NCBI RefSeq assembly: GCF_028368935.1
Contig: NZ_JAQNDK010000001.1
Span: 310,001 to 374,000 of the forward strand
Direction: 5' to 3'
DNA length: 64,000 nucleotides
Source: Sorangium aterium
Lineage (GTDB): Bacteria > Myxococcota_A > Polyangia > Polyangiales > Polyangiaceae
Shown here: piece by piece, positions 1 to 64,000 of the stretch
Numbering within the stretch: the first letter of the stretch is position 1
How the letters are laid out: each line of letters starts with the position of its first letter
Notes under the pieces: model-generated
What the model was told of the DNA's origin: nothing
The model's database searches: none
Seen by the model: only the letters and a program-made list of their open reading frames with translations
Program-made: the position numbers and the translations under genes

Positions 1-23
1 CCGCGAACCCGTGACCGCCCCGT

Positions 24-3000
24 TCAGCCCGGTAGGGAGCCCGGCTCGGCCCCGCGCGGCGGTCCGGTCCGCGGCAGCTCGACGATGAACGTCGCCCCGG
101 CGCCGAGCGCGCTCTCGACGCGGATCGAGCCGCCGTGCGCCTCCGCGATCCGGCGGCTGATGTACAGGCCGAGCCCCAGCCCGCCGTAGTGCCTGTCCGA
201 CACCGCGCGCTCGAACCGCTCGAAGATCTGCGCCTGACGCGCCGGGTCGATCCCGATCCCGTGATCCCGGACCGAGAGCCGCGCCGCCCCCGCCTCCTCG
301 CCGATGGCGATCTCCACAGGCTTGCCCGCCCCGAACTTGATCGCGTTGGCGAGCAGGTTCGAGACGATCTGGTCCACGCGGGAACCATCCCAGAGGCCCA
401 CGACCCGGCCGCCCTCCCGCAGCGAGACCGCACACCCGGCGCGCGCCAGATCCAGCTTGAACCGCGCGAGCGCGTCGCGGACGACCTCCCCGAGGTCGAC
501 CTCCGCCACATCGAGCCTCAGCCGAGCCGCGTTGATCCGCGAGACGTCGAGCAGCTCGCTGTTCAGGCGGGTCAGGCGCGCCGCCTGCCGCAGCGCGCGG
601 TCGACCCGCCTGCGCATGGCCTGCGGATCCCACGTGCGACCCGACTGGAGGGCTCGATCCACGGCCTCGAGCGTGAGCGTGAGCGACGTCATCGGCGTGT
701 TGAGCTCGTGCGTCGCCACCGTCAGGAACTCGTCCCGCACGCAGACGGCATCCTGGGCAGCGCGGTAGAGCTGCGAATTGTCTATCGCGATCGCCGCCCG
801 GCGCGCCACTTCCTGCACCAGCGCGAGATCGGCCTCCCCGTAGCGATGCCCCGGCACACACGAGACGATGTTCAGCACGCCGATCCTCTGTCCTCGCGCC
901 ACCAGCGGCACGATGATCGAGCTCACCGCCCCGAGCTCGCGGATGAGCCTCGCGTGCCCGTCGTCCTCGGCGTATTCCCGGAGGACCTCTTCGGAGAGCT
1001 CGGGGAACAGGAGCGGCTCACCGCCCCGCAGGGCCTTGAGCGCCGGGTGAGGCGAATCCCAGCCAGGCGGATACCGCCGCTGTAGCTCCGCGAGCAACGA
1101 CTCCTTCGCAGCGTCTCGGTGCGCCCACGAGAGCCGGCGGATCACCCCGCCCTCCACGAGGTCGATGATGCACCAGTCGCAGAACGTTCGCACCGACAGC
1201 CGCGCGATGCGCGACAGCGTCTCTCCGTAATCGAGCGACCCGGAGAGGATGTCCCCGGCCTCCGCCAGGAAGGCTGCGCGCCGCTCCGCCGCCTCGGCCG
1301 CGTTCCGCGCCGACTGCTCCCTGGAGAGCAGCCGCGCGTTCTCCAGCGAGATCGCCGCCTGCGTGGCCAGGAGCGAGAGGGCGGTGAGCCGCTCCGGCGT
1401 GAATGCGCCGGCGAGAAGGTCGTTCTCGAGGTAGAGCAGGCCCGCCACCTCGGACCGCCTCAGGATGGGCGCGCAGAGGAGCGATCTGGGCCTGCGCCGC
1501 GCGAAGTAATCGTCGCTGGAGAACTTGCCCGCGTCCGCGATCGCGTCGTGCAGGATGACGCGCTCCTTCGTCCGTTGTACGTAGCGGACGAGCGACATGG
1601 GGACGCGCCGCGAGACGTCCTCTGTCGAACGCGAGAGGACGGTCGTCGCCGCCCCGCGCTCTTCGAGGGTCGCCTCGGCTTCGATGGAGAGGCGCTCGCC
1701 CTGAGCCACGACGAGGCAAGCTCGCTGCGCGCCGCCCTGCTCGAGGACGACCGTGAGCAGCGTACACAGGAGCCTGTCGAGGACGATGTCGCTCGAGATG
1801 GCCTGCGACGCCTTGAGCACCGAGAGCAGGTCGATCTCCTCGGACCGCGCCGCGAAGGTGGCGCTGTGAGGGTTCGTCCTCGCCTCCCAGAGTCGAGGAT
1901 TCCGCTGCTCGATCTGCTTGACCTTGCCGTCCGCCCCCCAGCGCGCGTAGCAGGCGCGGGCCTCGCGGAGGTACGTGGCGGCGAATACGTCGAACCCTCG
2001 CGCCAGGTAGAACCTCGACGCGACCTCGTACGCGAGCGCCTCGCCGTGGACGAAGCCGCTGTCGCGCGCAGCGCGGATCGCCGCTTCGTAGAGGAGCTCT
2101 GCGTCGAGAGCCCGCCCCTCGAGGCGCGCGATCTCGGCGCCGATCAGCGCGGCGCGGCTGCCGAAGTTCTCGGGGCAGCTCGAAGCCCAGACCTCCAGCT
2201 GCTCGTGGTGGGCGGCGAGCGCCGCGAGGTGCTGGCGCCGCTCGTCGTTCGACGCGGGCGCCACCTCGCAGCACGCCGCCCGCGCGAGCGCGCCATAGAA
2301 ATGGTAGTCGGTCACGTTGAGGAACGACCGCACCGCCCAGAGGAGCCGCTCCACCTTCATCGCCACGGCGAGGGCAGAAGCGTAGTGGCCGGCGTGAAAG
2401 TGCGCCTGGAGCCTGCAGATCCAGTACCAGCAGGCGGCGACCGAGAGGCGCGGATCGCTCTCCAGGTGCCGCTCGAACCTGGCCTCGTCAAAGCTCACGT
2501 CATTGAAGGAGGAGAAGCTGGGCGTCAGACCGCGGAGGCACCGGATGAGCTGCAGCTGCGCGACGATGCAATCGATGATGAGACCGAACCTCGCCTTCCG
2601 TACGAACGCGAGCGAGCTCTCGGCTTCGTGCTGCACGTCCCCGAGCGGCTCCGCCTTGGCGAGCCGCATCACGAGAGAGGCATTGCGGGCAAAGGCCGCG
2701 AACGTGAGGTCACCGGCCTCGCTCGCCATGTCGAAGACGCGCCGCATGAGCTCGATGCTGGTGCGCACGTGCCTCGTCCAGGGATTGACCAGGGAGCCGA
2801 AGTCCAGGTAGACGCGGGCCTTGAAGCGGTCGAGCCCATGCTTGTCCACCAGATCGAGGCCGAGCTTGCCGAAGCGGTACCCCGCGCGGTAGTCGCCGAA
2901 GCGCGAGCCGAGGACCACGCCGACATGGACATAGCCGAAGCACGATCCGTCGCTGTTGCCGTGCTCGAGGCTCAGGTTCGCCATGCGACCGACGAAGAGG

Positions 3001-5723
3001 CTGTGCAGCTTCTGGTCGGTGAACAAGGCCGGCGCCTGGCCCCAGTTGAGGATATCCATGATCGCGCGAATCGCCGGATCGGTCATCGGGCGCAAGTCCA
3101 CGAGCGCCTCGATCGGCCGGCTCCCGAGCTGATCCCACAGCCGCTCGTACTCCTTTTGGACCTCCTCCTCCGTCGGGTGCGGCGACCACGTGACGCCGAC
3201 GCGCCGCAGGACCTCGAGGCAGATCTCGACGGCGAGCTCGCTCCGATCCAGCGTCGTGTAGAGGTCCACGCGCACACACGCGACCGCTGCCGCGTCGACG
3301 AGGCTCCCTGCGCGGCGCGAGAGCATCGAGAGCCGCTCCTCCGCCGCCCCGAGCTCCCCGGTCAGGTACTCGCACTCGGCCCGGCGCAGCTCGAGCGCGA
3401 AGGCGAGCTCGTACTGCTGCTCCCAGCGGTCTTTCTCCAGGAACGCGGCGCCGGCGACGAGGTAGGTGAGCGCCGAGGCGAAGGCCGCCGACGCCATGGC
3501 GCGCCTGCCGGCAACGAGGTTGAGCCTGGCGCATCGCTCTCGCTCCTCCCGTGACGTGATCAGCGGAGCGCCGCGGTCGAGCTGATTGACGATCTCGAAG
3601 ATCTTCTCCTCGAGCTCCTCCGGCGCCGTACGAGCGGCGAGCAGCCTGCCTATCCCGAGGTGCGCCTCCGCCCGCTCGCCTTCGGGGATGAGCGAATAGG
3701 CCGCCTCCTGCACCCGATCATGGATGAATTTGTACGAGCTGGGGAGGCGCTGGACGAGCCCCGCCGAGACGGCCTCCCACAGGTCCGCGTGCGCGTCCTG
3801 CTCCGTGCGCCCGCGGACCATCGCGAGGAGGGCGACCTCCGCGGTGCTCCCCAGACAGGCGAGCTGCTGCAGCGCCCTCTGGGTGCTCCGAGAGAGCCGC
3901 ACGAGCTTGCCGGCCATCAGGTCGACCACGTTGTCGGTGAAGCCCTTTCCGCGGATCCTCGCCACGTCCCACCGGAAGGCCTCGGCACCCTCGTCGAACT
4001 CGATCAGCCGCTCTTCGTGCAGCGCGGTGAGGAACTGGATCGCGAAGAAGGGGTTGCCGCCCGTCTTTTCGTGGACGAGGTCCGAGAGCGGCGCGGCGTC
4101 CTCGGCGCTGCAGTGGAGCGCGTCGCTGACGAGCGCGCCGAGGTGCTCTCGGGAGAGCGGGCCGAGCGCGATGTCCGAGATGCGCGCGCCCTCCTTGCGC
4201 ACCTGGTCGAGCGCCAGCATGAGCGGGTGCGAGGGGCTCACCTCGTTGTCGCGGTACGCGCCGATCACGAGGAGGTGGCGCGTCTCGGGGTGCGTCAACA
4301 GATCGCCAAGGAGCCCGAGGCTCGCCGAATCGGTCCACTGGAGATCATCGAGGAAGAGCGCGAGGGGGTGCTCCTGCCGGGCGAACACCCCGATGAAGTG
4401 CCGGAACGCGACGCGGAACCGGTTCTGCGCCTCGGCCGGCGGGAGCTCGGGGACCGGAGGCTGCCGGCCGATGACGAGCTCGATCTGGGGGATCACCTCC
4501 ACGATGAGCTGTGCGCTGCCCCCGAGCGCGCCGAGCAATCGCTGCCGGAAGGCCGCGATCCGGTGCTCGCTCTCGGCGAGGATCTCGAGCACGAGCTCCC
4601 GGAACGCCTGGACGAGCGTGGAATAAGGGATGTCGCGCTTGTATTTGTCGAACTTGCCCGAAAGAAACAGGGCTCGTTCCCGGACGATCGGCCTGTAAAG
4701 CTCGTGGACCAGCGTCGACTTGCCGATGCCGGAATAGCCGAAGACCAGGACGAGCTCGGGGGAGCCCGTGTCCACCACGCGCTCGAACGCGCGGCGCAGA
4801 GCGGCCACGTCGTCCTCGCGGCCGTAGAGCTTCTGAGGGACCTGGAAGCGACCGGAGACATCGCGCTCGGCCAGCGGGAACGGCTCGATCCTGCCGGTCG
4901 TTCGCCACTGCGCCGCGCACCGCTCGAGGTCGTTCTTGAGGCCGCGGGCGGTCTGGTAGCGATCCTCCGCCATCTTGGCCAGGAGCTTCAGGACGAGCGC
5001 CGAGAGCACCTCGGGCAGCTCCGGCACCAGCGCCGAGGGCGCCGGCGGGGCGCGGGCGACGTGGCAGTGCACCCACTCGAGCGGGTCCCGCGCCTCGAAC
5101 GGCAGGCGCCCGGTGAGCATCTCGTAGAACGTCACGCCGAGCGCGTAGAGGTCGGCGCGGCTGTCGATACCCCGGTTCATTCGCCCCGTCTGCTCAGGAG
5201 ACAGGTACGGCAACGACCCCTCGATCAGCCGCGGGGGCCCTGCCGGCGGCTGCTCGCGGGAGAGGCGGGACGCGAGGCCGAAATCGGCGATCTTCACCTG
5301 ACCGGTGGTTGCGTTGACGAGGATGTTCTGCGGCTTGAGATCCTTGTGGATGACGTCCCGCTCATGGATCACCGCCACGCAGGCCGCGATGCGGACCGCG
5401 ATGTCGAGGAACCGCGCAGGGTTCATGGGCGCCCCGATGAAGTGATCGAGCGACTCGCCGCCGAAGTCCTCCACGACGAGCGCCGGAAGCCCCTCGTACG
5501 TCTCGAGGGCGAGCGGCGCCACGACGGCCTCGTGGTCCAGCAGCTTGCCGATCGCGTACTCGTGCTTCAGGCGCTCGATGTCCTGCGGGCGGCTGCGCCT
5601 CGGGTCGAGGACCTTCAAGACCACCGGGACGCCATCCGCGCTCCGGAGCGCGCGCAGCAGGCTGACCCGCTGCCCCTCGTGAAGGGTCTCGGTGACCAGG
5701 TAGGAGGGAGCGCTTACGTCCAT
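24..5723 (-). CDS. Multi-sensor hybrid Ser/Thr kinase - ATPase - GAF - histidine kinase
   Basis: A predicted cytosolic signalling protein of 1899 residues. Seen in order: a Ser/Thr kinase domain at about 10-270 (Lys37, HKDLKPQN at 126-133, DFG at 147-149); an ORC/STAND-type ATPase with Walker A GYSGIGKST at 329-337; a long helical, TPR-like middle; two GAF-like domains; and a histidine kinase module with the phospho-acceptor in HELNTP (His1672), an N-box NLLANAIKFG near 1789 and glycine-rich ATP-lid motifs. Phosphorylation could therefore occur on Ser/Thr and on His in one chain. The reading frame stays open 66 codons further upstream, but the ATG at 5721-5723 starts just before the kinase fold and follows a G-rich stretch, so it is preferred. 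No response regulator gene is adjacent. This architecture is known as a multi-kinase family in myxobacteria and cyanobacteria. The ligand is unknown. Confidence 0.9.
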   Translation of the reverse strand: MDVSAPSYLVTETLHEGQRVSLLRALRSADGVPVVLKVLDPRRSRPQDIERLKHEYAIGKLLDHEAVVAPLALETYEGLPALVVEDFGGESLDHFIGAPMNPARFLDIAVRIAACVAVIHERDVIHKDLKPQNILVNATTGQVKIADFGLASRLSREQPPAGPPRLIEGSLPYLSPEQTGRMNRGIDSRADLYALGVTFYEMLTGRLPFEARDPLEWVHCHVARAPPAPSALVPELPEVLSALVLKLLAKMAEDRYQTARGLKNDLERCAAQWRTTGRIEPFPLAERDVSGRFQVPQKLYGREDDVAALRRAFERVVDTGSPELVLVFGYSGIGKSTLVHELYRPIVRERALFLSGKFDKYKRDIPYSTLVQAFRELVLEILAESEHRIAAFRQRLLGALGGSAQLIVEVIPQIELVIGRQPPVPELPPAEAQNRFRVAFRHFIGVFARQEHPLALFLDDLQWTDSASLGLLGDLLTHPETRHLLVIGAYRDNEVSPSHPLMLALDQVRKEGARISDIALGPLSREHLGALVSDALHCSAEDAAPLSDLVHEKTGGNPFFAIQFLTALHEERLIEFDEGAEAFRWDVARIRGKGFTDNVVDLMAGKLVRLSRSTQRALQQLACLGSTAEVALLAMVRGRTEQDAHADLWEAVSAGLVQRLPSSYKFIHDRVQEAAYSLIPEGERAEAHLGIGRLLAARTAPEELEEKIFEIVNQLDRGAPLITSREERERCARLNLVAGRRAMASAAFASALTYLVAGAAFLEKDRWEQQYELAFALELRRAECEYLTGELGAAEERLSMLSRRAGSLVDAAAVACVRVDLYTTLDRSELAVEICLEVLRRVGVTWSPHPTEEEVQKEYERLWDQLGSRPIEALVDLRPMTDPAIRAIMDILNWGQAPALFTDQKLHSLFVGRMANLSLEHGNSDGSCFGYVHVGVVLGSRFGDYRAGYRFGKLGLDLVDKHGLDRFKARVYLDFGSLVNPWTRHVRTSIELMRRVFDMASEAGDLTFAAFARNASLVMRLAKAEPLGDVQHEAESSLAFVRKARFGLIIDCIVAQLQLIRCLRGLTPSFSSFNDVSFDEARFERHLESDPRLSVAACWYWICRLQAHFHAGHYASALAVAMKVERLLWAVRSFLNVTDYHFYGALARAACCEVAPASNDERRQHLAALAAHHEQLEVWASSCPENFGSRAALIGAEIARLEGRALDAELLYEAAIRAARDSGFVHGEALAYEVASRFYLARGFDVFAATYLREARACYARWGADGKVKQIEQRNPRLWEARTNPHSATFAARSEEIDLLSVLKASQAISSDIVLDRLLCTLLTVVLEQGGAQRACLVVAQGERLSIEAEATLEERGAATTVLSRSTEDVSRRVPMSLVRYVQRTKERVILHDAIADAGKFSSDDYFARRRPRSLLCAPILRRSEVAGLLYLENDLLAGAFTPERLTALSLLATQAAISLENARLLSREQSARNAAEAAERRAAFLAEAGDILSGSLDYGETLSRIARLSVRTFCDWCIIDLVEGGVIRRLSWAHRDAAKESLLAELQRRYPPGWDSPHPALKALRGGEPLLFPELSEEVLREYAEDDGHARLIRELGAVSSIIVPLVARGQRIGVLNIVSCVPGHRYGEADLALVQEVARRAAIAIDNSQLYRAAQDAVCVRDEFLTVATHELNTPMTSLTLTLEAVDRALQSGRTWDPQAMRRRVDRALRQAARLTRLNSELLDVSRINAARLRLDVAEVDLGEVVRDALARFKLDLARAGCAVSLREGGRVVGLWDGSRVDQIVSNLLANAIKFGAGKPVEIAIGEEAGAARLSVRDHGIGIDPARQAQIFERFERAVSDRHYGGLGLGLYISRRIAEAHGGSIRVESALGAGATFIVELPRTGPPRGAEPGSLPG

Positions 5724-6024
5724 GGGGAGCCCCCTGCGGAAGACGCGCCACGAAGCGTTGGAGTCTGGCTGTCCGGCAGGACATGGGGGCAGCTGTCGAC
5801 CCAGGCGCGGTCGAGCCCGCGCGCCTCGCCGAGACGACCCGACCCCGCCGGCGGCGTGAGCGCGTGGCGCCCGCCGGGCGCCGCGTTCCCGGTCACCGCC
5901 TCCGACGGTCGTGCCACCCAACGCCCCCTCTATCGATAGACTACCACGGGGGGAGGCACGTCCATTCCGAGGCGCGCCTCTCGCTGGGTGCTCACCGCGC
6001 GGGCGCGCTCACCCGAGGAGGCCT
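5724..6024. other. Intergenic region between pckG and the hybrid kinase gene
   Basis: About 300 bases lie between the pckG stop and the start of the downstream hybrid kinase, both on the minus strand. It should carry the kinase promoter and leader. A short AT-rich patch near 5930-5945 stands out from GC-rich surroundings, but I see no convincing promoter, operator or small gene. Confidence 0.4.
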
Positions 6025-7977
6025 CTACGCGCCGGGCTCGTCGATGTCGTCGTGGTCCTCGTGCTCCTCGAGGTAGCGCTCGGGCGCGAGCTCCCACCGC
6101 TCGGGCGAGCGCCAGAGCTGCGACAGGAGCAGCTCGCGCATCAGCAGGATCTCCTTGGGCAGCCGGTCGTAGAGCCGCTCGAAGAGCTCCCCGTGCGAGC
6201 CGAACTCGACCTTCCACGCCTCGCGGTCGACCGCCATCAGCTGGTAGAACTGCTCCTTCGAGAAGCGGTCCATGCCCCGCCACTCGATGTCTTCGTAGCG
6301 CGGCATCCAGCCGAGCGGGCTCTCCTCCGCGAAGCCGCGGCCGTGCACGCGGTCGACGATCCACTTGAGGACGCGCATGTTCTCCCCGAAGCCCGGCCAG
6401 AGGAAGTTGCCCTGGTCGTCCTTGCGGAACCAGTTCACCGCGAAGATGCGGGGCGGATTGACGATCTGGCGCCCCATCTGCAGCCAGTGGTTGAAGTAAT
6501 CGCCCATGTGGTAGCCGCAGAAGGGCAGCATCGCCATCGGGTCGCGGCGCACCTGGCCGATGGTGCCGGCGGCCGCGGCCGTCATCTCCGAGCCGATCGT
6601 CGCGGCCGTGTAGACGCCGAAGCTCCAGTTGAACGACTGGACGACGAGCGGCACCGTCGTCGCCCGCCGCCCGCCGAAGACGATCGCGCTGATGGGCACC
6701 CCGTTCGGATCGTCCCAGCGCGCATCGATCGACGGACACTGCGACGCAGGCGTCGTGAAGCGCGCGTTCGGGTGCGCCGCCTTGCGGCCGCAGTCCGGGG
6801 TCCAGTGCTTCCCCTGCCAGTCGGTGAGCTCCGGCGGCGGCTCGTCGGTCATCCCTTCCCACCAGACGTCTCCGTCGGGCGTGAGCCCCACGTTGGTGAA
6901 GATCGTCCCCTTCCGGATGGTCGCCATCGCGTTCGCGTTCGACTTCTCCGACGTCCCGGGGGCCACGCCGAAATAGCCCGCCTCGGGGTTGATCGCATAG
7001 AGCTGCCCGTCCCGCCCCGGCTTCATCCAGGCGATGTCGTCGCCCACCGTCGTGACCTTCCAGCCCGCGAACGCCTTCGGCGGGATGAGCATGGCGAAGT
7101 TCGTCTTGCCGCACGCGCTCGGGAAGGCCGCGGCCACATACGTCTTCTCGCCCTTCGGCGACTCGACCCCCAGGATCAGCATGTGCTCCGCGAGCCACCC
7201 CTGCTCCCGGCCGAGGACCGAGGCGATGCGCAGCGCGAAGCACTTCTTGCCGAGCAACGCATTGCCGCCATAGCCGCTCCCGTAGGACCAGATCAGCCGC
7301 TCTCCCGGGAAGTGGACGATGTACTTGTGCTCCGCGTTGCACGGCCACGGCACGTCGGCCTGCCCCGGCGCGAGGGGCATGCCGACCGAGTGCAGACAGG
7401 GGACGAAATCGCCGTCGCCGAGCGCCTCGAGCACCTTGCGCCCCATGCGCGTCATGATCCGCATGCTCGCGGCGACGTACGGCGAGTCGCTGAGCTCCAC
7501 GCCGATGTGCGAGTAAGGCGAGCCGATCGGGCCCATGCTGAAGGGGATGACGTAGAGCGTGCGCCCCCGCATCGACCCGGCGAAGAGCCGGCGCAGCGTG
7601 GCCTTCATCTCCTGCGGCTCGGCCCAGTTGTTCGTGGGGCCGGCGTCCTGCTTTCGCCGGCTACAGATGAACGTGCGGTCTTCGACCCGCGCGACGTCGC
7701 TCGGGTCCGAGCGCGCGAGGTAGCTGTCCGGGCGCTTCTCCGGGTTCAGGCGGATGAGCGTGCCCGCCTTGACCATCTGGTCGCACAGCGCGTCGTACTC
7801 CTCCTTCGAGCCGTCGCACACGTGCACGTTGTCCGGCTGGCACAGCGCGACGACCTCGGCGATCCATTGCCTGAGCTTCTCGTTCGCGATCTTCGCCCGC
7901 AGGCCGGGGATCGACACCGGCGGCGGCGGCTCCGAGTGGAACGAGCTCTGGCTGTTCTGGCTGGCTGCTACGGACAC
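6025..7977 (-). CDS. pckG: Phosphoenolpyruvate carboxykinase (GTP)
   Basis: Converts oxaloacetate and GTP to phosphoenolpyruvate, CO2 and GDP, the entry step of gluconeogenesis, in the cytosol. The 650-residue product has the GTP-type family signatures: the nucleotide P-loop PSACGKTN at 286-293, a downstream GDDIAW motif, and the conserved stretches [17 protein letters not shown] and KHWTPDCG. Length is slightly above the family's usual 600-620 because of a Ser/Pro-rich N-terminal tail. The frame is open much further upstream through DNA that belongs to the next, opposite-strand gene. The GTG at 7975-7977 is chosen because AGGAGGG sits 7 bases before it and the family's N-terminus begins shortly after. 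It diverges from the kinase-binding-protein gene across about 450 bases. Confidence 0.95.
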
Positions 7978-8279
7978 TTGCGTACCCTCCTGGCTCTCTG
8001 GGTCGAACGCGCTCTGCAAAGCGCAGGCCCTGCCCGCCCTCGACGCCAATTCTGGCCGAAATGCGGCCGCGAGGCTGCACTGATTCTTCCTGAGCCCGAT
8101 CGCTACAGCAGGGCTGCGCGCACGAGGTGCGCCCCGGGGGCGAGCCCTGCGCCATGCGCTGGCTCGTCGAGCAGCCCGAAACCCGCCCGAAATCTGTCCC
8201 CCGGGCGTGACGCCCCTTCTCCGAGAGGAACAGCTTCCTCCTGAGCTCCCATGTCGCGCGGATACGTGTGCTTGGACGT

Positions 8280-8306
8280 GGGTGACGCGGGTGACGCGGG
8301 TGACGA
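8280..8306. repeat. Three tandem copies of a 9-base unit
   Basis: GGTGACGCG is repeated three times in the divergent intergenic region between pckG and the kinase gene at 8425, the last copy slightly degenerate. It could be a minor slippage repeat or a set of regulator sites; nothing in the sequence decides. Confidence 0.5.
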
Positions 8307-8348
8307 GGACGACGCCGGCGGCCTGCCGTGATCCAGCCCACGGAGGCG

Positions 8349-8377
8349 TTGACAAGGATAACCGGCTTTGCTCACAT
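8349..8377 (+). promoter_or_regulatory. Candidate sigma-70-like promoter for the kinase gene at 8425
   Basis: A perfect TTGACA lies at 8349-8354, and 17 bases later is TCACAT, which matches 3 of 6 positions of TATAAT. It is about 50 bases upstream of the preferred ATG at 8425, a sensible distance. The rest of the 447-base divergent region (7978-8424) shows only the 9-base tandem repeat and no small gene. The −10 match is weak. Confidence 0.35.
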
Positions 8378-8424
8378 ACCCAGTCCGCTCGGAGCATCGC
8401 GCGTCCCTGGGGACGGCCGGTAAC

Positions 8425-11151
8425 ATGGTGGGCACGGGTCAAGACACCTCGGACGCGGAGCCGACCCAGGCGGCGATCCTGGGCAAGTACCGGCTGATCG
8501 CGAAGCTCGGCCGGGGCGGGATGGGGGACGTGTTCCTGGCGATCGCGCGGGGGCCGGGGTCCTTCAACAAGCTCGTCGTTGTCAAGCGCCATCGCGGCGT
8601 GGGCGGAGACGGCGAGAAGGTCGTCGCCATGTTCCTGGACGAGGCGAAGCTGTCCGCCCGCCTCAACCATCCCAACATCGTCCAGACCTACGAGGTCGAT
8701 CACGACGACGACGGCTACTTCACCGTGATGGAGTACCTGGAGGGCCAGCCGCTCAGCGCGCTCATGAGGGCGGTGGCCGAGGGGGAGCCGGGCGCCGCGG
8801 GCTTCACGCGCGGCGTCTGGGTCAGGATCGTGGCCGACCTCTTGAGCGGCCTCCACTACGCGCACGAGCTCCGCGATTACGACGGCGCGCCGCTCGGCAT
8901 CGTCCACCGCGACGTCTCCCCGCACAACATCTTCGTCACGTACGACGGCGCGGTGAAGCTGCTCGATTTCGGCATCGCCAAGGCGTCGATCAACGCCGAC
9001 CTCACCGAGACCGGGAAGCTGAAGGGCAAGACCTCGTACATGGCGCCGGAGCAGGCCGTCGGCAGCGGCTCGACCGATCGGCGGGCCGACATCTTCGTCG
9101 CGGGGATCGTGCTCTGGGAGCTCCTCACGCGGGAGCGGCTCTTCGGGGGCGACGCCGTGAGCGCGCTCTGGAAGCTGGCGGCCGTGGACGAGATCCCGCG
9201 GCCCTCGCTCCTCCGGCCGGACATCCCGCCGGCCCTCGACGCCATCGTGGCGCGGGCGCTCGACCGCGATCCGGCGAAGCGGTTCGCGACCGCGCAGGAG
9301 ATGCGCGCGGCGCTCGAGGACTACCTGCGCGCGGCGGGCGAGGACGTCGGGTCCGACGAGATCGGCGCGAGCATGCTGGCGGTGTTCGCGGAGCGCCGGG
9401 CGAGCATGCAGCGGCAGGTCAAGGCGTACCTCGATCAGAGCGCGCAGGGCGTGGACCGCCCGAGCACGCCCGCCGAGCCCCGCCCCTCTCGCGTGAGCCA
9501 CTTCGAGGGCGCAGAAGGAAGGCGCATTCAGCCCGTGATCGCCCTCGACGAGGACCTCGGCCAGCGGACCTCGGGGACGCCGGGCCCCGGGCGCCCTGCC
9601 TCGGACTCGACGAGCCTGAGATCGAACCCCCGCACGGCCGCCGGGCCTCAGCAGCGCAGCTACTGGATCGGGGCGCTCGGCGCGGCCGCGCTCGTCGCGG
9701 CGGCGGCGTTCTCGACGCGCCGCCCTGGTGGGCAGGCGCCAGCCGCCGGCTCCGCCGCGGCCGTGCTCGTCGAGCCGGACGCCGGCGCTCGCTGCACCGG
9801 GGTGCTCCGCGTCCGGATCACGACGGGCGACACAGGGACGGCCACCGACATCTCGCCGCCGTACAACTACGGGGTCTACGACTACCTGCGTCACCTCAAC
9901 GACAGTCAGGGAGGGCTCCGGGGCTGTCCCATCGACGTCGACATGAAGGACGCGCAGTACGACCCCGCCAAGACGGAGGAGGTCATCGAGGCGTGGCGGC
10001 AGCAGCCCGGGTGGAGCGAGGTCTCCACGCTGTTCGTGTTCGGCACCGGGCCGACCACCCGTGTCGCCCCGAGGCTCATGGAGGAGAAGAAGCTCATCAT
10101 TCCCGGCTCGTACGCCGGCTCGCTCGCCACGCCGGTGCCCATCTCGGCGGACGTCTCCCATGCCGAGTTCAACGCCCTGGGCCAGAGCGCCGCCGCGACA
10201 GAGCACAAGACGAGCCCTGGATACCCCTACATCTTCTTCCCGGCGACGGACTACTCGACCGCCATCCGCATCGGCATCAAGGCCGCATGGAAGATCGCGC
10301 CCGGGCGCATCGCGATGGTGCACGACACCATCGACAAGTGTCTTTACTGCGTCGATCCGCTCGCCGCGGGCAAAGCCTACGTGGAGGAGCTGCCCGGGAT
10401 GATGCTCGGCGAGGATCTGATCGTCCCGCAGACGTCGTCCCTCGAGGATGAGGGGCGCATCGTCGACGCGGTGCTCGGCTACGTGAAGCGCGAGATCGAG
10501 AAGAAGCGGGCGGACCCGTCGTATGTGCCGACGAGCTGGTTCTGGGCCGGCAACAGCGTCCTCCCCTCGTCCTTCGTCGGGAAGGGCGCGGCCGCGGCGC
10601 AGAAGCTCATCCAGCAGGCGTTCCCGGGGCCGGAGAAGAACCGCTGGCAGCTGCGCGTGATGGCGAACAACTGGGGTATCGGCGAGAGGACCCTGGCGAT
10701 CTGCGGGGCCGACTGCGCGGGGATCTTTTATGGGCTGTTCCCCGTGCCCGTCTACGGCGACACCCAGCACTCGAGCGGGATGGCGGAGATGCTCCGGATC
10801 CACAGGGCCTACCGGGAGAAGGATGGCCACCCGCTGGAGCTGTACCAGGACCAGCCCTACGTCCAGGGCCACGCCGCGGCGCTCATGTGGCGAGAGGCCG
10901 TCGAGCGGGCCATCGACGCCGGCCGCACGCACCCGACCGGAGAGGACCTGAAGGCCGCGCTCGAGGGCTTCCAGAACGTGGTGCTCGACGGGATGACGGC
11001 GGGGCCCATCTCGTTCAGCGCGAAAGACCATCGGCCGCAGGCGAACGAGTCGGTGTACACGATCGGCGGGGGCGCGGACGGGGGTGGGGTCGGGTTTCGG
11101 TTCGTCGATCACTGCTCGATCGAGCTCGATGCGAAGTGGCTCGGGTACTGA
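8425..11151 (+). CDS. Transmembrane Ser/Thr protein kinase with C-terminal periplasmic-binding domain
   Basis: A 908-residue predicted receptor kinase. Residues about 20-315 are a eukaryote-type Ser/Thr kinase (glycine loop [10 protein letters not shown], Lys54, HRDVSPHN at 161-168, DFG at 181-183, APEQ at about 207). After a Pro/Ser-rich linker, a single hydrophobic segment (412-430, [18 protein letters not shown]) should cross the membrane. The remaining ~450 residues resemble type I periplasmic binding proteins of the branched-chain amino-acid (LivJ-like) family, with repeated alpha/beta segments and several cysteines compatible with export. By inference, a ligand outside the cytosol controls the kinase inside. 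The ATG at 8425 follows GGGGACGG; a start 19 codons upstream is possible. Its 3' end faces a converging gene across a strong hairpin. Confidence 0.9.
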
Positions 11152-11193
11152 GCTGAGCCCGCGCCGCGCTGCCGGGAGTGGCAGAGAGACCCG

Positions 11194-11282
11194 AGAGAAT
11201 GGAACCGCCAAGACGCCACGAGACGCCAAGATTTTTCTGTGTTTCTTGGCGTCCTATGGCGTCTTGGCGGTTCCTCTCTTTC
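11194..11282. terminator. Long inverted repeat between convergent genes
   Basis: Arms of about 36 bases (11194-11231 and 11244-11282), nearly perfectly complementary, enclose a 12-base T-rich loop. The core arm reads GGAACCGCCAAGACGCCA. The element fills the gap between the convergent genes ending at 11151 and 11307, so it can end transcription from both sides. Each arm itself holds two near copies of AGACGCCA, which suggests a dispersed palindromic element rather than a minimal terminator. Confidence 0.75.
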
Positions 11283-11306
11283 CGCGACGAACCTCCCGCA
11301 ATAGGG

Positions 11307-13268
11307 CTAGGTCGGCCCAGAGATCCGCCAGAACCCGATCCTCGCCGCCCCCGTCAGATCCGGCCCGACCGGCCCCTTCCCCCAGAAATGGTCATCGTAG
11401 TTGGGCACCGTCCACCCCTGCCCGTACGCCCCCATCACCGCGTAGATCACCTCGTCGTCCGGCTGGACCTCGATCGCCGTCGTCACCCACGCCTGCCGCA
11501 CCGGCGCCGGGCTCTCGTCGTCGAGCAGATAACGCGCGAACTTCGATCCTTCGGTCGTGTCGTCGAACGACTCCGTCGCATAGCCGAGCAGGAGGTGCAG
11601 CCCGTCGAACGCGCCCGCCCACCGGTAGCGCCACGCGCCGCCGTCGTCCTGGAGCGGGCCGCAGGCGGCCACCACCATCCACTCCAGGTTGGCGTTGCCC
11701 CAGCGGGCGTCGCTGAAATGGAGGACCCGGTCGTTCCTCGCGCTGCAGAACATGAACCCGACGCCGTTCGCGTGCCCCGTGTAGAACGTGAGGTCCACCG
11801 AATCCGCGAACGACGCGTCCTGGCCGCCCAGCGCCGGATCCTTGAAATCGACCTCCCACGCGCGCTGATCGCCCCAGTTGAAGCGGGACTCGATTCCCCC
11901 CTCCCGGAAGCCCTTCAGCAGCCCATCCACGTTCGCCGCCGAGTGATCGAGGCCGCCGCAGAGCCCGACCCACTCGGCGCCGACCACCGCGCGGCCGTCG
12001 TCGATCGGCGGCGGGAGCGGCGGGCGCGCCGCGTCGAGCCCCGTCGCCGCGCGGCCCAACGAGAGCTGCTGCGACGCCGTCGCGACAAGACCGTCGGCGT
12101 CCGTGACATAGAGCGAGAGCGTGTCCGTCTCCCCGCGAAGGCCAGAGACGCCAGACACCTTCACCTGCGAGCCGCCTTCTCCCCCTTCACCGACCGAGTC
12201 GAGCCCATCGAGCGAGCGCGCCGACGATACCCACCTGTACGTGTATGGAGCAGTACCTCCGGTGACGCTCGCCTCCGCGAGCGCGGTCGCGCCGTCCACA
12301 CGCACAGAGATCTCGGCCCTCGGAGCGTCTATGACGGCCGGCACGATCCGCTTGCGGACGTCCACCACCTCCCCGCCGACGGTCCGCCGTGCGCTGCACA
12401 CATAATGGGGCAGGATCCGCCGTACCTCGCGGGACAGCGGCGGCGCGTAATAGACGAGCTCCGGCTCGGCCGCGATCACCGCGCCGCTGCCCAGCGCGCC
12501 GGCGCACAGCGCGGGGGCCTCGGAGGCCGGGACGATCGCGACGTCCTCCCCTCGCTCGAGCTCGCGCCGCGCGTAGATCAGGTGGGTCACGGCGCCCTCG
12601 CCGTCGAACGTCACGCGGACCTTGGCCCCGGGGCCGATCAGCCGGATCCCCTCGAGCTCGTCGCGAAAGCTCACCTGCGTGTCGAGCTCGGCCCGCGCCA
12701 CATAACGCCCCTCCGCGTCGACCGCCTCGAGCAGCGAGTGGCCGACGGCGAGCTCGCTCCCGACCGGCAGGCCCGCGGCGTCCAGCGCGGCCCACGCCCG
12801 CGCCGCCGCGTCCGGCTCCGGCAAAACCTGCAGCGCCGCGAGCGCCTCGAAATCCAGGGCGTCATCGCCCGCCGACGTGGCGAAGCCGCGCTCGTCGCGG
12901 AACCCGGGCGCAGGCGGCGCGTCGGCCTTCCTCGTGGGCAAGCGCTGGAATCGCGCGCCGTCGAGGTAGCGAATCGCGCCGTCGGCCACGAGCGCGGCGG
13001 CGCCTCCCCGCGCAGGATCCTCCGCGAGCCCGAGCGCGCCGGCGAGCGCCGACGCCCGCGCGACGTCGGCGCCGCCCCCGATCACGCGGTAGGCGGGCAG
13101 GGATCGCGCCTCCCTGCCTGGCGACCCCGCCGCGGGCGACGCCGCGCGGAACACGCCGCGATCGGCGCTCTCCGGGAGATCCTCGCGGGCGTCGCGGCCG
13201 CTGCACCCGGCGACGCCGAGGGTCACGAGGAGAAAGACGCCCAACACCCCATCCGGTGATCTCTTCAT
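11307..13268 (-). CDS. Lipoprotein with PKD-like domain and caspase-like His/Cys C-terminal domain
   Basis: A 653-residue predicted exported lipoprotein. The N-terminus is MKRS, a hydrophobic stretch, then VAGC as lipobox. The middle resembles the propeptide-like regions of secreted proteases, followed by an Ig/PKD-like stretch (GGTAPYTYRW). The C-terminal ~200 residues resemble DUF6345-type proteins and contain FYTGHANG (His499) and VVAACGPL (Cys536), the spacing and setting of a clan CD cysteine-peptidase dyad (caspase, gingipain, CHAT). That catalytic reading is inference; family assignment needs a profile search. The start at 13266-13268 follows GGGAGA and is fixed by the signal peptide. 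It is divergent from the isoprenoid operon across 229 bases. Confidence 0.75.
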   Translation of the reverse strand: MKRSPDGVLGVFLLVTLGVAGCSGRDAREDLPESADRGVFRAASPAAGSPGREARSLPAYRVIGGGADVARASALAGALGLAEDPARGGAAALVADGAIRYLDGARFQRLPTRKADAPPAPGFRDERGFATSAGDDALDFEALAALQVLPEPDAAARAWAALDAAGLPVGSELAVGHSLLEAVDAEGRYVARAELDTQVSFRDELEGIRLIGPGAKVRVTFDGEGAVTHLIYARRELERGEDVAIVPASEAPALCAGALGSGAVIAAEPELVYYAPPLSREVRRILPHYVCSARRTVGGEVVDVRKRIVPAVIDAPRAEISVRVDGATALAEASVTGGTAPYTYRWVSSARSLDGLDSVGEGGEGGSQVKVSGVSGLRGETDTLSLYVTDADGLVATASQQLSLGRAATGLDAARPPLPPPIDDGRAVVGAEWVGLCGGLDHSAANVDGLLKGFREGGIESRFNWGDQRAWEVDFKDPALGGQDASFADSVDLTFYTGHANGVGFMFCSARNDRVLHFSDARWGNANLEWMVVAACGPLQDDGGAWRYRWAGAFDGLHLLLGYATESFDDTTEGSKFARYLLDDESPAPVRQAWVTTAIEVQPDDEVIYAVMGAYGQGWTVPNYDDHFWGKGPVGPDLTGAARIGFWRISGPT

Positions 13269-13497
13269 CAAAGTCTCCCTTTCCCTGCGGCGACGGCGAG
13301 GCTCGGCGCGCAACTCCGCACGAGCGATCTCGCAGGGAGCCTCCGCGCGGCGCTCGCGGCCCGCGACGCGAGCACCACGCATTGCACGACCCAAGCCACC
13401 TCGGCCGCGCCGCTCCGCGGCGCGACTCTCCGCGCTCCGCGCGCTCTCGGCCGAGATTGACCGCCTCGCGTCCGGCTCCTAGGCTGCCGCGCATTCC

Positions 13498-14610
13498 ATG
13501 ACAGCGCACACGAAGGACGGAGAGAGCGCGCCCGGCGCCGGCGATCGGACGCTCGAAGGCACGGCGGATCCCGGCGCACGCCTGTTCCTCGACTTCCTCT
13601 CCTCCATCCGCCCCCGCGTCGAGGCCGCGCTCGATCAGCGCTGGCGCGACAAGGCGGCCTCCGTGGAGCGCTACGGCCGCGAGGTCGCGGCCATGGTCTC
13701 CGAGGCGCGGAGCCTCACGCTGCGCGGCGGCAAGCGGTTCCGCGCGGGGCTGCTCATCGCCGCGTACCAGGGCGTCGCGCCGGACGCGCCGCTCGGCCCC
13801 GCGATCGACGCCGGCGCCGCGCTCGAGCTGCTCCAGACGTACCTGCTCATCCAGGACGACTGGATCGACGGCGACACCGTCCGGCGCGGAGACCGCACCG
13901 TCCACGTCGCGCTGACCGAGACGCTCGGCGATCCGCACCTCGGGGCCTCGTCCGCGATCCTCGCGGGCGACCTCACCTGGAGCTTCGCGCTGAGCACGCT
14001 CGCGGGCGCGGACGCGCCGCCGGAGACGGCGCTCGCGGCCGTCCGGCTGTTCTGCAAGATGCACGAGGACGTCGTGATCGGGCAGCACCTCGACGTGGTC
14101 GGCCGGGCCGAGGACGTCGAGCAGATGCACGCGCTCAAGACCGGCAGCTACACGGTGCGGGGCCCGCTCGCGCTCGGCGCCACGCTGGCCGGCGCGCCGG
14201 CCGAGACCGTGGCGGCGCTCGAGCGGTTCGCGGCGCCCGTGGGCGTCGCCTTCCAGCTACGCGACGACCTCCTCGGCACCTTCGGGAGCGCCGCCGCGAC
14301 CGGCAAGCCGGTGGGCAACGACCTGCGCGCCGGCAAGCGCACCGCCGTGCTCGCCTCGGCCGAGGGGCGCCTCGACGCCGCGGGCCGGAGCGCCGTCGAG
14401 CGCGCGCTCGGCCGCAAGGACGCGAGCGACGACGCCGTGGCGGCCGCGACGGTCGCGCTCGAGGCGTGCGGCGCGCGGCGCGCCGTCGAGGAGCGGCTCT
14501 CCGCCCTGTGCGGCGAGGCCGAGGTCCTCGCGCGCTCGCTGCCGGTGAGCGCGTCGGCCCGGCAGATCCTGTGCGGAGCCGCGAGCGCGCTCCGGTGGAC
14601 CGGCGCATGA
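13498..14610 (+). CDS. Polyprenyl (farnesyl/geranylgeranyl) diphosphate synthase
   Basis: A cytosolic trans-prenyltransferase of 370 residues that condenses isopentenyl diphosphate onto allylic diphosphates. The first aspartate-rich motif DDWID is at 120-124 and the second is RDDLLG, both needed for Mg-diphosphate binding; GGKRFR is also present. Tyr115, five residues before the first Asp, is the aromatic type associated with short (C15-C20) products. It is the first gene of a four-gene operon and overlaps the mevalonate kinase start by 4 bases (ATGA). Grouping with mevalonate genes implies that the operon makes both the C5 units and the first long prenyl diphosphate. Exact chain length cannot be read from sequence. 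Confidence 0.92.
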   Translation: MTAHTKDGESAPGAGDRTLEGTADPGARLFLDFLSSIRPRVEAALDQRWRDKAASVERYGREVAAMVSEARSLTLRGGKRFRAGLLIAAYQGVAPDAPLGPAIDAGAALELLQTYLLIQDDWIDGDTVRRGDRTVHVALTETLGDPHLGASSAILAGDLTWSFALSTLAGADAPPETALAAVRLFCKMHEDVVIGQHLDVVGRAEDVEQMHALKTGSYTVRGPLALGATLAGAPAETVAALERFAAPVGVAFQLRDDLLGTFGSAAATGKPVGNDLRAGKRTAVLASAEGRLDAAGRSAVERALGRKDASDDAVAAATVALEACGARRAVEERLSALCGEAEVLARSLPVSASARQILCGAASALRWTGA

Positions 14611-15569
14611 CCGAGGCGCTCGGCGAGGCGTCCGGCAAGGTCATCCTGCTCGGCGAGCACGCCGTCGTGTACGGGGCGCCCGCGCTCGCCGCCGGCATCG
14701 AGCGCGGCGCCCGCGCGCGGGCGACCCGCTGCTCCGGCGCGAGCGCGCTCCGGCTGGGCGGGCGCGAGCTCCGCGCGGCGCCGGCCGAGGAGGACGTGGC
14801 GCGGGCGTTCGCGGCGCTCCTCGGGGCGCTGCCCGACGTCGGCCCGGTGCGCGTCGAGGCGGAGAGCGATCTGCCGCCCGGCGGCGGCCTGGGCAGCTCG
14901 GCGGCGCTCGGGGTCGCGATCGCCCGGTCGGTGGCCGCGCTCGCGCCCGCGCCCGCGGCCGCCGCCGTCACCGACGCCGCGGCCGCCTGGGAGCGCGTGT
15001 TCCACGGCAACCCGTCGGGCATCGACACGACGGCCGCGGCCCGCGGCGGCTGCTTCCGCTTCACCCGGGCGCACGGCGCGACCTCCATCGCCCCGCGCGA
15101 CGACCTGTGGCTCTGCGTGGGCTCGACCGGGGTGTCGTCGTCCACGCGCATCATGGTCGAGCTCGTGGCGAGGCTCTTCGAGCGCAAGCCCACGCTGGCC
15201 GCGACGTCCATCGCCGGCATCACCGCGCTCGTCGAGAACGCGGCCCTCGCGATCGAGGCGGGCGACGTGGTCGGCCTCGGCCGCCTCATGGACCTGAACC
15301 AGATGCTCCTCGCCGGCATGTTCGTCTCGACCGAGGCGATCGAGGCCCTGTGCAAGCTCGCGCGCGAGGCCGGCGCGCTCGGCGCCAAGATCACAGGCGC
15401 CGGCGGCGGCGGCTCGGTCATCGCGCTGCTCCCGCCGCCAGGCGGCGGCGCGACGTCGAACGTCGCCGCGGACCGCGTGCTCGCCGCCTGGCGCGACGCG
15501 GGGTACAGCGGCTTCGTCACCCGGGTGAAGGCGGGCGTGACGAGGACGGAGCCACAGGAGCAAGCATGA
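14607..15569 (+). CDS. mvk: Mevalonate kinase
   Basis: A GHMP-family kinase that phosphorylates mevalonate to 5-phosphomevalonate with ATP in the cytosol. The 320-residue protein shows all three GHMP motifs: KVILLGEHAVVYG near the N-terminus, the P-loop-like PPGGGLGSSAAL in the middle, and KITGAGGGGSVIAL near the C-terminus. The start is set by the 4-base ATGA overlap with the preceding prenyl synthase; the homologous N-terminus begins about 10 residues later. It overlaps the decarboxylase gene in the same way, which points to translational coupling through the operon. HMG-CoA synthase, HMG-CoA reductase and IPP isomerase genes are not in this window. Confidence 0.95.
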   Translation: MTEALGEASGKVILLGEHAVVYGAPALAAGIERGARARATRCSGASALRLGGRELRAAPAEEDVARAFAALLGALPDVGPVRVEAESDLPPGGGLGSSAALGVAIARSVAALAPAPAAAAVTDAAAAWERVFHGNPSGIDTTAAARGGCFRFTRAHGATSIAPRDDLWLCVGSTGVSSSTRIMVELVARLFERKPTLAATSIAGITALVENAALAIEAGDVVGLGRLMDLNQMLLAGMFVSTEAIEALCKLAREAGALGAKITGAGGGGSVIALLPPPGGGATSNVAADRVLAAWRDAGYSGFVTRVKAGVTRTEPQEQA

Positions 15570-16573
15570 CCGTCGTGAGCCGGGCGACCGCGATCGCCCA
15601 TCCGAACATCGCCCTCGCGAAGTACTGGGGCAAGCGTGCCGATGGCCACAACCTGCCCGCCGTCCCGAGCCTCTCGGTGACGCTCGCCGGGATGGCGACG
15701 ACGACCGAGGTCGCCTTCGACGCGTCGCTCGATCGCGACGAGCTCCACCTCGGCGGCGCGGCCTTGCCGCCGGACGCGGAGGCGACGCGCCGGGTCGCGG
15801 GGCTCCTCGACCGGGTCCGCGCGGCCTCGGGGCGGCGCGAGCGCGCCCGCGTCGTCAGCCGGAACGACTTCCCCACCGCGGCGGGCCTCGCCTCGAGCGC
15901 GTCGGCGTTCGCCGCGCTCGCGCTCGCCGCGAGCGCCGCCGCCGGCCTGCCCACCGCGCCTGCGCTGGTGAGCGATCTCGCGAGGAAGACCTCGGTATCG
16001 GCCGCGCGCTCCGCGTTCGGCGGCTTCGTCGAGCTCCGCGCCGGCCGCCCCGGGGACGAGGCGCTCGCCGCGACGCCGCTCGCGCCCGAGGACCACTGGC
16101 CGCTCGCGGTCGTGATCGCGGTGACGCGCGAGGGCCCGAAGGACGTGGGCTCCAGCGACGGCATGCGGCACACCGCGATGACGAGCCCGTACTTCCCCGC
16201 GTGGGTGGACGCCGCGCCGTCGCTCTTCGACGCGGTCCGCGCCGCGGTCCTCGCCCGCGACCTCGCCGCGCTCGGCGCCGCGGCCGAGGCGAGCGCCCTC
16301 TGCATGCACGCCTCGAGCATCGCCGCCTCGCCGGGCCTGCTCTACTGGACCGGCGCCACCGTCGAGGTGATCGCCGCGGTGCGGAGGCTCCGCGCCCAGG
16401 GAACGCCGGCGTTCTTCACGATCGACGCCGGCCCGCACGTGAAGGTCTTCACGACGCCCGAGGCGCAGGCCGCCGTGGGCGCGGCGCTGCTCGCCGTCCC
16501 CGGCGTCCTCCGCACCATCACGGCCGTCCCCGGCGGCGGAGCCCGCCTCGCGCCCTCGTCCGGGGGCGCGTGA
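15566..16573 (+). CDS. mvaD: Diphosphomevalonate decarboxylase
   Basis: Performs the ATP-dependent decarboxylation of mevalonate 5-diphosphate to isopentenyl diphosphate. The 335-residue protein has the family's N-terminal signature AIAHPNIALAKYWGKR, the PSLSVTL block and the GHMP-type FPTAAGLASSASAFAAL, plus SDGMRHT in the C-terminal half. This combination separates true decarboxylases from the other GHMP kinases of the pathway. It begins within an ATGA overlap and ends within a GTGA overlap with its neighbours, in the middle of the operon. Although third in gene order, it acts last in the pathway. Confidence 0.95.
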   Translation: MTVVSRATAIAHPNIALAKYWGKRADGHNLPAVPSLSVTLAGMATTTEVAFDASLDRDELHLGGAALPPDAEATRRVAGLLDRVRAASGRRERARVVSRNDFPTAAGLASSASAFAALALAASAAAGLPTAPALVSDLARKTSVSAARSAFGGFVELRAGRPGDEALAATPLAPEDHWPLAVVIAVTREGPKDVGSSDGMRHTAMTSPYFPAWVDAAPSLFDAVRAAVLARDLAALGAAAEASALCMHASSIAASPGLLYWTGATVEVIAAVRRLRAQGTPAFFTIDAGPHVKVFTTPEAQAAVGAALLAVPGVLRTITAVPGGGARLAPSSGGA

Positions 16574-17571
16574 TCGTCCGCGCGCCTGGCAAGCTCGTCC
16601 TCTCGGGCGCCTACGCCGTGCTCGAGGGCGCGCCCGCGCTGGTGGCCGCCGTCGATCGGTACGTCCTCGTCGACCCGGCGCGGCCCGCCGCGCTCGTCAC
16701 CGAGGAGGTCCAGGCCGCGATCGACGCCGGCGCGCTCGACGCGGCGGCGTGGTTCGACGCGTCCGCGCTCCGCTCGGCGGAGCCTGAGCCGCCTCCGGCC
16801 TCACCGGGCGCGCCGCCCCGCGAGGCGAGCCGCAAGCTGGGCCTCGGCTCGAGCGCCGCCATCCTCGTCGCGACGCTCGCCGCGCGCGCCGCGGCGGCCT
16901 CGGAAGCGCGGGCGGCGCGCGCGTTCAGCGAGGACCAGCGCGCGCCCGCGTGGGACCCCCGCGCGCTCTTCCTCGCCGCGCTCGCCGCGCACCGGCGCGC
17001 GCAGGGCGGAGGCAGCGGCGTCGACGTCGCGGCGAGCGTCTACGGCGGCGTGCTCTGCTGCCGGCTCGGGCCGGGCGGCGAGCTCGACGTGGCGCCGCAC
17101 GCCCTGCCGGGCGGGCTCGTGATCGAGGTCTTCGCCAGCGACGCCTCGGCGCGCACGAGCGCCATGCTCGAGCGCGTGCGCGCGCTCGCCGCCCGCGAGC
17201 CGGAGGCGCACCGCGCGCTGCTCGGCGCGGCCGCCGAGGGGGCGCGCGCCGCGGCCTTTGCCGCGGACGCCCGCGCGCTCGTGGCCGCGCTGGATCGCCA
17301 GGTCGACGCGCTCGGCGAGCTCGGCGACCGCTCGGGCGCGCCGATCGTCACCCCCGCGCTCAGGCGCCTCCGCCCTGCCGCGGCCGCCGAGGGGGCAACA
17401 CTCGCGCCGAGCGGCGCGGGCGGAGGCGACGTCTCCCTCTTCGTCGGCGGCGCGCCGCCCTCGACGGCATGGCTCGCCGCGGCGCGCGAAGCGGGCCTCG
17501 AGTGCGTGCCGATGTCGCTCGGCGCCCCCGGCGTCCACGTGCTGGACGCAGCCCGCCCGCTCCGCGCCTGA
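16570..17571 (+). CDS. Phosphomevalonate kinase
   Basis: Third GHMP kinase of the operon, 333 residues, expected to convert 5-phosphomevalonate to the 5-diphosphate. Seen: VRAPGKLVLSGAYAVLEG at the N-terminus, KLGLGSSAAILVATLAA as the phosphate loop, and SGAGGGDVSLFVGG at the C-terminus. The GTG start at 16570 overlaps the preceding stop (GTGA) and begins exactly at the conserved motif, so the upstream open frame is not used. It is shorter than yeast-type Erg8 and fits the bacterial type. With its neighbours it completes the route from mevalonate to isopentenyl diphosphate. Assignment among GHMP kinases rests partly on elimination, since the other two pathway enzymes are clear. Confidence 0.88.
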   Translation: MIVRAPGKLVLSGAYAVLEGAPALVAAVDRYVLVDPARPAALVTEEVQAAIDAGALDAAAWFDASALRSAEPEPPPASPGAPPREASRKLGLGSSAAILVATLAARAAAASEARAARAFSEDQRAPAWDPRALFLAALAAHRRAQGGGSGVDVAASVYGGVLCCRLGPGGELDVAPHALPGGLVIEVFASDASARTSAMLERVRALAAREPEAHRALLGAAAEGARAAAFAADARALVAALDRQVDALGELGDRSGAPIVTPALRRLRPAAAAEGATLAPSGAGGGDVSLFVGGAPPSTAWLAAAREAGLECVPMSLGAPGVHVLDAARPLRA

Positions 17572-18029
17572 GCGCGCCCCCTCGTCGATCGTGCGCCGCG
17601 CGGTGCCGGAGCGCTTGGCACGGAGCCCGCTCTGCTCGCTCCCGGATCGACCGCGGTGCTGCGCTCGGGCGACGCACCGCGGTCCCCCATGAGGCCTTCG
17701 GGACGCGAACAGCAGGGAAAGCATGGACTTCGTGGAGCTGGCGATGCTGCAGCGCCGCCGTGAAAGCTTGAGTTTTCATGGTGATACCGCCTGGACGGCC
17801 GATGAGCGCGGTGAGCGCCGGGTCCTCCGAGGCGGGCTCCGCGGGCAGGTGGCTGCCAGCGCGGGCTCGGCGGGCGTGACCTGCGTTCACAGCGCGCTGA
17901 GACGCATCGGCGCGGGGGCGCGCGCAGGCGCGCCGGACCGCCGACCGTCGGTCGCGGTTCGGCCGCGGGGGGTGGTGAACGGGGTGAGGTGGCACGAGGA
18001 CCACAGGACCAGGTGAGGAGGGGGGCTCC
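17572..18029. other. Intergenic region after the mevalonate operon
   Basis: 458 bases that should hold the end of the isoprenoid operon transcript and the promoter of the gene at 18030. An AT-rich island near 17760-17785 contrasts with its surroundings; on the minus strand it gives a short ATG-initiated frame starting MKTQAF with no good ribosome site. I see no terminator with a T-run and no supported gene. Confidence 0.4.
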
Positions 18030-18989
18030 ATGACGACGTGCGATCGAGAGCTTTGCCGATTGGAGGATGTGCTTGGCGCCAGCATGGCCGAGTCGAGGGC
18101 GATGCTGGCCGCGTTCGGCGTCCAGGTCGCACCGCTGCGGAGGCGCACCGCGAGCACGTACCTGGGGCGGGTGCTGGTCCACCCGTACAACCTGCTCGTC
18201 GTGGGGAGCGCGCTCCTCCTGAGCTTCATCGGCTGGAGCCCGCTGCTCCTGCTGCTCGGGCTCGGGGCGGAGCTCGTGATCCTGTGCGTCGTCCCCTGGC
18301 GCGGGTTCTTCCGGCGCAGCATCGACGCGCAGCTCGACGAGGTGGATCGGGCGGCCTGGTCGAGGGCGCGCGAGTCCTTGATCCGGCAGATGGACATCCG
18401 GCACCAGCAGGAGCTCGCGCGGCTCGATCGGCTGATCGATCGCACCCGCGAGAACATCCGGCGCCGCGGCGGCGCGGTCCCGCCCCTGCTCGACGAGGGC
18501 TTCGGCCTGAGCCGCCTCATCATGAGCTACATCCGCCTCGCGATCGCGCACAAGGCCGGCCAGGAGTCGCTCGCGATGACCAACCACGGCGAGCTCATGG
18601 ACACGATCCGCTCGCTCGAGGCGGTCCGGAGCACGTCCGCGGGGCGGACCCGCGGGCTGTCCGAGCGGCGCCTCACGATCGCTTACCGCCGCGCCGAGTG
18701 CTGGAGCCAGACCCGCGACGGGCTCGAGGTCGTCTCGCAGAAGCTCGCCACCATCCTGGAGCTCATCCAGCTCATGCACGAGCAGTCGATGACGCCCGTC
18801 GATTCGCCGGCGACGTGCGTGGAGATCGACCGGTTCATGCGCGAGCTCGACGATCTCGACAACGGCGAGAGCACGCAGCGCGAGCTCGCGGAGCTCGACA
18901 TGGATATGGACAGGGCGTTCGAGCTCGAGGAGCTCGAGGCCGAGCACATCCAGCACAGCCGCCCCCCGATGCGCCTCGTGGTGCGTTGA
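18030..18989 (+). CDS. Hypothetical membrane-anchored helical protein
   Basis: Function not recognised. The 319-residue product has two hydrophobic segments near residues 55-90 (LLVVGSALLLSFIGWSPLLL, then LGLGAELVILCVV), then a long Arg/Glu/Leu-rich helical region likely to form coiled coils and an acidic C-terminus. The start is clear: AGGAGGGGGG lies just upstream of the ATG. Its last ~85 codons (18735-18989) are matched by a damaged copy at 22870-23065, immediately upstream of the Rhs gene, so the gene or its 3' end was duplicated on either side of the ATPase island. The protein may belong to the accessory region rather than the mevalonate operon. Confidence 0.7.
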   Translation: MTTCDRELCRLEDVLGASMAESRAMLAAFGVQVAPLRRRTASTYLGRVLVHPYNLLVVGSALLLSFIGWSPLLLLLGLGAELVILCVVPWRGFFRRSIDAQLDEVDRAAWSRARESLIRQMDIRHQQELARLDRLIDRTRENIRRRGGAVPPLLDEGFGLSRLIMSYIRLAIAHKAGQESLAMTNHGELMDTIRSLEAVRSTSAGRTRGLSERRLTIAYRRAECWSQTRDGLEVVSQKLATILELIQLMHEQSMTPVDSPATCVEIDRFMRELDDLDNGESTQRELAELDMDMDRAFELEELEAEHIQHSRPPMRLVVR

Positions 18990-19108
18990 GCGGCGCGGAT
19001 CGACGGCGCAGGCGGGCGCGATCGCTCGGCGACGCGGGGGAGCGCGCGGCGCTGCGCTCGGACCGCTGCCGTTGACGGCGCAGCGCGGCAGGCTAACGTC
19101 GGCGCGCG

Positions 19109-20371
19109 ATGCTGAAGCTCAGGCGACTGCGGATCGAGAAGTTCCGGGGCGTGGCGCCGGGCACGGAGCTCCGGTTCTCGGACGGGCTCAACGTGCTGCT
19201 CGGCCAGAACGGGACCGGAAAGACGACGCTGCTCGAGCTGATCTCGATGGTGGTGAGGTCGGATTTCAGCAGCCTGGTCAGAGAAGAGTTCTCTATCGAG
19301 TACGAGCTCACGGTTCCGGGAGAAGCGACGGTGCTCGTTGCTATCAGCAACAAAGAAGATACGAGCCTCCCAGAGACGAAGCCTCGTACCGCGTTCGGCC
19401 TGCCGGAGCACTGGCACCCTGCTGCAGACATTACGATAGAGGAATCGTCGTCGGGCCGCCGTCACCATGTTCGGTACGATAGCGATCTTGGACTCATCAT
19501 CGGAGACGGACACCCGACCGGGCGCGCTCGCGAGCTATCATGCCTGCAAGCCGGTTTCCTCTGGCTCTACATGCTGGAGGTAGCTGAGCCCGTCGCGATA
19601 TCTGTACACCACAAGGTTCGGCGCGCGCGCACCGCGCGGCGATTCGACGAGTCACTGGAGCTATTCACGTGGCTCGTTGGTTCGGGCGACGCGCGCGGGA
19701 TACTGCTGGTTCATCGGGACGAAACACTGATCGCCGAAGCCGAAGCGCACGTCATTGGCGTGCCGCAGGCGCTCTCTAGGCGACTGGCGGAGAGATACGA
19801 GAGGCCGAGGTCTGACTACACCTTCCAACACGCCGATTTCGCCTTCCTGACTACCATCAAGGAAACTATGAGGTTCGACGCCGCCGAGCTGAGGGTGGAC
19901 ATAACCGAGCGGCAACCGTGGGGCGAAGATCACGAGATGGTGACATTCGGGAATTTCGTGTTCCGGTTCTGGTGGGAGGGCGGCGAGTTCATCACCCACA
20001 CGCGCCTGAGCTACGGGCAGAAGCGCCTGCTCACCTTCTTCTATTACCTCGCCTGCAACGACGACATCGTCATCGCCGACGAGCTGGTGAACGGCCTGCA
20101 TCACCACTGGATCACGGCGTGTGTCGAGGCCATCGGAGCGCGTCAGGCGTTCTTGACGAGCCAGAACCCGCTCCTGCTCGACTACGTCCCCATCACGTCG
20201 CCAGAGCAGGTCCACCATAGCTTCGTGCTCTGTCGCGGCGAGCGGCGCGGCGGCAGACCGGCCTGGACCTGGACGAACATGAGCCACGAGGACGCCGCGG
20301 AGTTCTTCGCGGCATACGAGGTCGGCGTCGAGCACGTGAGCGAGATCCTGCAGTCGCGGGGCCTGTGGTGA
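19109..20371 (+). CDS. AAA/ABC-type ATPase of a two-gene ATPase-Toprim-like module
   Basis: A 420-residue RecF/OLD-like P-loop ATPase. Seen: IEKFRG near the N-terminus, Walker A GQNGTGKT at 32-39, an ABC-like signature LSYGQKRLL, Walker B with DIVIADE, and TSQNP where related ATPases have TTHSP, so the H-loop position is Gln352. Such ATPases paired with a Toprim or nuclease partner form phage-defence modules (PARIS and AbiL are analogues); the defence role here is inference. The downstream gene overlaps it by 4-7 bases. Its first half is much less GC-rich than its neighbours: 31 of 60 bases in 19321-19380 are G or C. That and the flanking duplicated gene end argue for acquisition by transfer. 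Confidence 0.85.
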   Translation: MLKLRRLRIEKFRGVAPGTELRFSDGLNVLLGQNGTGKTTLLELISMVVRSDFSSLVREEFSIEYELTVPGEATVLVAISNKEDTSLPETKPRTAFGLPEHWHPAADITIEESSSGRRHHVRYDSDLGLIIGDGHPTGRARELSCLQAGFLWLYMLEVAEPVAISVHHKVRRARTARRFDESLELFTWLVGSGDARGILLVHRDETLIAEAEAHVIGVPQALSRRLAERYERPRSDYTFQHADFAFLTTIKETMRFDAAELRVDITERQPWGEDHEMVTFGNFVFRFWWEGGEFITHTRLSYGQKRLLTFFYYLACNDDIVIADELVNGLHHHWITACVEAIGARQAFLTSQNPLLLDYVPITSPEQVHHSFVLCRGERRGGRPAWTWTNMSHEDAAEFFAAYEVGVEHVSEILQSRGLW

Positions 20372-21165
20372 GCCTGGAGGCAGCCCGCCTCTCGATCGTG
20401 ATCCTCACGGAAGACAGCGGCGAGGACGGTCGCGCGACCGTCGAGGCGCTCGTCGGCCGGATGCTCGAGCTCGTCGTTCCCGGTTACGGGCGCCATCGGG
20501 TCGACTTCCTTCCGAGCGAGCCGAAGGAGGAGGAAGCGATGCGCGGCAACGTCTGGAAGACCGACGGGAAGAACCCGCGCGAGCACGAGCGACGCGTCCG
20601 GCTGCTCAGGTACATCGCGCGCAAGCTGTTATCGCCGAACACCTTCGTCGTTTTTCATGTCGACGGCGATCGGCCGTGGACCGAGCGGAACAGCAGCGAG
20701 AACCTCGACAAGTTCGATCGACGGGTCCTCACGCAGCTGCCGCAGGTCGCCGAGCGGGGTCGCGCGAACGCCCCTCGGACCAGGCTGCGAGCCAAGGACG
20801 ACGCCGAGCCGCCTGCGCCAGCGCTGCAGATCGAGCATCTCCTTCTCGTCTGCCCGTTCCGGAGCATCGAGGCCTGGCTCTACCAGAACGTTCGACGCGC
20901 GAGCGAGATCTGCCGCCGCGAGCACGGGGGCCGCCACGTCGGGGACATCGAGGCATGGGAGGGAAAGCGTGCCGAGCTCGATGAGCTGCCCGCACCCGAC
21001 CAGGCGCTGTGCCTGAAGAAGGCGCACAACAAGGAGCTCGCATCCCGTGGGTTTCCCACGCAGCTCGCCTACGACGTCGGGAAATCGTTCGCCGAGAGCG
21101 TGGACCGCATGGCTCGGTGTGGCTCGTTGCGCGCTGCGCTTGAACGCACACGCGTCTGGGAATGA
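20365..21165 (+). CDS. DUF4276/Toprim-like partner of the preceding ATPase
   Basis: A 266-residue protein that no single motif identifies outright. It has the layout of Toprim-like DUF4276 proteins: an N-terminal strand ending in Glu16 (ILTEDSGEDG), an acidic DxD in FHVDGDRPW (Asp100, Asp102), and EAW at 169-171. The same three marks occur in the partner gene at 57360. Inference: a metal-dependent nuclease or effector released or activated by the ATPase. Two GTG codons, at 20365 and 20368, could start it; the second gives a GTGA overlap with the ATPase stop. The pair forms a tight operon with no other gene attached. It could instead be an RloB-like or other restriction-associated protein. Confidence 0.7.
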   Translation: MVSLEAARLSIVILTEDSGEDGRATVEALVGRMLELVVPGYGRHRVDFLPSEPKEEEAMRGNVWKTDGKNPREHERRVRLLRYIARKLLSPNTFVVFHVDGDRPWTERNSSENLDKFDRRVLTQLPQVAERGRANAPRTRLRAKDDAEPPAPALQIEHLLLVCPFRSIEAWLYQNVRRASEICRREHGGRHVGDIEAWEGKRAELDELPAPDQALCLKKAHNKELASRGFPTQLAYDVGKSFAESVDRMARCGSLRAALERTRVWE

Positions 21166-21732
21166 TGCGGCCGCTGCACCTGGGGCTCTGTTGACGACGA
21201 GGAGGGGTTCGGGCGCATCGCCGCGTCGGTGACGCGCCCCGGGTCACCGACGCCGCGTCGCCGACGCCCGCCGGGTCACCATCGCCGCATCGCCCACGCC
21301 CACCGCCGCCCACGTCGCAAAGCTGCCTCCCATGGCCGGAATCCTTGCCTGCCTCTTCCGCGCCCGCGCGACCGTGATGCCTCCGCCATCATGGGAAGAG
21401 CCGCGTTTCTCGCCAGCCGGCCCACGCCGAGCGGGTGCATCGTCGCAGGTACAAGGCTCGCCTCTCACCGAGAGGCGCTGAAATCGAAGAAGATCAAGCT
21501 CGCCCCAAGGACGAGACGCACGCGCTCCTCCGTGACCGCCTCCTGTAGCCTTACGAGGACGCGGCGGAAGAGGAGCGGCGCGCCGAGCGTGCCCGCGCCG
21601 CGAGCGCCAGCAGGAAGAAGAACGAGCCGTCCATTCCCGCCTGATCGAGGCTCATGGAACGATCCCACGGCGCCGACCGGGCGCGGGTCTCACGGCGGCG
21701 GCTTCCCCGGCGCACCGCCGCACCAGGACGGA
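21166..21732. repeat. Intergenic region with a hairpin and a 29-base direct repeat
   Basis: 567 bases between the ATPase module and the converging gene ending at 21733. TCGGTGAC at 21226-21233 pairs with GTCACCGA at 21243-21250 and may form a terminator stem without a T-run. Two imperfect 29-base direct repeats follow at 21241-21269 and 21273-21301, each opening GGGTCACC and differing at about five positions. No supported gene lies in the remainder. Confidence 0.5.
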
Positions 21733-22821
21733 TCACCGGGACGCTGGCGCCTTCGCGAGGACCTCGGCGTTCTCGACCCACGCCGCGAAGACGGGCAGCT
21801 TGCTGCGCCGGGCGAGGACGAGGACCAGGAACGGCATGGCGCAGCTCAAGCGCCGCGGGGGTGACATCAGGCCGAAGGAACGCGATGGCGAGGGTGCATT
21901 TGCGCCCCCGTCGTCGAGGCGAAAGCGGATGACCTGCTCGAGAGGGCCCAAGCGAACGCGCCCGAGGGACGGACTCTCGAACACGCGGTCGGCGAGCTCG
22001 CTCGAGCGGGCGGCGCACGCGATGTCGATCACCGGCATGAACAGGCCCTCGTCGGCGGAGAAGCGCGCCCGGGGGTGCGCGTCGTCTTCTTGAAGAAGGG
22101 AGAGCGCGCGGCTGATGGTGCCCGCTAGCGTCGACCCGGCAGGCAACGTGGCCACGATGATCCTGACCTCTGGATCGGCCGCGCGGAGCTCGACGACGAA
22201 CTGGTTGTATGCGGCGTCGATCTCCTCGTCCCAGAGACCCACGAGCTCGGCGTCCGTGTAGCGGGGGAAATGCACGAGCGCCTGCGTTGCCCGCGACTGC
22301 CAGACGGATTCGGGCTCGTCCGGGCTCGACCACACGCCGAAGCAGGGGACCTGAACGCCGTGATGAGATCGAGGGAACGGAGCGCGGGCCAGCGGAGGAT
22401 CGAAGCGCGGGTGCATCGCGAAGCCGCTCCACAGGGCGATCCTGTCCGGGTCCGCGCCGGACGGCGCGCCCAGGGGCCAGTCCATGCCGAAGAGACGGCA
22501 GCTCTCCCGCTGGAGCGCCTCGGCCGAGCTCTCGGCGAGCGGCCCAGCCCAGGCGGCCCAGTACGCTGGGTCCAGGGTGGTCTCGTCGATCAGGCTCTCG
22601 CGCATGGCCCGCGTGAGGGGCGCCGGCGGCGCGTCGGTCCCGGCAGGCGCGATCTCGAGGGGAGCCCCTGCCAGCGAGGCGAGCCGTTGCCACGCGGTCG
22701 CGCTCACGCCGGTCCACACGAGGCTCACGCCCGGCCGGTGCTCGACGTCGAGGTGAGGGCAGACGCGCACACGCGCGAGCAGCGCGTCGTGGTGGCAGAC
22801 CGCGAAGGCGGTAGGCGGCAT
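21733..22821 (-). CDS. Serpin-like protein, paralogue of the gene at 27337
   Basis: A 362-residue protein without a signal peptide that I can see. It aligns with the product of 27337-28275 over several blocks: a pre-VPMM-like PCFGVW block, FVVELRAADPEVRIIVATLP, and a C-terminal PFLVLVLARRSKLPVFAAWV. These match the serpin order (VPMM sheet strand, LPxxxSLeel block, hinge, PFLFLI...G). LDDGGANAPSPS sits where serpins have the hinge (EEGTEAAAAT), so a protease-inhibitor fold is a reasonable inference, though divergent. The ribosome site at 22821 is weak. Position: just upstream of, and opposite in strand to, the Rhs toxin gene. Alternative: an unknown family specific to myxobacteria. Confidence 0.6.
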   Translation of the reverse strand: MPPTAFAVCHHDALLARVRVCPHLDVEHRPGVSLVWTGVSATAWQRLASLAGAPLEIAPAGTDAPPAPLTRAMRESLIDETTLDPAYWAAWAGPLAESSAEALQRESCRLFGMDWPLGAPSGADPDRIALWSGFAMHPRFDPPLARAPFPRSHHGVQVPCFGVWSSPDEPESVWQSRATQALVHFPRYTDAELVGLWDEEIDAAYNQFVVELRAADPEVRIIVATLPAGSTLAGTISRALSLLQEDDAHPRARFSADEGLFMPVIDIACAARSSELADRVFESPSLGRVRLGPLEQVIRFRLDDGGANAPSPSRSFGLMSPPRRLSCAMPFLVLVLARRSKLPVFAAWVENAEVLAKAPASR

Positions 22822-22869
22822 GGCGACAAGGAGAGCCTAATCGCGGACGCTTGCCTCGCGGCGAGCAAA

Positions 22870-23065
22870 GCCGGTCGCGAAAGCTCGCCACCATCCTGGA
22901 GCTCATCCAGCTGATGCACGAGCAGTCGATGAGCCTGTGGATTCGCCGGCGAGAGCACCAAGCGCGAGCTCGCTGAGCTCGACATGGCCATGGACAGGGC
23001 GTTCGGAGATCGAGGCCGAGCACATCCAGCACAGCCGCCCCCCGATGCGCCTCGTGGTGCGCTGA
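22870..23065 (+). pseudogene. Decayed copy of the 3' end of the gene at 18030
   Basis: This stretch is nearly identical in blocks to 18735-18989, including the run ending in the stop codon (CGATGCGCCTCGTGGTGCG then TGA). It lacks 55 bases that in the intact gene lie between two copies of CGGCGA (18808 and 18863), leaving a single copy, which is the signature of a deletion between short direct repeats. Smaller deletions also occur, so the frame is destroyed. No 5' part of the gene is present. It ends about 100 bases before the Rhs start. Confidence 0.85.
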
Positions 23066-23169
23066 TCCGCTTCGTGACGCGCGGATCCCGCCGTCGCGCC
23101 GCGTGGCGCGCTGAGGATGTGCTCGCCGTTGCGGACCCCTTCAGGGGCGTGAGAGCATCCTTACCCACC

Positions 23170-26100
23170 ATGGGAAAGGTCACCGCCCTCCACATGGACA
23201 CCATCACCGAGAAATCCGGTCACCAGATGACCGGTATGGCGGTGAGCGTGTGTCTGACCCCGGCCGCTCCCAGCCCGTTGCCCATCCCCTACCCCACCAT
23301 GGGCACGGTCTCGGAGGGGATCATCGACCCGTGCATGCGCACGAAGATCGAGGGCGCGAAGGTCCTCACGGTCGGCGGCTGCATGAAGGCGTGCCACGGC
23401 AACGAGCCCGGCACGCTCAAGGAGGTGGTCAGCCTCAACACCGGCGGGCCTTGCTTCCCGTGGCTCGGCGCGCCGAACGTCATCATCGAGCTCGGCATGG
23501 CCGGCATCACCGGCAGCATGGGCCAGATGAACAAGAGCATCACCGTCGGCGCCGGCGCCAGCGCGAGCGGCGCGGGCGGCGGCGGCGGCGGTGGAGGTGG
23601 CGGCGGCGGCGGCGCCGGGGGCCCGGGCGGCGGCGGCCCGCAGGGCGGCGGCAACGGCGGCGGGGGCGGCGGCGGGGGCAACGGCGGCGCCGGGCCGCCG
23701 AGCCCGCCGGCGCCGCCGGGCGCCGAGGGCCAGGCGGCCGCGGGCCACCCGATCGATGTCGTGACCGGCACGCTGTTCACGATCCCGTCAGCCGACTTCA
23801 CGCTCACCGGGTTCCTCTGGGTCCAGTGGATCCGCACCTACAGCACCTCGGCCGTGCGCCAGCGCTGTGGCCTCGGGTGGGGCTGGTCGCACGGCCTCGC
23901 CTGGCACGCCGAGCGCAACGGCGATCGCCTCGTCCTCGTCGACGACCAGCAGCGCCGCACCGAGATGCGGCTGCCCGCGGCCGGTGAAACGCTGCTCCTC
24001 CCCCACGGCCGGAAGGTGCACCTCGAGGGGGACGCGATCGTCGTCGATCTGGACGACGATCTCGCGCGGGTCCTCCGGCCCACCGCCGATCCGCGGGCGT
24101 ACGCGCTCTCCGAGCTGCGCGACGCCTTCGGCAACAGGGCCACGATCGACTGGGAGCAGGACGAGATCGTGGCCATCACGGACTCGGTCGGCCGCCGCGC
24201 GGAGGTCTCCCGCGACGGGAACCTGCGCATCTGGTCCGTCGCGGTCACCGACGAAGGCGGCAATGAGCATCGCCGGCGCCTCGTGACCTACGAGCTCGAC
24301 GGTCGGGGCGACCTCGTCCGGGTCATCGACGTGGGCGGCGCGGAGACCCGGTTCAGCTACGACGACGAGCACTACCTGCGCTCGGAGACGCGCGCCGACG
24401 GGGTCGTCTTCCATTTCGTGTACCAGGACGTGGGCGGCGAGCGGCGCTGCGTCGAGACGTGGGGCGAGCTGCCCGGCGGCGACCTCCTCGCCGCGCTCGG
24501 CGCCCCCGAGGCGCACGTGGCCGGCGGCCCCCGCGGCATCTTCCACACGCGCGTCGCGTACGGGCCGGAGCCTCACCAGACGACGGTGACGGACGCGCTC
24601 GGCCACGTCCATCGCTACCAGGGCAACGCGCTGGGCCTCGTCGAGCGCTACGTCGACCCGCGCGGCTACGCCATGCTGTTCACGTACGACGGGGTCGGGC
24701 GCCTCATCGCCGTCACCGACGGCGCCGGGACCACGCAGCGGCGCCGCCACGATCTCGCCGGGCAGCTGATCTCCATCAGCGACGGCGGCGGCACGGTCCG
24801 GTACCAGACGGACGAGGAGCAACAGGGCGTCACCACCATCGCCCCGAACGGCCACCGCTCCACCGTGCGGCGCAGCCGGGGGCGCGTCGTCGAGATCGAG
24901 GACGCGCGCGGCAAGACGACGGCCGAGTACGACGCGCGCGGCAAGAACACGAAGATCACCTACCCGAGCGGCCTCGTCGACACGCTCGAGTACGACGCAC
25001 ACGGCAACCTCGTCCGCTACGCGCAGGGGGAGCGCGTATGGACCTATGTCTACGATCTCCTGGGCATGCCCGTGCGCATCGAGTCGCCCGGCGGCGCGGC
25101 GACCACGCTCGAGTACGACTCCTCGGGCAACATCGTCAGCGCCGTGGGGCCGACCGGGCAGCGCACCGAACGCGCGTTCGACGGGCTCGGGCTGTGCACG
25201 GCGACCTCGTACCCCGGCGGCGGCCGCGCGCAGTACCGCTACGTGGCCAGCGCGCTCGTCGAGCAGGTGCTGCCGGACGGCTCGCGCTGGACCATGGGCT
25301 ACGACGCGCTCCTCCGGCTGAGCTGGATGCAGAACGCCGCGGGCGAGCGGCGCTCGTTCGAGTACGACGCCGCCGGCAACCTCGTCCGCGAGACGACGTT
25401 CACGGGGCTCCAGTACCGCTACGAGTACGACGGCGCGGACCGGCTCGTGTCGATCCTCCGCCCCGACGAGTCCATCGTGCGGCTCTCGCGCGACGGCGCG
25501 GGCAACGTCGTCGCGCGGGAGTACTCGTCGGGCCTCGTCGAGCGCTTCGAGTACGACGCCCTGGGGCGCGTCGCGCGCGCGACGAACGGCGCCTGCACGA
25601 CGGAGCTCGCGTACGACGAGCGCGGCGCGATCCTGCGGGACACGCAGACGTGCGGCGGCTTCAAGTTCGTCACGAGCTACGACTACGACGAGGGCGGCCA
25701 GCTCGTGGGGCGCCGGTACTCGTCCGGCTGGCGCGTGGCGCTGGAGCACGACACGTACGGGCGGGTCGCCGCGATGGGCGTCGGCCATCCGGACGCCGCC
25801 GAGCGCTTCGTCTTCGAGCGCGACGAGCAGGACGGCGAGCGCGCCCGCCGGCGCGACGGCGGCGCCGGCGCCATCCTGACCCGGCGCAACGCCGAGGGCT
25901 TCCCCCTGGAGATCCAGGTGGAGGGCGCGCCGGGCGAGGTCGTCCGGTCCCGCGCCTACCGCTGGCACCCGACCGGGGCGCTGGCCGCCGTGATCGACAG
26001 CGAGCGCGGCGAGCGCCGCTACGAGCTCGACGCGCACGGGCGGCCCGTGGAGGTGCGCGGGCTCGGCGCGACCGAGGCGTTCTCCTACTCGCCGCACGGC

Positions 26101-27321
26101 ACGGCGATCGCGCGCGGCGAAGGATCGGTCGGCGCCGGTGGACGGCCGCGCGCGGCGGGCGACCAGGTCCTGTACTGGGATCGGCTTGGCCGGCTCTCGG
26201 GCCGGGACGCGCCCGATCCGCAGCGCACGTGGCGGTACGCCTTCGACGAGAACGATCGCCTGACCGAGGCCGTGCGCGGCGACGGGCTGAAGGTCCAGTA
26301 CATCTACGACGCGCTCGGCCGCCGCGTGGCCGAGATCGTCGGCCAGGGGAGCACGTGGTTCGGGTGGGACGGCGACAGCATCGTCGAGGAGCGCGCCTCG
26401 GGCGGGCAGGTCACGCGCCGTGTCTTCGACGCGTCAGGTCACACGCCGCTGCTCGAGTCGCAGGGCGGCGCGGGCTTCCGCCTCGTGGCGACCGACGCCG
26501 CGGGGACGCCGTGGCTCACCCTCGACGCGGCGGGCGAGATCTCCGAGATCGATCTCACCACCTGGGGCGAGGTCGCCCACGAGCGCGGCGAGCCGGGCGC
26601 GCTCCGCTTCGCCGGGCAGCGCGCCGATGAGCTCACCGGCCTCCACTACAACCGGTACCGCTACTACGCGCCCGACCTGCGCGTGTTCATCTCGCCGGAT
26701 CCCATCGGCGTCTCGGGCTCGCTGCAGGAGATCGGCTTCGTCCCGAACCCGACGCTCTTCATCGACCCGCTCGGGCTGCTCACGATCATCACGGCCTCGA
26801 ACGATCCCAAGCTCCACAACGCGTACTACTCGCAGTACGCGGCGAAGTACCCGGGCGCGACGATCCTCAAGCCGAACCAGGTCGTGCCTGGCAGCCTCAA
26901 GGGGGAGACCGATGTCGTCGTCGACACCCACGGCTGGCCGGGCAGCGTCGAGTGGGGGGGGAAGAAGATCTCGGGGGCGCAGCTCGCGGACAAGCTGAAC
27001 GCCGCCGGGTTCAACGGGAAGATGCCCGGAGCGCGCGTCGAGGTCGTCACGTGCAACGGCGGGACGAAGCCGAACTTCATGGGCCGCAGCGTCGCCCAGG
27101 CGGTCGCGGACCGGACCGGCGCGACAACGTCCGGCTCGACAGCGAAGGGCGTCCCGGGCGTGGCCTCCGCTGGGCAGATGGGCAACGCGGGCGCCTCCGG
27201 CCTTGTCAGCGGAATGCCGACGGGACTCGGGTCCGGCAACGCCCCGGGTGGCCTGCACGTCAGCGGCGGCGGGCACCTGATCAAGGACATCAAGCCGCGC
27301 TGGTTCACGTTCGGGCAGTGA
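23170..27321 (+). CDS. PAAR-like (DUF4150) Rhs polymorphic toxin with predicted cysteine-protease tip
   Basis: A 1383-residue polymorphic toxin, probably delivered to other cells by a type VI secretion-like device. In order: a DUF4150/PAAR-like N-terminus (1-130, with PAAPSPLPIPYPTMG), a poly-glycine linker (about 135-180), a DUF6531-like segment, then many YD/RHS repeats (YDAxGNLVR type). The shell closes with RYYAPDLRVFISPDPIG and FIDPLGLL, the usual Rhs boundary. The variable 179-residue tip starts at about 1205 and contains VVVDTHGWPG (His1254) and VVTCNGG (Cys1295), a pattern fitting caspase/CHAT-like peptidases. The start at 23170 is chosen because homology begins there; the frame extends upstream through the pseudogene and no clear ribosome site is visible. 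No small same-strand immunity gene follows. Confidence 0.9.
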   Translation: MGKVTALHMDTITEKSGHQMTGMAVSVCLTPAAPSPLPIPYPTMGTVSEGIIDPCMRTKIEGAKVLTVGGCMKACHGNEPGTLKEVVSLNTGGPCFPWLGAPNVIIELGMAGITGSMGQMNKSITVGAGASASGAGGGGGGGGGGGGGAGGPGGGGPQGGGNGGGGGGGGNGGAGPPSPPAPPGAEGQAAAGHPIDVVTGTLFTIPSADFTLTGFLWVQWIRTYSTSAVRQRCGLGWGWSHGLAWHAERNGDRLVLVDDQQRRTEMRLPAAGETLLLPHGRKVHLEGDAIVVDLDDDLARVLRPTADPRAYALSELRDAFGNRATIDWEQDEIVAITDSVGRRAEVSRDGNLRIWSVAVTDEGGNEHRRRLVTYELDGRGDLVRVIDVGGAETRFSYDDEHYLRSETRADGVVFHFVYQDVGGERRCVETWGELPGGDLLAALGAPEAHVAGGPRGIFHTRVAYGPEPHQTTVTDALGHVHRYQGNALGLVERYVDPRGYAMLFTYDGVGRLIAVTDGAGTTQRRRHDLAGQLISISDGGGTVRYQTDEEQQGVTTIAPNGHRSTVRRSRGRVVEIEDARGKTTAEYDARGKNTKITYPSGLVDTLEYDAHGNLVRYAQGERVWTYVYDLLGMPVRIESPGGAATTLEYDSSGNIVSAVGPTGQRTERAFDGLGLCTATSYPGGGRAQYRYVASALVEQVLPDGSRWTMGYDALLRLSWMQNAAGERRSFEYDAAGNLVRETTFTGLQYRYEYDGADRLVSILRPDESIVRLSRDGAGNVVAREYSSGLVERFEYDALGRVARATNGACTTELAYDERGAILRDTQTCGGFKFVTSYDYDEGGQLVGRRYSSGWRVALEHDTYGRVAAMGVGHPDAAERFVFERDEQDGERARRRDGGAGAILTRRNAEGFPLEIQVEGAPGEVVRSRAYRWHPTGALAAVIDSERGERRYELDAHGRPVEVRGLGATEAFSYSPHGTAIARGEGSVGAGGRPRAAGDQVLYWDRLGRLSGRDAPDPQRTWRYAFDENDRLTEAVRGDGLKVQYIYDALGRRVAEIVGQGSTWFGWDGDSIVEERASGGQVTRRVFDASGHTPLLESQGGAGFRLVATDAAGTPWLTLDAAGEISEIDLTTWGEVAHERGEPGALRFAGQRADELTGLHYNRYRYYAPDLRVFISPDPIGVSGSLQEIGFVPNPTLFIDPLGLLTIITASNDPKLHNAYYSQYAAKYPGATILKPNQVVPGSLKGETDVVVDTHGWPGSVEWGGKKISGAQLADKLNAAGFNGKMPGARVEVVTCNGGTKPNFMGRSVAQAVADRTGATTSGSTAKGVPGVASAGQMGNAGASGLVSGMPTGLGSGNAPGGLHVSGGGHLIKDIKPRWFTFGQ

Positions 27322-27336
27322 CGGGCGCCCCGCCGC

Positions 27337-28275
27337 TCAGGGCGCGCCGGCGGCCGCGCCCTGCAGCGGCTCCGGCGACCCGATCCAGGCGGCCAGCCGC
27401 ACCTCGTCCTGCGGCGGCGCGCCCAGGACGACGACGAGGAACGGGCCGTCGCACACGAAGTAGCGCTCGTACATATCTCCGCGCCCGAGGGTGAGCGGCC
27501 CGGGCTCGGTCGGCGGGAGCGCGTCCCAGCCGAGGCGGAAGCAGACGGTATGGCGGGCGTCGCCGATCCGGCGCCCCTCCCCGCCCGCGAGCGGCTTGCC
27601 GACGAGCTCTTCGTGCACACGGGCCGCGCACAGGTCGAGCAGGGGGATCTTCAGCGCGCAGCGCCGGTCGAAAGGCTTCACGCCGAACCATCTCCCGAGC
27701 CAGCCCCTCGGCCTCCGCGCCGTCGCGACGACCTCGGCGACGGCGGCCCCGAGCATCCCGGGGTGCGGGCACCGCGCGACAACCACGCGCTCATCCCCCC
27801 TGGCCTCCACCTCGATCACGAAGTCGTCAGGGCCGCTGTGGCGATGCACCGTCAGCTGCGCCGCGGCCCGCGACCACGTCGCGTCGTCGACGTCGTTCCA
27901 GAGCCCGAACGCGGGCAGGACGCGCTCGCCGAAGAGGACGCCCTCACGCCGGCTGGCGAAGGGCGCCGCGAACGACGGGCGCACGAACGAGAACGCGTAC
28001 GCCCCGACGGCGTCTCCGGGCGCGCTCTCGGGCAGCGCGCCCTCAGGGAGCGGCCCGAACCTGCGCGCGCTCTCCTGCGCCACCTCCCGGAGCGCTTCTG
28101 CCGCGGCGCCGACGCGCGCGACCGACGTGGGCGACCCGGCGGCGCGGGGCGCGGCAAACGCTCCTCCCGCTCGCTCTTCCAGAGGGAAATCCGGCGAGAA
28201 GATCAGGGTCTGGTCTCGGGCGATGGGGGACGACAGCGACGGCACGAGCACGGTCGCGCGGCTCATCGTGGGCAT
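27337..28275 (-). CDS. Serpin-like protein, paralogue of the gene at 21733
   Basis: A 312-residue protein sharing several blocks with the 21733 product: LPAFGLWND against PCFGVWSS, FVIEVEARGDERVVVARCP against FVVELRAADPEVRIIVATLP, and CDGPFLVVVLGAPPQDEVRL near the C-terminus. The last block resembles the serpin C-terminal PFLFLI motif, but the hinge region here (FRLGWDALPPTEP) is poor, so inhibitory function is doubtful. GAGG lies just before the ATG at 28273-28275. The gene converges on the Rhs gene with a 15-base gap and diverges from hisC across 87 bases. Its position beside the toxin raises the possibility that it protects against it, although classical immunity genes lie on the toxin strand. 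Confidence 0.6.
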   Translation of the reverse strand: MPTMSRATVLVPSLSSPIARDQTLIFSPDFPLEERAGGAFAAPRAAGSPTSVARVGAAAEALREVAQESARRFGPLPEGALPESAPGDAVGAYAFSFVRPSFAAPFASRREGVLFGERVLPAFGLWNDVDDATWSRAAAQLTVHRHSGPDDFVIEVEARGDERVVVARCPHPGMLGAAVAEVVATARRPRGWLGRWFGVKPFDRRCALKIPLLDLCAARVHEELVGKPLAGGEGRRIGDARHTVCFRLGWDALPPTEPGPLTLGRGDMYERYFVCDGPFLVVVLGAPPQDEVRLAAWIGSPEPLQGAAAGAP

Positions 28276-28362
28276 GAGGTCCTCTGGTCCTGGCAGGAGG
28301 CGGGTAGTATACCGCTCTCCTCCTCTCTCATCGCCGCGCCCGCGACGATCGTGGACCGAGCC

Positions 28363-29454
28363 ATGCCGCTGCCCGACTTCCTCCCTGCGCTGCTTCGTCC
28401 GGAGCTCGCCGAGCTCCACGCCTACACCCCGGTCGCGGGGCACTTCCCCGTGCGCCTCGACGCCAACGAGAGCCCGCCGTTGCTCTCGGCCGAGGCGCGG
28501 GCGGCCCTCGCGCGGGCCGCGGCGCCCGAGGACTGGGGCCGCTACCCCGACGCGCGCGCCCTCGATCTCCGCGAGGCCATCGCCGCCCACTGCGGCGCCG
28601 ATCCCGACGAGATCGTGGCCGGCGTCGGCTCCGACGAGGTGATCTCGATCGTGCTCACCGCGCTCAGCCGCCCGCGGCAGGGCGCGGACGCGCCGAGCGT
28701 CGTCACGGTCAGCCCCACCTTCGTCATGTACAAGCTGAGCGCGCGCGCGCGCGGGATGCGCGTCGTCGAGGTCCCGCTCGACGCCGGCTGGGATCTCGAC
28801 GTGGCGGGCCTCGCGCGCGCCGTCGATTTCGCGCGCCCCAACGTCGTCTTCATCGCCTCGCCGAACAACCCGACGGGCGCGCTCATGTCGGAGGACCGGC
28901 TCGAGGCGGTCGTGGCCGCGGCGAGGGACGCCCTCGTGATCGTCGACGAGGCGTACATCGACTTTGCCCCGCGCGACCAGCTCGCCCTCCTGCGCAAGCA
29001 CCCGAACGTCGCCGTGCTGCGGACGCTCTCGAAGATCGGCCTCGCGTCGCTGCGGATCGGCTGGCTCATCGGCGCCCGGGAGCTCGTGGCCGAGCTCGAC
29101 AAGGTCCGCCAGCCCTACAACCTGCCCACTCCGTCGCAGCGCGCGGCCGCCTTCGCCCTGCGGGAGCTCGGCGGCGAGCTCCGCCGCGCCGCCGCCGCCG
29201 TGACGTCCGAGCGCGAGCGCCTCGCGGCCGGGCTCGCCGAGCTCGGCCTCACGGTCGCGCCGAGCCACGCCAACTTCCTCTGGATCGGCACGCGCCGCCC
29301 TGCCGGCGAGGTCTTCGAGGCGCTCGCCGCGCGCGGCGTCCTCGTGCGCAGCTTCCACGCGGCGGGCGGACGCCTCGCGCACCGGCTCCGCATCACTGTC
29401 GGCCTCCCGGAGGAGAACGATCGCCTCCTCGCCGAGATCGCCGCGTGCGCGTAG
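28363..29454 (+). CDS. hisC: Histidinol-phosphate aminotransferase
   Basis: A class II PLP aminotransferase, 363 residues, that transfers an amino group from glutamate to imidazole-acetol phosphate in histidine synthesis. Seen: RLDANESP near the N-terminus (substrate phosphate region), ASPNNPTGA, VDEAYIDF (PLP ring contacts) and LRTLSKIGLASLRIGW with the Schiff-base lysine. Length and motifs fit the family. No other his gene is nearby, so it may serve histidine synthesis alone or another aromatic transamination. The ATG at 28363 is chosen; a GTG four codons earlier is possible. The 3' end overlaps the next gene by 10 bases, suggesting cotranscription. Confidence 0.92.
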   Translation: MPLPDFLPALLRPELAELHAYTPVAGHFPVRLDANESPPLLSAEARAALARAAAPEDWGRYPDARALDLREAIAAHCGADPDEIVAGVGSDEVISIVLTALSRPRQGADAPSVVTVSPTFVMYKLSARARGMRVVEVPLDAGWDLDVAGLARAVDFARPNVVFIASPNNPTGALMSEDRLEAVVAAARDALVIVDEAYIDFAPRDQLALLRKHPNVAVLRTLSKIGLASLRIGWLIGARELVAELDKVRQPYNLPTPSQRAAAFALRELGGELRRAAAAVTSERERLAAGLAELGLTVAPSHANFLWIGTRRPAGEVFEALAARGVLVRSFHAAGGRLAHRLRITVGLPEENDRLLAEIAACA

Positions 29455-30614
29455 CCGTGCCGCCCTCCGCCGCGCGGCGCGCGCCGCGTGCGTTCCTCGC
29501 AGCGATCGCGTCGCTCGCGGCGCTCACGTCCATGGCCGGCTGCGCCGCGCCCCGGGTCGCGCGCTCGATCGACGGCCAGATCATCGAGGGTCGCTTCATC
29601 GCGGCGCAAGCTTATGCGCTGTATGCGATCGGCGCCGAGGCCGAGGCGCGCGGCGATCTCGCGACGGCGCTGGAGGCGTACGAGCTGGCGGAGGACGGAG
29701 ACCCCGACAGCGCGGACATCTGGACGCGTATCGGGTCCGTGCGCTGCCGGCTCGGGCGCGGGGAGGCGGCGGGCGCCGCCTTCGAGCGCGCCCGCGCGAT
29801 CGAGCCCGACTACGAGCCGGCCTACCGCGAGCAGGCGCGCTGCGATCTCTCCGCGGGGCGGCTCGAGGCGGCGCTCGGGCGGATCGATCGGGCGATCTCG
29901 CTCGATCCGGATCGTGACGACGGCGCCCTGCTGCGGGCCGAGATCCTGCGGCGCCTGGGCCGAACGGGCGACGCGCGCCTCGCCTTGCGGGCGCTCGTGG
30001 TGCGGCGCCCGTGGTCGACGGAGGCGTGGCGCGCGCTGCACGCGGCGGCCGTCGAGGCGGGCGATCGCGCGGTGGCCGAGCAGGCTGCGCGGCGCCTGAG
30101 GGAGCTGGCTGCGCCGGGGGCACCCGTCCCGGGGCGGCGGGTGTCGTCAGGCGGGCACCTGGCCGAGGTCGACGAGGCGCTCGTCCTGGGCCAGCTGCGC
30201 CGCGCCCGCCGCCTGGCGCGCGACGCGGATCTGACGCCCGGCGAGGTCGCGGTGCGCGCAGCCGCGCTGGGCCGCCTCGGCGAGGCCCGCGAGCAGGCCG
30301 AGCTCGTCTCGGCGGCCGATCCGGCGAGCGCCTCGGCGCTCGTGGCGCTCGCGGTGGCGGCCGATCTGAGCGGCGATCTCGACGCGCTGACCCGGGCCTG
30401 CGACGCCCTCGACCTGTCCACGGCGGCGGGCGGCCCCACGGTGGCCCCCTCGCGGCTCGCCCGTCTCCTCTTCGCCGAGCTGCTCTTCCGTCGCGTAGGA
30501 CGCGACGCCGCGCTCACCTGGCTCGGCCCGCCGCCCCCCGCGCTCGGCGCCCCGGACACGCTGTCCCAGGAGGTCGAGCGGCGCGTCCGCCGAGAGCTCG
30601 TGGGCGCGCCCTGA
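29445..30614 (+). CDS. TPR-repeat lipoprotein
   Basis: A 389-residue predicted lipoprotein. An Arg-rich N-terminus and a hydrophobic stretch end at MAGC (Cys33). About four tetratricopeptide-like helices pairs follow in the first half (ALEAYELAEDGDPDSADIW, AGAAFERARAIEPDYEPAY, ALGRIDRAISLDPDRDDGA). The second half is alanine-rich and helical with no recognised domain. TPR proteins act as protein-protein scaffolds, here probably in the cell envelope. The GTG start overlaps hisC by 10 bases; another GTG four codons downstream would remove the overlap and keep the signal peptide. A hairpin follows the stop. Confidence 0.75.
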   Translation: MRVAVPPSAARRAPRAFLAAIASLAALTSMAGCAAPRVARSIDGQIIEGRFIAAQAYALYAIGAEAEARGDLATALEAYELAEDGDPDSADIWTRIGSVRCRLGRGEAAGAAFERARAIEPDYEPAYREQARCDLSAGRLEAALGRIDRAISLDPDRDDGALLRAEILRRLGRTGDARLALRALVVRRPWSTEAWRALHAAAVEAGDRAVAEQAARRLRELAAPGAPVPGRRVSSGGHLAEVDEALVLGQLRRARRLARDADLTPGEVAVRAAALGRLGEAREQAELVSAADPASASALVALAVAADLSGDLDALTRACDALDLSTAAGGPTVAPSRLARLLFAELLFRRVGRDAALTWLGPPPPALGAPDTLSQEVERRVRRELVGAP

Positions 30615-30621
30615 TCGTGGC

Positions 30622-30643
30622 GGCGGGGGCGCGTGCCCCCGCC
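30622..30643. terminator. Hairpin between convergent genes
   Basis: GGCGGGGGC at 30622-30630 pairs perfectly with GCCCCCGCC at 30635-30643 around a four-base GCGT loop. It occupies the 36-base gap between the TPR lipoprotein stop and the stop of the opposite gene, so it can serve both. No T-run follows. Confidence 0.65.
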
Positions 30644-30650
30644 GTGTACC

Positions 30651-31613
30651 TCAAGGCGAGGGCTTGGTGTGCGGCTTCTCGTTGTACTTCTTGAGGTCGA
30701 AGTTGAGCTCGAAATCGAGCGTGTTATCGCCCTCCTTGATCTCGATCTCCCTCTTCACGTCCTGATCGATGGCCGGCAGCAGGGCGGCGGTGAGCACCTT
30801 GCCCACGGGGATGTTCTTGATCTCGAACTTGCCGTCGAGCCCGGTCACGTCGTGTGTCGCGAACTTGAGCACGAAGACCTCGGCCTTGAGGAACGGCTTC
30901 GGCAGCTTGTCCACGAGGTGGTAGTAGCCTGGCTGCGGCGGGTAGAACTTCACCGGGTCGCCCTGGGGCACGGCGACGAGGACCGCCATGAAGGGGGCGC
31001 CCTCGAGGTTCGGCATGTACGGCTCCAGGGGATCGAGGTTCGCGACCTCGAGCCGCTGACCATAGGACATGACCACGGTCCGCTTCGAGAACGCGCACCC
31101 GTGGATGGTCACCTTCTCCGCCTCTTCGCGCTCCGGCACGTAGCCGCTGTAGTTGACGACGGTGACGAGCGCGTCGGCGACCCCGTTCTGCTGTCCCACG
31201 CGGAACAGCCGCCCGTAGGTCGCGGCGGCCTCGCCGCACTTGCCGATCGGAAAGCTGAGCCCTGTATCGGGCGGCGGGTCGCCCTTGATGGTGACGCGTC
31301 CTCGCAGCGTCCCCGTGGGCCCGCTGTACGGCGCCAGTCGCTTCGGGTTCATCACCTTCGCGACGTCCTCGGAGGTCAGCGAGATCTCGTGCGCCGCGCC
31401 CGCCCCGGCCTGCGCGCTCCCCGCAGCGCCGGCGCTCGCGCTCCCCGCCGCCCCTGCGGCCGCCGGCGCCGCGCTCCCCACCTGCGCCGCGCTCCCCGCG
31501 GCCGCCGGCGCCGCGCTCCCCGCCGGCGCCGCGCTCCCCGCGGTTGCGCCGCCGCTCGCGTTCCCTCCCTGACACCCGAGCGCCCCGAGCAGCGCGACGC
31601 ACGCCGCTCGCAT
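30651..31613 (-). CDS. Lipoprotein with alanine-rich linker and carboxypeptidase-regulatory-like domain
   Basis: A 320-residue predicted exported protein. MRAACVALLGALGC is a short signal with Cys14 as the likely lipidation site. Residues about 15-80 are a low-complexity Gly/Ser/Ala linker made of repeats such as GSAAPAAA. The rest is beta-rich: GTLRGRVTIKGDPPPDTG opens a carboxypeptidase regulatory-like or plastocyanin-like fold seen in methylamine-utilisation-related and cytochrome-associated proteins, with GLDGKFEIKNIPVGK as a typical transthyretin-like turn. No catalytic residues are visible. Start choice follows the signal peptide; the frame is open 28 codons further up. Role unknown, probably envelope structure or electron-transfer accessory. 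Confidence 0.65.
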   Translation of the reverse strand: MRAACVALLGALGCQGGNASGGATAGSAAPAGSAAPAAAGSAAQVGSAAPAAAGAAGSASAGAAGSAQAGAGAAHEISLTSEDVAKVMNPKRLAPYSGPTGTLRGRVTIKGDPPPDTGLSFPIGKCGEAAATYGRLFRVGQQNGVADALVTVVNYSGYVPEREEAEKVTIHGCAFSKRTVVMSYGQRLEVANLDPLEPYMPNLEGAPFMAVLVAVPQGDPVKFYPPQPGYYHLVDKLPKPFLKAEVFVLKFATHDVTGLDGKFEIKNIPVGKVLTAALLPAIDQDVKREIEIKEGDNTLDFELNFDLKKYNEKPHTKPSP

Positions 31614-31997
31614 CGTTCCATCCCCCGCTCTTCTCTGCAGCTTCTCGCCGGTTCGCATCGGCGCCGACTTTAGCAACTCGCGCGCCCCGCGCAGCACCGC
31701 GGTTTCATCGCAAAGTCACGCGCCCCCGACGCGAGCGCCGCCCCCCCGCCGCCAGATCAGTTGGCGGCGCAGTGCCCCGCGGATGACAGCGGTAGGCCCT
31801 CGGAGCCGCTGCGCGGCGCGCGGAGGACCGTTGTCTGAGCGGACTTGCCCACGTTCCACCGGCTTCGCCGGAGGAGCCCGGGCTCACGCGAGCTCGGTCC
31901 TCCGTGTGCCGCGCGACGAGCAGGGGCCCCGAGGGCCGGGCAGCTCGCCAAGGCGCCCCCCCACGGAAGCACCGACAGACGTGATCGAGGAGGAGGT
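31614..31997. other. Intergenic region between the lipoprotein gene and the nuo operon end
   Basis: 384 bases downstream of nuoN and upstream of the lipoprotein gene on the same strand. It must contain the end of the nuo transcript and the lipoprotein promoter. A CCGGCTTCGCCGG stem near 31858-31870 is the only clear local hairpin. No gene supported. Confidence 0.4.
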
Positions 31998-33524
31998 CTA
32001 GCGAGAAGCGAGGACCGCGCGCACCGCGATCCCGAGCGAGGTCGTCGGCCAGATGCCGAGGACCATCACGAGCACCGCGGACACCACCAGGGCCGCGTTG
32101 ACGTAGCCCGAGCGCATCGGCCGCGCGATCGGAGCGCCCGGGGCCGGCTCGCGCATGTACATGTACACGAGCACCCGCAGGTAGTAGTACGCCGACAGCA
32201 CGCTGTTGAGCAGCAGCGCCACGGACAGCGTGTACAGCTCCGCGCCCATCGCCGCCTTGACGATGTAGAGCTTGCCGAAGAAGCCCGCCGTCGGCGGCAC
32301 GCCGGCCAGCGACAGCAGGAAGAGCGAGAACGCGAGCGCCGCCACCGGGTGCCGCTTGCCGATCCCGGAGAGGTCCTCGTAGCTCACCGCCTCGGCCCCG
32401 CGGCTGCCGCAGAGGATGAGCGTCCCGAAGGCGCCGACCGTCGAGACCGTGTAGGCGAGCAGGTAGAACATCACGCTCGCCTGCGCGTCCTCGCTCGCCC
32501 GCACCGTCGCCGCCACGCCCACGAGCAGGTACCCGGCGTGCGCGATGCTCGAGTACGCGAGCATCCGCTTCACCGACTCCTGCCGGCCCGCGATGAGGTT
32601 CGCGACCGTCATCGTGAGCAGCGCCATCACCGCCACGGCCGGCGGCCAGCCCGCGGCCCACGACGAGAGCGCCGGGCTACCGAACGCCCCGAGCAGCACC
32701 CGCAGGAGCGTCGCGAACGCCGCGCCCTTCACGGCGACCGCCATGAACGTCGTTGCCGGCGTCGGGGCGCCCTCGTACGCGTCCGGCGTCCACATGTGGA
32801 ACGGCACCGCGCTCACCTTGAACGCGAGCCCGACGAGCATCAGCGCCGCCCCGATGAGCAGCAGCGCCGGGTTCGGCGCCGCGGCCCCCTTCGCGCCCGC
32901 GATCGCCTCGCCGATCCCCGCGAGGTCGGTGTGCCCCGTCGCCCCGTAGATCAGCGCGCCGCCGTACAGCAGCAGCGCCGCCGCGAACGAGCCGAGCAGG
33001 AAGTACTTGATCGCCGCCTCGGTGCTCCTCGGCGACGTCCTGCGGAACCCGGTCAGCGCGTACGCCCCGAGCGACATCGTCTCCAGGCCGAGGAAGAGCG
33101 TCAGCAGATCCCCCGCGCCGGCGAGGATGATCGCCCCGATCGTCGAGAAGGTCAGCAGCGGGTAGAACTCCCCGCGATCGAGCCGGTGCTCCGGGAGGTA
33201 GCCCCCGGCGAGCAGCGCCGCGAGCGCGCCGCCCAGGCAGAGCACGAAGGAGAAGAACAGCGTGAACCGGTCCATGACCAGGTACGGGGCGAGCGAGTCG
33301 AACCCCTCCAGCGTCTCGGGGCCGACGAACCCGACAGCGCCCGAGAACACCGCCCCGGTGAGGAGCGTGATCGCGGTCCCGAGCGCCATGTCGGACGAGG
33401 GGCCGGAGCGGCGATCGTGCGACTCCTCGCGGCGGTGCGAGAACGCCTCCGCGAGCATCAGCAGCGCGCCGCCGAGCGAGACAACGATGAGCGGCGACAC
33501 CGCGATGTACGGTCCGAGGATCAT
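31998..33524 (-). CDS. nuoN: NADH-quinone oxidoreductase subunit N
   Basis: A 508-residue antiporter-like membrane subunit of complex I that contributes to proton translocation. The sequence is almost wholly hydrophobic, with about 14 transmembrane segments; family blocks LLTLFLGLETMSLGAYALTG, KVSAVPFHMWTPDAYEGAP and RMLAYSSIAHAGYLLVG carry the conserved Glu, Lys and His residues of the proton path. The start overlaps the nuoM stop by four bases (ATGA). It is the last gene of the operon, as in most bacteria. Confidence 0.96.
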   Translation of the reverse strand: MILGPYIAVSPLIVVSLGGALLMLAEAFSHRREESHDRRSGPSSDMALGTAITLLTGAVFSGAVGFVGPETLEGFDSLAPYLVMDRFTLFFSFVLCLGGALAALLAGGYLPEHRLDRGEFYPLLTFSTIGAIILAGAGDLLTLFLGLETMSLGAYALTGFRRTSPRSTEAAIKYFLLGSFAAALLLYGGALIYGATGHTDLAGIGEAIAGAKGAAAPNPALLLIGAALMLVGLAFKVSAVPFHMWTPDAYEGAPTPATTFMAVAVKGAAFATLLRVLLGAFGSPALSSWAAGWPPAVAVMALLTMTVANLIAGRQESVKRMLAYSSIAHAGYLLVGVAATVRASEDAQASVMFYLLAYTVSTVGAFGTLILCGSRGAEAVSYEDLSGIGKRHPVAALAFSLFLLSLAGVPPTAGFFGKLYIVKAAMGAELYTLSVALLLNSVLSAYYYLRVLVYMYMREPAPGAPIARPMRSGYVNAALVVSAVLVMVLGIWPTTSLGIAVRAVLASR

Positions 33525-35521
33525 CGCGCCGCCTCCTCCGCGCGCGCCGCGAGCGCGCCGCCCGCCGCCCGATCGCGCCGAGCCTGCTCGTCTTCACCCG
33601 CCCCCGCCGCGCCCTGACCGGATCCCACCGAGGGCGCCCCCTTCAGGAAGGCGGGGGAGAACGTGTCCTCGGGCAGGAGCTTCGCGTTCCGTTCGTCCGC
33701 GAAGAGGATCGCCTGCCCGGAGACGACCTTGAACTGGTTGTAAGTAGACAGGACCGACTCCTTCATCCGATCGAGGAAGATCGCAGGGAACAGGCCGATC
33801 ACGAAGATCATGAGGATCAGGGGCGCGAGCGCGAGACCCTCGCGGGGCGTCACGTCGGGCAGGTGCTTGTTCTTCGGGTTCGTGAGCGGCCCGAAGAACA
33901 TCTTCTGCACGACGCTCAGCATGTAGACGGCGGCGAGGATGACGCCCGCCGCGGCGCCGATCGTGTGGATCCCGCTGAACGTCCCGAGGCGCTCGGACGC
34001 GTAGGTCCCCATGATGATCATGAACTCGCCGATGAACCCGTTCGTGCCGGGCACGCCCACGGAGGCGAACGTCACGATCAGGAAGAGCGTCGCGTAGGCG
34101 GGCATCACCTTGGCGAGGCCGCCGAACTCCGCGACCTCCCGGGTGTGGCGGCGGTCGTAGATCACGCCGACGAGGAGGAAGAGCGCGCCGGTGGAGACGC
34201 CGTGGTTCACCATCTGGAGCACCGCGCCCTGGATCCCGCTCGGCGTGACGCCGAAGAGCCCGAGCATCACGTAGCCCAGATGGGCGACCGACGAGTACGC
34301 CACGAGGCGCTTCACGTCGGACTGCTTCCAGGCGACCAGCGCGCCGTAGATCACCCCGCCGAGGATCGCGATGCCGGCCAGGTTGGCCGCGAGGCTGGAG
34401 GCCGGGCCGGGGAACAGGCCCATCGAGAAGCGCAGGTACGCGTACGTCCCGATCTTCAGCATCACCGCGGCCAGGATCACCGAGCCGCCGGTCGGCGCCT
34501 GCACGTGGGCGTCCGGCAGCCACGTGTGCACCGGCCACATCGGCACCTTGATGAAGAACGCGATCGAGAACGCCCAGAAGCAGAGCATCTGCGCGCCCCG
34601 GGGCAGCACGACGCGCGACAGCGCGAGGTAGTCGAACGTGTAGGCGCCCGTGAGCTTCTGGTTCGCCCACACGAGGTACACGATGCCCGCGAGCATCAGC
34701 ATCGAGCCCGCCATCGTGTAGACGAAGAGCTTGATCGCCGCCTTGATCTTCTCGACGCCGCCCCAGATGCCGATCATCACGAACATCGGCACCAGCATCA
34801 GCTCCCAGAAGAGGAAGAACAGGAACAGGTCGAGCGCGACGAACGCGCCGAGCATCGCCCCCTGCAGGAACAGGAGGCAGAAGCAGAGCTCCTTGATCCG
34901 GCTCTTGATCGAGCCGAACGACGCGTACGCCGCGATGGGCGCGATGAACGTCGTCAGCAGGACGAGCCAGAGGCTGATGCCGTCGATGGCGACGTGCCAC
35001 CGGATGCCCAGCGCCGGGATCCACTCCTTGATCGACTGGAAGTGCCAGCCCACGGTCATCGGCACGCTGAGCAGCCACAGCGACGCGAGGAGGCCCGCGC
35101 CGAGCACGGCCAGCGTGAAGCCCCGGAGCAGCGAGAGCAGCTGCCGCGGCATGAACAGCACCGCGGCGGCGCCCACGAACGGCAGCCCGATGAGCACGTT
35201 GAGCAGCGACGGCCACTCGTCGGTCGTACCCGCCGCTTCCGCCGCGGCGCCGGACGGCCAGAGCCACTGCACGAAGAGCACCGTGAGCGCCGCGATGAGC
35301 CCGAGGCCGACCCGCTGCCACAGGGTGTACCCCGCGGCGGCGTGGGCCTCGCCGTGCTCGTCGCCGCCGTGGTGGTCGTCACCATGGCCGTCGTGGTGAT
35401 CGTCACCATGGCCGTCGTGGGCATCTTCGGCGCCCTGCCCGCCGCCCGGCGGGAGGATCGCCCCCACGACGCCGGCAGCGAGCGCCGGCCAGTACTGCGT
35501 TACGAGGTCGAGCACGCTCAT
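33521..35521 (-). CDS. nuoM: NADH-quinone oxidoreductase subunit M, with His-rich N-terminal insert
   Basis: A complex I membrane subunit of 666 residues, against about 500 in E. coli. The core has the usual blocks: FWELMLVPMFVMIGIWGG, KVPMWPVHTWLPDAHVQAP and RLVAYSSVAHLGYVMLG. Extra sequence lies at both ends. Residues about 30-60 are a His/Asp/Gly-rich run built from two copies of DGHGDDHH, encoded by a tandem DNA duplication near 35380-35412. The C-terminal ~50 residues are polar and alanine-rich and overlap nuoN only at the stop. The start overlaps the nuoL stop (ATGA). Metal binding by the His-rich insert is a guess. Confidence 0.94.
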   Translation of the reverse strand: MSVLDLVTQYWPALAAGVVGAILPPGGGQGAEDAHDGHGDDHHDGHGDDHHGGDEHGEAHAAAGYTLWQRVGLGLIAALTVLFVQWLWPSGAAAEAAGTTDEWPSLLNVLIGLPFVGAAAVLFMPRQLLSLLRGFTLAVLGAGLLASLWLLSVPMTVGWHFQSIKEWIPALGIRWHVAIDGISLWLVLLTTFIAPIAAYASFGSIKSRIKELCFCLLFLQGAMLGAFVALDLFLFFLFWELMLVPMFVMIGIWGGVEKIKAAIKLFVYTMAGSMLMLAGIVYLVWANQKLTGAYTFDYLALSRVVLPRGAQMLCFWAFSIAFFIKVPMWPVHTWLPDAHVQAPTGGSVILAAVMLKIGTYAYLRFSMGLFPGPASSLAANLAGIAILGGVIYGALVAWKQSDVKRLVAYSSVAHLGYVMLGLFGVTPSGIQGAVLQMVNHGVSTGALFLLVGVIYDRRHTREVAEFGGLAKVMPAYATLFLIVTFASVGVPGTNGFIGEFMIIMGTYASERLGTFSGIHTIGAAAGVILAAVYMLSVVQKMFFGPLTNPKNKHLPDVTPREGLALAPLILMIFVIGLFPAIFLDRMKESVLSTYNQFKVVSGQAILFADERNAKLLPEDTFSPAFLKGAPSVGSGQGAAGAGEDEQARRDRAAGGALAARAEEAAR

Positions 35522-38082
35522 TGCAGGCCTCTCGGCTTGATCAGGTCATGGATCTGCTCCGCCGGGGTCGCCCCCGGGGGCAGCGCGGGCACGTCCGGGC
35601 CCAGCAGGGTGGTCGGACCCGCGGGGGTCTTGCGGCTCGCCGGCCTGGAGAACGAGAAGGTCTCGGTCGCCTCGCGGTCGAACGCGTTCCGCACGCGGAG
35701 GACGACGTCCTTCGTCTCGCCGGGCTCGAGCTTCACCGTGACGTCGGTCGCCTCGGAGAACTCGCGCGCCGGCAGGCCGGGCGCCTCCCAGCGGTACCGG
35801 TAGCCGAGCCCCGGCGCCGCCGAGAGCCTCACCTCGCCGGACCGGCGCAGCTCAGCGTCGTCGACGTTCGCGTCCGCGTGCGGCTTGACGAGGAACCAGC
35901 CGACGCCGGCGAGGCCGACGACCATCGACGCGGCGTAGACCTGCACGCGGCCCGTCTGGAGCGCGCGCAGCACCGTGCCGAAGAACCCGACCAGCGCGGC
36001 CGAGAGCTTCGCGATGATGCCGTCGATGATCCACTTGTCGGCCATCGTGAAGATGTCGGCGATCGCGTCGACCATGCCGACCACCGTGGCGTTGTAGAGC
36101 TCGTCGATCCGCCACTTGTCGTAGATGAGCCGGTAGAGCCCAGGGACGCTCTCGGCGAAGCGCCGCTCGGGCTCGCCGCGCTTGTTCCAGTACACGAGCA
36201 TCGCCAGGCCGATGCCGGTGAAGCACGCCGCGACGCCGGGCAGCATCATCGGGAAGAGCAGCCCCTCCACCCCCTCGCGCACCGTCACCGCCCGCTCCGT
36301 CAGCGAGAAGACCGGCTCGAGCAGGTGCGCGAGCGGCGCGAACGCGTGGTTGTGGGTGAGGTGCACGAGCGGCTCCGCCATGAGGAAGCCGGCGAAGACC
36401 GACAGCGCCCCGAGCACGATCAGCGGGATCGTCATCGGCAGCGGCGACTCGTACGGCTCCGGGCCCTCGAGCTTCTCGCCGTGCGCGTGCCCGTGGTGAT
36501 CGTCGTGGTGGCCGTGCGGGTGCGGGTCCTTCCAGCCGCGCACGATCGTCCAGCCGCGGAACTCGCCGTGGAACGTCTGGAAGTACGCGCGGAACATGTA
36601 GAACGCGGTCATCGTCGCGGCCAGGATGCCGACCCAGTAGATCGCCGGGCCGAGCCACTCGGGCCACTGCCACACCGGCTGCCCGCGCGTCGAGACCGAC
36701 TCGATCCGGCCGGAGAAGGCGCGCCACAGGATCTCGTCCTTCGACCAGAACCCGGCGAACCCGGGGAAGCCCGCGATCGAGAGGCACGCGAGGAGGAAGG
36801 TCCAGCGCGTCAGCGGCATGTAGTTCTTCAGGCCGCCCATGTTGCGCATGTCCTGGGACTGGTCGGTGTCGTGGATGCGGGCGTGCATCGCGTGGATCAC
36901 CGAGCCGGCGCCGAGGAAGAGGCAGGCCTTGAAGAAGGCGTGCGTGAGCACGTGGAAGAAGCCGGCGGCGAACGCGCCGACGCCCACGCCGATGAACATG
37001 AACCCGAGCTGGCTCACCGTGGAGTAGGCGAGCACCTTCTTCAGGTCGTTCTGGAAGAGCCCGATCGAGGCCGCGAACAGCGCCGTGGCCACGCCGGTCA
37101 CCGCGACGACCGCCATCGCGAACGGCGACAGCACGAACACCGCCGAGAGCCGCGCCACGAGGTAGACGCCCGCGGTCACCATCGTCGCGGCGTGGATCAG
37201 GGCGGAGACCGGCGTCGGGCCGGCCATCGCGTCGGGCAGCCAGACGTAGAGCGGGATCTGCGCGCTCTTGCCGGCGCAGCCGAGGAACAGCGCGAGCGCG
37301 GCCAGCGTCCCCGCGTAGACGAGCACCGGCTGCGACGGGACGAGGAAGCTCAGGAAGCCCGGCACGGTGTCGACCGACATGTTGCCGATCGGCCAGATCT
37401 TCACCGCGGAGAGCAGGTTGCCCGCGTTCGCCGCGATGCCGTCGAAGTTCAGCGTGCCCGTGTAGTAGGCGAGCATCGCCATCGCCACGAGGAGGCCGAA
37501 GTCGCCGATGCGGTTCACGACGAACGCCTTCTTGCCCGCGCTCGCGTTCTTGTCGTCCTTGAACCAGAACCCGATGAGCAGGTAGCTGCACATGCCGACG
37601 CCCTCCCATCCCACGAAGAGGACGGCGAGGTTGTCGCCCATGATCAGGACGAGCATCGAGAAGATGAACAGGTTCAGGTACGCGAAGAACCGGTAGTACC
37701 CCGGGTCCTCGCGCATGTACGCGGACGAGTAGAGGTGGATGAGGAAGCCGACGCCGGTGACGACGAGGATCATCGTCCCGCTCAGCCCGTCGACGCTGAA
37801 GGCGGCGTCGATCGCGATCGACTGGCCCATCCGGCCGGTGATCGAGAACCAGCGCCAGGCCGTCCAGGTGAGCTTGCCGCCTTCGTGCGGCAGCATCAGG
37901 AACGTCGTGACGGCCGCCAGGAAGGCGCCGCCGAGCGCGGCGAGCGCCATCAGCCGGACCGCGTCCTTGCCGAGCCGCTTGCCGAAGAGGCCGTTCACGA
38001 ACGCGCCGAGCGCCGGCAGGCCGAGGATGACCGCGAGCAGCGCGAACTCGGACGCGGGGAATAAGACTCTCAGGGCTTCCAC
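35518..38082 (-). CDS. nuoL: NADH-quinone oxidoreductase subunit L, C-terminally extended
   Basis: The largest antiporter-like subunit of complex I, 854 residues against about 610 in E. coli. Conserved blocks include LFVGWEGVGMCSYLLIGFW, AGKSAQIPLYVWLPDAMAGP, ALIHAATMVTAGVYLV and VLAYSTVSQLGFM, and the lateral helix follows in the second half. A His-rich loop (HPHGHHDDHHGHAHGEK) sits between late transmembrane segments. After the final segment (about residue 720) comes a ~110-residue beta-rich tail not found in typical NuoL. The GTG at 38080-38082 follows GAGGAG. The gene is separated from nuoK by one base. Confidence 0.95.
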   Translation of the reverse strand: MEALRVLFPASEFALLAVILGLPALGAFVNGLFGKRLGKDAVRLMALAALGGAFLAAVTTFLMLPHEGGKLTWTAWRWFSITGRMGQSIAIDAAFSVDGLSGTMILVVTGVGFLIHLYSSAYMREDPGYYRFFAYLNLFIFSMLVLIMGDNLAVLFVGWEGVGMCSYLLIGFWFKDDKNASAGKKAFVVNRIGDFGLLVAMAMLAYYTGTLNFDGIAANAGNLLSAVKIWPIGNMSVDTVPGFLSFLVPSQPVLVYAGTLAALALFLGCAGKSAQIPLYVWLPDAMAGPTPVSALIHAATMVTAGVYLVARLSAVFVLSPFAMAVVAVTGVATALFAASIGLFQNDLKKVLAYSTVSQLGFMFIGVGVGAFAAGFFHVLTHAFFKACLFLGAGSVIHAMHARIHDTDQSQDMRNMGGLKNYMPLTRWTFLLACLSIAGFPGFAGFWSKDEILWRAFSGRIESVSTRGQPVWQWPEWLGPAIYWVGILAATMTAFYMFRAYFQTFHGEFRGWTIVRGWKDPHPHGHHDDHHGHAHGEKLEGPEPYESPLPMTIPLIVLGALSVFAGFLMAEPLVHLTHNHAFAPLAHLLEPVFSLTERAVTVREGVEGLLFPMMLPGVAACFTGIGLAMLVYWNKRGEPERRFAESVPGLYRLIYDKWRIDELYNATVVGMVDAIADIFTMADKWIIDGIIAKLSAALVGFFGTVLRALQTGRVQVYAASMVVGLAGVGWFLVKPHADANVDDAELRRSGEVRLSAAPGLGYRYRWEAPGLPAREFSEATDVTVKLEPGETKDVVLRVRNAFDREATETFSFSRPASRKTPAGPTTLLGPDVPALPPGATPAEQIHDLIKPRGLQ

Positions 38083-38083
38083 G

Positions 38084-38395
38084 CTAACTCCTCAGGAGAT
38101 CGGCGTCGTCCGAGCGCATCGTCTTCCGGATGCGGTAGAACGCGAGCACGATCGCGAGACCGACTGCGGCTTCCGCCGCCGCGATGGCGATGACGAAGAA
38201 GGTGAAGATCTGCCCGGCGTGATCGTGCGGGTGCACGCGGTTGTACGCGACGAGCGTGAGGTTCACGGCGTTGAGCATCAGCTCGATGCTCATCAGGAGG
38301 ACCAGGAGGTTCCTGCGCAGCAGGAAGCCGATCGACCCGATCACGAACAGCACCGCCGCGACGACGAGGTAGTACTCGATGGGGACGGAGATCAT
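38084..38395 (-). CDS. nuoK: NADH-quinone oxidoreductase subunit K
   Basis: A small complex I membrane subunit of 103 residues with three transmembrane helices. The signature LLVLLMSIELMLNAVNLTLV carries the conserved membrane Glu, and a second Glu lies in AAAEAAVGLAIVLAFYR. Length is normal. Its ATG overlaps the nuoJ stop by four bases, and nuoL follows after one base. Confidence 0.96.
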   Translation of the reverse strand: MISVPIEYYLVVAAVLFVIGSIGFLLRRNLLVLLMSIELMLNAVNLTLVAYNRVHPHDHAGQIFTFFVIAIAAAEAAVGLAIVLAFYRIRKTMRSDDADLLRS

Positions 38396-39033
38396 CAGTG
38401 CGGCTCCTTCGCCGACAGGGTGGCGTGCCCCGCGAGGGCGCCCGGCTGCGCGGCCCCCTGATCGCCCGGCTCCGGCGACGCGGTGTCCGGGCCTTCGCCG
38501 GCGGGCAGCAGCGTCGGGTCGACCTGCTTGCCGCGGGCGACGGCGACGGCGCCGATCACGGCGACGAGGAGCAGCGCGCCCGAGAGCTCGAACGGCACGA
38601 TCCCCTTCGTGAAGAGCTCGTGCCCGAGCGCCTCGATGGTCCCGAGCGACTCGGGGGCGGCCGGGATGGCCGTGACCCCGGGCTTCGACGCGCTCGCGAC
38701 CAGGGCGAGCGCGCCGATGCTGCTCGCCCCGAGGACGCCGGCGCCGACGTAGCGCGGCACCGCGGTGCGGGCGTCGCGCGGCGACGTCGCCGACGGGCCG
38801 AGGAGCATGATCACGAAGAGGAAGAGGATGACGATCGCGCCCGCGTACACGAGGATCTGGATCGCGGCGAGGAACTCCGCCGAGAGCATCAGGTAGAGCC
38901 CCGCGATGCCGACGATCGACGTGAGCAGGCCCATCGCGCCGCGGATCGGGTTCCTGGCCGCGACCGTGGCCAGGCCGCCGAGCAGGACGAGCAGCGACGC
39001 CAGCCCGAAGAAGGCGAACTCGAAGATTTTCAC
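38395..39033 (-). CDS. nuoJ: NADH-quinone oxidoreductase subunit J
   Basis: A complex I membrane subunit of 212 residues with five predicted transmembrane helices. The core block AEFLAAIQILVYAGAIVILF contains the pi-bulge helix that couples the membrane arm. The C-terminal 30 residues are polar (LLPAGEGPDTASPEP) and longer than in E. coli. The GTG at 39031-39033 overlaps the nuoF stop (GTGA); the frame stays open upstream inside nuoF but that part is nuoF in another frame. The usual nuoG, nuoH and nuoI genes between F and J are missing here. Confidence 0.93.
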   Translation of the reverse strand: MKIFEFAFFGLASLLVLLGGLATVAARNPIRGAMGLLTSIVGIAGLYLMLSAEFLAAIQILVYAGAIVILFLFVIMLLGPSATSPRDARTAVPRYVGAGVLGASSIGALALVASASKPGVTAIPAAPESLGTIEALGHELFTKGIVPFELSGALLLVAVIGAVAVARGKQVDPTLLPAGEGPDTASPEPGDQGAAQPGALAGHATLSAKEPH

Positions 39034-40382
39034 GGCGTGAGCACCCCTGTCGACGAGCGGCCCTTGGTCTGGATGTACGCCTCGAACTCCTTGCGGAACT
39101 TCCGGAGGAAGCCGAGCGCGGGCATCGCCGTGCCCTCGCCGAAGGCGCAGATGGTGTTGCCCATGATGTTGTCGGCGATCTCGTGCAGCCGATCGAGCTC
39201 CTCGAGCGTCCCCTCGCCGTGCACGATGCGATCGAGGATCCGGTGGATCCACGCGCTACCCTCGCGGCACGGCGTGCACTGGCCGCACGACTCGTGGCGG
39301 TAGAAGCGCATCAGGTTGTGCATCGCGAGGACGGGGCACGCCTTGTCGCTGAGCACGATGGCGCAGCAGGTCCCGAGCATCGTCCCGAGCGCGCGGAACG
39401 TGTCCACGCCGAGCGGCACGTCGAGCACGCTCTGGCCGTGCCACGGGTGGAGCGGCGACTTGTCGCTCGGCGCGTTGACGACCTCGTCGGCGCGCAGGAT
39501 CGGGCACGACGAGCCGCCCGGGATGACCGCGAGGAGCTTCCCGTGCTTCACGCCGCCGCCGTACTCGTAGATGAGGTCGCGGAGCGTGACGCCGACGGCC
39601 GCCTCGAAGATCCCGGGGTTGTTCACGTGGCCGCTCACGCCGAAGAGCCGGCAGCCGCCGTCCTTCAGGTGGTGCAGCGAGGAGAGCTTCGAGAAGTTCT
39701 CCCCCCCGAGCTCGAGCGCCGTGGGCACGGCCGCGATCGTCTCCAGGTTGTTCACGGTCGTCGGCATCCCGAACGCGCCGAACTGGGCGGGGAACGGCGG
39801 CTTGAGCCGCGGCTCGCCGCGCTTGCCCTCGAGCGAGTTGAGCAGCGACGTCTCCTCGCCGCAGATGTAGGCGCCGGCGCCGGTGTGGACGTAGACCTCG
39901 ACGGGGTAGTCGATCCCGAACGGGCGCTTGCCGAGGTAGCCCTTCGCGCGCGCCTCCTCGATGGCGCCCCAGAGCCGCGCCTTCGAGAGGTGCAGCTCGT
40001 CGCGCACGTAGATGTACGCGGCGTGGGCGCCGATCCCGAAGCACCCGATGATGCACCCCTCGACGACCGCGTGAGGGTTCTTCTCCATCAGGGTGCGGTC
40101 CTTGAAGGTCCCGGGCTCGCCCTCGTCCGCGTTGATGACGAGGTAGTGCGGCCGCTCGGGCTTCGGGGGCCACGGCATGAAGCTCCACTTCACGCCCATC
40201 GCGAAGCCCGCGCCGCCGCGGCCGCGGATGTTCGCCGCCTTCATCTCCTCGACGAGCGCCTCGCGCGTCATCCCGAGGGCGCGCTTCGCCTGCTGGTAGC
40301 CGCCGCCCTTCTCGTAGACGGCGAGCTTGTGGCCGTCGGGCGTGTCGTAGTTCTTGGTCAGATAGCGCGTCAGCCGGAGCAT
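39030..40382 (-). CDS. nuoF: NADH-quinone oxidoreductase subunit F
   Basis: A peripheral 51-kDa-type subunit of complex I, 450 residues, which binds NADH and FMN and passes electrons to a [4Fe-4S] cluster. Seen: GRGGAGFAMGVKW (NADH site), ADEGEPGTFKDR (FMN site), CGEETSLLNSLEG, and the cluster ligands in SCGQCTPCREG plus a later Cys in NTICAFGEG. It is immediately downstream of nuoE (4-base gap) and overlaps nuoJ by four bases. Length fits the family. Confidence 0.96.
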   Translation of the reverse strand: MLRLTRYLTKNYDTPDGHKLAVYEKGGGYQQAKRALGMTREALVEEMKAANIRGRGGAGFAMGVKWSFMPWPPKPERPHYLVINADEGEPGTFKDRTLMEKNPHAVVEGCIIGCFGIGAHAAYIYVRDELHLSKARLWGAIEEARAKGYLGKRPFGIDYPVEVYVHTGAGAYICGEETSLLNSLEGKRGEPRLKPPFPAQFGAFGMPTTVNNLETIAAVPTALELGGENFSKLSSLHHLKDGGCRLFGVSGHVNNPGIFEAAVGVTLRDLIYEYGGGVKHGKLLAVIPGGSSCPILRADEVVNAPSDKSPLHPWHGQSVLDVPLGVDTFRALGTMLGTCCAIVLSDKACPVLAMHNLMRFYRHESCGQCTPCREGSAWIHRILDRIVHGEGTLEELDRLHEIADNIMGNTICAFGEGTAMPALGFLRKFRKEFEAYIQTKGRSSTGVLTP

Positions 40383-40386
40383 CTCG

Positions 40387-40869
40387 TCACCTCGTCAACC
40401 GATCGAGGATCGCGTCCACCTTCTCGAGCGTGAGGCCCTCGTGGTAGTCGCGATCGACCTGCATCATCGGGGCGGTGCCGCACGAGGCGAGGCACTCTGC
40501 GGTGCGCAGCGTGATCCTCCCGTCCTTCGTGGTCTCGCCGGCGTGGATCCCGAGCCGCTTCTCACAGTGGTGGAGCACCTGGTCCGCGCCGTTCAGCGCG
40601 CAGCTCAGCGTCCGGCACACCCAGACCTGGTGCTTGCCGACGGGCTCCTTGTTGAAGAGCGTGTAGAAGGTCGCGACCCCCTGGACGTGCGCCGCCGAGA
40701 GGCCGAGCTGCTCGGCGACCCAGCGGAGCACCCGCTCGGAGACCCACCCCTCTTGTTCCTGGCAGAGGTGGAGCACGGGGATGCACGCGGCCTGGCGGTT
40801 CGGGTAGCGCGCGAGGATCTTCTCGAGCTCGGTTCGCCGCTCGGCGGTCAGAGCAAATTGTTCGGTCAT
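40387..40869 (-). CDS. nuoE: NADH-quinone oxidoreductase subunit E
   Basis: A 24-kDa-type [2Fe-2S] subunit of complex I, 160 residues, thioredoxin-like. Cluster ligands are in VCRTLSCALNG (two Cys) and AECLASCGTAPMMQV (two Cys). The N-terminal block EKILARYPNRQAACIPVLHL matches the family. Start at ATG 40867-40869; a GTG five codons upstream has a better-placed GGGAG and is an equal choice. First gene of this partial nuo operon, with a long leader region upstream. Confidence 0.94.
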   Translation of the reverse strand: MTEQFALTAERRTELEKILARYPNRQAACIPVLHLCQEQEGWVSERVLRWVAEQLGLSAAHVQGVATFYTLFNKEPVGKHQVWVCRTLSCALNGADQVLHHCEKRLGIHAGETTKDGRITLRTAECLASCGTAPMMQVDRDYHEGLTLEKVDAILDRLTR

Positions 40870-40943
40870 GTCGGCTGTTGGCACGGTCCGCTGGCTCCCT
40901 GGGCGCGCCGCGCTCGCGGCGTGCCCGCTTCCACATGCAGTCG

Positions 40944-40965
40944 GGACCCCGCAACGCGGGTCCCT
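40944..40965 (-). promoter_or_regulatory. Stem in the presumed nuoE leader
   Basis: GGGACCCCGC pairs with GCGGGTCCC apart from one bulged C. On the nuoE strand it lies about 75-95 bases before the start. A second GC-rich stem-like pair (CCTCC/GGAGG) lies near 41009-41024. They could form a structured leader for the operon or be the terminator of an unseen opposite transcript. Confidence 0.35.
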
Positions 40966-41230
40966 TTCAACGAGGGTCCGCCCGGCAGACCGGGCGCTAC
41001 CTCGTGCGCCTCCGATCTGGAGGCGCCTGCCGGAGGCGGACAGCCCCGCGCACCGGCGGCCGGGCATTCGGTTGTCCGTCGTACGGAGCCGTCCCGAGGC
41101 GCGGGCACGCTAGTGAGCGACGGTGGTCACTGTCAAGGCGCGCCGGGGGGAAACATAAAGCGGACCACACAAAGCCTGCCGCTGCCCAGAAACCGGACCG
41201 CTCCCCCCCGAGGTGCTCGTGCCCTCAATC

Positions 41231-41408
<178 letters not shown>

Positions 41409-41645
41409 CCACCCGCCGGTCCCCGCCCCGCCAGCCCCCGCCCCGCCCCGCCCCCCTCCTGGAGCACGTGGCCACGCGGTACTCCCTGGGTTTTCTGACG
41501 AAGACCGCGTAGCCTGCGGAGAAGTCCGCAGCGTTCTTCGTCTTTCACTTGAGAACCGGAACGCGCTTCAACTACCCTCGGCGCCCATTACGACGCGCAG
41601 GGGCGCGGATATCCGTAGCAGCGAACCCCCCGCCGGAGGTGGTGC

Positions 41646-43079
41646 GTGTTCTGTCCGAATTGTGGGACGCAAAACTCGGAAACGGCGTCCACGTGCACGA
41701 AGTGCGGCTACAACCTGAAGAGCGCGGCCGCGCCGAAGTTCAAGGGCACCATGCTGATGAGTCAGCCGTCCTCCGGGGCGGGCGCGGCGGGTCCGCGCGC
41801 GCCGGGGGCGCCTCCGCCTCCGGCGCCTCCGGCCGGAGCGCCGCCGGGCATGGCCGCGATCCCGAGCCCGCCGCAGGGCCTCGCGGGCACGGTGGTCGGT
41901 GTCCCGCCGGCGGGGCTCGGCGCTTCGGCGGGGCCTCCCCCTGCCCCGCCGCCTCCCGGGATGGGCTACGGCTCGCCGCCCCCCGGCGGGCAGCAGCCGT
42001 CTGGCCCGGCCTTCGGCGGCGCGGCCGCGAGCCCGTCCGGCGGCTATGCGCCGTTCGGCCAGCAGCCCCAGGGCGTCAACCCGCTCGGCGGCACCATGGC
42101 GATCGACCAGCTGCCCGGATACGGCGCCCCGGGCCAGCCGCCCGGGGGCGCAGGCGCGCCGGCCGGCGCGTTTCCTCCGCCCGGCGGCTACGGGCAGCCC
42201 CCGCAGGGCGGCCCGGCCGGGAATCCTTTTGGACCGCCCCCGGGCCAGGACCCGATGGGCGGCCTCGGCGGCGCGCCTCCCGGCTACGGGCAGCCGCCCG
42301 GCTACGGGCAGCCACCCGGTTACGGGCAGCCGCCCGGCTACGGGCAGCCGCCTGGCGGCGCGCCTCCCGGCTACGGGCAGCCGCCCGGCGGCGCGCCTCC
42401 CGGCTACGGGCAGCCTCCGCAGCACGGCGCCAGCGGGTACGGTCCGCCTCCGGGCCAGGACCCGATGGGCGGCGGCTACGGCAGCCCTCCGGGCGGCGGC
42501 TACGGCAGCCCTCCGGGCGGCAGCTACGGCGGCCCTCCGGGCGGCGGCTACGGCGGCTCGCCGGCTGGCGGCTACGGCAGCCCTCCGGGCGGCGGCTACG
42601 GCGGCTCGCCCGGCGGCAGCTACGGCAGCCCTCCGGGCGTGAGCGATCCCGGCTATGGCGGGTCGCCCGGCGGCGCTCAGATGTCGGCGCCCGGCCAGTT
42701 CGGCCAGGCGGCCAGCAACCTGGGCGTGTACGGCGGCGGCGGCTCGATGGCCCCGGGCGCGAAGGGGGAGACCCGCAACCCGGTCACTGTGTGCGTGATC
42801 GGGATGGTCTGCTTCCTCTACGCCATCTGGCAGATGTGGGCGATGCTCAACGAGCTCCAGCAGGCGACGAAGGACCCCGAGTTCAAGCCCTGGTACCTCT
42901 TCATCCCGTTCCTCAACTACTACTTCCTCTGGGTGAAGGTGCCGGAGCAGGTGACCCGGGCCAAGCAGATGGCCGGCTCGCGCAACCAGCAGGCCGAGGG
43001 CATCGTGCTCTACGTCTTCCTCCCGCTCTACGCGCTCGCGAAGGACCTCAACGAGGTCTGGGACCCGAACGCCGGCTGA
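41646..43079 (+). CDS. Zinc-ribbon, Pro/Gly-rich membrane protein
   Basis: A 477-residue protein of three parts. Residues 3-20 are a zinc ribbon (CPNCG, then CTKCG). Residues about 45-375 are low-complexity Pro/Gly/Tyr repeats, chiefly PPGYGQ and later [13 protein letters not shown] units. The last ~110 residues contain two hydrophobic segments ([20 protein letters not shown] and [17 protein letters not shown]) resembling DUF4234-type membrane domains. The GTG start follows CCGGAGGTGGTGC, a good ribosome site. The ribbon should be cytosolic, and the disordered PG region may mediate assembly. Function unknown. Confidence 0.8.
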
Positions 43080-43100
43080 TCCGCGCCGCGGTCCTCCGCC

Positions 43101-43556
43101 GTGTCGCCGTCCAGCTCGACCGAAGCCGGTCCGCCCGCTCCGTCGGCCCTGTCCCGATGGAGCGCCGCGCACGTGCGCGGCCGCGCCGCGCGACTAGGCA
43201 CGGTGGCGGCGGTGCTCGGGATCCTCGTCGCGTGCGGCGCCCCGCTCTGCCCGTTCGCGATCGTCACCCGCCACCCCTGCCCCGGCTGCGGGCTCACGCG
43301 CGCGACGCTCGCCCTCGCGCAGGGCCACCTCGCGGACGCGCTGCGGCTCCACCCCCTCTCCCCGGTCATGGCGCCGCTCGTGATCGCCGCGCTCGCGTAC
43401 AACGCGGCGATCTACGTGAAGGACGGCCGCATCGCGGCCGCCGAGGGGATGCAGGGCGCGTGGGTCACGCGGCTCGGCATCGCGCTCGCGATCCTGATGC
43501 TCACCGTCTGGATCGCGCGCTTCTTCGGCGCGTTCGGCGGCCCCGTCCCTGTGTAG
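43101..43556 (+). CDS. DUF2752 family membrane protein
   Basis: A 151-residue protein with the DUF2752 signature CPFAIVTRHPCPGCGLTRA followed by ALAQGHLADALRLHPLSP, and three hydrophobic segments. Paired Cys in CPGCG and the conserved TRA/HP motif define the family, whose function is not established. It starts at GTG 43101, 21 bases after the previous stop, so it is probably cotranscribed with the zinc-ribbon gene. A large cruciform follows. Confidence 0.85.
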   Translation: MSPSSSTEAGPPAPSALSRWSAAHVRGRAARLGTVAAVLGILVACGAPLCPFAIVTRHPCPGCGLTRATLALAQGHLADALRLHPLSPVMAPLVIAALAYNAAIYVKDGRIAAAEGMQGAWVTRLGIALAILMLTVWIARFFGAFGGPVPV

Positions 43557-43590
43557 AGCCAAGCCCGACCGCGTCGCCCCCATGCCGCGC

Positions 43591-43717
43591 AGAGCGGCGG
43601 TCACCCGCACAGGAGACGGGCCCAGATCGGCGTTTTCGGCGCGGAAGCGCACTCCGGTGCGCTGAGCACCGAAAACGTCGAGATGGGTCCGTATCCGAAG
43701 CGGGTGACCGCCGCTCT
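43591..43717. terminator. Nested 127-base inverted repeat (cruciform)
   Basis: AGAGCGGCGGTCACCCGC (43591-43608) pairs perfectly with 43700-43717. Inside it, a second pair of about 27 bases around CGTTTTCGG/CCGAAAACG is about 80% complementary, and the apex holds AGCGCAC/GTGCGCT. The structure lies between convergent genes and abuts the stop codon of the hemerythrin gene at 43718. It can terminate both transcripts and may be a mobile palindromic element. Confidence 0.75.
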
Positions 43718-44284
43718 CTAGCAGCCGCGGACGCGGAGCGCTTCGCCCCTCCGCCGCGAGACGGGGCGCAGCGAGCGCACGGCGTGGGCGCCGCGCCGGG
43801 GCCAGCCGCGCTGCGAGCGCGCGAGCGGGGTGCCCGCGGGCACGCCGACGCGCAGCAGCACCTCGTAAGCGCGCTCCAGATCGCTGCCGATCACGTCGAG
43901 CTGCTCGTCCGTCAGGCCCCGCTTCGCCTTGGGGAACAGGATGTCCTCCTCCTCGTCGGCGTGGTGGGCGAAAATGTCCCGCAGGAGCCGGAGCCGCGCC
44001 TCGAAGCGCACATCGGTCACGCGCGTGCGCAGCAGGTTGTCCGCCGCGAAGCGCGCGAGGCCGTGCTTCTCGTACGCGTCGTGGAGCGGCTTCCTGTCGC
44101 CGGCCATCCGCTCGGCACACACCGGGTAGAGGTACGTCTCCTCGATGCGTACGTGCGCGTCGATCATCCGGGAGAGCTGCGCGACCATCGATGTCCGGAG
44201 GCCCGGGCTGGGCTCGGCGGCGATGCGCGCCATCAGGGCGCTGACTTCGAGATGCTGATGCTCCAAGAGATCGAGTGCGTCCAT
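43718..44284 (-). CDS. Hemerythrin HHE-domain protein
   Basis: A 188-residue protein with a four-helix hemerythrin-like domain in the first ~145 residues. Candidate di-iron ligands: LLEHQHLEV near the N-terminus, IDAHVRIEETYLYP, KHGLARF and FAHHADEEEDILFP. Such proteins bind O2, NO or iron and are often linked to nitrosative stress or redox sensing; the specific role is unknown. The C-terminal ~40 residues are Arg-rich and lack the domain. The ATG follows AGGGGAACCCC. The stop codon borders the cruciform. Confidence 0.85.
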   Translation of the reverse strand: MDALDLLEHQHLEVSALMARIAAEPSPGLRTSMVAQLSRMIDAHVRIEETYLYPVCAERMAGDRKPLHDAYEKHGLARFAADNLLRTRVTDVRFEARLRLLRDIFAHHADEEEDILFPKAKRGLTDEQLDVIGSDLERAYEVLLRVGVPAGTPLARSQRGWPRRGAHAVRSLRPVSRRRGEALRVRGC

Positions 44285-44443
44285 GGGGTTCCCCTCGCGT
44301 GAAGCTCACCGCCTCGCGCCGCCGCGCTTGAGCAGCGCGTGCACAGCCCCGGATCGCGGTGCCGGGCGGCGCGGTGCAGGCGGCACCGTCGTGGCAAGGA
44401 GCGGGCCGGCGCTGGGGCGCGCGGAGCGCGGGCGCTGCCTTGG

Positions 44444-45508
44444 CTACACCGGCACGCCGGCGAGGGCGTCGCGCATCGCCGAGGCGCTGGGGAAGCGGTG
44501 GTCGGGGTGCTTGGACAGGGCCCGCGAGAGCACCTCGTCGAGCACGCGCGGGACGTCACGGCGCTCCCGCCGGAGGGGCACGGGCGCGGACCGCACGATC
44601 GCGACGAGCACGTCGAGATCGCCCCGGCCCCGGAAGGGGAGCTTGCCCGAGAGCGCGTAGTAGATGAGCAGCGCGGCCGCGAACAGGTCGCTCCGCTCGG
44701 TGATCGCGCGGCTCCGCATCGCCTGCTCGGGCGACATGAAGAGCAGCGTGCCAACGAGCGACCCGGGGCTGTCCGGCGTCACGCCGTCGCCCGTGTCGAC
44801 GCCGGGCTCGTGCGCGAAGCCGAGATCGATGAGCTTGACCGTCGTCGCGCCCTCCCCTGCCCCTGCGCCCCGCGCCCCGGGCACGAGCAGGATGTTGCCG
44901 GGCTGGAGGTCGCGGTGGACGACCTTCGCCGCGTGCATCGCCGCGAGCCCGGCGAGGATCTGATCCGCGAGGGCGAGCGCGCGGCCGATCGGCAAGGGGC
45001 CGCGCTGCCGGACCTCCTCGCTCAGCGTGACGCCGTCGAAGAGCGGCATCACGAAGAACGGCCGCCCGTCCTCGAGGCGCCCCTCGCCGAGCACGGGGCA
45101 GACGTTCGGGTGGTCGATGCGGCGGGCGAGCCGCACCTCGCGGGCGAACCGGCCCTCGATCCCGGAGTCCCCCGCGTGCACGCGCCGGAGCGCCTTGAGG
45201 GCGACCGGCTCCCCCGTCGCAACGCGGCGGGCCGCGTACACAGCGCCCATCCCCCCCTCGGCGATGAGCCGCTCGATGTGCAGTCCGTGCTCTGTACGAC
45301 CGACGAGCGGGTCGACGGCCAGCCGCCCACACGCCGGGGCCCCCGTGGTGATCCCGCCTACCGCCCCGGCGCCACGCCCCGCCGGGAGCCCCTTCGGCGC
45401 CCCCCGCTCGCGGCCGGCGTGGCGGACGATCCCGGAACGAGGCAGCTGTCGCTCCTCGACCGGATCGCGGCCCGCGTCGGCAGGGTCAGGCAGCGCCTCA
45501 GCGATCAT
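44444..45508 (-). CDS. Cytosolic eukaryote-type Ser/Thr protein kinase
   Basis: A 354-residue kinase with a low-complexity N-terminal ~70 residues, then a full catalytic domain: IAEGGMGAVY (82-91), Lys105, HRDLQPGN at 198-205 and DLG at 228-230, then SPEQA. Two positions deviate: Gln replaces the Lys of HRDLK, and Leu replaces the Phe of DFG. The second is common in bacteria, the first less so. No transmembrane segment or sensor domain is visible. The ATG at 45506-45508 follows AGGGAGAGGTCC; an in-frame start 31 codons upstream lacks this. Divergent from the exonuclease gene, across a palindromic site. Confidence 0.9.
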   Translation of the reverse strand: MIAEALPDPADAGRDPVEERQLPRSGIVRHAGRERGAPKGLPAGRGAGAVGGITTGAPACGRLAVDPLVGRTEHGLHIERLIAEGGMGAVYAARRVATGEPVALKALRRVHAGDSGIEGRFAREVRLARRIDHPNVCPVLGEGRLEDGRPFFVMPLFDGVTLSEEVRQRGPLPIGRALALADQILAGLAAMHAAKVVHRDLQPGNILLVPGARGAGAGEGATTVKLIDLGFAHEPGVDTGDGVTPDSPGSLVGTLLFMSPEQAMRSRAITERSDLFAAALLIYYALSGKLPFRGRGDLDVLVAIVRSAPVPLRRERRDVPRVLDEVLSRALSKHPDHRFPSASAMRDALAGVPV

Positions 45509-45816
45509 GGACCTCTCCCTGGCCGAACCGGAGGAGCAACGCAGTTGGGAGCCAGGATCCACGTAGAGAACCTCGTCAGAAATTACCTGACGAGTGTCCA
45601 TGGACCAGGCCCGCCAAGCAAGCGGATTGGGTGCCTAAACGACCAACGACGTGTGGGTGCACCTCCGGCTTATGTCCCGTTTCTACTCAGTTTTTGCCCG
45701 GACGAAGCGAACCGCCCAAGGCGTTCCCGAACGGTCGGGAAAATCCTGAAGGAAATTGCGTCCCGATCCCCGTTACCTTCGCAGCGCACTCATCACTACA
45801 TGCCGAGGACGACGAC
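45509..45816. other. Divergent intergenic region between kinase and exonuclease genes
   Basis: 308 bases, distinctly less GC-rich than the flanking genes around 45640-45770, consistent with two divergent promoters. It contains the palindrome at 45571-45593. No small gene is supported, though the exonuclease frame stays open through part of it. Confidence 0.5.
45571..45593. promoter_or_regulatory. Palindromic operator-like site
   Basis: CTCGTCAG and CTGACGAG form perfect 8-base arms around the AT-rich spacer AAATTAC. Size and symmetry suit a dimeric repressor. It is 63 bases upstream of the kinase start on the minus strand and about 220 bases before the exonuclease start. No regulator gene is adjacent, so the binding protein is unknown. 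Confidence 0.45.
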
Positions 45817-46371
45817 GTGGCGAAGCGTCTTGATCTCATTCTCGTGATCGACGTGGAATCGACCTGCTGGGAGGGCCACCCGCCGCCGGGCGAGGAGAAC
45901 GAGATCATCGAGATCGGCGTGTGCCCGCTGGAGGTCGCCTCGTGCCGGCGCCGGGAGCGGCGCTCGATCCTGGTGCGCCCGGAGCGCTCGCGCGTGAGCC
46001 CGTTCTGTACGGCGCTCACGACGCTGACGCAGGCGGACGTCGACGCGGGCGTGTCGTTCAGGGACGCGTGCGCGACGCTCCGGAGCGAGCTCAAGGCGCA
46101 GGATCGCCTCTGGGCGAGCTACGGCGACTACGACCGGCGCATGTTCGAGCGGCAGTGCCAGTCGCGCGGCGTGCCGCTCCCGTTCGGGCCGAGCCACCTC
46201 AACGTGAAGAGCCTGTTCGCGGTGACGCACGCGCTGTCGCGCGAGGTGGGGATGGCCGAGGCCCTGGAGCGCGCCGGCCTGCCGCTCGCGGGCACGCACC
46301 ACCGGGGCGTCGACGACGCTCACAACATCGCGGGCCTGCTCGCGCACCTCCTGCTGGCCGCGCGGCGGTGA
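45817..46371 (+). CDS. DEDDh 3'-5' exonuclease
   Basis: A 184-residue single-domain exonuclease of the RNase T/DnaQ (KapD/ERI-1-like) superfamily, which removes nucleotides from 3' ends with two metal ions. Seen: VIDVEST (Asp12, Glu14), ASYGDYDRRMFE with the third Asp, and HHRGVDDAHN with the catalytic His and last Asp, so all five DEDDh residues are present. GTG at 45817 is used since GAGGAC precedes it and the fold begins eight residues later. Substrate (RNA or DNA) cannot be told from sequence. Confidence 0.85.
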   Translation: MAKRLDLILVIDVESTCWEGHPPPGEENEIIEIGVCPLEVASCRRRERRSILVRPERSRVSPFCTALTTLTQADVDAGVSFRDACATLRSELKAQDRLWASYGDYDRRMFERQCQSRGVPLPFGPSHLNVKSLFAVTHALSREVGMAEALERAGLPLAGTHHRGVDDAHNIAGLLAHLLLAARR

Positions 46372-46399
46372 CGCCGGCGGCGCCGGCGGCGCCGGGCGC

Positions 46400-48889
46400 T
46401 CACGCGATCGGCGCCGCCTCGAGGGCCTCGGGCCGCGGCCCTGCGGCGTCCCGGGGCGGCGGATCGCTCGCGGCGGCGCCTCCGGAGGACGCCGCTCGCT
46501 CGTCGTCGCCCGCGGCGGTCGCCCCGGCCACGGCGGGCGGCACGGTCGCCGCGGCGAGGAGGTAAGCGAGGCCCGCGCCGAGCAGCAGGGCGCTGTAGCC
46601 GAGGTTCAGCGCGCACAGCGCCCCGAGGGCCATCCCGGTCGCGCCCGCGAGGGCGCAGAGCGCCCAGCACCACGGCAGCAGCGCCGGCGAGACCGAGTCC
46701 ACGATCTTGACCCCGAGCGGCGCGAGCGAGCCCGCGAGCACGCCGAACGGAACGAGGATCGCGATGGCGAGGATCGCGCGCGGGAAGGCCCCGAGCCCGA
46801 GGCCCCACCGCGCGAGCGGCACGAGCCCCACCGCCGAGAGCGCCGCGGCCACGGCGAGCGCCTCCGCCACCCTCCCGGAGACCGCCGTCGCGGCGCCCGG
46901 GGACACCCGGGCGGTGAGGAAGCCGCCCACGCCGGCCGAGACAAGGAGGATCACGAGGACGGCGGGGAGCTCGTGCGCGGGCAGGTCGAGGAGGAGGAGA
47001 CCATGCCGGAGCACGGCGAGCTCGACGAGCGCAAACCCCGCGCCGATCGCGGCGAAGAACGCGAGCGCTCTGGCGGGCGGCGCCGCCGCCGACGACGACG
47101 CGAGGGCCGCGGCGTCGTGCGGCGCGAGGCGCGCGCGCAGGCGGCGCGCGGCGAGCGCCGGGAGCAGCACGCCGAGCGCGAAGAGCGCCGCGCCGACGGC
47201 GAGCAGCAGCGCGAGCGCGAAGAGCGCCGTTTGCCCGGCGCGGAGGGCCCCGACGTCGCCGAGCACCGCGGGCAGGCGGCGCGCCGGGACGGTGTACGCG
47301 AAGAACGGCCTGTCGTCGGTGGGCGGCGTCAGATCGGCCTCCGCGGCCGCGCCCTCGGCGGCCGCGCCCTCGGCGCCGCGCGCGGCCACCGCGGAGGCCG
47401 AGGGCGCGGCCGCCGCGACGAGCAGGCTGCGGACCGGGGTCGCCGGGCGGTCGGGGGCGAGGACCTCCGAGAACTTGTGCTTGCGGCAGTGGCGGCGCAG
47501 GGCGTCGACGTCCTCGCGCGCGAGCGGCGTGCGCCGGGCGAGGAGCGCGGTCTTCTGCGCGGCGCTGCACGCGAAGAGGTGGTCCTTCGGCGCGGCGACG
47601 CCCGCGCGGCGCAGCGCCGCGGCCGCGAGGGAGAGCAGCCGATCGAAGTCCGCGTCCGCGCGGACCAGGACGAGCGTGCCCTCGGGCAGGAGGCGCGAGA
47701 AGAGGTCCCCGACGCCCTCGAGCGTGAGGAGCCGGCTCTCCGAGAGCGCGAGCGCGCCCGTCGTCGACGCCTCGACCGTGTCGGTCGACGGGATCACGAT
47801 GTTCCTGAAGAGCAGCGGCGTGCGCCTGGCGAAGCTCCGCCCGTCGCTCACCACGAGGTGGACCTCGGGCTTGTCGAACAGGTTGCCGCTGAACGCGGCG
47901 TACTTCCCGCGCATCACCTCGAGGACGCCGCGGTCGCCCTCGACGGCGACAACGTCCTTCTGCCCGGCCTTGAGCGCGACGCGCACGTCGCGCCCGCCCC
48001 CGGCGCCGACGACGAGCGCGGGGCCCTGGTCCTTGTGCAGCGCGTACGCCATGTCCTCGGGCTGCGGCGGGGGCGTCGTCTTCGCGTCGAGGATCGGGCT
48101 CGCCGCGGCGCCGCCGAGCCGCATCAGCGCCGCGCCGGCCTTCGGTCGATCGACGGTGATCAGCGAGCGCTCGGTCCAGGCCTCGAGCTCGGTCCGGTCG
48201 GGCGACGCCCGGCGGATGCCGGCGAGCCGGAGCCACGGGGCGCCGACGTCGCCTGCGAGCAGCACGAAGGAGCCGAGCACGAACGTGGCGACGAGGCCGC
48301 CGGGCGCCCGCTCCTCGCCCTCGCAGCAGCGCGACCCGAGGTAGAAGAAGATGCCCGCCACGGCGAAGAAGATCGCCGCCGCGAGCGCGGCGCGGGGCGC
48401 GCCTGCGCGGAGCGCGCCGGCCGCGGCGAGCCCGCCGAGCGCGCCGCCGGCGAGATCGAGCAGGTAGAGCCGGGGCATCTCGCGCGCCGCGTGCCGGATC
48501 GCGGCCGCGAGCGCGAGGCCCGCGAGCGCGAACGGGACCGTGGAGGCCGCGTAGCACAGCGCGAGCCACGGGAGCGACCCCGGCGCGGGGACGGACAGGG
48601 GCTCGCGGTGCGCGAGCAGGATGACCGTGGCGAGGGTCGCGCCCGACGCGAGCGAGGCGAGGATCGCCATGCGGGCGAAGAGCGCCGGCGGGCGTGCGAG
48701 CGACGGGACGACGTAGAGCAGCGCGCCGCCCACGCCCGCGCCGACGAGCGACAGCGAGAGCGCGAGGAACGCGTGGGCCTCGCCGAACAGCGCCGCGTAG
48801 ATCCGCGCGAGCGAGATCTCGAGCAGGACCGAGGCGCACGCGAGGGCTGCGACGCCGCTGAAGAGGCCGCTCCGCTGGGGGACCCGCAT
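46400..48889 (-). CDS. Spermidine-synthase-like polytopic membrane protein
   Basis: An 829-residue protein with an N-terminal block of about six transmembrane segments, a central Rossmann-like SAM-binding domain, and a C-terminal block of about seven more. The SAM-type motif is LVVGAGGGRDVRVAL near 290-304, followed by VVAVEGDRGVLEVM, as in spermidine synthases. Membrane-embedded versions of this fold are widespread in myxobacteria and their substrate is unknown; aminopropyl transfer is not assured, and polyamine-binding residues are not evident. The stretch around 510-540 is Ala-rich low complexity. The gene follows the metalloprotease gene by 33 bases on the same strand. Confidence 0.75.
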   Translation of the reverse strand: MRVPQRSGLFSGVAALACASVLLEISLARIYAALFGEAHAFLALSLSLVGAGVGGALLYVVPSLARPPALFARMAILASLASGATLATVILLAHREPLSVPAPGSLPWLALCYAASTVPFALAGLALAAAIRHAAREMPRLYLLDLAGGALGGLAAAGALRAGAPRAALAAAIFFAVAGIFFYLGSRCCEGEERAPGGLVATFVLGSFVLLAGDVGAPWLRLAGIRRASPDRTELEAWTERSLITVDRPKAGAALMRLGGAAASPILDAKTTPPPQPEDMAYALHKDQGPALVVGAGGGRDVRVALKAGQKDVVAVEGDRGVLEVMRGKYAAFSGNLFDKPEVHLVVSDGRSFARRTPLLFRNIVIPSTDTVEASTTGALALSESRLLTLEGVGDLFSRLLPEGTLVLVRADADFDRLLSLAAAALRRAGVAAPKDHLFACSAAQKTALLARRTPLAREDVDALRRHCRKHKFSEVLAPDRPATPVRSLLVAAAAPSASAVAARGAEGAAAEGAAAEADLTPPTDDRPFFAYTVPARRLPAVLGDVGALRAGQTALFALALLLAVGAALFALGVLLPALAARRLRARLAPHDAAALASSSAAAPPARALAFFAAIGAGFALVELAVLRHGLLLLDLPAHELPAVLVILLVSAGVGGFLTARVSPGAATAVSGRVAEALAVAAALSAVGLVPLARWGLGLGAFPRAILAIAILVPFGVLAGSLAPLGVKIVDSVSPALLPWCWALCALAGATGMALGALCALNLGYSALLLGAGLAYLLAAATVPPAVAGATAAGDDERAASSGGAAASDPPPRDAAGPRPEALEAAPIA

Positions 48890-48922
48890 GGGCCCGCTCC
48901 TACCACAGCGCGAAGCGGCCTT

Positions 48923-50866
48923 TCACCTCTCTCGACCGAGCGGGGCGAGCGGCCACGGCGCGAGCAGCGGCACGGGGCCGCTCGGCCGGAACCCGGGCGC
49001 GCCGCCCGGCGCCTCCGCCGCGGCCCCCGCCGGAGGCGCCCCCCCGCCGCGCGGGGGGGGCCCGCCCAGGCGCGGGTCCGCCGCGCCGCTCTGTTGACCC
49101 GGCCGCGGCGCTGCCGCGCCGCTCTGGCGGATCGCGCGCGCGCACTCGTCGACGGTGAGGCGGCGCGGCCCGTACGCCGAGGCGTTGGCCGCGTCGGCGT
49201 CCATCAGCCGGGTCGGCGTGTCGATCCCGAAATCGTCCGGGTGCCCCGGCTCGTCGAGCAGCACGTGGCCGAGCTCGTGCGCCAGCGCGAACGACGCGCG
49301 ATCCGCGCGCAGGCCGGCGCGATCCTCGATGATCGTGTTCCGGATCGCCCCGCCGTCGGCGAAGATGAACGACTCGCCGATCCGCCCGCCGCCGGCGAAG
49401 CTCGGGACCATCACGACGTCCACGGTCGCGGGGTCGCCGTCGTCGAACGCCTTGAGCAGCGCCCGCTCCTCGACCGTGCCGGCGATGGCGTCCGTGTCGC
49501 TGAAGTGCTGGAGGCCGTCGTCGAGATCCACGGCGCCGATGCACGCCGTGAGCGTCGCGTCGGTGCTCAGCGCGCCCGCCGCCGGCGGCTCGATGGTCGC
49601 GAGCGCGCCGCCCGGCCGCCGCACGAGCACGTCGGTGGTCCCGTAGGCGCCCGCGCCGATGGCCGGGTTGTCGGAGAGCCGCGCCGAGAACCCCGCCGCG
49701 CCGATCGCCGCGGCGACGGCCCGGGCCGCCGCGTCGGGGCGCGCGCGGGGCGCGATCGCCGCGGTCACCTCGTGGCCGTCGACGCGCACCCGGATCGCGC
49801 CGCCGCTGGCCGGCAGGCCGTGGTCGCAGCCGATCGCGAGCAGGTGCGGGCGCGGCGGATCGACGAAGGTGACGTCGAGCGCCTCGGGCGGGCCGAAGCT
49901 CACGCCGCACGCGCCCCAGAGGGCGTTCGCCCGCTCGACCTCCGCGCGCGCGATGGCGAGCGCGCCGGCGTCGTCCCCGCCCATCGGCGGCGGGCCGCCA
50001 GCGCGGGGGCGCACCATGACGATCCGGAGGCGCGCGCGCGTGCGCCCGAGCGGCCCGAGCGGCGAGGAGCGCGGGCCGGCGATGCGGATCATCTGGACCT
50101 TCGGCCCGCCGGGCAGGGCGACGACGAGCGCCCCGCCGACCTCGCCCTTCACGGAGCGATCGACGATCATCGGGTGGTTGCGATCGATGTCGTCCGCGAC
50201 CGCCCGCAGGGGGCGCGTCGATCCGCACACGAGGCCCGGCGGCACGTCCTCCGGGCACCGCACGTGGCCGAGCGGCACGTCGGGCAGGCGATCGATCACC
50301 CCGCCCGACGGCGCGGCGGAGTGGATGTCGAGGGTGAGCGGCAGATCCTCGGGCGCGCCGATGACGAGCAGCCGGATCGCGTCGGGATCGTCGAGGTTCG
50401 CGAACGGATCGTCGCCGAGCCGGTCCGGCGGTGTCCGCTGAAGCGAGGCGTGGGAGCGCGCCATGTCGATGCGCCGCCCGGCGCCGTCGATCGCGCGCAC
50501 CTCGAACGCGCTGATCGTCCGCGCCTCGCCGAAGAGCGCGATCTCGCTGCGCCCGGCGCGGACCGCCTGGATCTCGACCCGGCGGGCGCCCGCGGGGATC
50601 GCCGCGCCGGGCTTGACCGGGCTGCCGTCGACGAGGAGCCGCAGGCCCGCGGGGATCGCCGCGGGCGCCTGGCTCGCCCCGCGCGGCGCGCGCAGCGCGA
50701 GGAGCTCCGGGGCGGGCGGCACTCGAGGCTGCTCGCCGTCCGGCACGCCGTCGGCATCGTCGTCGTCCAGATCGACGGCGACCAGCGCGGGCTCGGCCGC
50801 TCGGGCGCTGGCCGGGCCGAGGAGCCCGCCGAGGAGGATCGCGAGTGCAGACAGCCGCCCATTCAT
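48923..50866 (-). CDS. Secreted zinc metalloprotease (metzincin-like)
   Basis: A 647-residue exported protein. MNGRLSALAILLGGLLGPASARAAEP gives a signal peptide cut after ARA. DLDDDDADGVPDG is a calcium-binding thrombospondin type 3-like motif. In the C-terminal quarter lies HELGHVLLDEPGH (His530, Glu531, His534, His542) and then RLMDADAAN, like a metzincin Met-turn. The third His comes two residues later than in the usual HExxHxxGxxH, so this is a variant. Pro/Gly-rich low complexity makes up the last ~60 residues. The frame is open 115 codons further upstream, but only this start gives a signal peptide. Substrate unknown; secreted proteases are typical of predatory myxobacteria. Confidence 0.75.
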   Translation of the reverse strand: MNGRLSALAILLGGLLGPASARAAEPALVAVDLDDDDADGVPDGEQPRVPPAPELLALRAPRGASQAPAAIPAGLRLLVDGSPVKPGAAIPAGARRVEIQAVRAGRSEIALFGEARTISAFEVRAIDGAGRRIDMARSHASLQRTPPDRLGDDPFANLDDPDAIRLLVIGAPEDLPLTLDIHSAAPSGGVIDRLPDVPLGHVRCPEDVPPGLVCGSTRPLRAVADDIDRNHPMIVDRSVKGEVGGALVVALPGGPKVQMIRIAGPRSSPLGPLGRTRARLRIVMVRPRAGGPPPMGGDDAGALAIARAEVERANALWGACGVSFGPPEALDVTFVDPPRPHLLAIGCDHGLPASGGAIRVRVDGHEVTAAIAPRARPDAAARAVAAAIGAAGFSARLSDNPAIGAGAYGTTDVLVRRPGGALATIEPPAAGALSTDATLTACIGAVDLDDGLQHFSDTDAIAGTVEERALLKAFDDGDPATVDVVMVPSFAGGGRIGESFIFADGGAIRNTIIEDRAGLRADRASFALAHELGHVLLDEPGHPDDFGIDTPTRLMDADAANASAYGPRRLTVDECARAIRQSGAAAPRPGQQSGAADPRLGGPPPRGGGAPPAGAAAEAPGGAPGFRPSGPVPLLAPWPLAPLGRER

Positions 50867-51002
50867 GTCGTCATCGCCCTGCCCGCTCGCCCTCCCCGGC
50901 CAGTCTATCGCGACTCCGGCCGAGCGCAGCCGGCGCGGCGCGATGGGGCCGTCGGGAGCCCTCCGATGGCGGTGCGTCCCGCCCTGCGCCACGTGTCGCG
51001 CC

Positions 51003-51695
51003 ATGGTCAGCGTCAGCGCCGTCATTTTCGGTGTCGACGGCACGATCCTCGACACCGTCGATCTGCACGCGGCCGCCTGGCAGCAGGCCTTCCGGCGGTT
51101 CGGCCGCGAGGTCCCGCGGGAGAAGCTGCGCAGCCAGGTCGGCAAGGGCGCGGACCAGCTGCTGCAGACGTTCCTCTCGCCCGAGGAGCTCGGCTGGATC
51201 GGCGCCGGCATCTCGTCGCTGCGCGACCAGATCTACGGGCGCGAGCTCCTCCCGGGCGCCCGGGCGTTCCCGTGTGTGCGCGAGCTGCTCCAGCGCGTCG
51301 CGCGCGACGGGCGCCGGATCGTGCTCGCCTCGCCGACGCCGCGCGGCGAGCTCGACGCGAGCGTCGCGCTCGCCCGGGTGGGCGATCTGGTCTCGTGGAC
51401 GGTATCGGCCGACGACGCGGACAGATCGAAGCCGCGCCCCGACGTCCTCGAGGCCGCGCTCGATCGGCTCGGCAGCGTCGATCCTCGCGAGGTCGTGCTC
51501 GTCGGCGACGCGCCGTCGGACGCCGAGGCCGCGGCGAAGCTCGGCCTCCTCTCGGTGGGGCTCCTCTGCGGAGGCTTCCCCGAGATGGAGCTCCTCGAGG
51601 CCGGGTGCGCGGCGATCTACCTCGATCCGGAGGATCTCCTCGCGCGCTACGACGCGTCGCCGCTCGCGCCGCCGGGGGAGCGGCTCGCGGTCTAG
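51003..51695 (+). CDS. HAD-like hydrolase lacking the usual nucleophile Asp
   Basis: A 230-residue beta-phosphoglucomutase-like HAD protein. Motif I reads VIFGVDGTILDT: the first Asp of DxDGT, the phospho-accepting nucleophile, is Gly10 (codon GGT). Other motifs are intact: IVLASPTPRGELD (motif II), SKPRPDVLEAAL (motif III Lys) and VLVGDAPSDAEAA (motif IV). The cap domain is helical. Without the nucleophile it should not work by the normal mechanism; it may be a binding or regulatory protein, or a sequencing difference of one base (GAT to GGT). Divergent from the metalloprotease gene. Confidence 0.85.
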   Translation: MVSVSAVIFGVDGTILDTVDLHAAAWQQAFRRFGREVPREKLRSQVGKGADQLLQTFLSPEELGWIGAGISSLRDQIYGRELLPGARAFPCVRELLQRVARDGRRIVLASPTPRGELDASVALARVGDLVSWTVSADDADRSKPRPDVLEAALDRLGSVDPREVVLVGDAPSDAEAAAKLGLLSVGLLCGGFPEMELLEAGCAAIYLDPEDLLARYDASPLAPPGERLAV

Positions 51696-51722
51696 CGACG
51701 GCGACGGTGGGTGCACAACGCC

Positions 51723-52133
51723 TCAGGCTGCGATGTCCTTCAGTGCGAGGAGGCGATGCTTCACATCCGGATGACGGAGGAAGCTGAGGATCTCCGTCTC
51801 GAGCGCGTCGAGGTTTTCACACTGGGGCTGCTGGCCGTCGAACAGGTCCAGGCTGACGGGGAAACCTTCGGCCGGAACGTAGACCCGGAGCAGCACAGTA
51901 CGGAGGTCGGCTTTCGGGACGCGGACAACGAGGAGGAATTGCTGTCCCAAGTTCGCTCGATGCCCGGGCTCGATGCGCACCTCGATGGTGTCCGGCATCA
52001 ACGACTCTTCGATGGCCGCCGCCATCGCCCGGAGCTCACGCAACACGTCGTGGTACGCCGGCGACACGACGCGCTCATCCTTGAGCACGCTCGCGACCTT
52101 CGTCCTCAATTCCTGCAATTTCTCGTCAGTCAT
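51723..52133 (-). CDS. Hypothetical small protein coupled to a nuclease-like gene
   Basis: Not recognised. A 136-residue soluble protein with an N-terminal helical part (EKLQELRTKVASVLKDERVV) and a beta-rich second half with alternating Val/Leu. No catalytic motif is visible. GGAGGAA lies 8 bases before the ATG at 52131-52133; a start five codons earlier is also possible. Its start overlaps the stop of the upstream endonuclease/phosphatase-fold gene by 8 bases, so the two are probably translated together. G+C appears lower than in the flanking genes. Confidence 0.7.
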   Translation of the reverse strand: MTDEKLQELRTKVASVLKDERVVSPAYHDVLRELRAMAAAIEESLMPDTIEVRIEPGHRANLGQQFLLVVRVPKADLRTVLLRVYVPAEGFPVSLDLFDGQQPQCENLDALETEILSFLRHPDVKHRLLALKDIAA

Positions 52134-53115
52134 CGGCCGTTCCTCCATTCATTCGAAATGTCGCGACGAGAGGGAAGTGATCCGAAGCGCCCGAGCCGCT
52201 GCCCGCGCCATAGGTCCATGGCAGCGGCCTCCGGTAGCCGCTGGACGTCGAGCTCGTGGTCGCGTCATCGGCGGCGTAAGCGACGCTGGACTCTCGGAGC
52301 GTGATGGGCCCGCCACGAAGGGCGTATCCGGAGACGAGGAGCTGATCGAAGAGGACAGGTGGCGACGCATTGAACGTCGTCCTCGGTCGCGATGCCACGT
52401 AGGCTTCGCCGCGTGCCTCGACCACCTCCCACCAGTCTGGCTCGGCGAGGAAACGCCAGGCTGTATTGTAGAGACAGGAGGCAGCTTCCCCGTCCCAGAG
52501 GCGCGGGTCGAAGTGACGCACGCTGCGGAGGCCAGCCTCGCCGAACGGCTCCTCGAACGGCTCGGCGTTGAAGTCGCCGAGGACGATCGCGCACCTATCG
52601 AGGCGCGAACGGGCCAGCTTGCCCCTGAGCGCTCGAGCCGTCTCGAGGCGCTCCTCAGCGGCATTGCTGGAGGCGTCGGTGACGCGGCTTCTCCAGTGGT
52701 TCACCACAAACAAGATCGACGCGCCGCCCTGGTCTTCCCTGAGCTGGCATCGCGCCATCAGCCAGCGCGGCATCGAGGTAACCCACGGGTGATAGGCCTC
52801 TTCGACGACGAGCCTGGTGAACGACCCCTCCCGCGCTAGCACCGCAAGACCTGTCCACCGGCCGTCCCCAGAGCGCTCGAAGAGCTTGAGGTACCGGTGA
52901 CGCAACCGTTGCACCAGGAGATCGAGGATGCGCTGCGTATGGATCTCGGCGAGCCCGACGAGATCCGGCCCGGCGCCTGCAAAGAGACCGTCGAGGCTCC
53001 GCGCGATGACGTCGAGCTTGGCGAGCAGCTCTGGCTCGTCCGTGGGCCCGTATTTCGAGGTCCCCGGCTCGAAGAGGTTCTGGACGTTCCAGAAGGCAAC
53101 GCGCAGGTCGGCCAT
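52126..53115 (-). CDS. Endonuclease/exonuclease/phosphatase-fold protein
   Basis: A 329-residue member of the EEP (DNase I-like) superfamily, which cleaves phosphodiester or phosphomonoester bonds with a metal. Motifs in order: RVAFWNVQNLFEPG, the metal ligand in VGLAEIHTQ, VVNHWRSR, VLGDFNAEPF, and the catalytic His in SDHFPLVATF. The Ser-rich stretch before the last motif is an insertion. Start at ATG 53113-53115 immediately before the fold; the frame extends 14 codons upstream. It forms a unit with the small gene at 51723. Whether it acts on DNA, RNA or a small molecule is not evident. Confidence 0.85.
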   Translation of the reverse strand: MADLRVAFWNVQNLFEPGTSKYGPTDEPELLAKLDVIARSLDGLFAGAGPDLVGLAEIHTQRILDLLVQRLRHRYLKLFERSGDGRWTGLAVLAREGSFTRLVVEEAYHPWVTSMPRWLMARCQLREDQGGASILFVVNHWRSRVTDASSNAAEERLETARALRGKLARSRLDRCAIVLGDFNAEPFEEPFGEAGLRSVRHFDPRLWDGEAASCLYNTAWRFLAEPDWWEVVEARGEAYVASRPRTTFNASPPVLFDQLLVSGYALRGGPITLRESSVAYAADDATTSSTSSGYRRPLPWTYGAGSGSGASDHFPLVATFRMNGGTADD

Positions 53116-53285
53116 GACGGGCCGATCCTGAACGCCCGCAACGAGCGGCGCACCCACAATCGCGACGACCGCCTGCGGCGCAAGGGGGGCGGCTACCGGG
53201 AGTACTCCGACATCAGCACGCTAGCGCCGGCGCGGGAGTCAGCGGGCGTCCGGCTCGACGTCGCCCGCCGCACGGCGGAGCGCGC

Positions 53286-54458
53286 TCACCCTTGGGCGGC
53301 GCCGAGGCGCTCCCAGAGCGCCCTCCGCCGCGGCTCGTCGATGGACGACGCGGCGGTCGAGCCGTCGCGGCGCTCCACCGAGTAGACGGCGTCGGGCGGC
53401 AGGAGGTCGAGGAGCGCGGGGCTCTCGGTCGTGAGCAGGAGCTGGCGCTGGGCGGACGCGCCGCGCAGGTATTCGAGGAGCGCAGGGAGCGCGGCGCGAT
53501 CGACGCCCGCGTCCGGGTGCTCGAAGCCCGCGAACACGAGCGGGGGCTCCTGCGAGAGCGCCGTGACCATGGCGGCGAGCCGCAGCGTGGCGTCCGGCTC
53601 GTCCGCGGCGGCCCGCCAGCGCTCGCGCCCGTCGCCGTCGACGCCGTGGCGCAGCTCCGGGACCAGGTACCCGCCGGACGAGGACGCGCGGGCGCCGTCG
53701 ACGTCGCCGATCACCTGGGACAGCCCCGCGAGGAACTGCTCCTGCCATCGCTCCTTCGCGAGCGCGCGGAGGACCGAGCCCCAGTTGTCGCCGCTCGCCT
53801 TGAGGCGCCGGGAAGCGCTGAGCTTCTGGGGCGAGCGCAGCGTGCGCGGCGCGAGGGAGTAGAGGACCGCCCGGCGCAGCTCGTCGAGCATCGGGGTGAG
53901 CGGTCCATCGGAGAGCAGCGGCAGGACGAGCTTCGTGCCGCTCACGGCGATCGGGGCGACGCCGCGGTACGCGAGCGTGCCGCTGCGCCCCTTGTCCTTG
54001 CGCGAGAACCCCTTCGGGCTGCCCTTCAGCCGGTCGAAGGAGACCTCGGGCGCGTCGCTGCCGGCGTCGAAGACCTCGCGCAGCCCCGGCTTGACGAGCC
54101 GCGTGAGCGCGCTGCGCTGCCACCACGCGGCCGTCTCGCTCTTGACGCGCGCCTCGCCCTCCCGCTCTCCCGGCGCGAGCTGCACGAGCCAGAACCCGTG
54201 GCCCTCGGTCCTGGAGACCGCGACCCCGAGCGTGGTGAGCGCGCCGTCGCCGCGAGCGCCCGCCAGCGCGCCGCCGCGCCGGTTCGCCGCCGCCAGATCG
54301 AACGCCCCGTTGGCGCACTCGGCGAGGAACCGCACCGCGTCGAGCAGGCAGCCCTTCCCCGAGCCGGGCGGACCGACGAGCGCGGTCAGCGACCCGAGCG
54401 TGAGCTCGAGCCCGGGCCCGACGCTGCCGTAGTTGCTGACGTAGACGTGGGTGATCAT
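53286..54458 (-). CDS. Degenerate RecF/OLD-like ATPase, paralogue of the gene at 57979
   Basis: A 390-residue protein closely patterned on the ATPase at 57979: both start MIT, have the P-loop at residue 29 and RFLAEC shortly after. Here three ATPase residues are altered. Walker A is GPPGSGKG, with Gly36 for Ser; the Walker B region is FEHP, with His314 for the catalytic Glu; and the H-loop is TTESP, with Glu345 for His. ATP hydrolysis is therefore unlikely. No DUF4276 partner follows. The same frame is open for 125 codons upstream, but that part is 7-residue repeat translation of the minisatellite, so the ATG at 54456-54458 is preferred. It could be a regulatory pseudo-ATPase or a decaying copy. 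Confidence 0.85.
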   Translation of the reverse strand: MITHVYVSNYGSVGPGLELTLGSLTALVGPPGSGKGCLLDAVRFLAECANGAFDLAAANRRGGALAGARGDGALTTLGVAVSRTEGHGFWLVQLAPGEREGEARVKSETAAWWQRSALTRLVKPGLREVFDAGSDAPEVSFDRLKGSPKGFSRKDKGRSGTLAYRGVAPIAVSGTKLVLPLLSDGPLTPMLDELRRAVLYSLAPRTLRSPQKLSASRRLKASGDNWGSVLRALAKERWQEQFLAGLSQVIGDVDGARASSSGGYLVPELRHGVDGDGRERWRAAADEPDATLRLAAMVTALSQEPPLVFAGFEHPDAGVDRAALPALLEYLRGASAQRQLLLTTESPALLDLLPPDAVYSVERRDGSTAASSIDEPRRRALWERLGAAQG

Positions 54459-54528
54459 CGCGGCGCGGAGCCTCGGTTCGAGGACGTCCACCCCCCTGCC
54501 CGCGCTGGGAGACCGCTGGCCAGGCGCG

Positions 54529-54910
54529 CCGGGGAGACCTTCCGGGACGCGGGAGAGACCTTCCGGAACGATGGAGAGACCTTCCGGAACGATGGAGAGA
54601 CCTTCCGGAACGATGGAGAGACCTTCCGGGGCGTTAGAGAGACCCTCCGGGACGCGAGAGAAACGTTCCGGGTGGCCAGAGAGACCCTCCGGGGCGCGGG
54701 AGAAACGTTCCGGGTGGCCAGAGAGACCCTCCGGGACGCTCGAACGACCTCCGGGGACCCAAGAACGACCTCCAGGGACACGCCGCCGCGCTCCCGGGGT
54801 GCGCCGCGCCGCGCTTCCGGGACATGGCTCCACGCTTTCGGGACATGGCGCCGAGCTCCAGGGACGTCACGTCGAGCTCCAGGGACGTCACGTCGGGCTC
54901 CCGGGACACC
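54529..54910. repeat. Minisatellite of about 18 imperfect 21-base units
   Basis: Units follow the pattern CCGGRACGNNRGAGAGACCYT in the first half and CCAGGGACGTCACGTCGAGCT-like in the second. Three adjacent units near 54562-54624 are identical. The array lies just upstream of the degenerate ATPase gene. A period of 21 keeps phase with codons and with two DNA turns, so several frames stay open on both strands (for example PSGTMER and VPEGLSI heptapeptides), with no independent sign of translation. Confidence 0.85.
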
Positions 54911-55236
54911 CGGACGGCGTGGGAGAGGTCCCTGGAACGCTACGTCCTTCGCGCCACGGAGAGAGCCTCCCGTCCGGGCAGGCCATCGCCCGTCATGGGC
55001 CGGCGATACGCGGCCCTCGGTCTCGGTACGGTCCTGAAAATCTCCGATGCGCCCCACCCGACGAGGATCATCGAACGCCTCACCAGCGATGTCCGCAACA
55101 AGATCCTTGCGGAAGGAGCACCGCCCCGCGATGCGAGGCGATCACCCCCGCAGGATCGTAAGGCCCGGCACGTAATCGCGCCGGCGCCTCACGATCCGCG
55201 CGCTCGCACCGAGCGCCCTGGAGCCCCTTGGAGCGT
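54911..55236. other. Intergenic region downstream of the AraC gene
   Basis: 326 bases between the minisatellite and the stop of the AraC-type gene. Less GC-rich than the flanks around 55080-55110. I see an imperfect inverted pair near 54985-55015 (GCCCGTCATGGGC core) but no gene or clear terminator. Confidence 0.4.
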
Positions 55237-56160
55237 TCACCCGAGGCCTCCGCCTGAGCCGCTGCTCTCGCTCGTCGAGCGTCGCCTCATGAACGCCACC
55301 GGCGAGAGCCCCGCGAGCTCACGGAACTCCCTGACCAGGTGCGGCTGATCGCAGTACCCGCTCGCAAGGGCGAGCTCCGACCACGACCCGCGGGCGACCT
55401 GCGCGTTCGAGACGACGCGCTGGAAGCGGGCGATGCGCGCGTACTGCTTCGGCGAGACGCCGACGGTCGCAACGAAGGCGCGCCGCAGGTTCCGCGGGCT
55501 GACGTGGAGCGCGCTCGCCGTCTCTTCCACGGTGACCCCTCCGAGCGAGAGCTTCCGGAGCGCGGCGCGCGCGACGGCCGCCGACGCGGGCTCGAACACG
55601 TCGGGACCGAGCATGCGGCCCTCGAGGGCGCGCTCGATCGCCTCCAGGCGAGCTCGCGCGGGGTCCAGCGTGACGCCGGTCCCGACCGCCACCAGCTGCT
55701 CGAGCAGAGCGTCGGCGCCTCGGCCCCAGAGATCGCGCGCAGGGACGATGCGATCGACGAGCTCGTCCATCGGCACACCGAAGAAGGGGTACGCGCCGCC
55801 GGGTCGAAAGATCACCTGCACCGCGAGCAGGAAGCGCGGCACGCGCTTGTACACGGCGCGCGTCTTGGGCCCGAGGACGACGAGGTCGGCGCGGTCCGCG
55901 TCGAGCAGGCGAAAGACCAGCGACGTCGTGCCGTCGGGCAGCAGGTCGAGGTTCGTGATCGGCGGCGCGCTGGCGCGGACGGCGACGACGAAATTGCGGA
56001 GCACGCGCGACGCCGGCCCGCCGACCTCCGGGCGCGGGGCGCGGGGCGTGCTGCTCTGTTCGATCGATCCCAGCACGACGCGATCGTGCGCTCGCCCCCG
56101 GCCGCCATCAACCCACCCGGCCCCGTCCCGGCCGTTTCCTCCAAGATTGAACGCCGGCAC
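55237..56160 (-). CDS. AraC-family transcriptional regulator
   Basis: A DNA-binding regulator of up to 307 residues. The C-terminal ~100 residues carry two helix-turn-helix units: VTVEETASALHVSPRNLRRA and SWSELALASGYCDQPHLVRE, followed by FRELAGLSPVAFMRR, the AraC/XylS signature. The N-terminal half resembles the DUF6597 ligand-binding domain of such regulators, beta-rich with FRPGGAYPFFGVPMDEL. The GTG at 56160 is uncertain; a GTG 28 codons further in is possible. Divergent from the aldo/keto reductase across 57 bases, it probably controls that gene and itself. Confidence 0.85.
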   Translation of the reverse strand: MPAFNLGGNGRDGAGWVDGGRGRAHDRVVLGSIEQSSTPRAPRPEVGGPASRVLRNFVVAVRASAPPITNLDLLPDGTTSLVFRLLDADRADLVVLGPKTRAVYKRVPRFLLAVQVIFRPGGAYPFFGVPMDELVDRIVPARDLWGRGADALLEQLVAVGTGVTLDPARARLEAIERALEGRMLGPDVFEPASAAVARAALRKLSLGGVTVEETASALHVSPRNLRRAFVATVGVSPKQYARIARFQRVVSNAQVARGSWSELALASGYCDQPHLVREFRELAGLSPVAFMRRRSTSESSGSGGGLG

Positions 56161-56217
56161 GGGCGCAGCGTACGGTCCAGCAAGGGCTCTTCAGCCCGAA
56201 CCTCCAGGAGGACCACG
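56161..56217. promoter_or_regulatory. Shared divergent promoter region of araC-type gene and reductase
   Basis: Only 57 bases separate the start codons, so both promoters and any AraC-type binding half-sites must lie here or inside the regulator's 5' end. AGGAGGACCACG immediately precedes the TTG start of the reductase. No clear −35/−10 pair can be assigned. Confidence 0.4.
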
Positions 56218-57303
56218 TTGAACCTCGACCACTACGTCACCCTCGGCCGCTCCGGCCTGCGCGTCAGCCCAATGTGCCTCGGCGCCATGACCTTCGGCGA
56301 AGACCACGGCTTCGGCTCCAGCGTCAAGGAGTCCGAGGCGATCCTCGATCGCTTCATCGAGCGCGGCGGCAACTTCATCGACACCGCCAACACCTACAAC
56401 AAGGGCCACTCCGAGAAGATCATCGGCGACCACCTCGGCCGCCACCCGAGCAAGCGCGACCGGGCGGTGATCGCCACCAAGTTCACCGCCAACCTGTATC
56501 CCGGCGACCCCAACGGCGGCGGCGCCGGGAGGAAGGCCATCTTCGCGCAGTGCGAGCAGTCGCTGCGCCGCCTGCAGACCGACTACATCGACCTTTACTG
56601 GATGCACATCTGGGACAAGAACACGCCCATCGAGGAGACCGTGCATGCCCTCCACGATCTGGTGACGGCCGGCAAGGTCCGCTACGTCGGCGTCTCCGAC
56701 ACGCCGGCGTGGAAGGTGGCGCAGGCGCACGTCCTGGCGGGCTTCCGCGGGTGGGCGCAGTTCATCGCGCTCCAGATCGAGCACTCGCTCCTCGAGCGCA
56801 GCGTGGAAGGGGAGCTCATCCCCATGGCGCGCGAGCTGGGCCTCGGCGTCACGCCCTGGTCGCCCCTCAAGAGCGGCGTGCTCACGGGCAAGTACAGGCG
56901 GGAGAACGCCGGCAAGCACAAGTCCGATCGCGGCCCGTTCGCGCTCTCTGCGCTCACCGACAAGGCCTATGACGTCGTCGACAAGCTGGTCGAGATCGCC
57001 AGGGACCTGGACACCACGCCGGCCCGCGTGGCGCTCGCCTGGGTCGTGGCCCGGCCGGGCGTCACCTCCACCATCATCGGCGCGCGCACGCTGGCGCAGC
57101 TCGACGACAACCTGGGCTCGCTGGAGGTCAAGCTCGCGCCCGATCAGGTGGCCGCGCTCGACGCGCTCTCGGCGCCGGCGCTCGACTTCCCCGCCGCCTT
57201 CCTGCGCATGGCCGGCGCGTTCATGAACGGCGGCACGACGATCAACGGCGAGGGCGGGCCGGCGTCGCCGATGGCGCCGAAGAACGACAGCGAGCGGTAC
57301 TGA
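56218..57303 (+). CDS. Aldo/keto reductase
   Basis: An NADPH-dependent oxidoreductase of 361 residues with a TIM-barrel fold. The catalytic tetrad is visible: Asp55 and Tyr60 (NFIDTANTY), Lys88 (VIATKF) and His130 (YWMHIWD). The C-terminal cofactor segment VTSTIIGARTLAQLDDNL is typical of the AKR family that includes YdbC/Tas-like members. A TTG start at 56218 is chosen because CCAGGAGGACCACG directly precedes it and the protein begins MNLDHYVTLGRSGL as in relatives; the open frame upstream belongs to another strand's gene. Substrate unknown. Likely regulated by the divergent AraC-type gene. Confidence 0.92.
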   Translation: MNLDHYVTLGRSGLRVSPMCLGAMTFGEDHGFGSSVKESEAILDRFIERGGNFIDTANTYNKGHSEKIIGDHLGRHPSKRDRAVIATKFTANLYPGDPNGGGAGRKAIFAQCEQSLRRLQTDYIDLYWMHIWDKNTPIEETVHALHDLVTAGKVRYVGVSDTPAWKVAQAHVLAGFRGWAQFIALQIEHSLLERSVEGELIPMARELGLGVTPWSPLKSGVLTGKYRRENAGKHKSDRGPFALSALTDKAYDVVDKLVEIARDLDTTPARVALAWVVARPGVTSTIIGARTLAQLDDNLGSLEVKLAPDQVAALDALSAPALDFPAAFLRMAGAFMNGGTTINGEGGPASPMAPKNDSERY

Positions 57304-57306
57304 GCG

Positions 57307-57339
57307 CGCACCAAGCGCCCGGGTGGGGGCGCTCGTGCG
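57307..57339. terminator. Hairpin between convergent genes
   Basis: CGCAC (57307-57311) and AGCGCCC (57314-57320) pair with GGGCGCT (57327-57333) and GTGCG (57335-57339), leaving a six-base loop. It lies in the 56-base gap between the aldo/keto reductase stop and the DUF4276 gene stop and can serve both. Confidence 0.6.
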
Positions 57340-57359
57340 GGGCCGCCTCATCGTTGGTG

Positions 57360-57986
57360 CTAGGGCCGCGGAGGCGGGTAGATCTTGAGCGCTGAGGGCG
57401 CGGCGAGGAACCGCAGCGCGTTCTCGAGCGTGCGGAACGACCTCGCGCCGGAGGCGCGGAGCACGCCGAAGTCGATCCACTGGGTGAGCTTGAGCTGGTC
57501 GAGCGTGGGCTTGTAGATCTTGCCCGGTGGGAAGCGCTTCGAGAGCCATCCCTTCACGTCGCGGATGCCCTCGGGATCTTCCGGGCACGTCGTGCCCTCT
57601 GCGATGCGCACGTCAGGCCGGATCTCGCGCCCCGCCATGAGGTGGATGCACGGCAGGAACCACGCCTCGAACTCCCGGTGCGCCAGCACCACGGCGACCG
57701 GGAACGGGAGGCTCGCGGCCGCCACCCATGCCGCGGTCTCGGGGCCGGCGGTGGCTGGGCATCCGTCGTCCTCGTCACGGAGCAGCAGCGCGAACGCGCA
57801 GTCGCGCTCGCTTCGCAGGAGCTCGCAGGCTTGCAGCACCCCGGCGCGGGTGTTGAGCGCCTTGCCGCGCTTGGGAGCTCCCCAGACGGCGTGCGGCAGC
57901 CCGAGGTCGGCCCACAGCCGGATGACCAGGTTCCTCGCCGCCTCGACCTCGCCGTGGCCCTCGACGACCAGGTAGGCCTTAGCCAT
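57360..57986 (-). CDS. DUF4276 (Toprim-like) partner protein
   Basis: A 208-residue protein matching DUF4276: LVVEGHGEVEAA near the N-terminus (Glu9, Glu13), LLLRDEDDG (Asp71, Asp73) and REFEAWFL (Glu107). These are the acidic positions expected of a Toprim-like metal site, so nuclease activity is plausible but not shown. It overlaps the upstream ATPase gene by 8 bases. ATPase-DUF4276 pairs recur in bacterial accessory regions and resemble two-gene defence systems such as PARIS. The same acidic pattern occurs in the gene at 20365, linked to an unrelated-looking ATPase. Confidence 0.85.
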   Translation of the reverse strand: MAKAYLVVEGHGEVEAARNLVIRLWADLGLPHAVWGAPKRGKALNTRAGVLQACELLRSERDCAFALLLRDEDDGCPATAGPETAAWVAAASLPFPVAVVLAHREFEAWFLPCIHLMAGREIRPDVRIAEGTTCPEDPEGIRDVKGWLSKRFPPGKIYKPTLDQLKLTQWIDFGVLRASGARSFRTLENALRFLAAPSALKIYPPPRP

Positions 57987-59235
57987 CGCTCGCGGAGCCT
58001 TCGGGGCGGAGGCCCTCGGCGTGTAGGAGATCGCTCGTCGACATCAGGCGCTTGCGCACGAGCTCGCGTTGACGCTCCTCGACCCGCGCCAGCGTCGTCG
58101 CGCCATGGCGCCGTTCCACGACGCGGATGTCGTCGATAGGCACCAAGTCCAGGAGGTCGGGGCTGTGCGTCGTGAGCAGGATCTGGCTGCGCGTTGACGC
58201 CTCCTTCAAGAAGTCGAAGAGGAGCGGGATCGCCCCTGGATGCACGCCAAGCTCCGGCTCTTCGAAGCCGAGGAGCGCGGGAGCGGGCTCCTGGAACAGC
58301 GCTGTCAGGAGGGCCGCTACGCGAAGGGTGCCGTCCGACTCCTGCGCAGCCCCATGCCAGCGCTCACGCCCTTGCTCGTCGAGGCCATGGCGGAACTCCG
58401 GGATCAGGAAGCCACCCGCCTGGGTGACGCGGTACTCGTCGATGTCCGAAGCGATGCGCCCGAGCGCGGCGACGAGCTCGGTTCCCCAGGTCGATCGCTC
58501 GATCGCCCTCAAGGTCGAGGCCCAGTTGCTGCCCCTCGTGCTCATCGGCCTGGATGGATCCGGGTGCTGAGGAACGCGCAGTACGTCCGGGAACAGCGAG
58601 TAAATCGCGATTTGACGCAGCTCCTCCATGAAGGGAACAAAGGTGCTGAGCTGCTTCCACTCCGCAGACGCGAAGAGCTCCTGACGGTGGATGAAGGGGA
58701 GCACGAGGACGTCGCGCCCCGGGTGCGCAGCGAAATAGCTGGGCACAGCAGGCTCGGTGGCGCCGTGCGCTGCAGTGCCCCGCACGCTGCCCACTATCGT
58801 CGCGCGCTCCTCTTCGGTCCACGTTTCCTCGTGCCTCTCGAGCAGCCCAAAGAGGTGCGAGCGGGTCGCGAGATCCGGCGCCGGCTCGGGAAACCATACA
58901 GCACGCTCGCACTTGACCAGCACAGGATCCCCGTCGCCAGACGAGGTGAACGTGAAGCCCCAGATGCCAGCGCCATGCTCGCTCTGAACATGGACCTCGA
59001 TGGTCACATCACGAGGCTCTCGGGCATCGCCGTGCCTCAATGCACGAAGCCCGTGCCGGGCCGCGACCGCGCCGGCAAGCGACGTGTTCACGCACTCGGC
59101 GAGGAACCGCAGGACGTCCGCGACGTTGCTCTTGCCCGAGGCGTTCGGCCCCACGAGGACCGTCATCACCCCGAGCTCGAGCTCGATCCGCTCGCCGATG
59201 CTGCGGAAGTTACGGGCGCAGATCTTGGTGATCAT
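57979..59235 (-). CDS. RecF/OLD-like AAA ATPase paired with DUF4276
   Basis: A 418-residue P-loop ATPase. Intact motifs: Walker A GPNASGKS at 29-36, LLGFEEPELGVHP with catalytic Glu326, and the H-loop TTHSP with His357. The middle is an insertion typical of AAA21-type proteins. The ATG start overlaps nothing upstream (24 bases after ileS ends) and the stop overlaps the DUF4276 start by 8 bases, so the two are translationally coupled. By analogy with PARIS, the ATPase would sense infection and control the partner. The paralogue at 53286 has lost the catalytic residues that this copy keeps. Confidence 0.9.
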   Translation of the reverse strand: MITKICARNFRSIGERIELELGVMTVLVGPNASGKSNVADVLRFLAECVNTSLAGAVAARHGLRALRHGDAREPRDVTIEVHVQSEHGAGIWGFTFTSSGDGDPVLVKCERAVWFPEPAPDLATRSHLFGLLERHEETWTEEERATIVGSVRGTAAHGATEPAVPSYFAAHPGRDVLVLPFIHRQELFASAEWKQLSTFVPFMEELRQIAIYSLFPDVLRVPQHPDPSRPMSTRGSNWASTLRAIERSTWGTELVAALGRIASDIDEYRVTQAGGFLIPEFRHGLDEQGRERWHGAAQESDGTLRVAALLTALFQEPAPALLGFEEPELGVHPGAIPLLFDFLKEASTRSQILLTTHSPDLLDLVPIDDIRVVERRHGATTLARVEERQRELVRKRLMSTSDLLHAEGLRPEGSASDG

Positions 59236-59259
59236 CGCGGCAGAGCCCCCCCGGCGCCC

Positions 59260-62200
59260 TCACGCCGTCCGCGCGAGCGCTATCGCGAGCGCCTCGCCGT
59301 CGACGTTGACCTCGCGCCGCTCGGCCTGCCCCCACGCCGCGGGCGCCGCGCCCAGCACGAGCTCGGCGGCGAGCGCCTCCTGCATGAGCATCTCGCGCGC
59401 CGCCTCGGCGACCTTGCGGGCCCGCTCGCCGCCGTCGAGCGCGAGCCGGATCCGCTCGGTGAAGCCGAGGTCGAGCTCCTTCCGCATCCCCTGCACCCGC
59501 GAGAGGATCTCCCGGCCGAGCCCCTCGTCGCGGAGCGCGTCCGTGAGCGCCGTGTGCAGCACGACGACCCCCGCGCGGCCGCCGGCCGCCGCGAACCCCT
59601 CGCCCGCCTCGACCGCGACGTCGATCTCCTCGGGGCCGAGCTCGACCTGCTCGCCGTCGAGCGCGATCGCGATCTTGCCCTCGGTCGCGAGCGCCGCGCG
59701 GAGCGCCGCCGCGTCGGCCTTCGCCAGGACCTGCTTCGCGAGCTGCACCTTCTTGCCGAGCTTCGGCCCGAGCGCGCGGAAGTTCGGCTTGAGCACGTAG
59801 CGGACGGCGCTCCCCTCCTCGCCGGGCTTCAGGAAGCGCACCTCGTGGACGTTGAGCTCCTCGGCGATGAGCGGCACGTGCTCGGCGAGCGCCGCCGCGA
59901 GCCCCTGCTGCGACAGCACGACGTCGGCCCGCGAGAGCGGCTGCCGCACCTTGAGCTTGTTCGCCGTGCGCACCTGCAGGCCGAGCGAGACGAGCTCGCG
60001 CACGGCGCGCATCTCGATCGCGAGCGGCTCGTCCACCGCGGCGACGTCCGCCTCGGGGAACGCCACGAGGTGCACGCTCTCCGGCTGCGACGCGGGCCAC
60101 GGCCGCCGCACCAGGTTCTGGTACATCGCCTCGGCGAGGAACGGCGTGAACGGCGCGCTCAGCTTGGCGATCGCGACGAGCACCTCGTACAGCGTGAAGT
60201 ACGCGTCGCGCTTGTCCTGGGCCGCCCGCACGGTCCCCGGCGCGACCTCCAACGTATCGACGACCGAAGGGGCCCAGAAGCGCGCGCGGCTCCGGCGGAC
60301 GTACCAGTTCGAGAGCGCGTCCACGAGATCGACCAGGCGCTGCGCCGCCTCGTACAGCCGGTACTCGTCGAGGTGCGCCGTCACCTCCCGCGTCGAGAGC
60401 GCGAGCTCGGACAGGATCCACCGGTCGAGGAGCGACCGCTCCCGCGCCGGCCGGTAGCCGGCGCTCGCCGCGAGCGCCGCGGGCGACGTGTCCGCCGCGC
60501 CCGGGTTCCCCTCCGCGGGCGAGAAGCCGTCGATGTTCGCGTAGATGGTAAAGAACGAGTAGACGTTCCGGAGCTTGACCGCGAACTCCTTCTGGTACGC
60601 GCGCACGTTGGTGAGCGAGTGGCGCGTGTTGGTCCACGGCGGGGAGGACGCGTAGAAGAACCAGCGGAACGCGTCGGCCCCGGGCGCGGGCGTCGCCGGG
60701 TCCTCGATGAAGACGCGCTGGTCCTGCGGCAGCCTGGGCACGTCGTTGGGCATCACCGAGAGCGCCTTGTCGGCCGGCGAGAGGCCCAGGCGATCGAGGT
60801 CCCCGCGGGAGAGCGCGACGATGCGGCGCGGGAGGCGCTTGTTGCCCGTCGCCGGCCTGAGCTCCAGCGTCAGCGCCGCGCCCTCGCGATCGGCGCGGTA
60901 GACCCGCACCTTCGCCGAGTCGCCCGTGAGATCGAGCCCCTCGTAGTCCTCGCGCGCGATGACGGCGACGCCGTCCTTCGCCGCGCCGAGCCCGGCGCCT
61001 CCGCCGTCGGCCGCCGCGAACTCCATCCGGACGCGCTCGAGGATGACCTCGGGCGGCGTGTAGTTGCCCTTCGACTTGCTCTCCTTCTTGCCCTCGCGAT
61101 CGCAGACGTGCCCGAGCACGACGCACGTCTGGTACGGGTGCGGGTAGCTCCGGATCCGCGACAGCCCGAGCTTCTCCTGCGTGGCCTCGTCGAAGACCAG
61201 CGTCGAGACCATCAGCAGCGAGTAGAACCAGCCCCGCGTCTGATCGATCGCCTCGCTGATGAAGTCCGCCGGGAACGCGCGATCGAACAGCTCCTTCGAG
61301 CCCTCCGCGTGCGGGTAGCCCCACTGCGCGAACGGCATGCTCCCGCTGTCGAACCAGGCGTCGATCACCTCGGTCACGCGGCGCATCTCGCCGCTGCATG
61401 TCGGACAGGGGAACGTCACCTTGTCGATCCACGGCTTGTGGACGATGAGGTGATCGTTCAGGCCGGGGTCGGCCTTCTTGGCCTCGCGGAAGTGGTCGAA
61501 GGCGCGCGGGTTCAGCGCCTCGATCTCGGCGACCGAGGCCGGGGCGAGCTGGTGCTCCTCGTCGTTCGCGCAGACCCAGACGTTGAGCGGCGTCCCCCAG
61601 TACCGCTCGCGCGAGAGCGCCCAGTCCACGTTGTTGGCGAGGAAGTCGCCGAAGCGGCCCTCCTGGATGTGGGACGGGTGCCAGTGGACCGCGCGGTTGT
61701 TGGCGATCGCCTTGTCGATGTTGTCCCGGGTCCGGATGTACCAGGCCGGCCGCGCGAGCTGGATCAGCGGGTCGTCGTCCGCGCGCCAGCAGAACGGGTA
61801 GTCGTGGCGGTACTTCTCCTCGTGGACGAGCAGCCCGCGGGCCGCGAGATCCTTGATGATCAGCGGATCGGCGTCCTTCACCCAGAGGCCCGAGAACGCC
61901 GTGAGCCCCGGCTCGAACGTGCCGTCCGGTCGCACCGCGCAGAGCATCGGGACGTCGGCGCCCGGCTCGGCGAGCTCCGCGATCCGCCGCCTGTGCGCGT
62001 TGAAGTCGTCCTCGCCGAACGCGGGCGCGACGTGGACGATGCCGGTGCCGGAGTCGAGCGTGACGAAATCCGCGCCGAGGACGACCCAGTAGAGCGGCTC
62101 TGCCTTGCCGTCCTTCCTGCGCAGGGGGGTGTCGAACAGCGACCTCGCGAAGCTATCGAACGGCGGGCGGTAGCGCTTGCCGACGAGCTCGCTCCCCTTG

Positions 62201-63123
62201 AGCTCGCGGAGGACGGGCAGGTCCCGCTTGAACTTCTTGGCGAGCTCCTCGCGCAGCGCCGCCGCCACGATGAGCTTGCCGGCCACGGGCGCCGTGCCGC
62301 CCGCGGGCGCGCCCGCGTCCACGACGACGTAGTCGAACTCGGGCCGGACCGCGGCGTAGCCGTTCGAGGGCAAGGTCCACGGGGTCGTCGTCCAGGCGCA
62401 GAGCGCTGTGTCCGGCTCGTCGACCAGCGGGAACGCGACGAAGACGCTGGGGTCGTCGACCGTCTTGTAGTTCGAGCCGACCTCGGCCGCGCTGAGCGCC
62501 GTCCCGCCCTGGGGCCACCACCAGCAGACGCGGTGACCGCGGTAGAGGAGCCCCTTCCGGTGCAGCTGGGAGAGCGCCCACCAGACGCTCTCGACGTAGC
62601 TCCGGTGGTACGTGACGTAGGCGCTGTCGAGGTCGACCCAGAAGCCGATCTTGTCGGTCAGGTTCTCCCACGCCTCGGTGTACCGGAAGACGGAGTCGAC
62701 GCAGCGCGAGATGAACGGCTCGACGCCGTACCGCTCGATGTCGGCCTTGCCGTGGATGCGCAGCTCCTTCTCGACCTCGACCTCGACCGGCAGCCCGTGC
62801 GTGTCCCAGCCGGCCTTCCGCGGCACGTCGTAGCCGCGCATGGTCTTGTACCGGGGGAAGACGTCCTTCACGGCGCGCGTGAGCACGTGGCCGTTGTGCG
62901 GCATGCCGTTGGCGGTCGGCGGGCCCTCGTAGAAGACGAACGTGCCCCGCGAGGGGCCGGTGGCGCGGGTCTCGGCGCGGAGCGTCTTCTCGAAGATGCG
63001 GCGCTGCTTCCAGAAGGCGAGGATCTTCGCCTCGTCGGCGGGGAAGTTCAGCTCGGTCGCCACCCTGTCGAACAGGGGCTCGTGCGGGCCGTCGGTCGGT
63101 TTCTTCGAGGACGCTTCGGACAT
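59260..63123 (-). CDS. ileS: Isoleucyl-tRNA synthetase
   Basis: A class I aminoacyl-tRNA synthetase of 1287 residues that charges tRNA-Ile. The HIGH box is HNGH at 76-79 (GPPTANGMPHNGHV) and the KMSKS-type box is KSKGN at 683-687. The editing domain contains CAWTTTPWTLPSNGY. The general form is the eukaryote-like type that in other bacteria tolerates mupirocin. Between the KSKGN loop and the GADAFRWFFYASSPPW block is an insertion of about 100 residues (about 705-805) absent from typical IleRS. ATG at 63121-63123 is the start: the family N-terminus (PLFDRVATELNFPADE) follows at once. The frame continues upstream without homology. Confidence 0.96.
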   Translation of the reverse strand: MSEASSKKPTDGPHEPLFDRVATELNFPADEAKILAFWKQRRIFEKTLRAETRATGPSRGTFVFYEGPPTANGMPHNGHVLTRAVKDVFPRYKTMRGYDVPRKAGWDTHGLPVEVEVEKELRIHGKADIERYGVEPFISRCVDSVFRYTEAWENLTDKIGFWVDLDSAYVTYHRSYVESVWWALSQLHRKGLLYRGHRVCWWWPQGGTALSAAEVGSNYKTVDDPSVFVAFPLVDEPDTALCAWTTTPWTLPSNGYAAVRPEFDYVVVDAGAPAGGTAPVAGKLIVAAALREELAKKFKRDLPVLRELKGSELVGKRYRPPFDSFARSLFDTPLRRKDGKAEPLYWVVLGADFVTLDSGTGIVHVAPAFGEDDFNAHRRRIAELAEPGADVPMLCAVRPDGTFEPGLTAFSGLWVKDADPLIIKDLAARGLLVHEEKYRHDYPFCWRADDDPLIQLARPAWYIRTRDNIDKAIANNRAVHWHPSHIQEGRFGDFLANNVDWALSRERYWGTPLNVWVCANDEEHQLAPASVAEIEALNPRAFDHFREAKKADPGLNDHLIVHKPWIDKVTFPCPTCSGEMRRVTEVIDAWFDSGSMPFAQWGYPHAEGSKELFDRAFPADFISEAIDQTRGWFYSLLMVSTLVFDEATQEKLGLSRIRSYPHPYQTCVVLGHVCDREGKKESKSKGNYTPPEVILERVRMEFAAADGGGAGLGAAKDGVAVIAREDYEGLDLTGDSAKVRVYRADREGAALTLELRPATGNKRLPRRIVALSRGDLDRLGLSPADKALSVMPNDVPRLPQDQRVFIEDPATPAPGADAFRWFFYASSPPWTNTRHSLTNVRAYQKEFAVKLRNVYSFFTIYANIDGFSPAEGNPGAADTSPAALAASAGYRPARERSLLDRWILSELALSTREVTAHLDEYRLYEAAQRLVDLVDALSNWYVRRSRARFWAPSVVDTLEVAPGTVRAAQDKRDAYFTLYEVLVAIAKLSAPFTPFLAEAMYQNLVRRPWPASQPESVHLVAFPEADVAAVDEPLAIEMRAVRELVSLGLQVRTANKLKVRQPLSRADVVLSQQGLAAALAEHVPLIAEELNVHEVRFLKPGEEGSAVRYVLKPNFRALGPKLGKKVQLAKQVLAKADAAALRAALATEGKIAIALDGEQVELGPEEIDVAVEAGEGFAAAGGRAGVVVLHTALTDALRDEGLGREILSRVQGMRKELDLGFTERIRLALDGGERARKVAEAAREMLMQEALAAELVLGAAPAAWGQAERREVNVDGEALAIALARTA

Positions 63124-63221
63124 GGCCCGGCCTAGTAGCAAGGCCCATTGCCAGCGTCGAGGGAAGCGCTGGGCCGGCGCGGAGCGCGCGCGACGAACGG
63201 CGGGGATGCTAAGATCTGACG

Positions 63222-63812
63222 ATGAGCGCGCAGCACCCGCTATTTCCAGGCAATGCGCCCGAGGTCGAGGCCGCGTTCCAGGCCGTGCCTGACGAGATGG
63301 TCGCCGAGATCCTCGACGGGGAGCTGCACACGTTTCCGAGGCCGGCGCGGCCGCATACGCGCACGGCGTCGCGGCTGGGCCGTCGCCTCGGGCCGTTCGA
63401 TGACGATCCGGGCGAGCCTGGCGGATGGGTGATCCTCGACGAACCCGAGCTCCACCTGGGACCACGGCCCGACAAGGTCGTGCCCGATCTCGCCGGCTGG
63501 CGCCGCGAGCGCATGCCCGACGCCCTCGGGCCCGAGGACGCGCCCGCGCATTACAACGTCGCGCCCGACTGGGTCTGCGAGGTGATCTCCCCGCGCACCG
63601 AGCGCGTCGACCGGGGCAAGAAGATGCGGATCTACCGGCGCGAAGGGGTCCGCCACGCCTGGCTGATCAACCCGGTCGCGCAGACGCTCGAGGTCTACCG
63701 GCTCGACGACGGCCCGTGGTCCTTGCTCGACACCTACGAAGGCGACGAGATCGTACGTCCCGAGCCGTTCGAGGCGGTCGAGCTGCCGCTCGCCTCGCTC
63801 TGGGCGCGGTAG
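63222..63812 (+). CDS. Uma2-family putative restriction endonuclease-fold protein
   Basis: A 196-residue Uma2 (DUF820) protein. Seen: VPDEMVAEILDGELHTF near the N-terminus, then PDKVVPDLAGWRRE with an Asp-rich PD-like element, PDWVCEVISPRTERVDRGKK with the E-x-K-like element, and HAWLINPVAQTLEVYRL. This is the PD-(D/E)XK nuclease layout. Members are numerous in cyanobacteria and myxobacteria, and their cellular role is unsettled. It is divergent from ileS across about 98 bases and converges on the next partial gene. Confidence 0.85.
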   Translation: MSAQHPLFPGNAPEVEAAFQAVPDEMVAEILDGELHTFPRPARPHTRTASRLGRRLGPFDDDPGEPGGWVILDEPELHLGPRPDKVVPDLAGWRRERMPDALGPEDAPAHYNVAPDWVCEVISPRTERVDRGKKMRIYRREGVRHAWLINPVAQTLEVYRLDDGPWSLLDTYEGDEIVRPEPFEAVELPLASLWAR

Positions 63813-63847
63813 CGCGCCGCGTGGCGCCGGCAGCGCGGCCGCGCGCG

Positions 63848-64000
63848 CCTCACCCCGTGAGCGGCGCCGGCAGCGCGCCGCCGAAGTCGGCGCGGATGGC
63901 GGCTACCCCGTCCGCGCCCGCCGCGAGGCAGGCCGGCGCCGAGGCCGCGTCGATGCCGCCCAGGGCGAGGAGCGCGACGCCGCGCGAGGCCGCGGCCAGG
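63848..64000 (-). CDS. C-terminal part of a ThiE/TenI-like protein (cut by window edge)
   Basis: Reading on the minus strand toward a TGA at 63848-63850, the translation resembles the end of thiamine-phosphate synthase/TenI barrels: VALLALGGIDAAS, then AGADGVAAIRADF, the strands that bind the phosphate. Only about 50 residues are inside the window, so thiamine synthesis cannot be separated from the TenI isomerase-type role. Frame continuity over the whole stretch was not verified with certainty. Confidence 0.55.

Follow-up and report, generated by a model that had tools for sequence, protein, structure and literature searches.

Downstream of a hemerythrin-domain gene of Sorangium aterium, a palindrome of 127 bases runs up to the stop codon, which raises the question of whether the structure belongs to the transcript of that particular gene or is one copy of a repeat that moves. 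The window, that is, the whole stretch of 64,000 nucleotides under analysis, corresponds to G000:C1:310001-374000 of the host genome (13.47 Mb, seven contigs). We regard it as reasonably probable that the palindrome represents a new family of non-coding mobile hairpins that behave like ERIC and REP repeats, are anchored to stop codons, and probably act in the 3' end of mRNA.

Structure of the hairpin at the window locus

The features of the locus, with the evidence for each, are as follows.

43591-43717, sense on the minus strand (the anchored gene is read toward the hairpin on this strand): hairpin element (fold z score, copy number, and anchoring)
43591-43608, no strand: outer arm, 18 bases, perfect (sequence; the outer part varies in other copies with compensating changes, from pair counts)
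43612-43639, no strand: middle arm, with lasting internal loops, near-invariant in Sorangium (58-sequence alignment; loop state in 184 copies)
43640-43668, minus strand: apical stem-loop (alignment and comparison with other genera)
43669-43696, no strand: middle arm partner (58-sequence alignment)
43700-43717, no strand: outer arm partner, adjoining the hemerythrin stop codon (sequence)
43718-43720, minus strand: TAG stop codon of the hemerythrin-domain gene, the anchored end, read as CTA on the plus strand (gene calls; TGA in three relatives without the hairpin)
43718-44284, minus strand: hemerythrin-domain gene, anchored by the hairpin (PF01814, E 7e-14)
43556-43590, no strand: tail of the long variant, 3' of the hairpin in sense, degenerate in the window copy (copy alignments)
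43554-43556, plus strand: TAG with which the convergent DUF2752 gene ends, bordering the tail on the side away from the hairpin (gene calls)
43101-43556, plus strand: convergent DUF2752 gene (PF10825, E 8e-18)

The initial annotation had described one continuous nested fold of 127 bases with perfect 18-base outer arms, a second imperfect pair of arms, and a small apex, and this anatomy was confirmed, with the apex at 43640-43668. Positions 43591-43608 and 43700-43717 are exact reverse complements, and the last base of the right arm directly precedes the hemerythrin TAG, as had been claimed; the arms of the imperfect second pair (43612-43639 with 43669-43696) are 28 bases each, however, rather than 27. 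The prediction is a single continuous imperfect stem with several small internal loops in the nested arms. For positions 43581-43727, which comprise the hairpin and 10 flanking bases on each side, the minimum free energy of the RNA was -113.9 kcal/mol on the plus strand and -106.0 kcal/mol on the minus strand, with z scores of -12.5 and -10.7, respectively, and none of 200 shuffled sequences was equally stable. A point absent from the initial annotation is that the gene on the opposite, plus strand (43101-43556) ends in TAG 34 bases to the left of the hairpin; this gene end (43554-43556) is the position at which a longer variant of the element starts in other copies.

The window copy has no U run of an intrinsic terminator directly after the hairpin, with the 3' flank reading GCGCGGCATGGGGGCG in sense and CTAGCAGCCGCGG on the plus strand. 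A search of window positions 43000-44400 against Rfam returned two miRNA models only, far below the gathering score, and five other hairpin loci returned nothing; a known Rfam RNA was thus rejected for these scanned loci. Elsewhere in the window, positions 41213-41548 hold a low-complexity repeat, the reading frames of which give GRGRGR, VDVDVD, or HDHDHD.

Copies in the host genome and in the genus

A first search of the host genome gave 116 candidates and 40 scored places. A pattern built on 20 defined bases of the core, allowing three mismatches at most, matched 61 times compared with 4 times in a reversed control, one of the 61 matches being the opposite strand of the L094 copy. Flanks were fetched for all pattern matches except four, each of which had three mismatches, and BLAST found 60 pieces in 55 of 60 fetched loci, with each split hairpin yielding two pieces and two short hits in L137 being dropped. 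These pieces represent 56 distinct hairpin places, of which 54 are intact and 2 are split by an insertion sequence. The initial annotation had named a lack of other copies, in combination with transcripts ending well before the element, as the finding against it; the former is not what the genome shows. A one-off structure or a chance palindrome is ruled out by the fold z score together with these other copies.

The genus set consisted of the host, So0157-2 (G001), So ce26 (G002), So ceGT47 (G003), and So0008-312 and a metagenome-assembled genome (G004 and G005); NCBI assigns Sorangium to the Polyangiaceae, Myxococcota. The core pattern matched 36, 78, 40, 13, and 7 times in the other five genomes, and the hairpin recurred in all six. 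A scan of named genomes gave at least 120 matching stretches, and among the matches listed all titles were Sorangium. The window copy had no match in phage or plasmid records, and the exact apical-motif pattern had none in one scan of viral contigs.

The element is approximately 125 bases long, or approximately 165 bases with the tail in a young Sorangium subfamily. Young copies are near-identical in copy alignments and carry, on the side opposite the anchored stop codon, a tail of approximately 36 bases that by eye starts with TA-SAGCGG; its consensus on the plus strand, again by eye from copy alignments, is approximately TA followed by SAGCGGTTTCCGCCCACCTCTGCACCATGCMGAGC. At least two copies, L108 and L111, start with the hairpin itself and are bordered on both sides by stop codons of converging genes.

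Anchoring at stop codons

A copy was counted as anchored when the sense 5' end of the hairpin lay within -6 to +4 bases of the stop codon of the gene reading into it, with genes called by a home-made gene finder, a codon model for which the loci and the window served as training data. The copies of So0157-2 and So ceGT47 came from 20 fetched regions each and are incomplete sets that lean toward divergent copies. Of the 96 Sorangium copies, 71 had the anchored end at a stop codon (host, 38 of 54 intact copies; So0157-2, 14 of 21; So ceGT47, 19 of 21), whereas the opposite end was so placed in 2; 25 copies fell outside the limits for anchoring. Given that both neighboring genes were called for 90 copies, we compared these with uniform random placement of the hairpin in its actual gap: 68 were anchored versus approximately 11 expected. 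By genome, in the same order, the values were 37 of 51 (6.3 expected), 14 of 20 (2.1), and 17 of 19 (2.2), with none of 20,000 simulations reaching the observed value in any genome, whereas the opposite hairpin end was at a stop codon 2, 0, and 0 times versus 5.6, 2.0, and 2.1 expected. The location at the 3' ends of genes, which the initial annotation could see at a single locus, is therefore far stronger than could be known from it, extending to these 71 copies and to 32 of 38 copies in other genera (see below).

At 10 bases or less from a hairpin end, the stop codon was TAG in 45 instances, TGA in 30, and TAA in 1, whereas the other genes in the same sequences ended in TAG 49 times, TGA 142 times, and TAA 8 times. 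Given that the end of the element holds a stop codon in one frame, a false open reading frame could seem to end at the hairpin. The gene end is confirmed by relatives at six sites (L079, L083, L088, L103, L105, and L108), with the remainder relying on the home-made caller. The anchored genes include those for dehydrogenases, DNA polymerase A, a tRNA synthetase, arginase, and hemerythrin. We found no shared function in the 68 of 72 anchored genes that were scanned, with no family having more than two matches among the 25 commonest of 98 families.

Conservation of the helices

We aligned 58 sequences in the sense (minus-strand) orientation. On a structure derived from these same sequences, 96.9% of 2608 cells were paired. 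Sixteen of the 45 base pairs change on both sides, with 145 compensating cells versus a mean of 46.4 in shuffled alignments; none of 500 shuffles reached any of five covariation measures, and slid structures scored far lower. By helix, pairs changed on both sides numbered 4 of 4 in the outermost helix, 6 of 12 in the next, 2 of 4 in the apical, and 4 of 25 in the middle helix, one sequence each. The helices are thus maintained by compensating changes. In a DNA palindrome, such changes can also come from template switching without selection, and the copies at L080, at L084 (second copy), and at L241 resemble template-switch corrections. Template switching has not erased the internal loops, however, given that corrected versions of three tested loop motifs were present in only 4, 1, and 2 of 184 distinct copies. 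On one side of the internal loops, the letters do vary between copies of the 58-sequence alignment. The apical motif reads by eye approximately GTGCTC-RRCGYAC-loop-GTRCGYY-TSCGCGC in sense and is the part most recognizable in other genera.

Occurrence in other genera

A covariance model built from the 58 aligned sequences was positive in 12 of 183 genomes of the order, comprising all six of the genus and six genomes in five other genera of the same family; the matches in G100 (E 2.7e-4) and G109 (E 4.9e-4) were weak. Among the matches listed in the six non-Sorangium genomes, which numbered 40, we examined 38 places, leaving out a partial match of 65 bases (G094:C8) and an opposite-strand duplicate (G095:C342). 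The lower stem of these copies differs in sequence from that in Sorangium yet pairs, and by eye the apical motif recurs in most of them. Eleven of the 38 places were folded and compared with shuffles, with resulting z scores of -5.2 to -10.7.

By raw count, and under a criterion looser than that applied to Sorangium (a stop codon ending 0 to 18 bases after the first model position), 32 of 38 copies had a stop codon right at, or close to, the foot of the hairpin on its sense 5' side; when a coding score of at least 20 was demanded, 29 of 38 did. The counts by genome were 15 of 17 in G149, 8 of 9 in G095, 5 of 6 in G094, 2 of 2 in G079, 2 of 3 in G109, and 0 of 1 in G100, and a converging stop codon was equally close on the other side in one copy (L397). 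A phylum-wide draw of 377 genomes gave five further positives, in two other families and with weak scores. One locus in another family of the phylum (L437 in G389, a genome with five matches among the matches listed) is a near-perfect palindrome with arms of approximately 30 bp and more and a similar apical motif.

Sites with and without the hairpin in related species

The spacer at the window locus is 23 bases in So ce26 and 27 bases in So ceGT47, compared with 177 and 175 bases in the host, and neither relative has the hairpin there. In So0157-2, 252 unrelated bases separate the anchors, rather than a clean gap. In total, 15 host sites had a counterpart in one or more relatives across a gap of no more than 420 bases, which allowed a comparison. 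The choice of sites was non-random: nine young copies entered in one query, six of them with both flanks, the window and L092 were compared separately, and the others came through overlapping loci. The hairpin was absent in at least one relative at 8 of the 15 sites (L079, L083, L088, L092, L097, L103, L105, and L108) and present in at least one relative at 8 (L086, L091, L102, L103, L104, L110, L118, and L129). Absence in a relative could be loss. No clean target duplication was found, and the spacers of different species were too different to fix the junction on the tail side.

At three sites, a TGA in the empty state corresponds to TAG in the filled state: L079 (three relatives), L103 (two), and L108 (one). 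This step from TGA to TAG is not general, given that two hairpin-free relatives at L083 already have TAG, with one having TGA, and that L088 and L105 have TGA in both states.

In 13 comparisons of copies at the same site, the middle 99 bases were 90-98% identical and the outer 14 + 14 bases 68-100%, whereas 300 bases of the neighboring gene were 86-94% identical and the 60 bases beyond the far end 56-85%, with gaps. The identity of 90-98% is no proof of vertical descent, because any two copies share a similar middle. We tested vertical inheritance by the nearest-relative rank of same-site copies among the 183 other copies. The ranks were 2 and 30 for L091; 2, 116, and 118 for L102; 3, 20, and 179 for L118; 131 for L086; 156 for L103; 103 for L110; and 114 and 178 for L104. 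The pair L151/L174 was not rankable, and L103 versus L227 was left out because L227 is another hairpin in the same stretch. With ranks spanning 2 to 179, same-site copies are often not nearest relatives. The L104 site (compared with the second copy in L142, with L241, and with L304) has the hairpin in four genomes, with differing basal stems and an inverted orientation in So0157-2. These two observations indicate that the same stop codons seem to have been colonized, or their hairpins replaced, more than once; the kinship of same-site copies fits repeated colonization or replacement, not one simple insertion history.

These comparisons bear on the possibility that the hairpin is mainly a functional RNA of the 3' untranslated region, or a terminator, that is under selection at certain gene ends, with copying being secondary. 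Such an RNA would accord with the finding that in most copies it is one and the same hairpin end that meets the stop codon, with a middle part that is about as well preserved at a given site as is the neighboring gene, unlike the far flank, with the compensating changes in the helices, and with the eight sites also filled in another species. The eight sites lacking the hairpin in a relative speak against it, however, as do the presence of only 56 places, beside unrelated genes, in a 13.5-Mb genome, the recent spread indicated by near-identical young copies, and the kinship of same-site copies, which often are not mutual nearest relatives and share their similar middle with any other copy. We consider this explanation unlikely, if still worth weighing. 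What we observe directly is a dispersed repeat that differs in presence and absence between species, has an asymmetric core, and in most copies has one fixed end on a stop codon.

Search for a mobilizing enzyme

The initial annotation had suggested a transposase-mobilized element as one identity for the palindrome, the other being an RNA structure that would protect 3' ends. The first idea held up in part: the many copies, together with the orthologous places that lack the hairpin, support a repeat of mobile type, but no transposase of the two families searched for could be tied to it. Searches of the host genome with PF13358 (DDE_3, IS630 type) gave three matches, two of them above the cut-off, and element end motifs were not found at the three matches except for one isolated 7-mer. 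PF01797 (Y1/RAYT) gave no match in the host genome, with 5 of 14 control genomes being positive.

The preferred target of transposition of the IS630/Tc1 or IS427 type is CTAG or TA. An ordinary TA-target MITE of either type, whose preferred target in a G+C-rich genome would fall mostly on stop codons by chance, is a possible, albeit doubtful, explanation. Such an element would be short, non-coding, and present in many copies, as is the hairpin with its 56 places; inspection by eye shows TA bounding the hairpin on either side in 14 of 17 G149 copies and in many young Sorangium copies, and two relatives have TA at the L083 site; and TA is reported at the ends of most small bacterial repeats of such kind in the available part of PMC2229807. 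The hairpin-free relatives at L079, L103, and L108, however, have TCA (TGA) and no TA, 30 of 76 anchored stop codons are TGA, and none of the three DDE_3 matches is an insertion sequence with the ends of the element. Moreover, both sides of the hairpin have similar ends, yet the anchoring counts are 71 for one and 2 for the other. Our first idea, a plain TA-target MITE, was thus weakened by the TGA at the site in relatives and by the one-sided anchoring.

A REP or REPIN element moved by a RAYT (Y1) transposase would also place hairpin repeats between or downstream of genes, and here, too, the neighboring open reading frame obtains its stop codon from the terminus of the element. With no PF01797 match, RAYT/REP machinery was rejected for the host genome; the hairpin is also 127 bases long versus 20-40 for REPs, and a GTAG tag is missing from the base of the window copy. 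CGTC is present within the frequent GCGTCGC flank of the element. We judge this origin very unlikely.

Relation to known repeats

ERIC repeats are approximately 127 bp in size. The hairpin resembles the descriptions of these enterobacterial repeats in size, in TA at the termini, and presumably in transcription with neighboring genes, and differs from them in its unrelated host group. GTAG-tagged REPs with RAYTs are likewise dispersed palindromes downstream of genes, and their termini often provide the TAG stop codon of flanking open reading frames, according to the available part of PMC3733652. They differ from the hairpin in being 20-40 bp long rather than 127 and in their GTAG tag, which the hairpin lacks, as its host lacks a Y1 match; the hairpin also anchors on TGA and, once, on TAA. 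Neither the available part of PMC3733652, for GTAG REPs, nor the available parts of ERIC descriptions mention an extended hairpin that places one end preferentially on a stop codon of whichever type, and systematic one-end anchoring on stop codons is likewise absent from the latter. Correia/NEMIS and RUP MITEs are non-coding, approximately 107-155 bp in length, and have TA at their ends and stable folded transcripts, as described in the available part of PMC2229807; the hairpin shares the non-coding nature, the comparable length, and the TA, whereas its terminal stem varies with compensation, its apex is conserved, and a parent insertion sequence was not found among the DDE_3 matches.

A literature search, based for several topics on the best-ranked results only, returned no description of this repeat family, and a term search of the available part of PMC12306157 returned neither Sorangium nor myxobacteria. 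We rate the hairpin as a new family among small interspersed palindromes, with stop-codon anchoring as its unusual part.

Integron attC sites are folded imperfect hairpins with a variable stem sequence that lie just downstream of cassette stop codons, and their core boxes are GTTRRRY and RYYYAAC. The position after the stop codon, the imperfect hairpin, and the variable stem of the element would suit a relic of such sites. The hairpin ends, however, lack core boxes of the GTTRRRY type, with the window copy ending in AGAGCGG/CCGCTCT; the copies are scattered; and relatives have the anchored hemerythrin gene without the hairpin. Descent from attC sites is thus highly improbable.

A model for insertion and function

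Under the reading that we prefer, that of a mobile, stop-codon-anchored hairpin, the repeat would have spread as a non-autonomous element, with an enzyme supplied in trans recognizing the folded hairpin core. The anchored end would join after the first base (T) of the stop codon. With the junction denoted by a slash, the ends of young copies (AGAGC) would supply AG and so convert T/GA to T/AG, whereas older ends (GAGCGG) would supply GA and the stop codon would stay T/GA. An end that joins after the T and rebuilds the stop codon would leave the host protein untouched. In the mRNA of the anchored gene, the ribosome would then stop in the base of a 125-base hairpin, and this contact probably alters 3'-end decay or read-through, as has been proposed for ERIC repeats. 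That the hairpin probably affects the mRNA 3' end is suggested by this geometry, in which the foot of the stem would lie under the ribosome during termination.

A more far-reaching version is that the hairpin belongs to a new class of mobile elements for which stop codons are the specific integration target, entered in the orientation of the gene. The site might be chosen via the ribosome at termination, via the mRNA, or via the 3' end of the mRNA; the element end would carry the bases for rebuilding the stop codon, and a putative enzyme would recognize the conserved apical hairpin. We put this forward as a speculative and rather improbable proposal. If the hairpin is such a mobile, anchored element, a single genome would contain dozens of large hairpins, almost the same in sequence, that are joined to stop codons of unrelated genes. 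The natural filled and empty alleles across species would make it possible to test what becomes of an mRNA when a hairpin touches the ribosome during termination, and the family would provide a test case for how an element targets stop codons without harm to its host.

Insertions and duplications at hairpin copies

Two copies carry a Tn5-like insertion sequence of the IS4 family inside the apex loop, in opposite orientations (L081, 1984-3572, and L126, 2016-3604). It encodes a transposase of 461 amino acids (NF033590, E 9e-85) and has direct repeats of 8 bases on its two sides, ACTCCAGT and ACTCACGT; the hairpin apex looks like a hot spot for this insertion sequence. The same L081 copy adjoins, on its tail side, ten tandem units of 17 bases (AGAGCGGCATGCCGAGC) at 1814-1983. 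In the flanks of the 96 Sorangium copies, short tandem duplications were present on the tail side in 12 and on the stop-codon side in 2, compared with 33 of 606 random pieces; this excess on the tail side is suggestive only. Tandem partial copies of the hairpin are present at the same place of So ceGT47 in L162 and L239, with three cores 105 bases apart in L239, and L242 of So0157-2 has three cores 33 bases apart and a fourth 444 bases away.
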